Below are positions 1-64,000 of a DNA stretch of 64,000 nucleotides, piece after piece. The stretch lies in NCBI RefSeq assembly GCF_025698545.1, contig NC_068569.1:6324001-6388000 (forward strand). The letters run 5' to 3'. Source of the stretch: Gossypium raimondii (Eukaryota; Streptophyta; Magnoliopsida; Malvales; Malvaceae). The notes beneath the pieces are model-generated. The model did no database searches. It was not told where the DNA came from and saw only the letters and a list, made by a program, of their open reading frames with translations. The position numbers were made by a program, and so were the translations under genes. Numbering within the stretch: position 1 is the first letter of the stretch; every line of letters starts with the position of its first letter.

Positions 1-3000
1 AAGGTTCATGAAAAGAGGTCTCATTCTCATGCACATGGAACTGGTGATGAAGAGAAAATCATGACAAGAAAGCAGAAAGCAGACCAGTTGAAAAGCAATG
101 AAGGAAAGGAATCTCCAAAGAAACCCAAGGTGGAGGCTGATAATGATCAACATAATGGAAAAGCTACAACTGAGGTGGCTAAAGAGTTTGAAGAGTTTTG
201 TAAATCTGTGAGGGAGCACTTATCTGTTGCACAAATGAGGGAAATCCTTGAAGCTAATGGCCAGGATTCATCTGGTTCTGATGCTTCTGTTGTCATCAAA
301 TGGTTAGTCTCTATTCTCTCACTGTTATTGCTTTCATAACATGCAAACAGTTTCAGTAATCAAATCACATGCATTTCTATTGGCAGCCTCGATATGTTGT
401 TCTATGGACCATTGGAGAAGTGCCAAATCTGCAATGGGGATTTGGAGTTTGATGGCAACCGCTATTCATGCAAGGGAACTTACAGTGAGTGGTCCTCTTG
501 TGTATACAAAACAAGAAGCCCAGCAAGGAAGCAAGAACCATTAAAATTGCCCGATTCTGTCCTGAATTCACCTGTTGCTGAAGTAAATTTTACTGAACGG
601 TTCTCCTTGCTTTATATGATACAAATTTTAGTCCAAGTCTACTAAGATTTATCTTTTTTTTATTCCTATAGTTGGTAAAGAAGTACGAGGATCCAAAACT
701 CCGGCCTCACCGATATGTAGGGGTCACTGACAAACCTTTCTTGGGAATGATGATTTCCCTGATGGGCCGGCTTAGTCGCACACATGTACGTGAAAATGTT
801 TTCAGTTCTATATATTGCTGAACCTTATAGTCTTTGTTCTTTGACTGAATGGGCTAAGACCCTTCATGTTGCAACTCTTCTGATGCAGCAATACTGGAAA
901 ACCAAGATAGAGAAACATGGAGGGACAGTCTCCAACTCAGTCGTTGGTAGTTGTTTACATCATTGCAGAGTTTCAGATCTTATGGTTCCTTCTCTTGTTC
1001 TCTTGTTTATTGCTTTGATAAAATGCTTTTGTAAAACTCTGGGGGCAGGTGTAACTTGCTTGGTTGCTTCTCCTGCTGAACGAGAGCGTGGGGGCTCATC
1101 CAAACTGGTAGAAGCAATGTGAGTAGACATAAATACATATACATAACTTGACACTCAGTTGATCCTCTCTTGTATGTAAGAAGCTCTTTTTAATGGCACA
1201 AAAATCTGACATTCTATTAGCTGAGAAGCATTGGAGTCTTTAGTTAAATGACAATGGATGGAACATTTCAGGGAAAGAGGGGTACGAGTGGTGAGTGAAG
1301 CTTGGTTACTTGACAGCATTGAGAAGCAAGAAGCACAACCATTAGAAGCTTATGACATAGTTACAGATCTTGCTGTTGATGGCAAAGGAAGTCCATGGGA
1401 TAAACAAGTTCCTGAAGAACATGCAATCGAATCACTTTCAGCTGAAGTATGCCCTTTCCTCTCAGAAATTTGAGGATACTTTAAAAAAAAAAAGATCAAA
1501 CCAAATAAATTGTTTCTCTATTCCGTGGTTTAATTGCTTGCAGCTCAAGTTGTATGGAAAAAGAGGAGTCTACAAGGATACTAGATTGCAAGAGCAAGGT
1601 GGCCAAATATTTGAGGAAGATGGGATATTATACAACTGTGTCTTTTCGCTTTGCGACCAAGGAGGAGCCATTAATGAGTAATCCAATGAGTTCTTTTATC
1701 GAGTCTGGATTGATACTACCAATCAGTAGCTCTATTGCAGTTACTAATTTCCAAGTTTCATTTGTATAGGTATTGCATTATGCAACTGGTCAAAGTACCA
1801 GATAGTAACCTCCACTTGTACTACAAGAAAGGGAGAGTAGGAGATGATCCTAATGCCGAGGAGCGGCTCGAGGAATGGAAGGACGTAGATGGTGCTGTGA
1901 AGGAGTTTGTTAGGCTGTTTGAGGAAGTAACAGGAAATGAATTTGAGCCATGGGAAAGGGAGAAGAAGTTTCAGAAGAAGCCACTGAAATTTTATCCCAT
2001 AGACATTGTAAAAGAAAAATCTTGTTACACTCCAAATGTATTGGAGTAATTTTTTTTTCTTTTCACATGATTTTTGTTCCTAATCGGTTTCCCTGTATTG
2101 ATAAGGATGATGGGGTTGATGTGAGATGTGGAGGACTTGGCCTGCGACAGCTAGGGGTTGCAGCAGCACATTGTAAACTTGAACCGATGGTTGCAAACTT
2201 CATGAAGGTTCTTTGCGGTCAGGAGATTTACAAGTATGCTTCTTTCAACTATGGCCATTAATCTGTTTTCTTTACCAATATCTGAGTTAATCGGTCACCT
2301 GGACAGGTATGCACTGATGGAGATGGATTTAGATGCCCCTGATTTACCAATGGGGATGCTCTCTAATGTTCATTTGAAAAGATGTAAGAACCCATTATTT
2401 TGCTCATCATCTCTTTTTTTTTCTATATACTTCCATATCTATAATGTCATGAATTAAACCAGGTGAAGAGGTTCTACAAGAGTTTATAGAAAAAGTGAAA
2501 TCAATGAAAGAATCTGGACCTAAAGCAGAGGCAGTTTGGTCAGACTTTAGCCAAAGATGGTTCACCCTGATGCATTCTTCCAGGCCCTTCATCTTCAGGG
2601 ACTATCAAGAGCTTGCAGATCATGTAGAACCTCGTAGTTCAACCTAAATACCAGCCCTTTTTTAAGTCTTGTTACTAAACCAGGGCTTGAATTTTGTAGG
2701 CTGCAGCATCATTCGAGTGTGTTCGAGACATTGTTGTGGCATCCCATATGATTGGACACATGGGTGATGATACTCTTGATGACCCATTGTCTGATAGATA
2801 CAAGAAAATAGGATGCTCAATTTCTCCACTGGATAAAGATTCCGAGGACTACAAGATGATCCTCAATTACGTGGAAAAAACTTATGAACCTGTCAAGCTT
2901 GCAGACATTGTAAGTCACATCCTCAGGATTTGCATATTTTAGCTCAAATTTGATTATTCATTTTTACCTGCTAACAAAGCCTTATATACTTGGAAAATTT

Positions 3001-3940
3001 TGGTCAGGAATATGGGATCTCAGTTGAGAACATCTTCAATGTGGAAACTAAGGAAGGCCCCTCGTTTGATAAAGTAAAAAAGCTGCCAAACAAGAGACTC
3101 CTGTGGTGCGGTAAGTAAAGCCTGGCCTTCAATCCTCTTATCCTTCCGAAAGTTCTGTTCAGTAAGTCTCTGAGTGAGTGATCATGCTCTCATTTGATGT
3201 ATTCTTCCAGGTACTCGGAGCTCGAACCTGTTAAGGCATTTGCATAAAGGCTTCCTGCCAGCAAGCTGTTCTCTACCAGTTCCAGGATATATGGTAAAAT
3301 GGACAGCCAGTTTCTCATCATATTTAGGTTTAAATGCTATTCACACGATTGAAACTCCAAGTTTCTGTGACAGTTCGGGAAGGGCGTAGTTTGTTCTGAT
3401 GCTGCAGCAGAAGCTGCCAGGTATGGCTTCACTGCTGTAGACCGGCCTGAAGGGTTCTTGGTTCTCGCTGTGTTTTCACAAGGTGAAGAAATTGTGGAGC
3501 TCAAGAACCCGCCGGAGGTATAACTCCCATTCTATGTTTCTGATTCCACTTCATTCCATTACTACCATAGTCATGAAATCCTGAATTTGTTAACCCTCAC
3601 TAAACAACACAGGATACTAAAACATTGGAAGAGAAGAAAGTGTGTGTGAAGGGACTGGGGAGAAAGAAACCAGATGAATCAGAATATATAGATTGGAAAG
3701 ATGATATCAAAGTCCCTTGTGGCAGTTTGATCCCCTCAGAACACCAGGATAGCCCTCTCGAATATAATGAATACACAGTCTATGATCCCAGACAGGTGTG
3801 TCTCGGGAGATTCTTTTTTATCAGTGAAAACTGTTTGGAACCCCGCTAAAATTATGTTTTCCTGACAACAGGTGAGCATGAGGTTCTTGGTGGGAGTGAA
3901 GTTTGAAGAGAAGGATACAGTGATGGACGCCCAGGATTGA
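1..3940 (+). CDS. PARP3: Plant PARP3-type poly(ADP-ribose) polymerase, 17 exons, start codon just outside the window
   Basis: Exons: 1-302, 387-582, 672-785, 889-946, 1049-1118, 1272-1446, 1544-1677, 1770-2007, 2106-2233, 2307-2383, 2463-2623, 2700-2909, 3008-3110, 3211-3293, 3374-3517, 3613-3795, 3872-3940. All junctions are GT-AG and the phases join cleanly into 814 residues. The frame is open from base 1 and begins KVHEKRSHSHAHG, which resembles residue 2 onward of Arabidopsis PARP3 (recalled), so probably only the ATG is missing. Domain order: basic N-terminus; PADR1 zinc region (CQICNG ... SYSCVY-like, exon 2); BRCT (exons 3-6, ends SEAWLLDSIEK); WGR (exons 7-8, YCIMQLV ... EEVTGNEFEPWE); PARP regulatory helices (exons 9-12); catalytic fold (exons 13-17). 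The family acts in the nucleus in DNA-damage and seed-storage responses. The catalytic H-Y-E triad is replaced by Cys-Val-Glu (LLWCGTR, GKGVVCSD, YNEYTVYD), so normal polymerase activity is doubtful. This substitution is known in plant PARP3. Confidence 0.95.
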
Positions 3941-5020
3941 AGGAGGGGAATATCAAGAAAGGGTTTTCTGATCGTTTTTGTATAGTTTCACTGGACTTTT
4001 GGAATATGGGATGGTGGGGAAGATGGTTGTTATAGTATGGGGGGACGTGATCATGTAAATGGATGTTCATGTCTTTTGTTGTACATAATCACCTCAAACA
4101 TCTCTGATGATAAGAGGCAGATAAAGATACAGTAAAAACTTCCCCTATATTTGAATCTGTTTTCACAGTTAAACCACGTTTTTGCCTACAATCAAGAAAC
4201 AGATGATTGCTTACAATCCAAGTTTAAATCCCTTCTAGACATCAAAACCCTTTTTTTTTGTTGCATTTACTTTGCTGGTTTTATAATAAACAAGGATCCG
4301 ACAAAATCGTACAAACAAGAAGCAAATGTGGTCTGATGGTAGAGGGAAAGCAGCAAGCAATATAGGGTTAGTTCTACAGAGCAGATAAAAGGTTGTCTTA
4401 AAAGTGAAGTAGAAAAGAAGGGCTCTTCTAGAAAATCATGCTAAAAATTCCTAAAAATCAGATGTTACTTCTCGACATAAATTTCCTGCTATCACTCACT
4501 ATATGCAAGAAAAAGAAAGTGTGATTATCTCAAGGAAGGTATGTTTAAGAGACTCCTATTTATAACGTAGACAAATATAAAGTATGAAGTGATTCAAGGT
4601 GAATTTTTTCTACATGGATATATGCTCCGGAAACGAAAACTTTCAAAAGAGGGGAAAATCAGTTTAAACAAAAAGCAAATGAAGAATTCAAAGCTTCACA
4701 TCTTCAGTTCCATTTTTACACTTGAAATGACCCCAACCTACCTTCGATAGTTAAGGGCCGGAATATGAAGCAAAGATCTTCATCATTTGTGCTCTTTTGT
4801 GGACAACTACAGATACAACATGAATACAACAATTTAATCTTTGACCAAAGAACAAGTACAAAATAAAATGGATTCGAATCAGCAAGAAACAATCGCAGGA
4901 TGGAACCTTAGCTTGTCGAAAACGGATGCTTTACTTGGTCGTGATACAATGCATATTCAGCCGAAATCATAGATAAGATTACCACAGCCGAAATCATAGA
5001 TAAGATTACCACAGCCGAAA
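3941..5020. other. Convergent 3' intergenic region
   Basis: This lies between the stop codons of the + strand PARP gene and the - strand glycosyltransferase, so it should hold both 3' UTRs. AT-rich tracts compatible with polyadenylation occur, for example around 4080-4140. A short tandem repeat sits at its right edge and is described separately. No coding frame with protein-like composition was seen. Confidence 0.6.
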
Positions 5021-5040
5021 TCATAGATAGATTACCACAG
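4958..5040. repeat. Three-copy 26-27 bp tandem repeat spanning a stop codon
   Basis: The unit CAGCCGAAATCATAGATAAG followed by ATTACCA starts at 4958, 4985 and 5012. The spacing is 27, 27 and 26 bp because the third copy lacks one base. The third copy carries the last codons and TGA of the glycosyltransferase gene (stop at 5021-5023, minus strand). The other two copies lie in its 3' UTR. Confidence 0.9.
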
Positions 5041-6199
5041 GTGGGAACCTGAACCTATCCGAAATGAAGGGTATTGCCTGTGGATTCTTCACCAGATCAT
5101 GGTAGAATGCATACTCTGCTTCGTAGTCATGTAACCGGAGCTCAGACTTCTGATTAGTATGGTAGTGATGCTTTGCAGAAGTTGATTTGCCAAAGCCAAA
5201 TATACCAACTTTGTCACAAATTCCCAATGCCAGCATAACAGCTTGCATCCCAGAGGAGTAATGAAACATAGAACCATCATGTGTAGAAGCCCATTCTCCC
5301 AATGCCTTCCTGGTCTCCTCCAAAAATCGTTTAGCCGAATAATACTTCACAATCCTAGCACATAACACATCAAAACGAGGATCTGTAATCAACAAAGGTG
5401 CCTTGTGAGACGAATTGCAGACTGTATAGTCCATGAAATGAACTGGTTGACAAATGTACATAATCATAGGAACATTCCTTCCATAAGGATGACAAAAGCA
5501 ACCTTCCCTCCTAGCACAAAGATGCAGTATATTGCTATTTACAAAGGAAATGCTTGTTTTTGATCCCACTTGCTCTTCAAACTTCTCAGTTCTAGCATTA
5601 TTCAATCTAATCACAATCTCATGACCATCAATCAGTTCCCCATAATCACGGTTCAGCAATATCCCACTGTTCCCCACAACAGCACAAGATTTATACTTTC
5701 TAGCTGAACTCATCAAGCCATTGTGTCTATCAATAGGGGTCTTCACTAAGCTAACTAAATCCATCATGATATCAGGCTGGAACGTCTTTTTTCTTGCCCA
5801 AAGCTGTAAATTCCTCCTAAAATCTAACCAATACCGATAAAATTTTGGGGACCTGAGTAATACCGGTAATCCATTAGAATTTTTGGATTTGGCGTCATGA
5901 TGACTGGAGCTCCTTGAAGTTGCAAAGTTCCTTTGCCTTCCTTGATTAGGAAAGTCCCTTTCCAGCAGCTGCTTTATTTCAAGCTTGGATTTTGCTTCAC
6001 CTATATCAATAGATGCAAACTTGAGCAAAGTGGAGTTAAAAACTTGGATTTGTGGGGGTTGGATTAGGACCGGGGTTGACTCCAACTCAGCTGAAACAGT
6101 AAAGACACCGCGGCGGGGACTGGCAATCCGACAGCTTAAGGTTGCAGTCAATGCAACAAGCATTAGAATGCTTATCAAGGGTCTGAACGACCTCTTCAT
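5021..6199 (-). CDS. GALT29A: GT29 family glycosyltransferase, beta-1,6-galactosyltransferase GALT29A-like
   Basis: Intronless, 392 residues from the ATG at 6199. An in-frame ATG at 6364 would add 55 residues, but the 6199 start gives the type II Golgi layout [17 protein letters not shown] (membrane anchor about 8-24) that matches the recalled Arabidopsis GALT29A N-terminus. The sialyltransferase-fold motifs are intact: motif L from residue 171 ([20 protein letters not shown]), motif S at about 313-336 ([14 protein letters not shown] ... VGIFGFG), motif III HHYH at 344-347 and motif VS H357-x4-E362. Plant members use this fold although plants lack typical sialic acid metabolism. GALT29A elongates beta-1,6-galactan side chains of arabinogalactan proteins in the Golgi. 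A sialyltransferase-like name is the alternative annotation. The C-terminus (PPVVIYL) ends inside a tandem repeat. Confidence 0.9.
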
Positions 6200-8204
6200 G
6201 AGAAGAATCACATTGGGGGGACGATAAATGGGGTTTGCTAGGTATGGCCAAAATAAGAAAAAAGTACGGATCTTCAATAAATCTGTATCGGATTCAGATC
6301 CATCTTCAGGTTCGTTTGGTATCCCAAATAGAGAAGAGGGGTTTAAGCACAAAAAAGAAACCATCTCATCTCAGGATTGGGTTTTACAGGAAACGAAGAA
6401 AAAATATCAGATCTACCTCATGAAAGAACAAATAATTTCTTATTTTTGAATAAAACCAGAAAGAGAAAGAGGGAAAGATGAAATCTTGAAGTGGGAAATC
6501 TCACAAGAAAGTGAAATGCAATTTGCAGATGAAAGCTAAAATAGGAAGGGTGCATTGTTTGATAACATGAAATCCATAATTCCAATATGAGATAATTTTA
6601 TTATTAAGCAAAGGAATTTATAAGACAAAAGAAGAGAGGGCAAAGTTTTAAGAAATTGCAGACAGTGGATTAGATGTTTTTGTGGAATAAAAAAGCAAAG
6701 GTTAGGTGAGGGGAAAATCTTCTGCTTCTCTTCTCAGCCCATTTAGAAAGCATGGTGTTTGCAGGTTGCAACTTGCAACTAACTTACCCGACCCGACTCA
6801 TATTTTGATTAGTTAAACATCAGTTAAATCAGGTATTACAGAATTGTTGTTCAAACTATTCCTCTTTTTCTATTTATTTGGATATCTGGATCTTTTAATA
6901 AAAAAAAATTCCATCTTATTTTACTAAAATAAAATTACACTATCAAGTTCTTATTAGTTAGTGTTGTAAAATAAAGCGAGAAAAATTTAATATTTTAAGT
7001 TTTATTTTTGAAATAAAATAACATAATTACTTTTAAACACTAAAATATATTTTCTTTGCTAAATACAGATATTACATCCAACCAAGAAAATACAGATATT
7101 ACGTTAAGGTCAAACTTAATTTAAAAACCATACTTTATATGATAATAAATATATGTATTATCTAATCAAAATTGATTATTCTACTCTTCGATTCAAATTA
7201 CATTCATTAAATCAGTGCTATATCATTTATCTTATGCACTACTCCTATAAATTTATTATCTCAATGGACTTCTAATTTAATTAACGTTAATATTTAAAAG
7301 AAAAAGAGTAGCAAAATAACATTTAATCAAAATAATTATTAACAGTGAGAAATAAGTTTTTTTATTATAGATAATAAAAACTTTTGTTTAATTTATTCAT
7401 AAAATTTTGATGTTTATATATTGCACATGCACATAATTATATTTATTCAATATAAAATTAAATTAGAGATTTTTTAATGTGCATGATTAAATCAAAATTA
7501 AAATTTCAACTACAATCAAAATTCAACATACATAACTACACTAAATTAAAATTCATGTAAATGATTCTACATTAAATTAAATTAAAATTAATTTACCCTA
7601 AATATTAATATAATTTATATAACTAAAATTCAAATCTTTTACCACTTTAACTTAAGACTAATAAAAATTATTCATATGACCTTACCATATTAACCAATTG
7701 TTTATGATTAGATTATTGAATAAATCTTTGATAAAAAACTATTGAATATATTTTTCATATTAAAATTTTCATTTTATAAATCTTATTATATAATATTTTT
7801 TACAACAATAACTGAATCCAGACTTGAGAAAAATAAACACACTGTGTATTTGAATTGCGAATTATAGAATTTGCATTTTATCTGGACATAGAATTAATCT
7901 CCTTATTTTTCTTTCTAAATTTGTGGAATTAAAGGATTAATCCCTTGTAACACCACAAACAGACGACTCAATGGAAAACCAACATTGACGATATAATTTA
8001 AGAAAACGTGAAATATACCATTTATAGGCAACAACGACAACCACCTAAAACACTTCCTACTGCTTGACCGGCCACCGACCGGCTAGATCCCATCATCAAT
8101 CTAAATTTCATCAGTTTTCCGATGACCCAGATTCTTAAATTTGACAGACACAATCGGAAAAAACCCCTCCCCCCCCCCCCTTTTTTTCCTTCAGTCAATT
8201 TTAT
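6200..8204. other. Upstream region of the glycosyltransferase gene and AT-rich spacer
   Basis: About the first 500 bases should include the promoter and 5' UTR of the GT29 gene on the minus strand. From about 6840 to 7900 the sequence is very AT-rich (many AATTAAAATT-like runs) with no convincing gene. A polypyrimidine tract (C-run then T-run) lies at about 8167-8188, just beyond the stop of the next gene. Confidence 0.5.
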
Positions 8205-8693
8205 TTATATTTTTTGAAGCTTCTCACCCTTAACAAGAGGATTAGCTTTGGCGATTTGTTGTTTTCCCATCCCTTTGAAATCAAAAGCACAAGCATGTTG
8301 TTCAGGGTACCTATGGATCCCACAAAAAACCATCCCGCACCTGCACTTGAACCCCGTGAGCCCCACGCGTTTCTTGCAACTCAAGCATCTGTTTGGCGTA
8401 ACCTGAACTTCCTCCTCCTCCACCACCTTCGTTTCCTTCGTTCCCGCCGATGGTTCCTCCTTCGCCGGCAAGGATGCGGAAAACGAAGATCGGGCCGATG
8501 ATGACGATGGCAATGAAGACGACGAAGGAACTAAAGTGTGATTAAAGGCTTGTTTGGCAGAGGAAGATTGTTGTTCTTTAAGTTGAAGATCGCGATAACA
8601 TTTAGAACAGAGATTTTGAGTCGTTGGGCTTCCGAAGAATCCACAGTTGTTGGCACATAACTGTGGTGCTTGACATCTATGTTCTTCAGCCAT
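8205..8693 (-). CDS. A20/AN1 zinc-finger stress-associated protein (SAP4/SAP6-like)
   Basis: Single coding exon, 162 residues, starting MAEEHRC and ending GEKLQKI as in the SAP4/SAP6 subgroup (recalled). The N-terminal A20 finger at about residues 13-32 is complete: C-x3-C-x11-C-x2-C (CANNC ... CSKC). A Ser-rich linker and an acidic stretch (VVEEEEVQV) follow. The AN1 finger at about 103-135 is also complete: C-x2-C-x10-C-x-C-x4-C-x2-H-x5-H-x-C. Such proteins act in stress signalling, with ubiquitin binding or E3-ligase activity shown for some members. SAP genes often have 5' UTR introns. Here a plausible one runs from about 8819 (donor CTCTG/GTAAAT) to about 8719 (acceptor ATAG/GTTTG) on the minus strand. 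The exact SAP number cannot be fixed by eye. Confidence 0.93.
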   Translation of the reverse strand: MAEEHRCQAPQLCANNCGFFGSPTTQNLCSKCYRDLQLKEQQSSSAKQAFNHTLVPSSSSLPSSSSARSSFSASLPAKEEPSAGTKETKVVEEEEVQVTPNRCLSCKKRVGLTGFKCRCGMVFCGIHRYPEQHACAFDFKGMGKQQIAKANPLVKGEKLQKI

Positions 8694-10302
8694 ATTTTTT
8701 CAATCTCCTTTCAAACCTATAAAAAAAAAACTCCCCGTTTAACAGAAATCAAATAAAAAGCCATAGGTTCATGACAAAGAAAAATAAACCCCCAAAAAAA
8801 AAACCGAGGGAAAATTTACCAGAGACGAGAGTTTCACAGGAAAACGAAACCCAAATCTTATTATAATCAGAATGGAAAGAAGAAGAAAAAGTAAACGAGG
8901 AAATAGAAGGGAAGGGAAAGGAATCGCTCTTTCTGGGGGAAAAAAGAAAGAAAGAAAGGGAAGGATTCTTCCTCCTGGTCTTCTTTGAAGATTCCACACA
9001 CTTCCTTTTTCTTTTCTCTCGGGGCTTCTTTATTTTGGGTCTAATAAATACTACGCGTTCTTAAATAAACGGTGTAAATTGAGTTTTACCAAATAAAAAT
9101 ATTAACTAAAATAGCCACAATTTCGAGTGGCTATGGGCTTCTCAGGCTACTTTATATATAGATTATATAAATATAATAATATATACTACTTAGCCGTTAA
9201 GCTACGTTAAATCTGCCCCTTAGGTTTGTTTTTGTTGTTTAAATGTTTGGCTTTTTATTAATATTGTTCTTTTTAAATTGAGAGTTAAGTTAAAACTCCA
9301 ATTTTGACCAAAGTTAGGACGGCAGAATCGAAAATCATGACGCAACGTTGCCGTGGAAGTGGGGTCCCTTTTTCTCATTATTGTTATGATAATGACAACT
9401 GATAAATCTTAAACCGTTGTAGTTTTTACGAGTACAGTATGTCTGTAATTGTTATTCTAATTTTTTTATATGATATCAATTTTTTTGTTAATAGTTATTA
9501 TTATTTTAGTTAAATTAGCCTTCAATAGTCTACAATTTTTCAAAATCATACCTGTTTTGGAGTTGACCCACTCTAAAAATCTGTTTTACTATTAAAAAAT
9601 AATAAATTATAAAAACAAATTTAATTAATATTTTATATATTTATAATTTTTTTAAATATCTTTTAATATTTAAATTGAATTTGAGTCGGGTCAACCCGAT
9701 GAGCAAAAAAACCTTGTTCAAGCTTGGCTCAAGTTGTGCCATGTCTACCGAGTCGAGTGAGCTACTTGGGCATTGAACAAGTCTACTCTCAACCTTTTAA
9801 AAAAAGTTTGAATTTAACGATCAATTTTTAAAAATGGTCAATTTTTTTTTTGTAATGAAAATACTAAGTAAAACGTCAAAATTTTAAATATGGTAATCCA
9901 CGTGACAATACATGTATACTTTATATTTTTTTTTACTATCTTTTATATTTTTTGAATTTGTAAGGGGTTTTTTTATTTTTTACCAATTTTCAATTACTTG
10001 TTGACGTGATGTAATAAAACAAATAGTGTCATGTCAAAGATAAAATACATGTGAATTACTAGGTGAGTTACCACGTAAACATTGCTGAAAAATAATATTT
10101 TTGTTAGCATTTTTTGTTAAAAACGTTTTTTTAAGTTAATGATCAATTTTAACCTAAAAATAATTAAGGCTAAATTGATAAAAAAAAATGTAAACATTAA
10201 ATTTTAAATTTAACATATGCTTTTTTATATAATTATAGGTGTCTACTATATAAGATTGATCTTATTTAGAATAAAATGATATTGAAAGTTTCAAAATTCA
10301 TC
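8694..10302. other. SAP 5' region and AT-rich spacer
   Basis: Bases 8694-9050 hold the purine/pyrimidine-rich leader and probable promoter of the SAP gene. The rest is AT-rich non-coding DNA. A fragment near 9680-9780 with words such as GAGTCGGGTCAACCCGA looks like a degenerate member of the GC-rich repeat class better preserved at 43746 and 47231. No gene was seen. Confidence 0.5.
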
Positions 10303-10305
10303 TTA

Positions 10306-11370
10306 GGGTCCGTTTGTTTACATGTAAAAGGTTTTACGGAAAATATTTTTTGCATTTTCTTGTGTTTGTTTCACAAAAAACAGTTTAGTCAATAAAAAAA
10401 TGATTTACAGGTTAACGGAAAATTAGTTTTTTTCCTTGTAAAATGACTTACCCTTTTGAAAAGCGTAAGTCATTTTTCGAAAAAGAGTTCCTTAATAGAT
10501 AATTTTACTTTTATATAAAAATTAACTTAAATCAAGTTTAATATTATTATATTGATAATAAATTTTATTTTATTTTAAAAATATTTAAAATATAAATATA
10601 AAATATTATATTTTTAATATTATTAAATATCGTATTTAATTATTTATATTTAGTCATATAATAAATTATTAATATAATTAATATAATTTATTATTTTAAT
10701 AATTTATTTAATATTTAAATTTTATTTTAATAGTGAATTTTAAAATAATAATTTTAAATAATATTATTCACATATTATTGAAAATATCAATATTAATTTT
10801 TAATACTAAATATTTATTACAATTATAAATATATTAATAATAAATGTTTTGTAGTATAAATGTTAAAATATGTCATAAGTCTATACACTCTTCACAAATT
10901 TGTAATTTAGTTTACATACTTTTATTTTCAAGAATTTAGTCCATCTACTTTCCAGATTTGAAAATCAAGTCCAACTGCTGACATTGTTATTTTTTATGTC
11001 AATTTTGTTAATGTCACATTTTTAAATAAAAAAATACTCAGTTGGTAGTCATGTAACTAAAAAATGATCGTTGCAATGAACCTAAATTTAACAAAATATT
11101 TTTAATATATGTAAAAACAATGTAAAATATAAAATTATAGATATAAAACAAACTCAATTAAACAATGAAAAATAAATAAAAAAATCTCAAATGTATGTTT
11201 GTTTAATTGAAAACGACTTTTATGAAATATTTTTAAAGAACCTGCCAAACAAAAGAAAATATTTTACACAGATTCATCCAAACACCAGAAAATATTAGCT
11301 TTTCCAAAAAAGTAAGTTATTTTCCAGAAATTATTTTCCGGAAACCATTTTCAGTGAAACAAACGGAGCC
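10306..11370. mobile_element. PIF/Harbinger-like non-autonomous DNA transposon
   Basis: The left end GGGTCCGTTTGTTTACATG pairs with the right end TGAAACAAACGGAGCC as imperfect terminal inverted repeats. The element is flanked on both sides by TTA (10303-10305 and 11371-11373), the 3-bp target duplication typical of PIF/Harbinger and Tourist elements. It is about 1.07 kb, very AT-rich and without a transposase frame. Subterminal copies of AAAAGTAAGTTATTTTCC and GTAAAATGACTTACCC-like motifs occur in inverted orientation. An unrelated repeat fragment (about 10860-11010) appears to be nested inside. Confidence 0.8.
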
Positions 11371-11373
11371 TTA

Positions 11374-13100
11374 GTTCAAATACCTATTTTCAACCGCTCA
11401 GTATAATAATTTTTGTTGGTTAAATTACATGATTAATTATTACGTTAAATTAACTTTTTTCATGTTAGTCCAAAGTGAGTTAAATTAGTATTTTTAAAGG
11501 ATAATTATTTAAACTTTTAAATTTTATAAATAAAATTAAGAAATTACTATTTATTTTATTCATACTTAGTTTAGTTTTAAAATATCAAATAAGGACAAAT
11601 TAATATTTTTATCTACTTATGAAATTAAAAATTATACCATTGTGTATCAAATAATATTTTTATACAAAATGATAATTTTTAATATCTAATTTTATTGCTT
11701 TTTATGATTTTGCTTATTTACTTTAATATTAAATATATACATAGTAATTAAATTATTTTCCGTAATAAAAGACTAATTTATGCCAACTAAGTTTTAGCTT
11801 GATTGATATTGACATTATTACTCATACAAGAAAAAGTGGGTTCAAATGTCTTTGAAATACGTTTATCTTTCTATTTAAGGATTGAAAGGATTATGAATTG
11901 AGAGAGATTATAAATAATTCTAGATTTTGTATATAAAAAACTAATAGATAGTTTTAAACTATGTATAAAGGAAAGAGAGACTAATTTAATCTTAAAACTT
12001 TATTATAGAGATTATTTAATATAATTAAAATAAATTGAGTTTTAAAAATTAAATACTTATAAGTTATGAATTATTTTACGAGGAAAATATTTGATATATT
12101 ATCAATAGGATTTTAGATTTCACAAAAATTAAAAATTAATAAATGTTTTTATCATAAGGAAATATTTAAAAATAAATATTAAAAATACATTTTAAAATTA
12201 CTTGTAAAATAAAAATACATTACTTATCAAATGCTAACCATTATTTTATTATATATTTTAATTATTTTCTATATTATATTTATATTTTTAGAATAGACAA
12301 AGGAACTAGCAAAGAACAAGTGCAACTTTTCTAATTTTAGAAATAAGTTTCCCATTTCTCCTCCAGACACGTGTTTGGATGCAGTGGTGTCCAACGCTTA
12401 AACCTCTTCAAAATACTACCATAGAATCATTGCAACCAATTTAATAACTAATAAATCAAATTAAATGGACAGATAATTTAAATTAATTAAATTAATTAAC
12501 TAATCAAAATAAATTTAATATAAAATAATGCATTAATATAATGTTTATTGCACCCAAAAATAATATAATTAGAAAAATAATTACAAATCCCATAACATAA
12601 TTTGTAAAATGAACAAAATCATATAAAAATTATATATCTCAAATTTAAAATATCAAAATTTTTAAAACTTCAATTTTATCATTCTATCAATAACTCATAA
12701 AATAAATTAAAAAACTATGTATATATATAAATATTTCAAATAATACAACAACTAAAATTTTAATCATATGAACAAAACAACATGAATGGACGACTCATAA
12801 ACATCCGGTCCGCCTCTATCTTGGTCAGCAAGAAATATCAGGATTGGCTAAATCCTTTACAAAAACAGTTTCCAAAGTATCAACACGTACCTCTAAATGA
12901 AAAAAAAAAAGAACCACTAACCCTTAAGCTTTAAGATTTTCAATACAAGTGCAATTATGCAAGCAATATTTTGGGGGGGGGGGGGTGAACCCTAGACCGT
13001 GACAGCTTATTCATTGCTGAATTCAGAATTGGGGCCAAAATATAAAATAAATTTAAAACTGACGCGAGTTCGAATTTGTATAAATAAAAAGTTGAACAAT
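11374..13100. other. AT-rich spacer
   Basis: No coding frame or RNA gene is recognised. There is a run of 14 G at about 12971-12984, and otherwise long A/T-only words. A short less AT-rich patch at about 12350-12420 contains CACGTG (an E-box/G-box core) but has no gene near it. Confidence 0.45.
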
Positions 13101-13106
13101 TTTTTA

Positions 13107-14584
13107 AGAAAATTATCTAATTGATTATTAAATTTTTTTAATCATGTTAACGTAAATAAAAATATTCGTAATTTAATTATTATTATAATAATTAATTATT
13201 TTAATCATCCAACTGCAACCGCTAATCCACTAATAAAATCTGATGTGGCATTCCACATCATTTATTTACTATTTTTTGACCCAATATTGTTTATCATCGT
13301 CTTTTCCTCCACACCGCCCTTGCTTCCGCCATTCATTCTTCTTTTACCTTTACTCCATGCTTTTGGCCACCACATCAACTCTTCCTTTACCCACTGCTAC
13401 CGTATGCTTATCTTGTAGTTCCCTTTCTACATTTTGTATATATATTAAAAATATGTTTTTATGTAGAAACTATTAATAGTTGTATGCTTGACCCAAAAAT
13501 GTAAAACCTATCAATCCTTACAATTTTAACAGTTTGGGAAATGCGAAGTATTTAAGCTCAAGTCACCAAAGCCTAGCGGAGGGGGAGATCTATGCTCCAA
13601 AAAAAAAAAATAGCGAAGGAGACCTTCTGCCAGAAACAAAGCAACCATAGGACTAAGAGCTCTTCCATTGTCACCTTCGCAAAACAGTATTCCTAAACAA
13701 CATTTGTGCACCCAAAAGTTAAGAAGAAAGAGTTTCCCAACAATGTTTAGAGTTTCAGCTAAACAACAAAAGACAAATATTTTGACAATTTTTTACACAA
13801 CTTTTGGGTAGAATTGATTTTGTATACAAAGCAGATATTTAAACGGAGGATGCATTAAGTATTGATTGCAACTTCATTTTAATACAGAAGTTATAAAGAA
13901 AGAAAAAAGAGGAATGTGAATTTTGCCAAACAACTCAACCTCTTTATATCCCATCTCTTCATAGATTCATTCCTCTGCTCTATAAATAAATGAAAGAAAG
14001 AAAACCCATTTTCTAATTTTTTTGTATTTGTATGGCCGGTGAGTAAGAAGAAGACGAAACTAAAGTCATTTGAGGCATCGATGACAGCCCATTCAACTTG
14101 CTCTCATAGGCCATAACCCTCAAAAAATTACTAAAAAGCACGCGCGTGGAATGCTCATGAGTTTAGTTTCATCAGAATCTGAAGTAGACGACAAAATAAG
14201 ACGGTGAAAATGGGGATAGAAGATAAAAGATAAACGATGGAGGGACATACAGTAGAAAAAGCTTAAGATTGCACGTGCCTAGTCTCTATTTCTTCTTGAT
14301 GGTGCGGTGATGATGGAAGTAGTGAGTAAAACGAAGAGATGGTGCAATGGCCAGAAGCAGGGAGCAAAGGAAGAAGAAGAAGAAGAACGAATGGTGGTGT
14401 GGAGAGAAAGAAGATGATGAACAATAACTGGGAAAAGAAAAAGTAAAAAATGATAATGTGAAACGCCACATCAGACTCTGTCAGTGGGTTAACAGTTGGG
14501 CGACTAAGATGTTTAATTATTGTAATGACAGTGATAAAATTATAAATATTTTTTATTTGGATGACCAACTAGGTAGTTTACCTA
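13107..14584. mobile_element. Foldback DNA element with long inverted repeats (Mutator-like)
   Basis: The left arm (about 13107-13400) and the right arm (about 14300-14584) are imperfect inverted copies. The left words ATCTAATTG, AATCATCCAACTG, AATCTGATGTGGCATTCCACA and TCCTCCACACCGCC correspond to the reverse complement of right-arm sequence ending GGTAGTTTACCTAA. The outer end resembles the GGGTAAACTAC end of the foldback elements at 36229 and 41331. T-rich flanks (AATTTTTT on both sides) could be a degraded target duplication. There is no transposase. ORFs in the arms are pyrimidine-tract artefacts. Confidence 0.65.
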
Positions 14585-14845
14585 ATTTTTTTCAACAGCT
14601 TGTTGCGAAAATTAATGGCTTACTCATTCACTGGAATGCTAAAAGATTCTAATTCATATAACACGACAGAATAATTCATCAAACTATGCGCTGCCACGAA
14701 AGATTGGAAGTGCAATTATCAGAGAAAATGCCAGTTTTACAACCATGAAAGCAAGCTGTTTCATGATATCCATAGCCGTTTGCCACTAACTTGTGGCGGA
14801 AGCAGCTTTAAGGTTGGTAAGTTGAAAAAGATAGAACTGAAGGCC

Positions 14846-17203
14846 CTAGTTCGTTACCGCGACAATATATGCATTCCAAGCATCTTCTTGTTGGAAAGTT
14901 TTTACCTCTTCATACTTCACATCTCGCCCGCTGCCGAATCCCTCTGTGCTTCTGTTTTCACTAGTGTCTGGCATCTTCCGAAGCCAGAAATGGACAGATT
15001 GAAATCCAGCCTCTTCTAAGCAGTCTCTAATCTCTGGCAATGACCACCTGGACATTTAAGCCACCATGTTATCAAACTGAAAGGAGAAACCTAACAGTAA
15101 TGTTCCATTGTAAACAAGAAAATGCAACAGGAATTTAACAGAACTTACAGCCTCCAACTGTAAGAAAATGCATGGCGAAGTTTCTTCTGCTGCTTTTGAA
15201 GATGGAAATGGAGACTAATCCTTGTTTTGCGTTCAATGATGTTGAATTCAGCTTGCTCCCAAGTATACTGCACATATTACATCAAACGTTATGGAATAAA
15301 CATTTTAAACGGGAAAGAAATATTAATTTCTTCTACGCAAGTTAAAACCTTTGACTCACACCTTATTGATGACTTATCACTTTTGCCAAAATGAAAATAA
15401 ATCATATATTGAAATAAGATGAAACTTCACTTATGCCTGACAGAAGTTAAATCCTCTAAACCAGAATAAGGTAAACCAAATAAACTTTATATGTTATGTA
15501 CTTTGCATTAACATGGGCGTATGGGCAGAGAGATTATACCGTAAAATTGGGAAATCTCCTTTGAAGTCTTAAGGACTGCTCGGATGACGTGCCACCGTAT
15601 AAATCCATCACAAATATACCACCCTTTTTAGACAAGGCTTCAAGAACATGCTTGAAATACAAAACCAGTTCTGCACGTTTATGGAGACAGCAGCAGCTGT
15701 AATTAAAAGCACATATAATGTCTCTCGCAGATATTTTGGCATCTGCCTTAACAGACTCTTCATTTGACAAAGTGATAGAACCCTCGTTTATGTTAGGTTC
15801 TGTTGCAGTCATCTCAGAATTATAATCACTTTCCTCCAACTGAATGTTCCTTATCAGCTCTTGAGGCTTGAAGCTGACTAATTTGGCCTCATGCGGATTT
15901 AATACATTCCCGTGAAAGAGAGATATTCTCGAATACCCATCAGCCCCAACTTTGTTGATGTTGTTCTCCAGGCACCACTGCAATGCCTCGAGATCAAGAT
16001 CCAATCCAACAGCTGTCCGCCTTGGATCACTTCGGAGCCATTCTGTACTGTTAAACAGTGTAAGTTTTCAGTACTTATTAGTTTGCCCTTTGCAATTTGA
16101 ATTGCTAAGTATAATATAGAGAAAGTTAAGAGAGTAGACAACATCAGTTTAGACTTGGAATCAATGACCTGATGGATTATCAAATATATCCACAATCGAA
16201 ATTACCATTTTATTCATTAACTGAAATACATCATCCATATATCGCAACTTATTAGACAGGGTAAAAGGAGAGTGTGATTTAATTACTGACAACTATATGA
16301 GGTAAAGATCTTTGCCGTTACCTGACATCTGAACATAAACTACATAGAAAGTGACCTGTTTCATTATCATATTTGCTAGCATACATGTTTGATGGCATTC
16401 AAGCAATTTAACCATAGATTCAACAAGTCACGAAGCAAGCAACATTTACAAAATCACAACCGAAATCCCAACAACAAAACTAGGAGTGAAATGTATGAAG
16501 AATTTGATGGCGGCCTCGACTTATTCACATGCTATCAATTTATTCGGTTAATTTGCAGCACTAGCTAAAAAAATGATGCGAATAAGTGGGAACATACCTA
16601 AGAAGTGCAGTGCCACAGAAATCTTCTTGAAGATGCAGAGGCAACCTTCCACCCACATACATCAAAAAGAACTTCTGCAAATAGCTTATATCTCCTTTCG
16701 GTGACTGCATTCAACACACAATTACTTCCATTAATATATATATAGTTATTAATTAACATCAGACAATTAGAAAGAACCCGTCTTTACATTACCTAACACA
16801 TCGACTTTTAATCAAGAAGCTAATAAAGCAATTAACTGCGGCATTTTTTATACCAAGCTGGCAAGACAAAAATCAAAACTTTGCTTATCTACCCGAACTT
16901 CTCTCAGCAACATAAAGGGGAAAAAGATCAAACATTTTGAGGGTGGGGGGTGACTATAACCTGTACAGATTGTTGGTAAAGAATGAATTTTGATGGCATT
17001 TCCGTTGATGGGTTTGGGTCATCTTCTTCTTCCTCTTGTTCTGGTTCTTCTTCTTCTTGTTCTTCTTCAGAATCTTGAGATGGTTGTTGAAAACTGGAGC
17101 TCTCATCTTCATAATCATCATCGTGTTGGACAGAGTAATAAGAGGCTGCTCCTCTATGAGATGATCTTTGTTGGTGCCTTTGTTTCTTGTCTCGTTTTCC
17201 CAT
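14846..17203 (-). CDS. SAM-dependent class I methyltransferase, five exons
   Basis: Exons on the minus strand: 17203-16961, 16704-16598, 16047-15540, 15267-15149, 15047-14846, giving 392 residues. The start is the ATG at 17203; the frame extends upstream only to a TTG. The N-terminus is basic, then has a Glu-rich acidic tract (about residues 45-65). A Rossmann methyltransferase core follows: EDFCGTALLS at 108-117 is a motif I variant (glycine-rich SAM loop), VGLDLD at 130-135 is the acidic motif after it, DIICAFNYSCCCLHKR is the motif IV region and GGIFVMDLYGG the next strand. The C-terminal part is RWSLPEIRDCLEEAGF ... AWNAYIVAVTN. It resembles uncharacterised plant and bacterial SAM methyltransferases of this length. 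The substrate is not apparent, so no symbol is given. Intron 2 is about 550 bases and the others are shorter. Confidence 0.88.
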
Positions 17204-17454
17204 TCTTTCCAATTTTTCACCCTTACTTTGCCCGCCGCCAACTAAACAGCTTAAATCCCCGCGCCCTCTCCACTCACCTTTTTCCCCTTGAGGAGCTTGA
17301 AGGGAAAAAAAAGGGCTTTAGAGACGTTTAAGACTTGTTGTAATAAGGGTTAACTCCATTTAACATCCCCAAATTATCCTTCACATTATAAAGTAGTCTT
17401 ATTTTCGATTTTTCCAAAAATTATTTTTTGGGGTATAAAAGAGGCTCCAAAAAA
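17204..17454. promoter_or_regulatory. Probable promoter/5' UTR of the methyltransferase gene
   Basis: Short region upstream of the minus-strand start at 17203, before the LINE fragment begins. It contains a C+T-rich patch at about 17255-17290. No clear TATA element was identified. Confidence 0.35.
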
Positions 17455-18440
17455 AGCCCAAGTACTAATAAGTCGAGACATCCAACAGTAGCACGCTCAG
17501 TCATAAAAGCACTAACTACTTCATGAGGTGGTTCTTCGAAGTAAGCTTTTTCGAAACCAAGACCAATCCCTATCTTTGCTAACGCATCTGCCACTCCGTT
17601 AGTCTCTCGGTTAATGTGTTTGAAGCAAACTTCCCAATCGAGTTATATCTAAAACCTGATGTGCCTTGTAAGAACTTCGTCGTTGGGCTCATCTACTCGC
17701 TGGCAAAGCACCGAAATTAGATCAGCGTTATTACTGTCCTCCACCTGCACCTTATCGTATCCTTTACTGCCTGCAAAAAACAAGCCCTCAAAGACTGCCC
17801 AAGCCTCCGCTTGAAACATTGAGCAAAGCTCCCAGCAAAGCCACCAAGCCATTCTCCTTGAGCATTTCGCAACAGCCCCCCTGCAGCAGTCCGACCCAAC
17901 TTAAAAGAGCCTGCACCATCAGTGTTTATGGTAATCCATCCATCCATCCAAGGGTTCTTCCCAATTATACTTCCTGAACCTCCTTGTTGCACTAGCCGCT
18001 TGTTGCTGTTTAGCAGCTAAAACTGATGCTGTCCAAGCTTTGCTAGTAGCAATAATGATAGCTGAACACAAAATTATTCCGACTTTTCCACAATAGCCAC
18101 CAGCATACGATTGCATAAAAGATACTCCAATCACCTTCATCTGTACACACGGTATCGGCCTTCTCTAAATTCCATGTAATCCAATCGGCAATGGGTAAGG
18201 AGAAAAAAACGAGCTTGCATCGCCTGAGGAACAACAACAAACCCAGATGCTCTTGGCAAAGTGGCAATCACGGACCATATGTACGCTACTCTCTGGTTCA
18301 ACTCCACATAGGGGGCAAAGGTCGACATGGGTCATCAACCGCCGAGCTCTTTCCTCATTTGTCAGAATTCGATTCCTATAAAGCAGCCACATAAATTGTT
18401 TAATCCTTTTACGGACTCCCATTCTTCCCTATAATAGACC
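17455..18440 (-). pseudogene. Decayed LINE (non-LTR) 3' fragment with zf-RVT and RNase H-like regions
   Basis: Read on the minus strand, 18422-18250 encodes a reverse-transcriptase zinc-binding region (KQFMWLLYRNRILTNEERAR ... CPLCGVEPESSVHMVRDCHF). Further on, 17992-17650 encodes an RNase H-like RVT_3 region: WITINTDGA, then GGLLRNAQGEWLGGF, then FQAEAWAVFEGL and VQVEDSNNADLI. These fall in different reading frames, so the copy is broken. The order zf-RVT then RNase H is that of the C-terminus of plant L1-type ORF2. The RT domain upstream is absent: sequence above 18440 is AT-rich and belongs to another repeat. It lies about 250 bases upstream of the methyltransferase start. Confidence 0.82.
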
Positions 18441-19917
18441 AACGCGCATCCTTAACCACCAAAGCACATTTGTGTAAAAATTAAATTATAATTTTTATGA
18501 GGGTGAAGATATAATATTATTATTTTAATAGTTTATATATTTATAATTTTTAAAGTATTAAATTAAATTTTTATCATTTTTAGGGGAATTAAAAGTGTAA
18601 TTTTACCTTTATTAATTTAAAATTTTAAAAGATCTAGTAGAAATTTTTTTATTTTAGGGGAGCGGGGCCCTAACTACACCTCTGCACACAAGCACAACCA
18701 GCTATTTTCTTATAAGTAGCAACCATCGAATACTGACTTGTCTGGGACCATTTCTAAGCTAAGTTATCCTCACCAATCTCATCCCATGGAATGCGATGAC
18801 TCGCGATCCGAAGAACTACAATCCATTTATTATTGATTTTTCTTTTATCAATTTTAATGATACATTAGGTATTGAGAACTACATAGTAGGAGATAACATA
18901 AAGCATTCTAGAATATAGATATTATTATTTTACGAATTAAATTAAAAGTTAATAAATAATTAAAAATTTAATGATGAAGCGACCCTAATAAGTAAGGATG
19001 GTAAAGGAGAGCAACAGGGTGGATGTTACTAAATTCATCATCGCTCTACAGTTGACACGTTTTGCTTTACTACTCATCCTGCTTCAATGTGGATGTATAA
19101 TGTTAAAATTCATTACTATCTTTATGGATGTTGGATGCATCCATTATTGCTTCAGCTCAGTCCATTTCAATGTAAAATTTATTGCTTACTTTTAATATTT
19201 TTAAAGTCAAATAAATATTTAAATATAATGATTCAAAAAATATTTCAACATAAAATATAATATTTTTTATAATACATTATTATATTTTTACTCTTTTAAT
19301 AGTTATATATATACAAAATAAAATGATAATTTTATACAATATAACGGAACAAACAATTATTATAACCGCTCTAATCATATAAAAGAAATTAATTCAAAAT
19401 TATTCGAAAATTGGCATTCTTACTAGTAATAAGTTGTACTGAAGGAAGCTTCCCATTCAAATTCTCAAACAAGTTGACAACTATTCAATTGATATTTTCT
19501 GTTATACCAGACAAATAGAAAAACGAGCGAAAAGACAACATTTTTCTTAATCAACAAAGATACCTGTAATTTCGTTACTTTAAATAACTTTAATAAACCA
19601 TTACGTTTTAATTTATTTCAATAATTCTTTTTAAATTTTAATTTATATTCAATTTTAACTGTTAATTCCCATATAAATAAAACACAAAGAGTTATTTACA
19701 AAATAAAATAATTAAAGGCTTTCTAAACTAATTAATATTCAACACGCTCGGTTTTAAGGTCTGTTTTGACGATAAAAAATCGAATCTTTCTTTATCTTTC
19801 TTCCATCTCAAAAGCTACAAAAACCCGTTTGCAGAAAAATTAAAAAAGAAGAGTTCAATCTGTAATTGGTCCCATGCAATTCCATTGAAAAATAAATTCC
19901 AGGAAAAGGATAAAAGT
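18441..19917. other. AT-rich spacer with repeat remnants and SKD1 promoter
   Basis: Bases 18485-18690 are a degenerate copy of a repeat also seen near 46555 and 50440 (shared core TATAATTTTTAAAG-ATTAAATTAAA and AATTTTACCTTTATTAATTT). The remainder is AT-rich. About the last 200 bases before 19918 should be promoter and 5' UTR of the VPS4/SKD1 gene (C/T and AAAG-rich leader). No other gene was seen. Confidence 0.45.
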
Positions 19918-25017
<5,100 letters not shown>

Positions 25018-26879
25018 TGGCTTTGATGAAACCGTCACATTGATCTACTCTCCAGTTGTGAGTGCAATCACTGTAATTTGTATTTTTATTAATAACCGCT
25101 TGATCATCCAAGGAATCATCTCTATTTAGCTTCGTCAAGCGGGGAAGGTGACTTGACTTCCCTTTTCCTGTATTCAGACGCAATGAAGTTAATTGCTTGT
25201 CTTTTTTACTGTGTAAAGAAGATTACCAAGAAAACTTTGGCTTCAAATACTTGAATTTACGTTGTGCCCTTTTTCACCTAAACTTGATGGCCTTTGTTTT
25301 TTAAATGCTTTTGAACTTTCAGGTTTCATTTGGAGCATTGGCTATTGCTGCCTACCAGTTAGGAGTAGTATGGTTGGATGGGTTGTTTGGAGGAAAAGTA
25401 GAGGCACGGGGCGGGCCGGGGGGGGGGGTGGATTTGATGATTTGTATGTATATATATTATTATAAATGTGTCATAATAAGATTTAAGGTATATTATTACT
25501 TGCATAAAGATTTTGACAATATTCTTTTTATCGGGTCACGTCTAAAATTGCCCAATTCCTCTAGTCTGGCATTCGGTGCAGAATATGTATAGTGTTTTAT
25601 TCTATAACTGAATTCCCAAAATACCCCCTTCATAGCTTTATGGTTGATTAATTTTCTGACTTAAATCAGGAATGCTTTTCTGGGATACAAAATTACAAAA
25701 AGAAGGGCACGGATACATCTTTCGTTTATCTAGTGGAACTATAATTGCTTAATATATGGAATCTTAATTACCTTTGAATAAATCTGATGTCATATACTCG
25801 AGAAAGTTCCCAAATCATGTTTAATCAATTGAAATAAAACTAATTTCTCATTAAGTTTGATTATGTCTTTGCTAATTTACTTTAAGTTGAAGCGATGCTT
25901 TTTTTAATATTTATTTTACCTTACGTTTCGTGCTTAAATATTAGTTATATGGTTGAGGGTGAATAAATTTTAGTTGGAAAAACTATCTAATTTAACTTTT
26001 TTCATGAGGATGTAGAAAATATTACTTTTAGACATTTTACAATTGAATCATTGTTATGTCATATTCTCCCACAAATGAGTTTGATATGACAAGTGTCTTC
26101 TAAGTTTTATTTTAATATAAAATAAAATATTAAACATATAAAATAGAGTTTAGTTTAATTATTTAGATTTAAGAAAATCGTCAACCGATTATATTAAAAT
26201 TAGATCTGTTAACCCTAGTTTCTTTTTCTTGGAAAATTTAATAATAGTCTCTGTTTCTTTTACAGTCCTTTTCGCGACCCTTCTCACTCAAGCTTATAAA
26301 GATTAAAGAAAAAAAATATTTGACCGTTAAAGAAGACCGAGATTTATCCTTTTAGTTAACTCTTCTTTTTCTTTAGATTTTTTGTTTTGGCTTTTCTTAA
26401 TCGAAACTAGGGCATTCCTTCTTACCAAAAACAAAAACCCCTTTATAAGTATTTTTAGTTAAGTTTTAAGATTCGGGAAAAAATCAATTTTTTTAAAAAT
26501 AAATTATCTCTGCTTCCTCATGCCATTAACCATACCTCGACCTATAGCTTCTTCTTCGCTTGTAAGCACTCCAAAACCCTAAATTTTCATATTTCCCTTT
26601 CTTGGGTTTCTAGAAAACAAGGTAGAGTTTCCCTTCCTTTGGGATTTGGTCATTTTCCGCAATTGGCTTTTATATATATATATATATATATAAACTTCTC
26701 TGGGTTTTGGGTGCCATGAACTTTTTTACCTTTAATTCTCATTCTTAGCTGTGGGTTGGTTCTTTTTTCTCGTTGAAACGCTATGAACTTTACTAGTCCT
26801 TGCCCGAGTTTTAACCAAACATAATGAAACCAGAAGCAAAAATTTAGAGGATTATGCGAAGCAGCAAAAGGAGAGAAAG
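25018..26879. other. SKD1 3' UTR, AT-rich spacer and HIRA leader
   Basis: Bases 25018-25300 are the probable SKD1 3' UTR. At about 25409-25430 there is a G-rich low-complexity run. From 25600 to 26250 the DNA is AT-rich without genes. From about 26250 onward the sequence is T/C-rich and probably holds the HIRA promoter and leader, including a (TA)n run at about 26672-26692, some 190 bases before the HIRA ATG. Confidence 0.5.
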
Positions 26880-29800
26880 ATGATTGCTGAGAAACCAAAT
26901 TGGGTTAGGCATGAGGGAATGCAGATATTCTCGGTTGATGTTCAGCCTGGTGGTCTTAGGTTTGCCACTGGTGGAGGTGACCACAAGGTAAAACTTTCCT
27001 TCTTAGCAATTTATATTTCCTTTTGGCTTTGGTTTTCTACCGTTGGAGGTGATCATTGTTGCATAGTTAGCATTTATATACTACAATGATATGAGCAGAT
27101 GCTATCTTAGTATGCTGAGTGCTGTCAGATAGAATCTTTCCTTGCTGTGTATGTTAGATTTTATGTTACCTTTTTTATCTTTAAATATCAATGTTCTTAT
27201 ACCATCTGAAAAATGCAGGTCCGAATATGGAACTTGAAATCTGTTGGCAGGGACTTGGAAAATGATGAATCTACACAGAGGCTTCTAGCAACTTTGCGTG
27301 ATCACTTTGGGTCTGTCAACTGTGTTAGGTGGGCCAAGCATGGACGATTTGTTGCATCTGGGTCTGATGATCAAGTGATTCTAATTCATGAGAGAAAGCC
27401 TGGTTCTGGAACCACTGAGTTTGGCAGTGGAGAGCCTCCTGATGTTGAAAATTGGAAAGTTGCAATGACACTGAGGGGGCACACTGCAGATGTGGTAATC
27501 ATATTGTATTTCATGTTAGGTCGTATTACCAGCAATAAGAGCTGAATTCTCAATCCTGTAGTTAGTTTTGCTCTGCTGCTTGTTGATTGATTTTTCATGC
27601 TTGGAAAAGCTTCGTATTTTACCTAGAAATTCAGGTTTTACTATATCCTTTTCTGTCTCTACAGAAATTGCTAATGACTACCGTTTTGATTTTGTGTTTA
27701 CTTCAATTTGGTGAGAACTGAGGGGTTTGGGTAGGAGAGAAAGTAGAGGAGAAAGAATGGTTGAAATTATCTACTGTAAGCCCTTAGTTTAAGTTAGTGG
27801 TTTCTGATAAGCACTGGCTATAGTCTAACTTGGAAGTTTCATTTGTTCTCGCTTGAAGTAGGTGGATCTTAACTGGTCTCCTGATGACTCAATATTGGCC
27901 AGTGGGAGTTTGGACAACACTGTCCATATATGGAATATGAGCAATGGCATCTGTACAGCGGTGCTGAGGGGTCATTCCAGTCTCGTTAAAGGAGTTGCCT
28001 GGGATCCCATTGGGTCCTTCATAGCAAGTCAGTCTGATGACAAGACGGTCATAATATGGCGAACAAGTGACTGGAGTCTTGCTCATAAAACAGAGGGCCA
28101 CTGGGCGAAATCGGTATGTTAATCTGTGATGTTCGAAGTTTCTTTTGTCATAAATTGTGTTTCATTTTGCTGATGGAATTATGTTCTTTTCAGTTGGGAT
28201 CAACATTTTTCAGGCGGCTTGGATGGTCACCTTGTGGTCATTTCATAACTACCACTCATGGTTACCAAAAGCCAAGGCATTCTGCACCCGTTCTAGAGAG
28301 AGGAGAATGGGCTGCCACATTTGACTTCTTAGGCCACAATGCCCCAATTATTGTAGTGAAGTTTAATCACTCAATGTTCAGAAGGAATTTTGCCAATTCA
28401 CAGGAAGTGAAAGCTACCCCTGTTGGCTGGGCAAATGGAGCTGCTGCTAAGATTGGGGGTAAAGAATCACAGCCATATAATGTTATTGCTATTGGAAGTC
28501 AGGACCGCACTATAACTGTGTGGACAACTGCAAGTCCTCGACCACTCTTTGTAGCCAAGCATTTCTTTGGTCAAAGTGTTGTGGATTTATCCTGGTAAAG
28601 CTTTTCATCCTAGTGAGCAATATATATATGTGTATGTGTGTCATCAATTTGCACTTTTTTTTTTGCATTCTGGTAGCTTTTTCATCTTAATAGTAATCTC
28701 TTTCCATAACAGGAGCCCTGATGGCTATTCTCTCTTTGCCTGTTCATTGGATGGGACTGTGGCTACTTTTCATTTTGAAGCTAAAGAACTTGGCCATAGG
28801 CTTAGTGATGCTGAACTTGATGAGTTAAAGAGAAGTCGTTATGGTGACGCTAGAGGCCGACAGTCAAATTTGGCAGAGAGCCCAGCACAGTTATTGCTTG
28901 AAGCTGCTTCAGCAAAGCAAACTACTAGCAAAAAAGTAGCTTTGGATGTTCAGCAGAGTCAGATACCTGCAAAACCTCCTGTTGAGTTGGGGCTCGCAAA
29001 CAAAAGTTCCGAGCCTCAGAATAATGATGGGAAGAAAAGTGGGCTTGCTGCTAGTGATGGATTAAATAAAGCAATGAGTTCTGCACGGATTTCTAGTCCT
29101 GTGAAACAAAGAGAATACAGACGTGCTGATGGCAGAAAGAGGATCATTCCTGAAGTAGTTGGTGTCCCTATTCAGCAGAAAAATATTAGCAGCAATGCTC
29201 AATCTCCTGCACTAGACTTCCCTGTTGGATCTTCTGATCACAGAAAAAATGATAATGGTGCAGTTCCTTCTGAAGTTGGTTTGAGAGAAGCTTCTGTCAG
29301 GGGTACTGTTGGTAGGAGCTCTGACTTAAAGGAGCGCTCAGGGGTCACTGCCAGGGCTACTGTTACTGACAGCCTGGTTATTGAGAAAGTTCCAGTCTCT
29401 GCTGCCCAAGATCATAGCATCAATGTAGAAAAGTCTGGAAGCATGAGACCTTCAAGTTCCACTGCTTCCTCTTCCACATCTCTTTCAATTAGTGTTTTTG
29501 ATAAGAAAGAAGGCGAGGATATGACTCCAGTTTGCTTGGAAGCTTGTCTAAGGGAACATGCTATGAATGACATTGCTGGTGTAGGACATGCATGTATGAT
29601 GAAAGAAACAGAAATTGTTTGCACAAAAGGGTCTCAAACTCTTTGGTCTGATCGTATCTCTGGAAAAGTTTCTGTTTTAGCTGGAAATGCAAACTTCTGG
29701 GCTGTGGGATGTGAAGATGGGTGCCTACAGGTAAAGCAAGAAACACTTTATCCTAGCCTGGAAAATTTTGAATTTTCCTCTCTTATATGTGAAGATGGTT

Positions 29801-32255
29801 GTATGACTTTTTTGCCCCTCTTCTCTTGTGTTATCATGTTCTATTATCAAGTTCATGATTTCCCCACCTTTCATTTTTCTGGGGATTCAGGTGTTATGAG
29901 GTTTCTATAGGCATTTCTCCATTCAATGGTGGGCTCTAGACTTGGGCTTTGCATATGCTTGAATGATATTATACCTGAAAATGGTTACAGTGAGGTTTTA
30001 TTAATTATTCAGCAAATTTACCAGTCTTTTTTCCTCATGTTTTTTAAGGTTTATACAAAGTGTGGAAGACGCGCATTACCTACCATGATGATGGGATCTG
30101 CAGCAACATTTATTGATTGTGATGAGAGCTGGAAATTGTTATTGGTCACAAAGAAAGGATCTTTGTATTTATGGGATCTCTTCAATAGGAACTGTCTCCT
30201 TCATGATTCATTGGCATCTCTAGTCAGTTTGGACCTTAGCTCATCTGCAAAAGGTATGCATAATCAAATCTAATTTGAGCCTTTTTATGATATTAGACGA
30301 CATAATATTTCCTGAGACTTCTATAACTCTTTTCAGGCATAATGAAGGTTATATCTGTGAAGTTATCAAAATCTGGTTTTCCTCTCGTTGTCTTGGCTAC
30401 TCGGCATGCGTTTCTCTTTGACATGAGTCTCATGTGTTGGCTGAGGGTTGCAGATGACTGCTTCCCAGCATCAAATTTTGCTAGTTCTTGGAGTTTGGGT
30501 TCAATTCATACTGGTGAGCTGGCCGCCTTGCAAGTGGATGTACGGAAATATTTAGCCCGAAAGCCAGGCTGGACCAGGTTTGTCACTATTACTATTTTTC
30601 CTAAAATAATGAAACCGTATCTCAGATTTATGCCCACTATATTTTTGACAGTTTATCGAAGTCAGATGTGACATGAATTTCAATTATATTCTTGTCCCAC
30701 TAAAATTCCTTTGACAAAGTAGCTGTGTTGGTCCTAGAGTTTCACCAGTAATCTTGTTTTGCAACAGAGTAACTGATGATGGAGTGCAGACACGTGCTCA
30801 TTTAGAAGCTCAGCTGGCATCATCTTTGGCTTTGAAATCGCCCAATGAATATCGCCAGGGCCTTCTTTCCTACATACGCTTCCTAGCAAGGTTCGTCTCT
30901 TCCCAAACCTACTGCATTTATGAGTGATGATGGCAGAAAAAACGTGTTACTCCCTAAACCAAAGTTTGTAGTCAGTGCTTTGTAATAGAATCTGGTATCT
31001 ATGTATTCCTGCAGAATAATGTTCTCCATCAGGCTATTGGATCCAAGTATTATAATAAATCAATCATTGGCAAATTATACATACTTGTGTTTGCAGAGAA
31101 GCAGATGAGTCTCGTTTGCGAGAAGTCTGTGAAAGTTTTCTCGGGCCACCAACTGGGATGGCTTCAGATTCCAAGAATCCTGCTTGGGATCCCTATGTAC
31201 TTGTAAGTCTTTCATCCCAACCTCTTAAAGTATGTACACTGTCTCTATTTATTTTTTCTTTTCGTATAATTAAGGTATTCTTCATGTCCATTTTACGGTT
31301 CATGAAGACCCTTTCGGGGTTAGTGGCTGCCCCTTCCAACAATGCCATCTCAAGGGTTTGAACCTGAGTTCTCTCCATGGAAGTGTTATGCACCTTACCA
31401 TTACGTATAACATTTTTTGGGACTCTCTCCATTTATTTTACTGCATTCTTTTTCATCAAATCCTAGAAATACCTCTGGAGGATCACTTCTCTGAAAATAT
31501 ATCACGTGCAATTTTCCGTAACTTTTTTTGTTCAATTAGTTTAAAAGTCTTTGTAGAGGGTTGACTGTTGACGTCCTCACAAGGTATTTCTGTTTTAAGC
31601 ACCTCTAATCCTTGTGGTCCTGATTTCCGGTAAACAAAACCGGCATGGCTTTTGATTTGTACTACTCCTGACTGCATATTATTTCTGGACTCGACAATTC
31701 CTGTATACATGTCATGTTCATATATTTTCACGTGCCATATTTGTGTCTTGTACTCAAATTGTGTCGAAAGTTGTTAGGTGTAAACTTTTTTTCCCCTCCC
31801 TGAATCCCCAGTATCTGACATCATAGTTGGATGCTTTTGCTTTACCAAGGGCTTTGAAATATTTTTAATGTTTCTTTTCTCTTGACCTATTTGGATGTTT
31901 GCAGGGAATGAGAAAGCACAAACTTTTAAGAGAAGACATTCTTCCTGCAATGGCATCCAATAGAAAAGTTCAGCGTTTACTCAATGAGTTCATGGATCTT
32001 CTCTCAGAATATGAAATCATTGAAAACAATCTAGACCAAAAATCACCATCTCCACCAACTACATCACATCCCGTTATAGATCCGATGGACTCTACCCCGT
32101 CTGCAGCAGCTCAAACAGATTCTCCCGTTTTGGCAACAGATAAGAAGGAAAACCCATCCCTTGGTCCAGATAAAATGCATTCTGCTCCATCTATAACAGG
32201 TCGAGTAAACACGGGCGCCCTATTGACCGATTCAAGTGAACCGAAACTCCAATAA
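26880..32255 (+). CDS. HIRA: HIRA histone H3.3 chaperone, ten exons
   Basis: Exons: 26880-26987, 27219-27494, 27862-28113, 28194-28594, 28713-29730, 30049-30253, 30337-30577, 30768-30890, 31097-31202, 31905-32255, giving 1026 residues. It begins [20 protein letters not shown]. The N-terminal half is a WD40 propeller: [49 protein letters not shown] and [11 protein letters not shown] are blade ends. The middle, in exon 5, is Ser-rich and contains the B-domain-like block [19 protein letters not shown], the site that binds ASF1 in HIRA proteins. The C-terminal Hira domain (from about [14 protein letters not shown] through [11 protein letters not shown]) follows, with a Pro/Ser/Thr-rich tail. HIRA deposits H3.3-H4 independently of replication in the nucleus. 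Length and order match the plant family and no damage is visible. Confidence 0.95.
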
Positions 32256-32999
32256 ATGATGAAATCTTCAATAATGCATAGCATACTAATTGAATGGTGT
32301 TCAACTTATTAGGTTAGGGGTTTGCACAGTAAAATATCACTTGCTGGTTAAATTTTTGCTATCTTCAGCTTATTGCTGGCTTGAAAAGGGCAGCCTCCAA
32401 TGATGTATCTTTTTTTTTTTTTTTTGGGTGCATGTAACCTTAGAATCTCACTTGTTAGTTGAAAGTAAATTGAAGTCTCTCACCATTGATAGAGATGATC
32501 ATTCTCTTGTAACAATTAATTGAAGCTTAATATTATTAGTAGAATCTTACTACAAGGAAAACAGGCTCTCAGTGAGGCTTATATCCCACTTGGTTAAAAA
32601 AAAGTTAATTACTTTGAGCTTAATATTAGTAAAATCTTACAACCAACAAAAGTAGGCTTATATCCTCCTTTATGGGCCCTATGCTGTAAGTTTAAAGAAA
32701 AAAAAATCAAATTAAACTTGTTATTACTCGGATTAACATGGCTTTGGCTTTCATTAGCTCTCAATTAAAATTACTATATTGAGGATTATATTATTCACCG
32801 AGTATTAGGTTGGGGCTTGAATCATTAATTAACCAATTAATTTTATATTGTGTTTGAGGCTACTGAGAGTTGAAAGAAAGAAGTTCCATCACTCATTTGA
32901 TCCAAAATTAAAATATTACATGATTGTTGGTAAAAATATCATCCTTTGTTGCATAATTAGAATTCACCGAATTGAAAAACGCTAATTACATTTTTATTT
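32256..32999. other. HIRA 3' UTR and AT-rich spacer
   Basis: The 3' UTR probably extends to about 32500; poly-T at about 32410-32426. A partial local duplication (GAGGCTTATATCCCACTT and GTAGGCTTATATCCTCC, about 32573 and 32650) is present. No gene was seen. Confidence 0.45.
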
Positions 33000-33504
33000 G
33001 AGTTAATTGTAACATATATCCTCAAATTATAACCTTCATCCTAAATTGGTCTCTAAACTTTAAAACATTCTAATTATATCCCAAACTAGTGAGGTTATAT
33101 CAATAAGGTCCTTCTATTAGTATAACTATTAATTTAATCGTTAGATGACAGGTCAAACCTTATATGCATGGTTTAAAATGAAAAGTTAAAAGAAAAATTA
33201 ATTTAATCTTGGTTTTCAAGTTTTAGAAGTTTTACAAAAGCTTTATCATTCACTCTCTCTTTTTCAGTTTTACTTTATTTTCACTCTTAAAATTTATATA
33301 GTAATTTTATTTTCTTTAAATATTCATTTTAAATTATACCACATAAGATTTGGCATGTCATTTAATGGTTGAATTAACAATTTTAATAATTGAAGGACTT
33401 ATGATATAACATGGATATCTAGGGAAGTAATTAAAATGTTTTGAAGTTTGAGAACTAGTTTAGAACGAATATTATAGTTCAGGGATGTTTGATTCAATTA
33501 ACTC
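33000..33504. mobile_element. Foldback (long inverted repeat) MITE
   Basis: The ends GAGTTAATTG and CAATTAACTC are exact inverted complements. The arms continue inward for about 110 bases: left words CCTCAAATTATAACCTTCAT, CTAAATTGGTCTCTAAACTT and AAAACATTCTAATTA each have an imperfect inverted partner in 33395-33490. There is no coding content. The flanks do not show a clear target duplication. Confidence 0.72.
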
Positions 33505-33544
33505 TTAATATTTGATTAATAATCATTTTCCCAGAACGTGGTGA

Positions 33545-34015
33545 AATGGATAAAAGTACCACAAATGCCCTTGTAGTAGGAGTTAGATTGCATTTGCCCC
33601 TCTACTTAAAAATAGGTAAATTAGTTCATGTACGTTAGATTAAAGTGCAAAATGACTCTTTTGTTAAAAATTTGATCTATTTCTAATGTTAAAAACTATC
33701 TCTTTATGGTGAGCCATGTGTCGCTATTTGGTTATTCCGTTAGACACACTAATTTTTTTTATAATTGGAAATAGAGAATGGGGTGGCTTGGGATCGAACT
33801 CAATCTATTATGCTTACAACATTATACTCTTGCAATTAAATCAAATGGTTGCTGATAAACACATTAGTTTTTATCCATACAAATAAATAAAATTTTTAAG
33901 ATAAAGATTAAATTACTCTTTAATCTAATATATAAATATTAATTTATCTATTTTTAATTAAAAGATTAAAATACAATATAATTTTTATTATAGGCCCTCT
34001 ATGATTTTTATTTTT
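33545..34015. mobile_element. Second adjacent foldback MITE, different family
   Basis: The left arm (about 33545-33660: GGATAAAAGTACCACAAATG, GCCCCTCTACTTAAAAATAG, GTACGTTAGATTAAAG) is matched, with changes, by the reverse complement of the right arm (about 33905-34010: CTTTAATCTAATATAT, TATCTATTTTTAATTA, GGCCCTCTATGATTTTTA). The element lies 40 bases from the preceding foldback. There is no coding content. Its edges are approximate. Confidence 0.6.
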
Positions 34016-36228
34016 TATTTTTTGTATTTCTGGGTATGGTTATTGATAAAGTTCATTACCTTTGCTTAATATAGTCATCGCCATGCCGCCATTAATAATG
34101 TCAAAGGAGGAAAAGTAAAAAAGAGGCATAAAATTCATTGCTAAACCCACCGTTTCAATCGAATAAAGCAACCATCAATATATCAAAATAAGCGGCGGAA
34201 TTAGTAATAATCTCAGAACAAATATATGAAGCGGGTCAAAAGGATGGAGCAGCGTCGCAATCAATGCGTGTAGTTCATTGAGGTCAAATCCAATTGATGG
34301 GTCCATAAATATGAACATCGTTGCCCAATGGCCGCAATCATTTTACATCTTTATTTCAACATTATTGCTCAATGGCCGCAATTATATTTCATCTTTCAAC
34401 GCCCCACTTCATCTAATCCATCCATTTCATTTCACTTCTATCAGTCTCTCCCGTCCTACTATGTATTTCCTTGTTTAAAACGTGCACAACATGCAAGTTT
34501 CCTTACCCTACTTCACCCCCAATATCTCTTGTTTCATTTTCATATATTAGCTACACCTATTTCACTTTCATCCTTAAATTTATTCGAGTATAATTATGGT
34601 TTGGACTTTGATCTTTTCAATAGCTGGCAAATTATTATTTTTTCTTTGATTTCTCTTAAGTTATTTTCATAAAATACAAAATTAAATTGTACTTTGTATT
34701 ATTCATAGTCCAATTAGAACGCCTGCGCGAAATATAGAATGATTTGACAAAAGAAAAAGACCAGTTTAGAAAAAGAATAAATAAATATGTTGTTTTGTCA
34801 TTATTTTGCTGTCATTTCACTATTATATTACTACTACTTTGTTGTTATTATTTGGATATTGTAGGACTCTTATTTTACTGTTAGTTTTGCTACTATTTTA
34901 GAGACATTTGTTTGTTAAGTTGCAACTATTTTAGTGTTATTTAAGTATAATTTTTTAAATTTTATTTTTAATTTGTTGGGAAACATTTATTTTAGTGTTT
35001 TTGATGTATTATATTTTTTAAAATATTATATAAAAAATTTTAATACGGCCAGGTTGAGCCCGAGTTTTAACATTTTCATACAGACCAAAGTTAGGCAAAA
35101 ATTTAAACCCATTTTTTAGGTCGAGCCGGGTCTAGACATATCAAACAAGCCTAAAATTTTGTTAAAACCCTAACTGACCTAACCCATAAACATCTTTAAT
35201 ACCCACAACTTTAAAAATTTTCAAACCATCTAATCAATCTATGATTAACCAGGGAAGGTAGTGTTCAAAGATGTACATAATCGTTGTTTTTCTTTTTTTC
35301 AAAAATGTAAACTTTGTCACACAATTAAACTCCGCCACAAAAATAATCAAACACCATCCGGTAGGTACATACACAAATTGAGAAAGAAAAACAGAACACG
35401 CAATTATGTTTGAACGAGAATAACATAATTATGTTGTTTCAACCTTAATTTTCATCTAATAAATATTCTTTCAAAAGCATGATGAATTAATGCTGCAACA
35501 TTTTTTAAAATTTTAAAGTGAAGAGTAATATTTTTTAATAAATTATATAAAATTATTAAATTATTAATAAATTTATGTTTTCATCGTAAATTTTGAGTGA
35601 TTAATATTTTAGTGAACTTTAATGTATATGCTTTCATATCTAAAACATACATTCAGCCTATAAAAACATATTCTTCAAATTACTTCTATTTTTTTTTCTC
35701 TTAAATGCAGCTGCTGAAAAGATCTGTTTCAACAATTCCAACGTGCAGTCCATGTTGTCCATGAATTTTGTAACTTTTCTTTTGCTTTGCATTTCCGCAC
35801 GGCATATCTATCCATCACTGTAATATAATATTTGCAACTTTATATAATAATTTAAGAATGCCAATTATTGATGTTTCAAAAATTATATAAAAATAATAAT
35901 ATTTTAGTACTATCATGGCATGTATTACGGGGTTTTAAGTTGGATTCTATTATTAAGTAAATTTTATGATAGGTCTTTATTCATAATAATGAAACATATT
36001 TTATGATCAATTATTTAGCTGTTTAAAGAACATTAAATACAAGAAAATTAGTAATGTCTAATAATGAAAACTTTAATTATGACAAAAAAATCTATTAATT
36101 ATCTTTATATTTATTAATTATTATGACTTAAATCTTAATACTAATCTTTTTAGATTATATGATTGATTCGAATATATATTTTTTAAAAATACTATAATAA
36201 ATAAAACATCAATACATAGATATTTATA
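34016..36228. other. AT-rich spacer
   Basis: No supported gene. ORFs near 34278-34672 have composition typical of chance frames. Bases 35040-35200 carry a degenerate fragment with CCAGGTTGAGCCCGAG and GGTCGAGCCGGGTCTAGACA, related in word content to the GC-rich repeat at 43746. The remainder is AT-rich with short poly-A/T runs. Confidence 0.45.
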
Positions 36229-36987
36229 GGGTAAACTACTAAAATAGTCACTTTTGTTTGGTAACGTGTTACATTTTAGTCACTTATGTTTGAAATGTTA
36301 TGTTTTAGTCACTTATGTTATCATGTTGTAATATTTTAGTCACTGAGCCGTTAGTTTCTGTTAACGGTGTAACAATAAGCTGATGTGGCACGTTAAATCA
36401 TCATTTCAAACAAAAATTCTAGGTTAATTTATACAATCGGTCCTCATATTTTTTCGTTTGGAGCAATTTAAATTTTTTCTTTTATGTTTTTTTAACTTTC
36501 TTTCTTTTCCATTCTCTTATGTTTCTCCCTTTGTTTTCCTCCTTTCTCCATTTCTTTCAACGTAGTTTTGCTAAGTTTTATTTTTTTTGAACAATTTAAT
36601 TTTTTCAAGTGAGGCGAGCTTGTGGACTAGTTACAAATGGAACACATAAAAAAACTATGTTAAAAGAAATGAACAAGGGAGGAAAATAGAGGGAAAAGCA
36701 GAAAAGAATGGGAAAAAAAAGTTAAAAGAACTTAAAATAAAATTTTAAAATTGTTTAAAATAAAAAAATATAGGGATCAATTGTGGAATTTAACCTAAAA
36801 TTTTTGTTTGAAATGATGATTTAACATGCCACATCAGCTTACCGTTACACAATTGTTGGCAATTAACGACTCAGTGACTAAAATATTACAACATGATCAC
36901 GTAAGTGACTGAAACGTAACATTTCAAACATAAGTGACTAAAATATAACCTAAGTCAAACAAAAATTACTATTTTAGTAGTTTACCC
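36229..36987. mobile_element. Near-palindromic Mutator-like MITE (GGGTAAACTAC family), copy 1
   Basis: The left end GGGTAAACTACTAAAATAGT and right end ACTATTTTAGTAGTTTACCC are exact inverted repeats. The arms extend about 200 bases and include TTTTAGTCACTTATGTTTGA and GCTGATGTGGCA with inverted partners. Even the interior (CTTTCTTTTCCATTCTCTT against AAGAATGGGAAAA) folds back, so most of the 759 bases is palindromic. The flanks GATATTTATA (36219-36228) and GATATTCATA (36988-36997) are a 10-bp target duplication with one mismatch, as expected of Mutator-type elements. There is no transposase. Confidence 0.85.
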
Positions 36988-39437
36988 GATATTCATATCT
37001 ATCTAGCAACAACAAAACTCCAATCACATAAAGAACAAATAAAAATATCCTAAAAAAATATTTGACGGTAACGATTACTATAAATAATTACTTAAGAGTT
37101 AAGATGCAAGGTACACATTTTTTACTACATTGCCACGTTTTTCCTGCTAGCTTAGCTACTTTTCGAGTATATAATAATAAATTATATAATAAAAATAATT
37201 AATTTGTTTCCTTAAAAAAATTAATTTGTTTTTTTTGGTCGAATTTCCTTCCACACAAAAACAACCAACCCGGACACCTCCCAACTGTCTATATTTATTC
37301 TTTAAGGTTTTTTTTAATGAATTCTGTTATTACATAATTTAAAATTACTTAATTAGTATATTATTTATAGTATTATTATATTAAGGGTATAATTCATCAT
37401 TTATCCTGTTATATAATATAGGATTAAGTTAGATGCCGATTTAAATATATTAGCTATACTTTTATTTTTATAAATATTATCTGCCTTTGAAAACTAGTTA
37501 ACATTAAATATTATTAATATATATATTATTTTCTTAGTCAGATTCCTCATTTATTGTGCCAGACATAGAAAATAGTTAATTATGAATAATTATTAATTCA
37601 TGAATGTAATTTCCTTGGAAGTCAATGGCAATAATGTTGAGCCATACGGAATCTTCTATTATGAACTATTTAATTAGCAGTCTAATTTATTTAACTCCAT
37701 CATCGAATTGGGAAATTCCACTCGAAGTTTTTCTCAAACCAATAACTTTTCTAAAATTACATTAATTATATTGTGAGAAATATAATGTAAAATGAAATTG
37801 TCTGCTGCTTTCTATGATTTCCCCATTTTTATTATTTATCTTGTAATTAGTTAAAACAGTTTATTAACATTTCAGCATGATTTTCGTAATGAAAACTAGA
37901 TTGTGTTTAAAAGTAAAATAAAAAAAGTATATTTATAATTTCATCTTTCTAAATTTAGAAGTGATAGATGTTTTTCCTACGTTAACCTTAAAAGTTGGAG
38001 AAAAAACCCTACATATTATGTGAATGAAGAATCAAATAAAACCATACATAACATACATATTGTGAATAAGATTTATATATTACAATTGCAGACAGATAAA
38101 AATGAATTTTAAAATACCAATAGCAATTTCCTTTTATTCTCAAATACTGACAGCAAGTATTTTTAAATATGAGTATTTTAATAAATTTTATGGAAAAAAG
38201 AAGATTTTGAAAAACCCACAAAATATTGTGGCTGAAATCTTTTGTTTTGTTTTTTAATAATACATTAAACTGTTTGGTGGCTTTTTTTTCAAAATTAAAA
38301 TGGGGAAATGCATACCTCGTTCAAAAAAAGTTAATGATTACTTTAAACCAAAATGTAGACACACTTTTAATTTTATGTTTATTTTACTATCTTCTTAAAA
38401 TTCAAATTACAGTATGCCATTTATTTTATAATTTGATTTTTATGTTCTTTCTTGAGCTAATTTCTAAGTAACATGAACTTTAATTAAAAATTTATAATAT
38501 ATATTTATAGACCCTTATCGCTTATCAATGCCTTAGCATGTTACCTATTTATTTATTGCAAAAATGAAATCATGGGGCGGCGGACCACCTTGTCCTCCGT
38601 CGTCAACCTCTCATGGTGGAGGATGATATAATTTTATTTTCATTAATTTAAAATTTTAAAAATTTTAAATAATTTTTTTTTCATTTCAGGGGCCAACAGG
38701 CTAAGCGCCTGCCCCCAAGGCCCCAACTTTCTTTTTATATTTTTTCTAATAACCTTATCTTAAACATAACTATTATCTAATAATAACTATATACTAGCCC
38801 CCGATCCCCCATCCCTAATTCACATATTTTAAAACTGTTGAATCAATCTTTCTAATATGTCTCTCTTGGATCATGTGAGAAATAAGGTGCATTATACAAA
38901 GGCTATTTTCTCTAGCTTTCCAAATTCCCAAGGTATGCTGCATTATTAATCAATTTTTTAATGGCTGAATAAAGTATATACAATCGTTTCTACCTTTTTG
39001 TCAATATTCAATGGTCACCGTCTACAGTACTCTTTCATATTCTAATAAACATATAATTTATATTAAATATATAATTTATATTACATAATTTTATGTTTAA
39101 TAAAAATATAACGTTTTCATATTGCATTAATTACACTTCCTTATTCTCGTGTATCCACGCTAAATTCCATGAATTAGTGTTGACAAACATTGATATGCTA
39201 ATGTCTAAACTTGAAAAGCTTATCCCATAATACGCTTTCGGTGCCGATTTAGATGATTAAAAAAAAAAAACTTCTATACTAAATATGTTAGGTTATTATA
39301 TAAAAAATTCGATATTTTAAAATATATAATGCAATATTATGATTATTATCCTATGATTTCATTTTTTTCGATGATAATAAAGATTTACATGGTTCTAATA
39401 TAGATTACTTATGTAACTAATATACTAAAAAATACAT
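36988..39437. other. AT-rich spacer downstream of the P450 gene
   Basis: No gene recognised. Bases about 38570-38730 are a degenerate interspersed-repeat fragment (GGGGCGGCGG, then a T/A-rich core, then GGGGCCAACAGGCTAAGCGC). Near 39437 the minus-strand P450 3' UTR should be present. Microsatellite-like A/T runs occur throughout. Confidence 0.45.
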
Positions 39438-40952
39438 TTATGAAACTATGGCCTTTTCTTGGACTAGAACCGGTAGGCCACCTCTGACGTTGGCGGTGAG
39501 ACCGGGGGCAAACCTTGGTGTTTGTTTCGGATTGGGAACCCGAATGTTGAAACGACTGATAATGGCTAGAACCACGCATTTCATCTCCACCAAAGCCATT
39601 TCCTTCCCCAAACAAACCCTCTGCCCGGCTTGAAAAACTGGGTACTTGAACGGGTTTTCAGGAACATATCTACCGTCTTTCAACCATCGACCCGGTTTGT
39701 ATTCAAGACAATCCGGGCCCCAAACCCGCTCCATCCGACCCATTGCATATGGATGGTAGGTCACCCTTGTCCCTTTCCTCACGAAGGTACAGTCAGGCAA
39801 AATGTCGTCTTCAAGAGCAAACTTTGAGTCGAATTGGATTGGTGGAAACAATCTCAAGCTTTCACACAATGCTGCATGTAAATAGTGCATGTCTCGCATT
39901 TGATCGTAACTTGCAATTTGTTGTCGACCATCGCTCGATCTCACGACCCTTTCGAGCTCCTCTCGAATGGCTGACTCAACTTCTGGATGTTGAGATAATA
40001 ACCAGAAGAAGCTCGTTAAACCCGAGGCCACTGTGTCCCGACCAGCCAAGAGGAAACTTACAACAATGTCCCTTAGATACTTGTCGTCATTGATTGTTCC
40101 CATGAATCTCGACAAAAGATCATTACGGTCTGAAAAACCCTTTTCGCGCCTTTGGTTAATCATCTTTTGAGCCAACTCATCCACCAATTTAATGGCTTGT
40201 TTAAGTTGTTTTTCCGTACCCAAATTCAGTAACCTTTTGAGTTTCCATATCAAAGGCGAGGATGCCCGCCCTCTTTGTGCCGATAATCTAGACGCTAAAT
40301 CGAAAGCTTCAGCGAACTCCGAAACGGGCAATGATAACTCGAGGCAACCAGGGTCTAACCCGAAGGAGAATTTGCAGATATTATCGAACGAGAATCTTCG
40401 AAACACGTCTTGTAAATCTAAAACTTGCTGTTTACCAGAAACCGATGATAAAAGAGGGAGAAGCCTGGATTGAATCTCTGAGCTGACGATATCAAACCCG
40501 TGCCTTCTTATGGAAATGCTGCCAAGCTCAAGGCTGGCCATTTTCCTTTGAAACTTCCATGAATCACCATCGACGTTGAAAATACCTTTACCCAGAAGAT
40601 CACCGAGGATAGCAGCGAAAGGCTTCCCTTTCGGGTAGTTTTCAAATCTTGTTTTGAGGATGTGCTCGACGTTTTCAGGGTTGGCAGTGATGGTGTTGCC
40701 GAGAACATGGATATGGATGGTCCCAGTTGCAGATTTTTCAAGAAGGTGAGTGAACCAATCACAAAGATTATCGAATTCTTTGGTCCAGCTTGAAGTGAGA
40801 TAAGCGTGACAGATTTCGCACTTACACGCGAGCTTCAACCTCAAAACAAAGATCACCACCGAAAACAAAGACAACAAGAGTGTAAAAGCGAAGAACATGA
40901 AGCAGAAAGCAGTGAACATGGAGGAAAACCACGAGTAAAGTCCTGAAACCAT
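39438..40952 (-). CDS. CYP94C1: Cytochrome P450 CYP94C subfamily (jasmonoyl-isoleucine oxidase-like)
   Basis: Intronless, 504 residues from the ATG at 40952 (MVSGLYSWFSSM); the open frame extends upstream only to a TTG. An N-terminal membrane anchor (FMFFAFTLLLSLFSVVIFVL) targets the ER. P450 signatures are complete: I-helix AGRDT, K-helix ESLR, and heme loop FQAGQRVCLG with Cys at about 447. The segment CEICHAYLTSSW near the N-terminus and QFDSKFALEDD match recalled Arabidopsis CYP94C1. That enzyme oxidises 12OH-JA-Ile to 12COOH-JA-Ile, turning off jasmonate signalling. Most CYP94 genes are intronless. Which CYP94C paralogue this is cannot be decided by eye. A TATA-like TTATAAAA lies upstream (41021-41028, minus strand). 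Confidence 0.92.
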   Translation of the reverse strand: MVSGLYSWFSSMFTAFCFMFFAFTLLLSLFSVVIFVLRLKLACKCEICHAYLTSSWTKEFDNLCDWFTHLLEKSATGTIHIHVLGNTITANPENVEHILKTRFENYPKGKPFAAILGDLLGKGIFNVDGDSWKFQRKMASLELGSISIRRHGFDIVSSEIQSRLLPLLSSVSGKQQVLDLQDVFRRFSFDNICKFSFGLDPGCLELSLPVSEFAEAFDLASRLSAQRGRASSPLIWKLKRLLNLGTEKQLKQAIKLVDELAQKMINQRREKGFSDRNDLLSRFMGTINDDKYLRDIVVSFLLAGRDTVASGLTSFFWLLSQHPEVESAIREELERVVRSSDGRQQIASYDQMRDMHYLHAALCESLRLFPPIQFDSKFALEDDILPDCTFVRKGTRVTYHPYAMGRMERVWGPDCLEYKPGRWLKDGRYVPENPFKYPVFQAGQRVCLGKEMALVEMKCVVLAIISRFNIRVPNPKQTPRFAPGLTANVRGGLPVLVQEKAIVS

Positions 40953-41020
40953 TGAAAAAATCAAAAAATAAATAAAGCTTTAACAATGAGAAGATGAAGG
41001 GAATGACGAGAACCATGCCA

Positions 41021-41028
41021 TTTTATAA
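41021..41028 (-). promoter_or_regulatory. TATA-like box of the CYP94C gene
   Basis: The minus strand reads TTATAAAA, about 70 bases before the ATG at 40952. That spacing would place transcription start near 40990 and give a short leader of about 40 bases. No G-box (CACGTG) was seen between here and the transposon at 41331. Confidence 0.5.
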
Positions 41029-41330
41029 CATTTGGTCTATCAATTGTTTATTAGGAAAATGAAAAGAAAGTGGGACCAATAAAAGGAAGAAAAAACCCAG
41101 TATATAATTTTATTTTAATTCGCATAGATTTTACTAATTTGTAGTCTGTAGCCGTTTGACACGAGAGAAAATATTCTGATTGTTGCATGAATAACGCGTG
41201 CGCAAAATAAACACTGGGGTCCATTTATGAGAAAAAGGAAAACAGCCAATTTGGAACCATTCTAACCTCTCATTTGTTGTTAGCTGTGTTTCGCTGGTGG
41301 TGTATTTATTTCTACTTAATGTAAAAATAA

Positions 41331-42132
41331 GGGTAAACTACACCCATAGTCACTTTTGTTTACCTTAGGTTACATTTCAGTCACTTATGTTTGAAATGTT
41401 ACGTTTTAGTCATTTACGTTATTATGTTGTAACATTTTAGTCACTGAGCCGTTAATTGTCGTTAATGGTGTAATGGTAAGCTAAAGTGGCACGTTAAATT
41501 ATCATTTTAAACAAAAATTTTAGGTTAAATTATACAATTGGTCTCCATAATTTTTCGTTTTGAGCAATTTAATTCTTTTATGTTCTTTTAACTTTCTTTC
41601 TTTCTTTTCTTTATTTTCCATTCTCTTCTGCTTCTCCCTCTATTTTCCTACCTTGTTTATTTCTTTTAACATACCAGAAAGTCGAATTGGAAGTGAAGAA
41701 AGAAGCATGGTATGAGTTTATGGGTTTTGGTTATAGGCAAATGATGACAGTCGACTTCCTATTTCTTTTTTCACTGCCAATTCGACTTCCTAATATGTTA
41801 AAAGAAATGGAAAATATATGAAAACAGAGGGAGAAACAAAAGAGAATGGAAAAAAGAGGAAAGTTTAAAGAACATAAAAGAAAAAAAATTAAATTACTTA
41901 AAATGAAAAAAATATGGGGATCAAATATTGTATAATTTAACTTAAATTTTTTTTGAAATGATGATTTAACATGCCACGTCAGCTTATCGTTACACCATTA
42001 ACGACAATTAATGGCTCAGTGACTAAAATGTTACAACACAATAACGTAAATGACTAAAACGTAATATTTCAAACATAAGTGACTAAAACGTAACCTAAGG
42101 TAAAGAAAAGTGACCATAGGTGTAGTTTACCG
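41331..42132. mobile_element. Near-palindromic Mutator-like MITE, copy 2, upstream of CYP94C
   Basis: The left end GGGTAAACTACACC and right end GGTGTAGTTTACCG are inverted repeats. The arms of about 200 bases carry the same TTTTAGTCACTTATGTTTGA and ACTGAGCCGTTAATTGTCGT words as copy 1 at 36229. The exact 10-bp duplication GTAAAAATAA flanks it (41321-41330 and 42133-42142), fixing both ends and suggesting a recent insertion. The interior is largely self-complementary. It lies about 300 bases upstream of the CYP94C TATA-like box. Confidence 0.9.
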
Positions 42133-43745
42133 GTAAAAATAATGGTAATGATAAAATTAAATATTATAAAAATATGATAAAAGTATCGTATTACATTTAA
42201 CCATCCATTCGAATCCCACCTTAAGTTTTTATTTGCTTTTTTAATATATTATATATTTATACAAATTTTATATCTGCGTCTTTATATTTCTATTTATAAT
42301 TTTTAGATTAAATTATTTTCAATTCTTTGTTTTGATGAATTGCATCATGCCGACGAGACTAGAATGACGCTTGGAATTTGGACACAACGATGCAGTATTG
42401 ACTACATCAAGGTGCTTTTTTTTCTTTCTAACCTGCGGTTTTATAATGTTGTTTTCAAAATTAATATTTATTTGGAGTGAACTGTTCGATTGGTTGTTTG
42501 ATTGAATAGGTATAATTTAAATTTGGATTATTTTTTATTTTTTCAATTTTAAATTAAATAGTTTTAAATATATTTTATTTATAATTTTAATATTTTATTA
42601 TTTTAAAATTGTGAGATAAATTTAAATATATTTTAATAATTTTTACTACTTTATTGTGCAAATTCAAGCCGGGTTTGAATAAAAAATCTACTCGAGTCTT
42701 GAAAAAAATAAACCTTATTTTATCTGTACTTTTCATTTTTAACCTAATCGACCATGAATAAATATACACTCTACCCAATTATTATTTTTAATTTAAATGA
42801 AACATGATCCAATTCGATCATAAACAGTAAACATTGTGTTGTTAAAACATTATTTAATATAATAATTTTAGAAATCCTTTTTGAAACACTAGAATTTTTC
42901 ATGCAAGTTAACCTTCTTTTTCTTTTTTTTTTCATTCTTTCTTCCTTGACGGTGCTTTAAGAATATTTTGATAGAACTGAGAATCAACAAAGCACATGCT
43001 TTGGAATGTCACCAACATGAAAAATCATAATATATATTTAATTCACTAAAAAGAAAAAAGTTTACTCGGTGGAAAAGTGGATTTAAATAAGGTAGTTGAG
43101 ATTTTTATTATAAAATTTTAATTTTATATGTAATGTTGTATATAACTTTTGATTTAATGTAAATTTTATATAAGCATAGCACTTTTAACATTATTTATAT
43201 GACACTATTTCCTTTGAAATTATGTGGAAATTATTAAGTGGCATTTTAGTAAACTAAAATAATGAATGAGCAAATTTTAATATTCACAAAAAAATATTTC
43301 TACGTAAACTTAAATTATTTTTAAATAATTAAAATCATTTTACATAAGTTTAAATTATTTTTTATTGATATAATGATAAATTTGTGTATTTTTAATTCAT
43401 GTGAAAATAATTTAAAATTTATACATTTGTTTTAGCTTAATAAAATATCATTAATATTTTCACATAACTTAAAATAATAGTATCACATAAATAATGATGT
43501 TAGTAAAATGCGAAAATTAAATTAAAATTAAAGATTTAAGTATATAATTATATCAAATCAAAATCAATACATAGATTACATATTAGATCAAAATTTATTT
43601 ATAAATTTGAGATTTATTTTTTCCCTTTTTAAATTACACTTTTGAAAGATAAAAAACTGAATTTTTTTGTTACATGTCTTTACTGTTAAAGCATCAAAAT
43701 ATTTATGATAAAAAATCAAATATTTGACTCAATTAACTACTGCAT
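42133..43745. other. AT-rich spacer
   Basis: No gene recognised. Around 42655-42700 there is a weak GC-rich repeat fragment (TTCAAGCCGGGTTTGAATAA). The rest is AT-rich with long T/A runs. Confidence 0.45.
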
Positions 43746-44137
43746 AGAGGTGATCATGGCCGGGCGGCCCGACCCGGCTCAACGGCCAGCTCAAAATATA
43801 GGAGGGTTCGGGTAAAATTATAGGCCCAAAATATGGGTTTGGACAAAAAAACGAGGCCAGATTAGAAAATGGGTCGGGCCTCGGGCACCACTTTTTGGCC
43901 CAGGCCCGGCCCGAATATAATAATATTTATTTTTTATTTTTTTATTTTAAAATATTTTTAAAATATTTTTTTATTTTTAAAATATTTTTTTGTGTTTATT
44001 TAAAAAATGGGCCGGGCCAGGCTCGAGCTTAGGAATTTTTTTGGGCCGAGCCTGGATAAAATTTCAGGCCCATATTTTGGGCCGGGCCCGGACCACGGGC
44101 CGAAATTTTTTTCTGGGCCCGGCCCGGCATCACCTCT
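43746..44137. mobile_element. GC-rich inverted-repeat element ('GGCCCGGCCC' type), copy 1
   Basis: It begins AGAGGTGATCATGGCCGGG and ends with the inverted CCCGGCATCACCTCT. The ends are rich in GGCCCGGCCCG words and the AT-rich middle consists of TATTTTTTAAAATA runs. The two arms are imperfect inverted copies (for example GGCCCAAAATATGGG and GCCCATATTTTGGGCC). If the outermost bases are GAGGTGAT ... ATCACCTC, a TA dinucleotide flanks both ends, suggesting a TA target. There is no coding content. A second copy in opposite orientation is at 47231. Confidence 0.75.
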
Positions 44138-44674
44138 ACTAGTGCATGCATGATGCTTTAGATTAGCAAATAACAAAATGTATCTTAAAAGACATTAATT
44201 TTAATACAATATAAATTAGGTGGGAATGTGATATTACGATTTGAGCTTATGTTTAATCAACATTTGGTAAGAGTTTTAATATTGATTTATATAAATCAAG
44301 ACATCGTGTATATGTTATTTAAAATAAGTTTTTCATGTAAAATATAAAATAACCTTAAATGGAGAAATTGGCAGTGCAATAAGTGTCGAGCCTTATTAAT
44401 TGACACATCAACATTTTATATATCAAAATAAAAATTAAAATACGCTATCACAATAAATATATTTTCATTTATTTTTAAAATTAATTTAATTTTACTTCCA
44501 TTTAATAATAGAATAAATTCTATTAGACATATTTTAACATTATTATTATAAATGAATGTCTCGTTTTAATGACATTTTCTAGTTTGTAGATTTTGAATAT
44601 TTAGAATAGGATTTTATTTTTCTTCTATTTTCGTAAAATTTTAAATTCTCATATAATGAAAATCGTTTTATTTA
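44138..44674. other. AT-rich spacer
   Basis: No gene or distinct repeat recognised. Confidence 0.4.
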
Positions 44675-45080
44675 GGGGTGTTCAAGCAGTTAATTGATTA
44701 ACTGAATCGAACTAGTATTAACTGAATTAATCAAATTTTTAATCATTTAACCGTTAATAAATTAAAATATTTCTTTTTAACTGAATTAACTGAAATTTAT
44801 ATGTTTTTATTTTTGGTTAAAACAAGTATAAAATATATCAAATAAATAAATTGATAAGGTTCATCGAATTAATGTAATTAAAACTACATATAATTTGTAT
44901 TATTAATTATTAAGTTTGGTTAATTCAATTAATTCGGTTAATTACCCGATTTCAAATCAAATTAACCAATAACCAAACTTCTAAAAAATCATTAACCCAA
45001 CTCTGACCAAATTAAATCAATTAACTGACTGATTAACCGAATTAGATTAATTCGATCAGTTTAATCTTAACCAAAATTTG
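44675..45080. mobile_element. Probable MITE rich in TTAACTGA/TTAACCGA words
   Basis: It begins AGGGGTGTTCAAGCAGTTAA. Alternating words such as TTAATTGATTAACTGAATCG on the left have inverted partners on the right (CAATTAACTGACTGATTAAC, TTAATTCGATCAG), and the right end reads TTTGATCACTCTAAT. The terminal repeats are imperfect and no target duplication was confirmed, so the edges are approximate. Confidence 0.5.
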
Positions 45081-45347
45081 ATCACTCTAATTCTAACATC
45101 AACTATAAGTAGTGAATATTGCATTGCAGGAAATCTCATTTTAGTTCTTTTATCTTTCCATGGGGTGCCTTATTATATGCCAACTATTTAATTTGGGTGT
45201 TTCCAATGATGTATTATCAATGCTTTACATGCTGATTTGATTATGAATCTAATGAGAGCAGAGAGCTTTACGATCGGGTATAAGGGGTAAGCTTGATGGT
45301 TTGGGGTTAGGTGGTTTTTTACTTGGTATTTTTATTTGTTGATTCTA

Positions 45348-45495
45348 TTTGATTAATAAAAGTTGTATTGTATAAAAAAATATTTTAAAATTAAATATAC
45401 ATGTATAAATTTTAAAATAATTTGATTAATAAAAGTTGTATTGTATAAAATAAATATTTTAAAATTAAATATACATGTATAAATTTTAAAAATAA
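45348..45495. repeat. Two-copy tandem repeat of about 73-75 bp
   Basis: The unit TTTGATTAATAAAAGTTGTA ... AAATATACATGTATAAATTT is present from 45348 and again from 45421. The two copies differ only by a few A/T insertions, and the start of a third unit follows (TTTGATTAAAAC). Confidence 0.9.
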
Positions 45496-46554
45496 TTTGA
45501 TTAAAACATACAACTTACTTATATGTATCATATAGATTAAACTTCATTTTATTTGAACATATAAAAACAACGAATGTAAATTGGATAGTTAATTATTAAT
45601 AATATTAGACCTTTATCTTAGACCCATTTGCTAGAATAAATAGAAAATTCGATCAACCTAACTACTCAACTTCAATAGAGGAAACCGACCTTATACCCTC
45701 GTTTAAACACTATATTTAATGGGTTCATGCAAATTGCACAAAACATTTTGAAAAAGCCTTCAATGACATCCATCAATCTTAGGCAACAATCCTAATCTCA
45801 TCTTTTTAAGTTAACTTCTACAGTGTCCTAAATTGTCATACTATAATGCCATTTTAGCTCAAACAGTTGTAATCGTCGAGGTAAAGGAAACAAAAAAATA
45901 AAGCACTTAACTCTCACTTTGTCAAAACTCTACCACATTCCATCAATTTTCTAAGTTTAACAAATCTTGACGTTTTTTACAGAATAAGCCAATAACTCTG
46001 AGCACCTATTTTTGTGTTACAAACAAATAATAATATGCATGAAGATGGAGGATGTGTCGACCAGGGATGGGCGTGCATGGCTCTTGGTTTGCCATATACA
46101 AAGCCAATGTGGAATTAGCCTTTAGCTGCCCACCAATTTACCTAAAAATTCTACATTCAAATTTCAGATGTTGTTTTCTAATTTACTTTTAGAACCGCAC
46201 CGCGACACAATGAAAGTTAAATTAGATCATTATTTAATATTTTCTAATTTTGGATTAGACAATTATTTAATTATGATTATATGATATAAATATCCGAGTT
46301 CCCCTCCTTTGAGATTTGTTGTCCCTTTGCGACCGACTAGCCTTTGCGGCTTGTCTCCAGCAAAGCTAGTGTCATTTTCGAACATGTTCATCCACGTTTT
46401 TTAATACCAAACTTGGCTGCCACGTTCCAGTGTGGCTTATCACATATGCGTCTGCTTCCTCAGTAAGAAAAAGCTGCCCACAATCTGTTTTGTTTTTCCT
46501 ATGTTACTATGAGACTGTTTATAACTTGTCCCATCACACATTTTCGTTGTTACG

Positions 46555-46795
46555 AGCGTAGCGAAGCCAGAATAATTTTTTAAGGGTCGAATAAAATTTT
46601 AATTTTATAGTTTATATGTTTATAATTTTTAAAGAATTAAATTAAATTTTTATAATTTTAGAGAGGGCCAAAATATAATTTTACCTTTATTAATTTAAAT
46701 TTTTTAAAAAAATTTAAGAGCTTAAATAACAATTTTACATTTTAGAGGGCTGGGACCTATGCCAGCCCCCTTTAAAATCGCCACTAGTTATGAGG
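46555..46795. repeat. Degenerate interspersed repeat (hAT-MITE-like)
   Basis: It starts GCGTAGCGAAGCCAGAATAA and ends GCCAGCCCCCTTTAAAATCG around a core TATAATTTTTAAAGAATTAA and AATATAATTTTACC. The same core occurs at 18485-18690 and 50440-50690. The ends resemble the GGGGCGGAGCCAG ends of a widespread plant hAT-type MITE (recalled). No target duplication was confirmed. Confidence 0.5.
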
Positions 46796-47230
46796 TGTTT
46801 ATGTTCGACTTGGATCTCACCTTCAATTTTGTTGTTAAAACCTTTTCGGGTACATTTATTTTTTACATTAATAATTTTATACATTTTATAATTAAATTTA
46901 AATAAGAAATAGTATTCTTAATATTAAATAATAATTTGCCGTTTTTTTATGGAAAAAGAGTAGTCGTTTGAGTAGGTGTGACTTGTGAGACTTTTAGATC
47001 TTATCTAAAGTTCGGTTCATACAGGTTAGGCTCATTGAGTCACAACATAGTGGGACCTTGGATAGAATGAAATAGATTTTCTTTTGGGCTTTTCAAATAA
47101 TTAAAGTGTTATTGGTTAAGATGGCGCTAATAGAAAGAAAAATGCAAATTACTGCTTTAATTTTTATATTTTGATAAAAATAGTATCTTAATGTATACTT
47201 TTTTTTCTTAAAATAAATGGCGGCTATAGT

Positions 47231-47592
47231 AGAGGTGATCATGGACCGGGTCTGGTTCAGGCCAGGCTCAAAAAAAATTCGGCTCACGTCCTAGGCCCGA
47301 GTCCGGTCGGGCCAGGCCCCTTTTTTTAATGAACATCAAAATTTTATTTTAAAAATAAAAAAAAGTATTTTAAAATTTAAAACAAATATATATTTATTAT
47401 ATTTGGGCCGGGCCAGGCCTGGCCGGACCCGAGCTAAGAAAGTGGTGCCCGAGGCCCGGCCCATTTACTAAACGGGCCTCGTTTTTTGCCCAAACCCATA
47501 TTTTGAGCCTATATTTTTACCCAAACCCTCCCATATTTCGGGCGAGCCGTCAGGCCGAGCCGGGCCTGGCCGCCCACCCCATGATCACCTCT
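47231..47592. mobile_element. GC-rich inverted-repeat element, copy 2, opposite orientation
   Basis: The ends AGAGGTGATCATGG and CCATGATCACCTCT are perfect 14-base inverted repeats. Its right half is the reverse complement of the left half of the copy at 43746 (CCAAACCCATATTTTGAGCC against GGCCCAAAATATGGGTTTGG). The flanks are GGCTATAG on the left and CTATAGCC on the right, themselves inverted, with TA adjoining each end. There is no coding content. Confidence 0.78.
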
Positions 47593-48008
47593 AGCTATAG
47601 CCACCCTATCTTTTTTCTTAAGTATTCAATTAAAAACAACTTTATGGAGACGATAAATTATTCTATTATCTAATTTTATTACTTAGACAACATGTTTTAA
47701 GGAAATATGTGTAGTAATATGATTTTTTAAATAAAATATTCTTTTAACTTTGTTGATATAAAATTTGATAGTGGATGAGTTAAAAGTAGTTCACATCGTG
47801 TGGGTGTCAGAAACTTATTTTTGATATAAAACAATTCAAATTTAATTCTAATTCAAATAAAATAAATTAATTACGATTTTTAGGAAATTACTTTTTAAAT
47901 ATAATTTAAAACTTTATTTTTATTTCATATATTTTAATTTATTGTATTTTTATTTGTACAAGTATCTTTTATAGATTTAATAAATAGGGATTAGGGTGAG
48001 AATTTCTT
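47593..48008. other. AT-rich spacer
   Basis: Nothing recognised. Confidence 0.4.
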
Positions 48009-48548
48009 GAGCAAATTACACCATTAGTTACTAAATTATAAGTAAGTTTTGTTTTGGTCACTTAATTAAAAAATGTTACAATTTGGTTACTAAACTATTT
48101 GAAAATTTTCATTTAAGTTATTGGGTTCTCAAGTATTTTCTTTTAAAAATTTGTGCCAGCGAGCTTCAAGTGACAATTCGATAATTAGTACAGTAGATCA
48201 GCACCCATCGATGGGTAGAAGAATATATGTTAGATCCAAATCGATTCTGGCGTTCAGTGTTGGAGATTCGGAGAAAAAAGTTATTTAAAAATTTATTTGC
48301 AGATTCATGATTTCCAATGTTGTTTTATGGAAAAAAAAAGAAGCTAAACTATAAAAAAGAAGGGGAAATAGAGCTTTTGATTGGTATAAGTAGTGCAAAT
48401 AGAGAAAGCTATATAGCATCAATTTTAACAGCCCAAAGACTTAAATGAAAATTTCTTAATAGTTTAATGACCAATTTGTAAATTTTTTAGTTAAGTGACC
48501 AAAATGAAAACTTACCCATAATTTAGTGACTAATGGCATAGTTTACCC
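48009..48548. mobile_element. Foldback MITE with ~110-bp inverted arms (relative of the GGGTAAACTAC type)
   Basis: The left arm (GCAAATTACACCATTAGTTA, CTAAATTATAAGTAAGTTTT, GGTCACTTAATTAAAAAATG) is inverted at the right (AAAACTTACCCATAATTTAG, TGACTAATGGCATAGTTTAC, CC end). The interior is not self-complementary and is less AT-rich. The target duplication is unclear. There is no coding frame. Confidence 0.75.
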
Positions 48549-49614
48549 TAAAATGTTTTAGACAAAGGGAATTTAATTTAATGTTAAATCATTATTTGGG
48601 GTTTAAACTTGGTAACTATTCTCACATTAGAACTTAAACTTTTTTTATTTGAGTTAGGCCTTGAACTTGGTAATTATCCCCCTGGAATTTTTTCAATGTT
48701 AGTTTGTGATATTTCCTTAAAAATATTAAAATTCAAGTCTAATGTAAGAATAATTGTCAAGTTATGCTTTAATATGGAAACAATTATCCGGTTCAAGAAC
48801 TAACGTGAATAACAAAAATATTCAAATATCAATAAAAAATAATTACCAAGATCTAAGTTAAATAAAAATATAAACCTCAATAGAGATAGTTATCAAGTTG
48901 AAACCAAGCCTTCCCTCGAAACGTATTACAATACACGAAGTCCTTTACCTGTCTTTTCTGCCTTTTCAATTTCAGTTTTTCTTTTCTTTTAATTAATTTT
49001 GTTTGAAGAATGATTTGTCGTTTATTCAAACCTACGTTACAACACTTAAAATTTGACGTTAATGCTCCAAATTTATCCACAAAATCCAATTGGGTCCACT
49101 TTGAAATCTATTTCTTGTTGAAAAGTTAATTTTATAACTGGATAAGGATGTTTCTCTTTATAGATAAATATGAACAAGCTCTTATGCAATCATTTCGTAA
49201 AATATTTTTATTTTATTTTATTTTCACACCAAACTCCTTCTAAAACAAAAGGGAGCACGAAATAAATGTTTTAACTTCAACGAGGCATACAATTTGATTA
49301 CTGTTTACAATAGAATTAATGGCGAATAGTAATTTTGGAGTTTGAATGAGAAAATCATCAAATCCAATAAAAAGAAAGTGATTTTGTTTTCGCCTTTTGA
49401 ACTGAGTCATGAAAATAATGTTGCCACCCCACTTTGAAATTTGCATCAACTTTCCATTTTCACATGTTTTTCATTCTTAGAGGACAGAAAGTTAAATTCA
49501 AAAGTTAAGTAGATAGATTTTCGCCGGTTTTTAATGGAAAATTGTATTTAACAGTTTCGAAATACTCCAGAGGTGTCAGTCTTTGCTTTGCAACTTCTTT
49601 GCTAAATAATTTTA
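48549..49614. other. AT-rich spacer
   Basis: No gene recognised; several chance ORFs of low complexity. Confidence 0.4.
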
Positions 49615-50175
49615 GGGTAAATTACAATAATAATTATCTAATTATGGAAAATTACAAAATAGCCATTCAATTATTCAAATTTATCTTTTCTGCCCTCAGT
49701 TGACTAATGGTGGTAACTTTTAAATTTTGCATAATAGTAACTTTAACTCTCAACATTTATACATTAATTTTAAAAAGTTAATCCTCAACATTTATATATT
49801 GTGTAATTTGATCTTTTTGCAAATTTACTTCTCCTTATAACCATTTCACCTAAAAAGCTGAAAAATAAATTTATCAACAAAATTTTATTCAAAATATGCA
49901 AAAAAATGAAAACATTGATAATAAATTTCATCTTTTTCATTCTTTTAAAATTAACTCTCAATGTCACAAAGAAAAACAAAACTGCAAAAATACCAAATTC
50001 CTCAATGCATAAATGTTGAGGGTTAAATTTGTTTAGAATAAAGACCTAATTGACATAATTTATAAATATTGATAGTTAAAGTTACTATTATGCAAATTTT
50101 AAAAACTGCTACCGTTAGCAAACTAGTGACCAAAAAAATTACTAATAATTAGATAACTACTAATATAATTTACCC
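49615..50175. mobile_element. Foldback MITE with 9-bp target duplication
   Basis: The left end GGGTAAATTACAATAATAAT and right end ATTATATTAGTAGTTATC- then AATTTACCC-type sequence (about 50145-50175) are inverted repeats. Arm words such as GTAACTTTAACTCTCAACAT pair with TGATAGTTAAAGTTAC. Flanks ATAATTTTA (49606-49614) and GTAATTTTA (50176-50184) are a 9-bp duplication with one mismatch, again Mutator-like. There is no coding content. Confidence 0.8.
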
Positions 50176-51433
50176 GTAATTTTAATTATTGAATTGTTTT
50201 ATTTCTTCAAGAAAATTCAGTCAATTTAAACAGTTGATGCATATTGTGCAGGTTTTAATCAAGAAATTGAATTGAATCAGAAGGATCATTATTTTATTTT
50301 ATTGGTCTTCTTTATCGCATGATAATTAATGGGAATCTAAATTCCTGATTTAAATATGTATTATGTATGTGTGCAGAATCTGCAATTCCAATAAACCAGC
50401 ACTTTGATAATATAACTTTTGAATGTTAGAGATAATTTTAGAAATTTTTTTATGGAATCGAAATTAAATTATAAATTTTATAATAGTAAAATTTAATTTT
50501 ATTATTTTAATATTTTATATCTTTATAATTTTTAAAAGAATAAATTAAAATTTTATCATTTTTAAAGGAGTTGAAATATAATTTTATTCTTACTAATTTT
50601 AAATTTTTAAAATTTTAAAGAACTTAAATGAAAAATTTTTCATTTGAAGAGAAATCGGGCCGTTGCGGACACCCTTAACTACTCCTATTGGCACTGATGG
50701 GAAACACGATCTCTAATAAATACTGCACATATTTAAATTAATTTTGAGTGATTCACTTAAAGAAGTTGTGAAGAAAAAAAAGCTTCCCTGTTTTAGTTAA
50801 CGAGAGCTTTAAAGTCGACCACCTAAGATCCTTATGCAATGGAATAAACCTAGGAAACGATAGTAGAATAGAGAAAATGATTTATGCAAAGTTAAGGGCG
50901 TGTTTGGTTGTAGAAACAATTTTATTTTTATCTTTTTATTTGTATTAAAAAACACAAGGCAATATCATTATAGTTTATTTTTTAATTTTCCGTGTTTGAA
51001 AATTTAGAAATTTAAACTTACTCTTAAATTAAACAAACATTTCACAACAGTTTTATGTCAGCTTTAAATTTACTATAAATCCTATGGAATAAATAGGTAG
51101 TGAATCCGGCTTTCCCATTTTTGAGAAACCAGAACTTGATCGAACTTTATGCAGCCCGGTTCATCTGAATCGGGCTTCAAGGAAATTGGGTCTTTCTTTA
51201 CAGTCCAGTTAGCATTTTTCTTCTGTTATTTTTCATTATCATTTTAACATTAAGCCTTCTCATTCTTTCATGTTAAAACCGACCAAGATTATGCAAGATG
51301 AAAGCCCCTTTTGTCCTTTAGCCAGTTTTGGCTGCAATAACTAATCTAGTTTTCACCAAAAATTTTCTTTGCTCTTTAAACGAAAACCTTTCCATAGCTA
51401 AGAAAAAAGCAGTTAAAAATTGTAAACCCTTCC
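50176..51433. other. AT-rich spacer with a degenerate repeat
   Basis: Bases 50440-50690 repeat the core found at 18485 and 46555 (TATAATTTTTAAAAGAATAA, AATATAATTTTATTCTTACT, then TCGGGCCGTTGCGGACACCC). The remainder is non-coding. Confidence 0.45.
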
Positions 51434-51873
51434 ATGCAAGAAACAATTATTGACAATGGCATTCAGTATCCTGAAAGTCCTGCTTTCTGGGTGTTGATTC
51501 AGTTCATGCATGATGAGGTAACCCATTTTCCTTTTCTAATTTACTTTTTAGCTGTTTTAATGCAATTTGGGTTTTGTATTTTTCATCGTTTATCTCTGTT
51601 GTTTGATTGCAACTTAATTGCTAATACTTTATGGATTGTGAAAATCATCATAAAGTTTTGAACGAATTGATGAACTGCTTGCTTTTTTTAAAATCTTTTC
51701 CCGGATGTGATAGATATATGAATGTGAAATTGCTCATAGTTGTTGACGTGTTAAATTACTCTTCTTTCAAACAAAATGCTAACAATTTAGTGATACAATT
51801 TCGTCTCTTGATATTTCAGGGAAAATTTTTATCACCAATTCTATCAGCTGGAAACCATGAAGGGCCCAGTTAG
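51434..51873 (+). other. Possible small two-exon ORF of unknown coding status
   Basis: An ATG at 51434 opens 28 codons (MQETIIDNGIQYPESPAFWV ...) ending at a good donor (GATGAG/GTAACC, 51517). An acceptor (ATTTCAG/GGAAAA) at about 51819 continues in phase for 17 codons to TAG at 51871-51873. This would be a 45-residue product. I do not recognise it. It could be an upstream non-coding exon of the HPt-like gene that starts 2.9 kb further on, or chance. Confidence 0.25.
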
Positions 51874-54366
51874 GCCTATTTATATTGTTGGAGCATCGGC
51901 ATTAATCTCAGGTTTGGAAATAGGGTTTGTAATACATGATACGTTAATGCATGCCAGGTTTCTTGATGGGAATGTTTCTTCTTATCTTCTGAGTGGTCAC
52001 CCTGATGACTTTTCTAGATCTATGTTTACCCAAACATAGGTGAATGCCAAATACGAGTATGCATATGGTATATGATGAATCTTGTTCCTTAAAGTAGCAA
52101 ATCATACTAAGCCCCACAAAGTTTAAACTCATTTATCTAGAATTTTAAGCTTTGGACAATGAAGTGGGCAACGGATACTATGTTTTATGATCACTAACAA
52201 TGTTTCTAAGTTGTAAGAGCTATTTGTTGCAACTAAAAAGTAAGGAGTATATCGTTTCTAAATTTTATTAATATGAATATGTCAATTATAGATCCTTTAA
52301 GTTGGCATTGTGAGTTGTTTCAAAAAATCACTGCTTGAAATCCTAAATTCCGGGGTTTATTTCAACAAAACTTTGGAAGGTTCATACTAAACATGAAGGA
52401 GGAACATTTTAGTAGGGTAGAGCTATCTCTCGTTTAGGGGAGCTTTGTTTCTTCGTCATCAGGAAGGAAGGAAAATGTAACAATTTGCCATTACCACCTA
52501 GTTTTCTGCTTACCATTAACCGTTGTTAATTGCATATTGATACTAGTGGTCAAGCTTGTTGAGTGCTTTTGAAGTTATACAATATATTCGAAAGGGGTTA
52601 TGATTTCAAAGCTACTTTTCATGCGGAGTAGCTGTCTTTCTGCTCATTAACATTCTGATTTTTCACTATTGAATCGTTTCTTTTGAGCACTCTTGTCCAG
52701 GTGTTTTGTTAAAGAGCCTGAAGTATTTCAAAAGCTTTTACCTTTCTAGCTTCATTTAAAAAAAAAAAAATCCGCCGTGGATTTCTGAAGTAAACCATAA
52801 ACATTAGGAAATTGGATTTGTTTTTACATGCAAAATTGAAACACCTTTAATACTAAAGTTCAAAGAGTATTAAGTTTGAAAAAGTAATATGAAATTCAAT
52901 AACTTAAATTCTTAAAGTTTTTCTTCCCAAAAAAAGCCCTTAAATTTCAAAAAATGGTGTCTCAGGGACAAAAAAAAAACCCATCTCCATATAGAAATTC
53001 AAATAAACAAAGAAAAGTGGATATTAACATCTTTATAGAAACTGATGTCACCTCCATCTACTTTTGTGTAATAAAAGTTAAAATATACGAGATGCATGCC
53101 TACATCTTAAATAGAAAAACATGAATGTTAATAATTTGTATTTCCATTTAAGTGTTTTCAAGTTGCTAGTTTTCAGCTTGTTATACCAACTGATGATAAT
53201 ATTTCTTCGTGTTTTTCTGCTCATGATGTAGGACTGCATGATATATATCAGCCTGGTGTATTTGATCTCCTAGGGAAGGTCTTAGGACTGAATTCGATGT
53301 TATCTAGGTTAAGCAGAGTATTTTGCTAGCCCCTTCATCAATCTTGTTGAAACTCTAGCTGCGCTGAGATTAATTCTTCAACCCATTCCAAGGAACTAGC
53401 TGATCATATACTAGCTTAAGTTGGCTTTGAACCAAATTTAGCTTCCATTGGTTCATTGAGAGTTGTGGGATAGGCTCCTGGGTGAACTTGAACTGCTTTT
53501 GATCAATGAGATGTTTAACGAAGAATCTGAGTAATACTATTTTGTCTATTGCAGCTACAATAAATAAGACAACTGTATATGGACTGTTACATTATGATTA
53601 GAATAATGGGGCCCAGTTGACAGTTTAAATATTTCTTCAATTTGAACATGTGGCATGGACATGCTGTATCACCTTATGTGTCAATAAGGTGTAAAGTGGA
53701 CCCCCAATGCCTGTCAACTTGCCAAGCAGGATTAGATTGTAAGTGCTTTATAGGGTGATAAATTTTGGAAGTTCAATGGCAAAAAATTTTACTGTGTTTA
53801 ATTGCATCATGGTTAGAACCATTATCTTTTGGTTAAATATCATATATTGAGTTGCATATAATCAGTTATGAGTTGGAATTTAGAACCTTCATCGTTTTCA
53901 GGATGTGTTTGGAGTCCTTGGTTTGTTTTTCTTAATGTGTTGTATGATATCCAGGAAAAGGCTTTGCTTTTGATTTATCAGTTACAAATGATCACAAGCT
54001 AACCCCACATTTCAAAGTTATCCAAAGACCTTTTGATTGACAACAGTTCAGGTGTTTTCTCACTAAACGAGACAAGATGTAATAAGTGCCAGAAACTCTC
54101 AATGCAAGAGGACAAAGAGAATTTCTTGACATTTGTCATTAGGTGTTGTTGGTGTTATCAGTGAAACGCTGTGCTAAACTCGTGTTTTCTGACAACACAT
54201 TTTTGTTTGCAACACATTTTGCCTGTTAAATTGTCACTTTAAGGGGGTGCATCTCATGCAAAGACCTTTTCTTCTCACCTTGGATAGAATATTTCCTCCA
54301 TTTTCAGTTGTTTTCATTTAATTAGCATCAGAAATGGCTTTTGTGTTCATTTAATTAGCATCAGAA
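51874..54366. other. Upstream region of the HPt-like gene
   Basis: Base composition is more balanced than the transposon-rich spacer to the left, so it may contain promoter and leader introns of the gene at 54367. No further protein-coding exon could be supported. A 60-codon frame at 51857-52036 has no recognisable similarity. Confidence 0.4.
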
Positions 54367-54380
54367 ATGGCTTTGTCTAT
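54315..54380 (+). repeat. 33-bp tandem duplication around the HPt-like start codon
   Basis: TTCATTTAATTAGCATCAGA followed by AATGGCTTT occurs twice with a 33-base period. The second copy holds the main ATG (54367). The first holds an upstream ATG (54334) in the same frame that runs MAFVFI and stops at TAA (54352-54354). Any mRNA beginning upstream of 54334 therefore carries a six-codon upstream ORF. Confidence 0.85.
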
Positions 54381-56800
54381 TGTCAAAGGACTGCTTGAAC
54401 AATATGTGCAATCACTGTTCAATGAGGTTCTTGGTTTCTCTTCCCTTTTTAAAATTTTTTTAGTATCTTTGGTGCCATGAGTGTCCTTTGGATTTAATAT
54501 GCTATCTATGCATGGGGCTTTTGGTTAATTTTCCATTTGACCTTGAATCAGATGTCTAAGCATTGTAGGTAAAATTTTGGGGATTATATTAAAAATTTTT
54601 GAATTCTTTTATATATTTTTATCCTGTTTGGATTATAGCTTCTATTGTAGACATGCACTTGCTCAAGTATTTATGGCATTTTTGCATTAACTTACTATTG
54701 AATCTGTGTGGTTTTATGGTTGTTCTTCACAGGGAATTATAAATGAACAGTTTTCTCATATTCAACATTTGAAAATGGTTGGAAGAACTGAACATTTTGT
54801 CCAGTTGATCAATACGTACTGCCTCGATGTGGAAAGCATCTTAGCACAACTTGCAAGCTCCATGTATTTTTGTTACTAAATTGTTTGAACTCAAGAAATT
54901 AATTTTCTTTTACTTGGATTATCTTAATGGGGCTACATGTTTGCAGTGATCTCCCTGAAGTGGATTTTTCTAAGTTGGCTGCTCTTGCTGCAGAAGTAAC
55001 AGAGAGAAGCTCCCGGTAATGTTGACCTTAGTTTGAATCCTGGTTTAGTTCATCTTATAGAATGTTTGCCAGATGAAGAATATTGATTGAAATTTTTGTC
55101 TGATGGTGTTTTTCTTTTAAGAGAAAATTGTAGTAGTAAATGAGTTCTTCATTGTATGCTTAAAGTATTAAAACTAATGTTGAACGTGGAATAATGTGTT
55201 CCTTGATTAAGAAAAGAGTGCATGTATTTATAGGTGAGGCATGTGTTTTAGGTCTGCAGCGAAGATTCGAGGTATGGCAAAATGCACAACTAACACATTA
55301 GTAGAATCACTGCCTATCTATCCCCTTTGATCTAAAATCATTGCAGATGCAGTGTAAAATGAACAAAAGATGTGGAGCACCTCCGCTGAAATAGGATGTT
55401 GATTAAATAGAAGCATCCATATATGCCAAAAATAAAATTCAAAAGGCGACAAACAAGTATGTATAGCCAGCATGCGTTTTCTTACGTATCAATATACATC
55501 ATTAGATTTTGCAGTTGGAAGACCAGTTGGCAGAGAGAGAAACAGGAAAATAATTAAAAGATTGAACATTTGATCTTGTAAGGATTTGTGATGCTTCATT
55601 TTATGCAGCTTTAGCTTTTTTAAGAAAAACATTTATGTCCAAAGCAATATTTACTTTGTCTTGTTTAAATTGAAAGTTAAGGTATGATATTTTTATGTAG
55701 TTTAGTTTTAATTTATGCAATCATTATTTACGGATTACCGAGTGGATAATATCCCTTGCCCCCACCAAATGCATTTAAACAGTATTGGTGCTGAGCACGT
55801 GAGACTCGCATGTGTGGATCTAATGCAGGCCTGTGAGCAGATGCAGAAGCAGAAGTATGAAACTTTCTTGAATGCACTTTTTCACTGATCTTTTTATCTA
55901 CATGTGCTGCCACGTGAGAAAATGTTGACATGTGTATTCATCAACGCTGCACTATTATCATGCTTTTACTTTTATGGCATAGCTAATCTTTTCATTGAAA
56001 TAGGTGTTTCTGGTGTTTGATTTTATTTGTCCCACTTGCATTTATCTGGTCGAGATCATTCAGTCCTTATGCTGTATATTCTGCTTATGTTTTAAGGAAT
56101 TTTCTATTTAAGCATGTGCCATGTGTTTCTATAAATATCCGTATTACAGATTCCTCCTGGCCTTGGACTGGACAAAGACTGAGTTCACTCAAACCCAGAA
56201 CAAGTTGCAGGTCCTTGTCCAGGTATAAACTCAACTTCAATTCATATGACAGTTGCATTATATGAAATTTTTATGGACATTATAATGAAAATAAACCACA
56301 CAGAGAGAGTAAGTTCAGATCCAATCAAGCTGGTTACCATTTTAGGCCTTGCATTAGTTTGTGATCACTTCGGTCATTTTGGTAATGCCTTTCTGGTTTT
56401 GTTTTCTGAACCGTAATGTCCTGAGGTCTCGGGTCAAGAAGAGTTGAGTCTCTTTATGACAGACCATACGTCATAAATCAGGTTAAGTGTTTAGACATAG
56501 TTATCCACAATGAGTAATGTTGAGCGTATCAATCATTAGAAGCTAACCTTAATTAGTAAGCAGAGTTTGCATTTATGGAAATTTATTACTTAGCGCATTG
56601 ATAGCTTATTGTCTTGAATTTGAACTTCATTGAGCATAAATTAATGAGGTTATTACATGATACACTTCGCATATGAGATCGATAACAGTAATAATAATTG
56701 TGTGGTGGTGGTTTGAGGTTGTTAATTATTATTGCTTCGGCTGCATTGAATGCAGATGGAGCGGAGGATCATGAGACTGGAAGCAAAACAAAAAAATTAG
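54367..56800 (+). CDS. Pseudo histidine-containing phosphotransfer protein (His replaced by Ala), six exons
   Basis: Exons: 54367-54426, 54733-54863, 54947-55015, 55783-55854, 56150-56222, 56756-56800, giving 149 residues. All junctions are GT-AG and in phase. The small exons match the usual plant AHP gene layout. The N-terminus MALSIVKGLLEQYVQSLFNE, then GIINEQFSHIQHL and FVQLINTYCLDVESIL, follow the HPt four-helix pattern, and SSRIGAEHVRLACVDLMQAC matches the usual SSSIGAxxVxxAC block. In AHPs the preceding helix carries HQLKGSS with the phosphorylated His. Here it reads DFSKLAALAAEVTERSSR, so Ala79 sits at the His site and the adjoining Lys and Gly are Thr and Glu. AHPs relay phosphate from cytokinin and ethylene-type hybrid kinases to response regulators. 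Without the His this protein could only bind or compete, as known for Arabidopsis AHP6 (Asn at that site). Confidence 0.85.
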
Positions 56801-57698
56801 TGGATGGTGCTTGCTGCATATGGAGTAGTATACTTGTAATGAGCCAGCCTATAGAAATTTCGAACAGACCTTGGTGGTTTCGTTGGGAAAGTTTGGGAAA
56901 GACAATGTAATAGCAATCGTAATATACATGTTAGCAGGAAACTTGAGGCAGTAGTTTGGAAAGAGAACATTTTTCACAGAGTAGTTAGTCTCATACAGCT
57001 CTGCTCATCTTGTGATGGTTCCATCCGCAACACAGATGAGAAACAGAGCCTACCAACAACTCACTGCCCTTATAAATGGATTGTCCCTTAATTCCATTCC
57101 ATCAGGACTCCGGCTTTCCCCTCGATCAAATTAAGTGTTTTCTAATTCGAGCTGGATGGATAATTTTTTAAATAATTAACGATATTTTTATTTAATTATA
57201 TATAAATATTAATAAAAGTTAATGTTTAATTTTTTACAATTTTTTTATGAATAGTACTTCAAACTATATATCATTATAATGTTTGAGATAATAAAAGTTT
57301 TAATGTTAACCAGAAATTTTATCACAAGTGCTTATAAGTGTAGAAATCACAAATTTATTATTAATATATAGTCGATGGAAGTAACAAAATTTGTATAATA
57401 AAATTATGAATGGTAAATTACAAAATTTTACTAATTTAGTTCATTTAGGTTATATGTATATTTAAAAACTAAAATATTTTTAATAATATAAATTATTTTA
57501 ATTATGAAAATACTTTTTCATAACTTTTTTCGAGTTGATGTTATTATGTTAAGACAAAATGTTAATAAAATGTTTTATAAAGGTCATAATTTGCTTCTAA
57601 TTAATATTAAAATAATATAAAATTGTATTAGTAAACACATTTTTAAGGGACGTTGGAGTTTTGAGTTTGGAGACGCATTATTTTTGGCTTTACAAGAA
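56801..57698. other. Intergenic region before the reductase gene
   Basis: Bases 56801 to about 57100 are the likely 3' UTR of the HPt-like gene. Bases 57130-57640 are very AT-rich. The promoter of the reductase's first exon 1 should be within the last few hundred bases. No other gene was seen. Confidence 0.45.
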
Positions 57699-60247
57699 AT
57701 GGCCACATCCACTGTCTTCACCGGTGTCAGCCTCTTCAAGTCCAATAACTCCACTAAACTCTTCACTTCAACTCGGTTCTCCGACTCCAAGCAACAACTC
57801 AGCCCCAACTCAGTGAAATGTTGCTCAAAAACAACCACCGCAACAACGGAGGAGGCGACTGGTCGTCTAGTCACGGTGAAGAACGGGAACGATTCGCTCG
57901 AAATATGTCGAGTCCTTAACGGCATGTGGCAGACCAGTGGAGGTTGGGGCAGAATCGACCGAGACGCCGCCGTTGAAGCCATGCTTCGCTACGCTGACGC
58001 CGGTCTCTCCACCTTCGACATGGCCGACCACTGTACGCTCAATTTTTTCCGTAGACGTGGCGTTATTTAATTGGTTTGTTTTATTAATTTTCCTGACCAC
58101 ACAATAAAGATAGCTTCCTTAAATCCACGTGTCACGTTCTTTCATTTGCCACGTTCCTATGCCTCATGTTCTATATTTTTGGCATACGAATATGGCACTA
58201 TTGGATGCTTTTTTAGGTGAAAAACAATTTGAATGGCAGAATTCTTACAGAGTTCTTTAAGCAACTTCACTTTGAATTCGGTTAAATGGGAAGTAAAAAC
58301 TGGGTGTAGTCCAATAAGAAAGTTGACCCCAAACCAAATTCAGTGTGTCATTACTGAAGATAAAAGAAGAAGCATAGTTAAGAATGGAACTGACTCATTG
58401 GAAATATGTAGAGTTGTAAATGGGATGTGGCAAACAAGTGGGGGATGGGGTAGAATTGATCGAGACAATGCTGTTGATGCTATGCTTCGATATGCTGATG
58501 CTGGACTTACCACTTTTGATATGGCTGATATATGTAATCCCCTTATTGCTTTTTTTACTTTTTTGTAAATGAATGTCTTACTTTGAAATATGTAGTATGT
58601 GCGCCAGTGTTTGCATATGTTTGTTGGGCGCATTTGTTGCATCTGTTTTGGTTAAGTAGAAAGTTTATAAAGTGGAAATGATTGTTTGTGAAATTAGGAT
58701 ACCCAAGTTTTTAATGGTAAAGATCTTTGCATGAGTCTAGACAAGTTTAGTTGATTGTGGACTTTCTTCTTTTAAGTATTTGAAGCATATAAAAGGTCTA
58801 TATGTGAATTTTCAGTAAGTCGAATTTCTTACAGTGTTACGAGTTCTTTCGTTGTTAAGCTTCTATGGTTTTGCAGACGGGCCTGCAGAAGATCTTTATG
58901 GCATCTTTATCAATAGAGTGCGTCGGGAGCGTCCACCAGAGTACTTGGAAAAAGTCAGAGGGTGAGTCGTAGCCATATCCATAAGCAGCACAATGTTTAT
59001 GTTCTTCTGCTAGATTTGGGTTAATAAAAGCTTTCTTGGGCACTAAACTAGTTTACTCTGTGCTATTCTACTTTGTAGGCTACTTAATTTTGTTGGGTTA
59101 ATAAAAGCTTGTGGACCAAAATAGTTTGGGAAGAGTAATTTTGTTGGTTTTCCTTACCCTGTTGCATTATTCATGCAGTCTCACTAAATGGGTACCTCCA
59201 CCAGTAAAGATGATAAGTGGCTATGTCAGGGAGAACATTGATGTCTCACGCAAGAGGATGGATGTGCCTTCATTGGATATGCTTCAGTTTCACTGGTACT
59301 ATTAAGTATCTGTCACACTTTCTTTCCACTTAGAGTAATTTGCTGCGGAAATTTAAAACCTCCCTTCAAAACTTGATAGGATGATGCAAGCTTGATTTTT
59401 AATTTCACAGAGAACCATATTTCTTTAAGGGGATAGGGAGCTAGAAGCTTCAAAGTCTCTTGTTGATTTTATATTGTTTGTTCTGATTAGTAATGGCATG
59501 AGGTAAAAGCTCGCATTATTTGTTACAGAATATATTATTGACTTCAGCATTGTCGTCTATTAAGGTAGACAGAATTGGCTGAAAGTATTTGCTCAATTTA
59601 CTTTCTTACTGTATCAAATATAAACTTTTTTATAGACTATTTATTGCATTCTAGTGATATTTGGTTCATCTATTATTCAATTCTTAATTATAATGAAGTT
59701 TCAACATCAACAATCCTGTATTGATTTTGAAGAATTTTCATATTTGTTTGATAAGGAGACTCGACTTGTTAATTTCCTTCCTACTGAGTACCGAATGTTT
59801 CTTTGTATCGATTTGAAACAGGTGGGATTATTCGAATCCTGGCTACCTTGATGCTCTAAAAAACCTTACTGATCTGAAAGAGGAAGGTTAGAATTCATTC
59901 TCTACTATTCTAGTTTTAATTTTGAGTAGCCTGCAATTCTTGATTTAATCAAACTACTACTCTGATCAATGTGCAGGTAAAATTAAAACTGTTGCTTTGA
60001 CAAATTTTGATACGGAAAGGCTGCAAATAATACTAGAGAATGGAATTCCTGTTGTTAGTAATCAGGTATTTATTTTCGAGTAGTAATTAGGTATTAGTTT
60101 TATCGCTTTCCTTGGTAATTTATATTGTCTGTGGCATTGCTGATAATATATATGGTGGTTCCATCAGGTGCAACATTCAATTGTTGACATGCGCCCCCAG
60201 CAGAAAATGGCAGAGCTCTGTCAGCTTACAGGAGTCAAACTGATAAC

Positions 60248-60296
<49 letters not shown>

Positions 60297-61287
60297 CATA
60301 TATATATATCCCCTACCCCACACAGACATCTTGTCTGCCTTTAGCTTGGGCGTTGCAGATATAGAACCAGCTAACCAGGATAAATCTTCCAATGACAAGT
60401 AGTGAATTTGAGGCCAAATGTGCATACTCAATCAATACGGCATCCTTAGATAATGGCCTAATTTCATGCTTACACTGATTTTATGTTTATTGATCTCTAC
60501 TACATGACTAGGCAATGCTCTACCTTAGTAGTTTGATGAGAATTTCAAATGCAGGTATGGAACGGTAATGGGTGGTCTATTATCTGAGAAGTTCCTTGAC
60601 ACAAACTTGACCATTCCCTTTGCTGGCCCTCCGTTAAATACTCCCTCTCTGCAGAAGTACAAAAGGGTACTAACTTTTTCCTTTTTCGCATATTAATAAG
60701 AAAGCATTTGAATAAGTTTGTCTTCTATATGTCATTTCTCGTCAAAATTTCATCTTCTATGTAACCAGTTTGCGATTGTTAAAAACACATCGACTCCATT
60801 GATAAACATGTATTAGTACTAATATGTCTTTTCAGAGTGAATATATTATATACCCTTTTATCTTTTGCTGGTAGTATTTTAACGTCAATATGGATGTGGC
60901 AGATGGTTGATGCTTGGGGAGGATGGAGTTTATTCCAAACTTTGCTTAAGACTCTAAAAACAGTAGCATCTAAGCATGGAGTCACAATCCCAACTGTTGC
61001 TGTTAAATACATACTAGATCAGGTAATTTACATGTAAGGGTTTATTTTTGGTTGGGGTTAGTTTGATGCATTGAAATATGAGAAAGTATCTGTTTGACTT
61101 ACAGACAGCAGTAGCAGGATCGATGGTAGGTGTTAGACTTGGTTTGTCAGAACATATCCAAGACACAAATGCCATCTTTTCACTTGTTCTGGATGAGGAG
61201 GATGTGAACAGCATACAAGTTGCGCAAAGAGGGAAAGATCTGCTTAGAGTGATTGGGGATTGCGGAGACGAGTACCGGCGTGCATGA
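57699..61287 (+). CDS. Aldo/keto reductase-like protein with two alternative first exons
   Basis: First exon A 57699-58032 or first exon B 58233-58533, each ending in phase 1, then shared exons 58877-58961, 59179-59295, 59822-59886, 59977-60065, 60168-60247, 60555-60666, 60903-61022, 61105-61287. Form A is 394 residues and form B 383. Exon A starts [20 protein letters not shown], Ser/Thr-rich and acid-poor like a plastid transit peptide; exon B starts [20 protein letters not shown]. Both then encode the same core, SLEICRV(L/V)[11 protein letters not shown], to FDMAD(H/I), joining [12 protein letters not shown] catalytic residues are present: Asp and Tyr of DMAD(H/I)YG, Lys of LTKW and His of LQFHWW. 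NAD(P)H-binding segments include ITYGTVMGG and [14 protein letters not shown]. Substrate is not apparent and no symbol is given. A (TC)n run lies three bases after the donor at 60247. Confidence 0.87.
60250..60310. repeat. (TC)n then (TA)n microsatellite at an intron 5' end
   Basis: Some 21 TC units (about 60250-60292) are followed by TATACATATATATATATC. The run starts two bases after the GT of the intron following the 60168-60247 exon. The donor therefore reads AC/GTTTCTCTC, a weak fit to GTAAGT. Confidence 0.9.
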
Positions 61288-61514
61288 GAATCACTGCTGC
61301 CATTGTGTCTTTTAGACCAAAATTTATGCCATGTTCGTGATGTTATATGTTCGTGATGTTATTTTTCCTGTCTAAGATGTTATATATTTTATATAAATTT
61401 TGACATTTTTATGTGTTATATAAAATTTTGATGTTCCCATGTAAATTCATTTTGTGTTTGTTTTTTTTTTCTTTCCAAATCTTGTTAAAGTTCGAAACAA
61501 TTGAGATATTTTTT
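61288..61514. terminator. 3' UTR of the reductase gene
   Basis: AT-rich region after the TGA at 61285-61287 with repeated TTCGTGATGTTAT and TATATAAAATTTTGA words, suitable for polyadenylation. The exact end is not determined. Confidence 0.45.
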
Positions 61515-61832
61515 TGGAGATTGGATGCAGTTACTAATTCATGATCTGGCATGTACAGAATGAAAACTTCATTCTCGTTTCTTCGAAAATTTTTATGAAA
61601 GCCTTTCATTTGTTTTTTTTCGATGGAAGTTTTATATTCCCAGAATGTATCCTGATTTTTGGTCTAATTCTTCTGATGATGATCGATTCAACCTCTGATA
61701 AAAAAGATATACCTTGGTTATATTTCATCTCTTCAACAAGTTTAGTAATGAGCATAACAGCCCTATTGTTCCGATGGAGAGAAGAACCTATGATTAATTT
61801 TTCAGGAAATTTCCAAACGAACAATTTCAACA
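61515..61832 (+). pseudogene. ndhB: Nuclear insertion of plastid DNA carrying the 5' part of ndhB
   Basis: From 61541 the frame encodes [20 protein letters not shown] and continues through [60 protein letters not shown]. This is the N-terminus of plastid NAD(P)H dehydrogenase subunit 2 (NdhB) with a few substitutions (recalled plastid reading: [19 protein letters not shown]). Similarity stops abruptly after NNFN at about 61832, where plastid ndhB would continue EIFQF. Only about 97 of about 510 codons are present, so it is not functional. The leader GGATGCAGTTACTAATTC also looks plastid-derived, so the left edge is near 61515 but uncertain. It lies between the reductase and polymerase genes. 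Confidence 0.88.
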
Positions 61833-62414
61833 ATCAGTAAATAATTAGGGTTTCCAGGTTCCCATTCAGATATAATCAAGCAGATATTCAAATATTAACA
61901 GAGTAAAGATCATCAACTTTTTACTGCAGTGTTTAGCTGCTAGCGTACATCCCCGTCATTTTATGCATGAAACCTCAATGTATAATTTATCCTAATTCGA
62001 TAAATTGAGAACAAATATGTTATTACTTGGTAAGCATATCACACATACTACACAGTAAAACACATTACATGAACTGTACTTTACTAATTCGTTTATATTA
62101 GAGTACAAATAAATTATACATATTTTTCATTATTCTTTACGCAAATCATTTGTTTAATCCATCAAAATGTATTTCATATTTTAGTATATTGATCGACAAT
62201 GATACAAATATCAAAACGAAACTTTGAACTTAATGATGTAATAAAAAGCATGGTCACTCTGGAACCGTTAGCAAAATTTCATTAATAGAGAAAATTGAAC
62301 CTTATGACATACGCATGATACATTTCATGTACAATACATTTTTAATAAACAAATCTAATAATAATATATGTACATTTTCAAAGATTTATGTTAAAAAGAA
62401 CTCAGGGTTGAGTG
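61833..62414. other. AT-rich intergenic region and POL2 3' UTR
   Basis: No gene recognised. The minus-strand POL2 3' UTR is expected in its right part. Confidence 0.45.
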
Positions 62415-64000
62415 CTAGTTGATTTGTAAGATCCATGAAGTACACTCCTGGAGGAGTTGAAACTTTTTACGAATGGCTATGTTCAAGAATATCTGCATTT
62501 TGCGGCGAAACTCAGATACATCTTCCTTGCATTTAAAAGAGCCTGCACACCCGCATTGTTCCGCTAAATGTGCTGCTTTCACCTGTCTGCACCTACAGCA
62601 CACTAGATCCTGTAGATGATACAGTCTTTCTCTTTGTCGTACAATTTGCAAAAGTGCATTCTCCATCACCTCCCGATCATAAGGCTGCCCACACTGGGGG
62701 ACAGCACAGCACCACTCGTCAACCAGTAAAGCCGAGTCCCGGCATAAATCCAGGTCTCTACAGTCGTTGCAGTAGCTGCCAAAAGATTATGCAAAATCAG
62801 CAACAAGTTTCGAAGACAGTAAAATTGATTTTTGCATATTGATAAGATGTTGGATATCTAAGTCAATATCAGAAGCTTCTCAAGCATGTTCAACACGTAG
62901 CCTTAATAAAAATTTCATGGTAAAGACTAAGTGCACATTCTCATTAGGAAGGCCAGATGCTATCTAAGAAATACAAATTTAACACCTTTCTATCCAAAAC
63001 ATTAACTCAAGCAACTGCCAGTTAACATTAACCGGTAAAAGCAATTAATTAGTCTTTATCTAGATGAGTTTAACCGAATACAAAGACATTTAGCGCCAAT
63101 TTCAATACCTGCAAATCACATTGGGTAAGATGAAAGAAGGACATGGATCATGAAACTCAGCTTCTGGAGCAAACTCCTTGACATGTACATATTTCAGTAG
63201 ATTCTTCCTTAATACCTGTATAAAGGACCCATGAACAAAACAATTTCTTATTGTATGACATTATTGATCGAGTTGATTAACACAAATAAAAATTGCAGAA
63301 GCCTGCTAACTAGCAAGTGCTATTACCAGAACATCGTGCTGAATACTATGGTCAAGGGCCAGAACAGTACAGACATGCTTAATAAACTCCAGCGCAGCAT
63401 CTCCTTTGTGAGGAACATTATGCACACTCTGTTGACCAACTTTTCCAGATCCGTTCAACCCTTTCATATGAAGCACAATATCACGAACAATCCCTAGAAG
63501 TTTTTCTGTGAAGTAGGAGCTAATCTGTAAAGCATGCACCCAAGTTAATCTGATTGAGAATCCACAGGCAACAAGTCAAGGTATTAAATAACCTTTAACC
63601 ACTATATTCCCAATTCCTACCTGCTCTTTGAGATATTGTACGATATGGGCTTCAAAATTCTCAGCAGCGGTAATAGTGATTGATGGAGTGCATAAGCTGC
63701 CATCCAGAGAGGATGTTCTATTTGCAGCTTGCTCCTGTGCATATTTCCAGGGAGTATGCAGAAACTCGGAGACAATTAAAACAAAATGATCCTGCCAAAA
63801 GTCCAGAAGATAATCAAGTGAAGTACAAAATGCAACTGAGGTTCGTATGATGTTGTTTTACACTGGGAGAAGTAAACTCAATATCTAAGATAGAGGGGAA
63901 ATGGGTACAGAAGCCAGCATACCTGAATCTTCTCAGGTAAATACTGAGCAATGTTCCAGTTAGAAACAATATCCACTTCTGACTTTTCTTGTGAATTTTC
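62415..64000 (-). CDS. POL2A: DNA polymerase epsilon catalytic subunit, C-terminal end (partial)
   Basis: Minus-strand exons: 64000-63923 (continues beyond the window), 63791-63621, 63524-63327, 63215-63109, 62775-62415, with all phases consistent. The encoded tail contains the inactive polymerase-fold region (DHFVLIVSEFLHTPWKYAQE) and SSYFTEKLLGIVRDIVLHMK. The two cysteine modules at the extreme C-terminus are intact: CysA in FILPNVICSYCNDCRDLDLC ... CQPYD-type block, and CysB in LQDLVCCRCRQVKAAHLAEQ then CGCAGSF. It ends FQLLQECTSWILQIN. The same order is found in human POLE. This domain binds the second subunit (DPB2) in leading-strand replication. Plants have POL2A and POL2B and the tail alone does not separate them firmly; POL2A is suggested by the presence of a GALT29A gene on the same window. 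Confidence 0.92.

Follow-up and report, generated by a model that had tools for sequence, protein, structure and literature searches.

The locus examined here raises the question of what a plant HPt protein is for once the histidine that accepts the phosphate has gone. It lies in a stretch of 64,000 nucleotides of Gossypium raimondii (contig C5, positions 6324001-6388000; hereafter the window), within a genome of 750.8 Mb in 281 contigs, and the coordinates of its parts are given within the window. A preliminary description of this DNA had proposed that six exons join into a 149-residue HPt-like protein with alanine at the phosphorylation site, and we refer to this protein as the Ala79 HPt.

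The gene is on the plus strand, and its six exons of 60, 131, 69, 72, 73, and 45 nucleotides join into 450 nucleotides that encode 149 amino acids and a stop codon. All ten borders of the five introns are GT/AG, and the frame contains neither a stop nor a frameshift. Exon 1 (54367-54426) encodes residues 1-20 from a start codon at 54367-54369, and exon 2 (54733-54863) carries the N-terminal partner-contact positions, where Gln26 and Leu33 (AHP1 numbering) are retained. The former phosphotransfer motif is borne by exon 3 (54947-55015), which is separate from exon 4 (55783-55854), unlike in AHP6-like genes; exon 5 (56150-56222) follows, and exon 6 (56756-56800), which includes the stop codon, carries MERRIMRLEAKQKN, similar to LERSIVELETNQK of a paralogue at C9:40.41 Mb (hereafter the C9 paralogue). 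Around the start codon, we also observed a tandem repeat with a 33-base offset (54334-54369), in which an upstream ATG opens a frame of six codons; the stop of this frame, at 54354, precedes the ATG of the gene by 12 bases.

A spliced aligner written for this analysis, with residues of maize ZmHP2 as its sole input template, returned the same internal borders (including both borders of exon 5) with a score of 172; the alignment begins within exon 1, recovering 54394-54426, and stops within exon 6, recovering 56756-56770. For comparison, the same template scored 39.5 on average (sd 6.1, maximum 54) on 84 control stretches of 2.8 kb, which overlap one another and were drawn from the window on both strands outside the gene and on the minus strand alone over it. 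Similarly, phmmer searches against the PDB matched ZmHP2 (E = 8.3e-22, residues 3-141), OsHP1 (3.7e-21), AHP1 (about 1e-16), and MtHPt1, and homology to solved plant HPts thus spans nearly the full length of the protein. These results confirm a real, intact plant HPt gene with the exon structure first proposed.

A search of the whole genome with the Pfam Hpt profile (PF01627) found nothing, probably owing to the shortness of the individual exons, and the same model did not report the Ala79 HPt protein at E<=1; all five relatives tried, including a Phe form and an Asn form, scored above its cut-off. HPt loci were found by protein searches conducted exon by exon in which only the best candidates were scored, so the 19 HPt-like loci modelled are a lower bound, and the genome holds at least that number; a weak further match lies at C10:15.06 Mb (E 3.7). 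The residue at the phospho-site is His in 14 loci, Asn in three (the AHP6-like copies at C6:31.85, C6:58.24, and C9:32.96 Mb), Phe in one (C5:27.35 Mb), and Ala in one. Several models have uncertain ends, namely those of a tandem pair on C6 and the last exon of the C5:27.35 gene, and trimmed versions were used for the trees. Short exons are typical of this family: those of the C9 paralogue, which bears His, measure 60, 131, 69, 72, 73, and 42 nucleotides, and cotton HPs are reported to have "generally" six exons (PMC9703675), a pattern that the Ala79 HPt gene follows in exon number and sizes. The "tiny" exons pointed out in the preliminary description are therefore of the size given there, without being unusual. 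In all three AHP6-like copies, exons 3 and 4 are fused into a single exon of 144 nucleotides, whereas the corresponding 69 and 72 nucleotides are separate in the Ala79 HPt gene.

Published surveys of G. raimondii report eight HPs, two of them Asn pseudo-HPs (PMC10102465), and 18 HPs, including four on chromosome 9, with emphasis on the HQxKGSS motif (PMC9703675). With chromosomes 6, 9, 10, and 11 of the former taken as C9, C5, C6, and C10, six of its eight tabulated genes match our loci in strand and approximate position, and the remaining two, on its chromosome 7, fit C11 read from the opposite end. The differing counts (8, 18, and the 19 loci modelled here) may partly reflect that the Pfam Hpt model misses the Ala79 protein. 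The minus strand of C5:27347000-27351400 (L028, L058) carries a second His-less HPt that is not of the AHP6 type, with Phe at the site (ELCFKIKGGAACLG) and an uncertain last exon; a strongly diverged HPt that retains its His lies on the minus strand of C13:57854529-57856131 (L026), and two diverged AHP4-like HPt genes with His adjoin each other at C6:57.16 and 57.18 Mb (L049, L052).

At the phospho-site, the alignment places Ala79 (codon GCA, 54990-54992, its place counted from the exons) under the phospho-His79 of AHP1, and HQLKGSSSS has become AEVTERSSR. The phospho-accepting His of the HQxKGSSxS motif is thus absent, as the preliminary description stated, and Gln80, Lys82, Gly83, Ser84, and Ser87 are replaced as well. 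That description had also drawn attention to the Lys and Gly that follow the site, and both are indeed gone; the Lys, however, is missing from the three AHP6-like copies too (Met, Met, and Ile), and it is the loss of Gly that sets the Ala79 HPt apart from them. Where other aligned HPts have this Gly, at H+4, the Ala79 HPt has Glu83 (codon GAG, 55002-55004), a substitution shared by 6 HPt sequences among some 10,000 (PMC6341664). Its counterpart in yeast Ypd1, G68E, abolishes phosphotransfer, with acceptance of phosphate at 0.3% and relay at 0.08% of the wild-type level, and leaves binding in place (Kd 0.5 versus 0.94 uM for wild type; PMC6341664). The yeast protein is an engineered mutant with a single change and, unlike the Ala79 HPt, it retains the His and the remainder of its docking face. 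Judged from its sequence, the Ala79 HPt is a pseudo-HPt and not a working HPt: phosphate relay through the usual site is impossible with Ala at the site, and Glu at H+4 reinforces this.

Most of the partner-contact face has changed as well. As a contact set, we used the 13 AHP1 residues that make bonding contacts in the complexes with ARR1 and AHK5 (PMC11903765), taking the "Ser83" in its AHK5 contact list as Gly83. Only 2 of these 13 residues are retained in the Ala79 HPt, and none of the six in the part around the site. The C9 paralogue retains 11 (6/6 around the site), each of the three AHP6-like copies 10 (5/6), and the fast-evolving C13:57.85 protein, which bears His, 8 (5/6), while the Phe form at C5:27.35 retains 3 of the 13 although its Lys and Gly after the site are still there. 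The other His-bearing rows retain from 8 (AHP2) to 12 contacts, ZmHP2 having 9, and each has at least five of the six around the site. Since AHP2 is a working HPt with 8 of the 13, and other His-bearing rows vary from 8 to 12, full identity at these positions is unnecessary for function. Four receptor hot spots have been modelled in AHP2, namely Asp54, Gln83, Ser87, and Ser90 (PMC6539988); in our mapping, the positions of the last three are lost in the Ala79 HPt and that of Asp54 is kept, and the AHP6-like copies have the reverse pattern, with Asp replaced by Glu and the other three retained. Leu33 and Asp52 (AHP1 numbering; mapped from the modelled hot spots Leu35 and Asp54 of AHP2) are both retained in the Ala79 HPt. 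Compared with the C9 paralogue, identity amounts to 2 of 14 positions in the contacts including His79, 16 of 39 remaining core positions, and 34 of 95 elsewhere. By these counts, the contact face of the Ala79 HPt has been kept no better than the remainder of the protein, although HPts are reported to be most strongly conserved there (PMC6539988).

These observations bear directly on the reading by analogy with AHP6, an established inhibitor (PMC5975490), according to which the Ala79 HPt would dock on the receivers of histidine kinases or response regulators, take no phosphate, and damp cytokinin signalling or another phosphorelay. The missing His, the retained hydrophobic core, and the retained hot spots Asp52 and Leu33 agree with this reading, as does a Glu at H+4 that in Ypd1 blocks transfer and spares binding (PMC6341664). 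Yet 11 of the 13 AHP1 contacts are replaced, among them those at Gln83, Ser87, and Ser90 of AHP2, which are three of its four receptor hot spots as modelled (PMC6539988) and which the three AHP6-like copies keep. The analogy drawn in the preliminary description is accordingly weakened, with 2 of 13 contacts against 10 of 13 in the AHP6-like copies, and a contact face kept no better than the rest argues against a general competitor of the AHP6 type. Because binding can outlive such a change in Ypd1 G68E, we still hold this reading as a doubtful but live one. For reference, AHP1-5 bind ARR1 at 94-175 nM (PMC11903765).

In the trees, the Ala79 HPt falls outside the AHP6-like copies, with marginal support from topology testing. 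In a tree of 23 rows, from which two other long rows (C5:27.35 and C13:57.85) were left out, the Ala79 HPt groups with the C9 paralogue at 87/68, and both group with OsHP1 and ZmHP2 at 98/98. When 25 rows are used, the Ala79 HPt, C5:27.35, C13:57.85, the C9 paralogue, OsHP1, and ZmHP2 form one set (95/94) whose inner order is weak (38/3); the Ala79 HPt pairs with C5:27.35 at 74/82, and since the tool warns of long-branch attraction, we place more weight on the 23-row tree. Constraining the Ala79 HPt to the AHP6-like copies gave p = 0.048 in the AU test, which is marginal and involves one long branch, and constraining it to the AHP4-like copies gave p = 0.117, which is not significant. Its branch is 2.0 long, as against 0.38 for its C9 partner. 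The trees thus point to membership of the OsHP1/ZmHP2 (OsAHP) clade, with the C9 paralogue as the nearest relative in the genome. With this protein, the Ala79 HPt shares tree position, the sizes of exons 1-5, the C-terminus, and a duplicated block; it differs by the absence of the phospho-His, by an identity of 35% (52 of 148 columns), and by the loss of most partner-contact residues. With AHP6/HPT-N it has in common the missing phospho-His and the loss of Lys at H+3, but it has Ala instead of Asn, no Gly at H+4, separate exons 3 and 4, lost contacts, and another place in the tree, and we reject membership of AHP6 on these grounds. The idea that this pseudo-HPt has an origin different from that of AHP6 is therefore supported, subject to the marginal AU result, while the suggestion that this route is possibly older is not supported: the closest paralogue still has its His, and in the AHP6 clade, with fused exons 3 and 4, a basal position is reported for an Amborella protein (PMC13206810). 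Published trees disagree on whether dicots occur in the OsAHP clade. One, made without cotton, has no eudicots there (PMC13206810), and clade 3 of another, which we take to be the OsAHP clade, contains four dicot species, three of which are said to have long branches (PMC12785465).

The genomic neighbourhood offers a view of the age of the pair. An A20/AN1 zinc-finger gene, a P450 gene (both identified by Pfam in the window), and an HPt gene occur together in the window on C5 and at C9:40.36-40.41 Mb, in the same order with the P450 inverted; the C9 copies of the zinc finger and the P450, at 40.364 and 40.383 Mb, adjoin the C9 paralogue. The P450 pair across the two blocks has a Ks of 1.33 (LWL85, the sole method that gave a value), which makes an old duplication the probable origin of the two HPts, perhaps in the eudicot triplication; the dS of the HPt pair itself (NG86, 3.4) is saturated. 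For comparison, the P450 of the window and its copy at C9:34.57 have a Ks of 0.43-0.57, near the level of about 0.5 reported for the cotton-lineage polyploidy (PMC5975490). The duplication behind the Ala79 HPt was probably segmental and of whole-genome origin, and the loss of His came later than that duplication, as the C9 paralogue still carries it. A very recent duplicate was also considered and rejected, since a protein search of the genome found no close second copy. Likely recent duplicates of the block lie at C7:38.58 and C8:0.62-0.67 Mb, where protein searches gave no HPt match. About 6 kb from the C13:57.85 HPt there is an A20/AN1 zinc-finger gene 72% identical to that of the window; for the three other window genes searched, no match was listed near this locus, and the orientation there also differs. 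The C13:57.85 HPt could be the recent-duplication partner, or possibly another duplicate of the same block.

Two further observations concern other genes of the window. At 5021-6370, parts of the first 139 residues of a gene of the sialyltransferase family (GT29) recur as separate partial copies on C1, C3, C7, C8, C9, C10, and C11, several with a stop inside the match. Within 57699-58535, the first exon of an aldo/keto reductase-like gene (just under the Pfam cut-off) has a second copy, 68% identical, about 0.2 kb beyond it.

Whether the protein has been under selection since the duplication was approached in two ways. We simulated neutral change along a path from the C9 paralogue gene, as a stand-in for the ancestor, to the observed divergence (2000 runs). 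The Ala79 HPt keeps 36 of the 40 columns of its hydrophobic core, compared with a neutral mean of 27.7 (sd 2.7), and one run in 2000 reached 36; stop codons arose 11.5 times on average along a simulated path, and not one of the 2000 paths was free of them. In a branch codon model of 12 genes and 134 codons, the Ala79 HPt branch had an omega of 0.22, and fixing it at 1 cost 6.04 in 2dlnL; an omega of 0.5 was not rejected (2.1), a single omega for all branches was nearly as good (0.6), and all these figures are soft because synonymous sites are saturated. The core and the codon model argue for selection on the fold over much of the history of the protein, and this selection may have stopped recently.

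This evidence also weighs on the view that the gene is a dying duplicate, relaxed since the duplication, weakly or not expressed, and on its way to becoming a pseudogene. The fast evolution along its branch would fit such a fate, as would the retention of only 6 of the 16 columns that are invariant in the 19 canonical rows and the finding of no close further copy in the genome; in Medicago, moreover, HPT-X (Arg) genes are weakly expressed, and pseudogenisation has been allowed for weakly expressed atypical genes (PMC6518804). A gene decaying since that time is nevertheless hard to reconcile with an open frame, intact intron borders, and a core retained far above the simulations, and the core together with the disfavoured omega of 1 makes a reading as dead DNA less likely. 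We consider the dying duplicate improbable, and a local pseudogene is likewise unlikely. The last alternative, that the locus is not an HPt or is a chance assembly of exon-like stretches, has the silence of Pfam Hpt at E<=1 on its side and is practically negligible given PDB matches at E 1e-21 to 1e-22, internal borders recovered from maize residues at a score of 172 against a control maximum of 54 (on which chance assembly is rejected), and an HPt partner in the duplicated block.

The explanation that we prefer, with a confidence that stands at the midpoint, is that of an intact HPt of the OsHP1/ZmHP2 clade that became a phospho-independent binding protein. An old segmental, probably whole-genome, duplication would have been followed by rapid change of the Ala79 HPt, in which the phospho-His, its neighbouring residues, and the greater part of the receiver-docking surface were lost while selection kept the core of the helical bundle. 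Binding independent of phosphate is the most likely role that the sequence suggests, with partners that have changed or narrowed, rather than that of a general competitor of the AHP6 type; the protein may have left the phosphorelay for another job. A stronger version, which we rate as less likely than not, is that selection has held the HPt fold for tens of millions of years after the relay, with the docking face dismantled and the core kept, in a phospho-independent adaptor with new partners.

Other His-less HPts outside AHP6 are already in print, and the Ala79 HPt adds a further one. They include HPT-X of legumes and Vitis, with His replaced by Arg, Ile, or Leu (PMC6518804), the "HP-like" genes of Populus, Prunus, and Arabidopsis (At4g04402), which lack the His and whose role is given as unknown (PMC3866579), and Gln or Tyr forms close to AHP4 (PMC4916222, PMC5000602). 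No Ala form was met in the mostly open-access literature that was searched. By its lack of His and its place outside AHP6, the Ala79 HPt probably belongs with the HPT-X or HP-like proteins of other dicots, from which it differs by its Ala and beside which it is set by their published descriptions.

Discussion of pseudo-HPts has usually centred on their role as AHP6-like restraints on cytokinin signalling. The most interesting feature of the Ala79 HPt, as read from its residues, is that its core has been kept and its docking face lost, in a genome that also holds its His-bearing block partner and fast-evolving relatives. If the stronger version is true, the Ala79 HPt, together with the Phe form at C5:27.35, would mean that dicots hold a "post-relay" HPt lineage that domain searches have partly missed. 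The loss of contacts beside a kept core, set against the His-bearing partner, allows a direct comparison of which parts of the HPt fold are selected once the relay is dropped.
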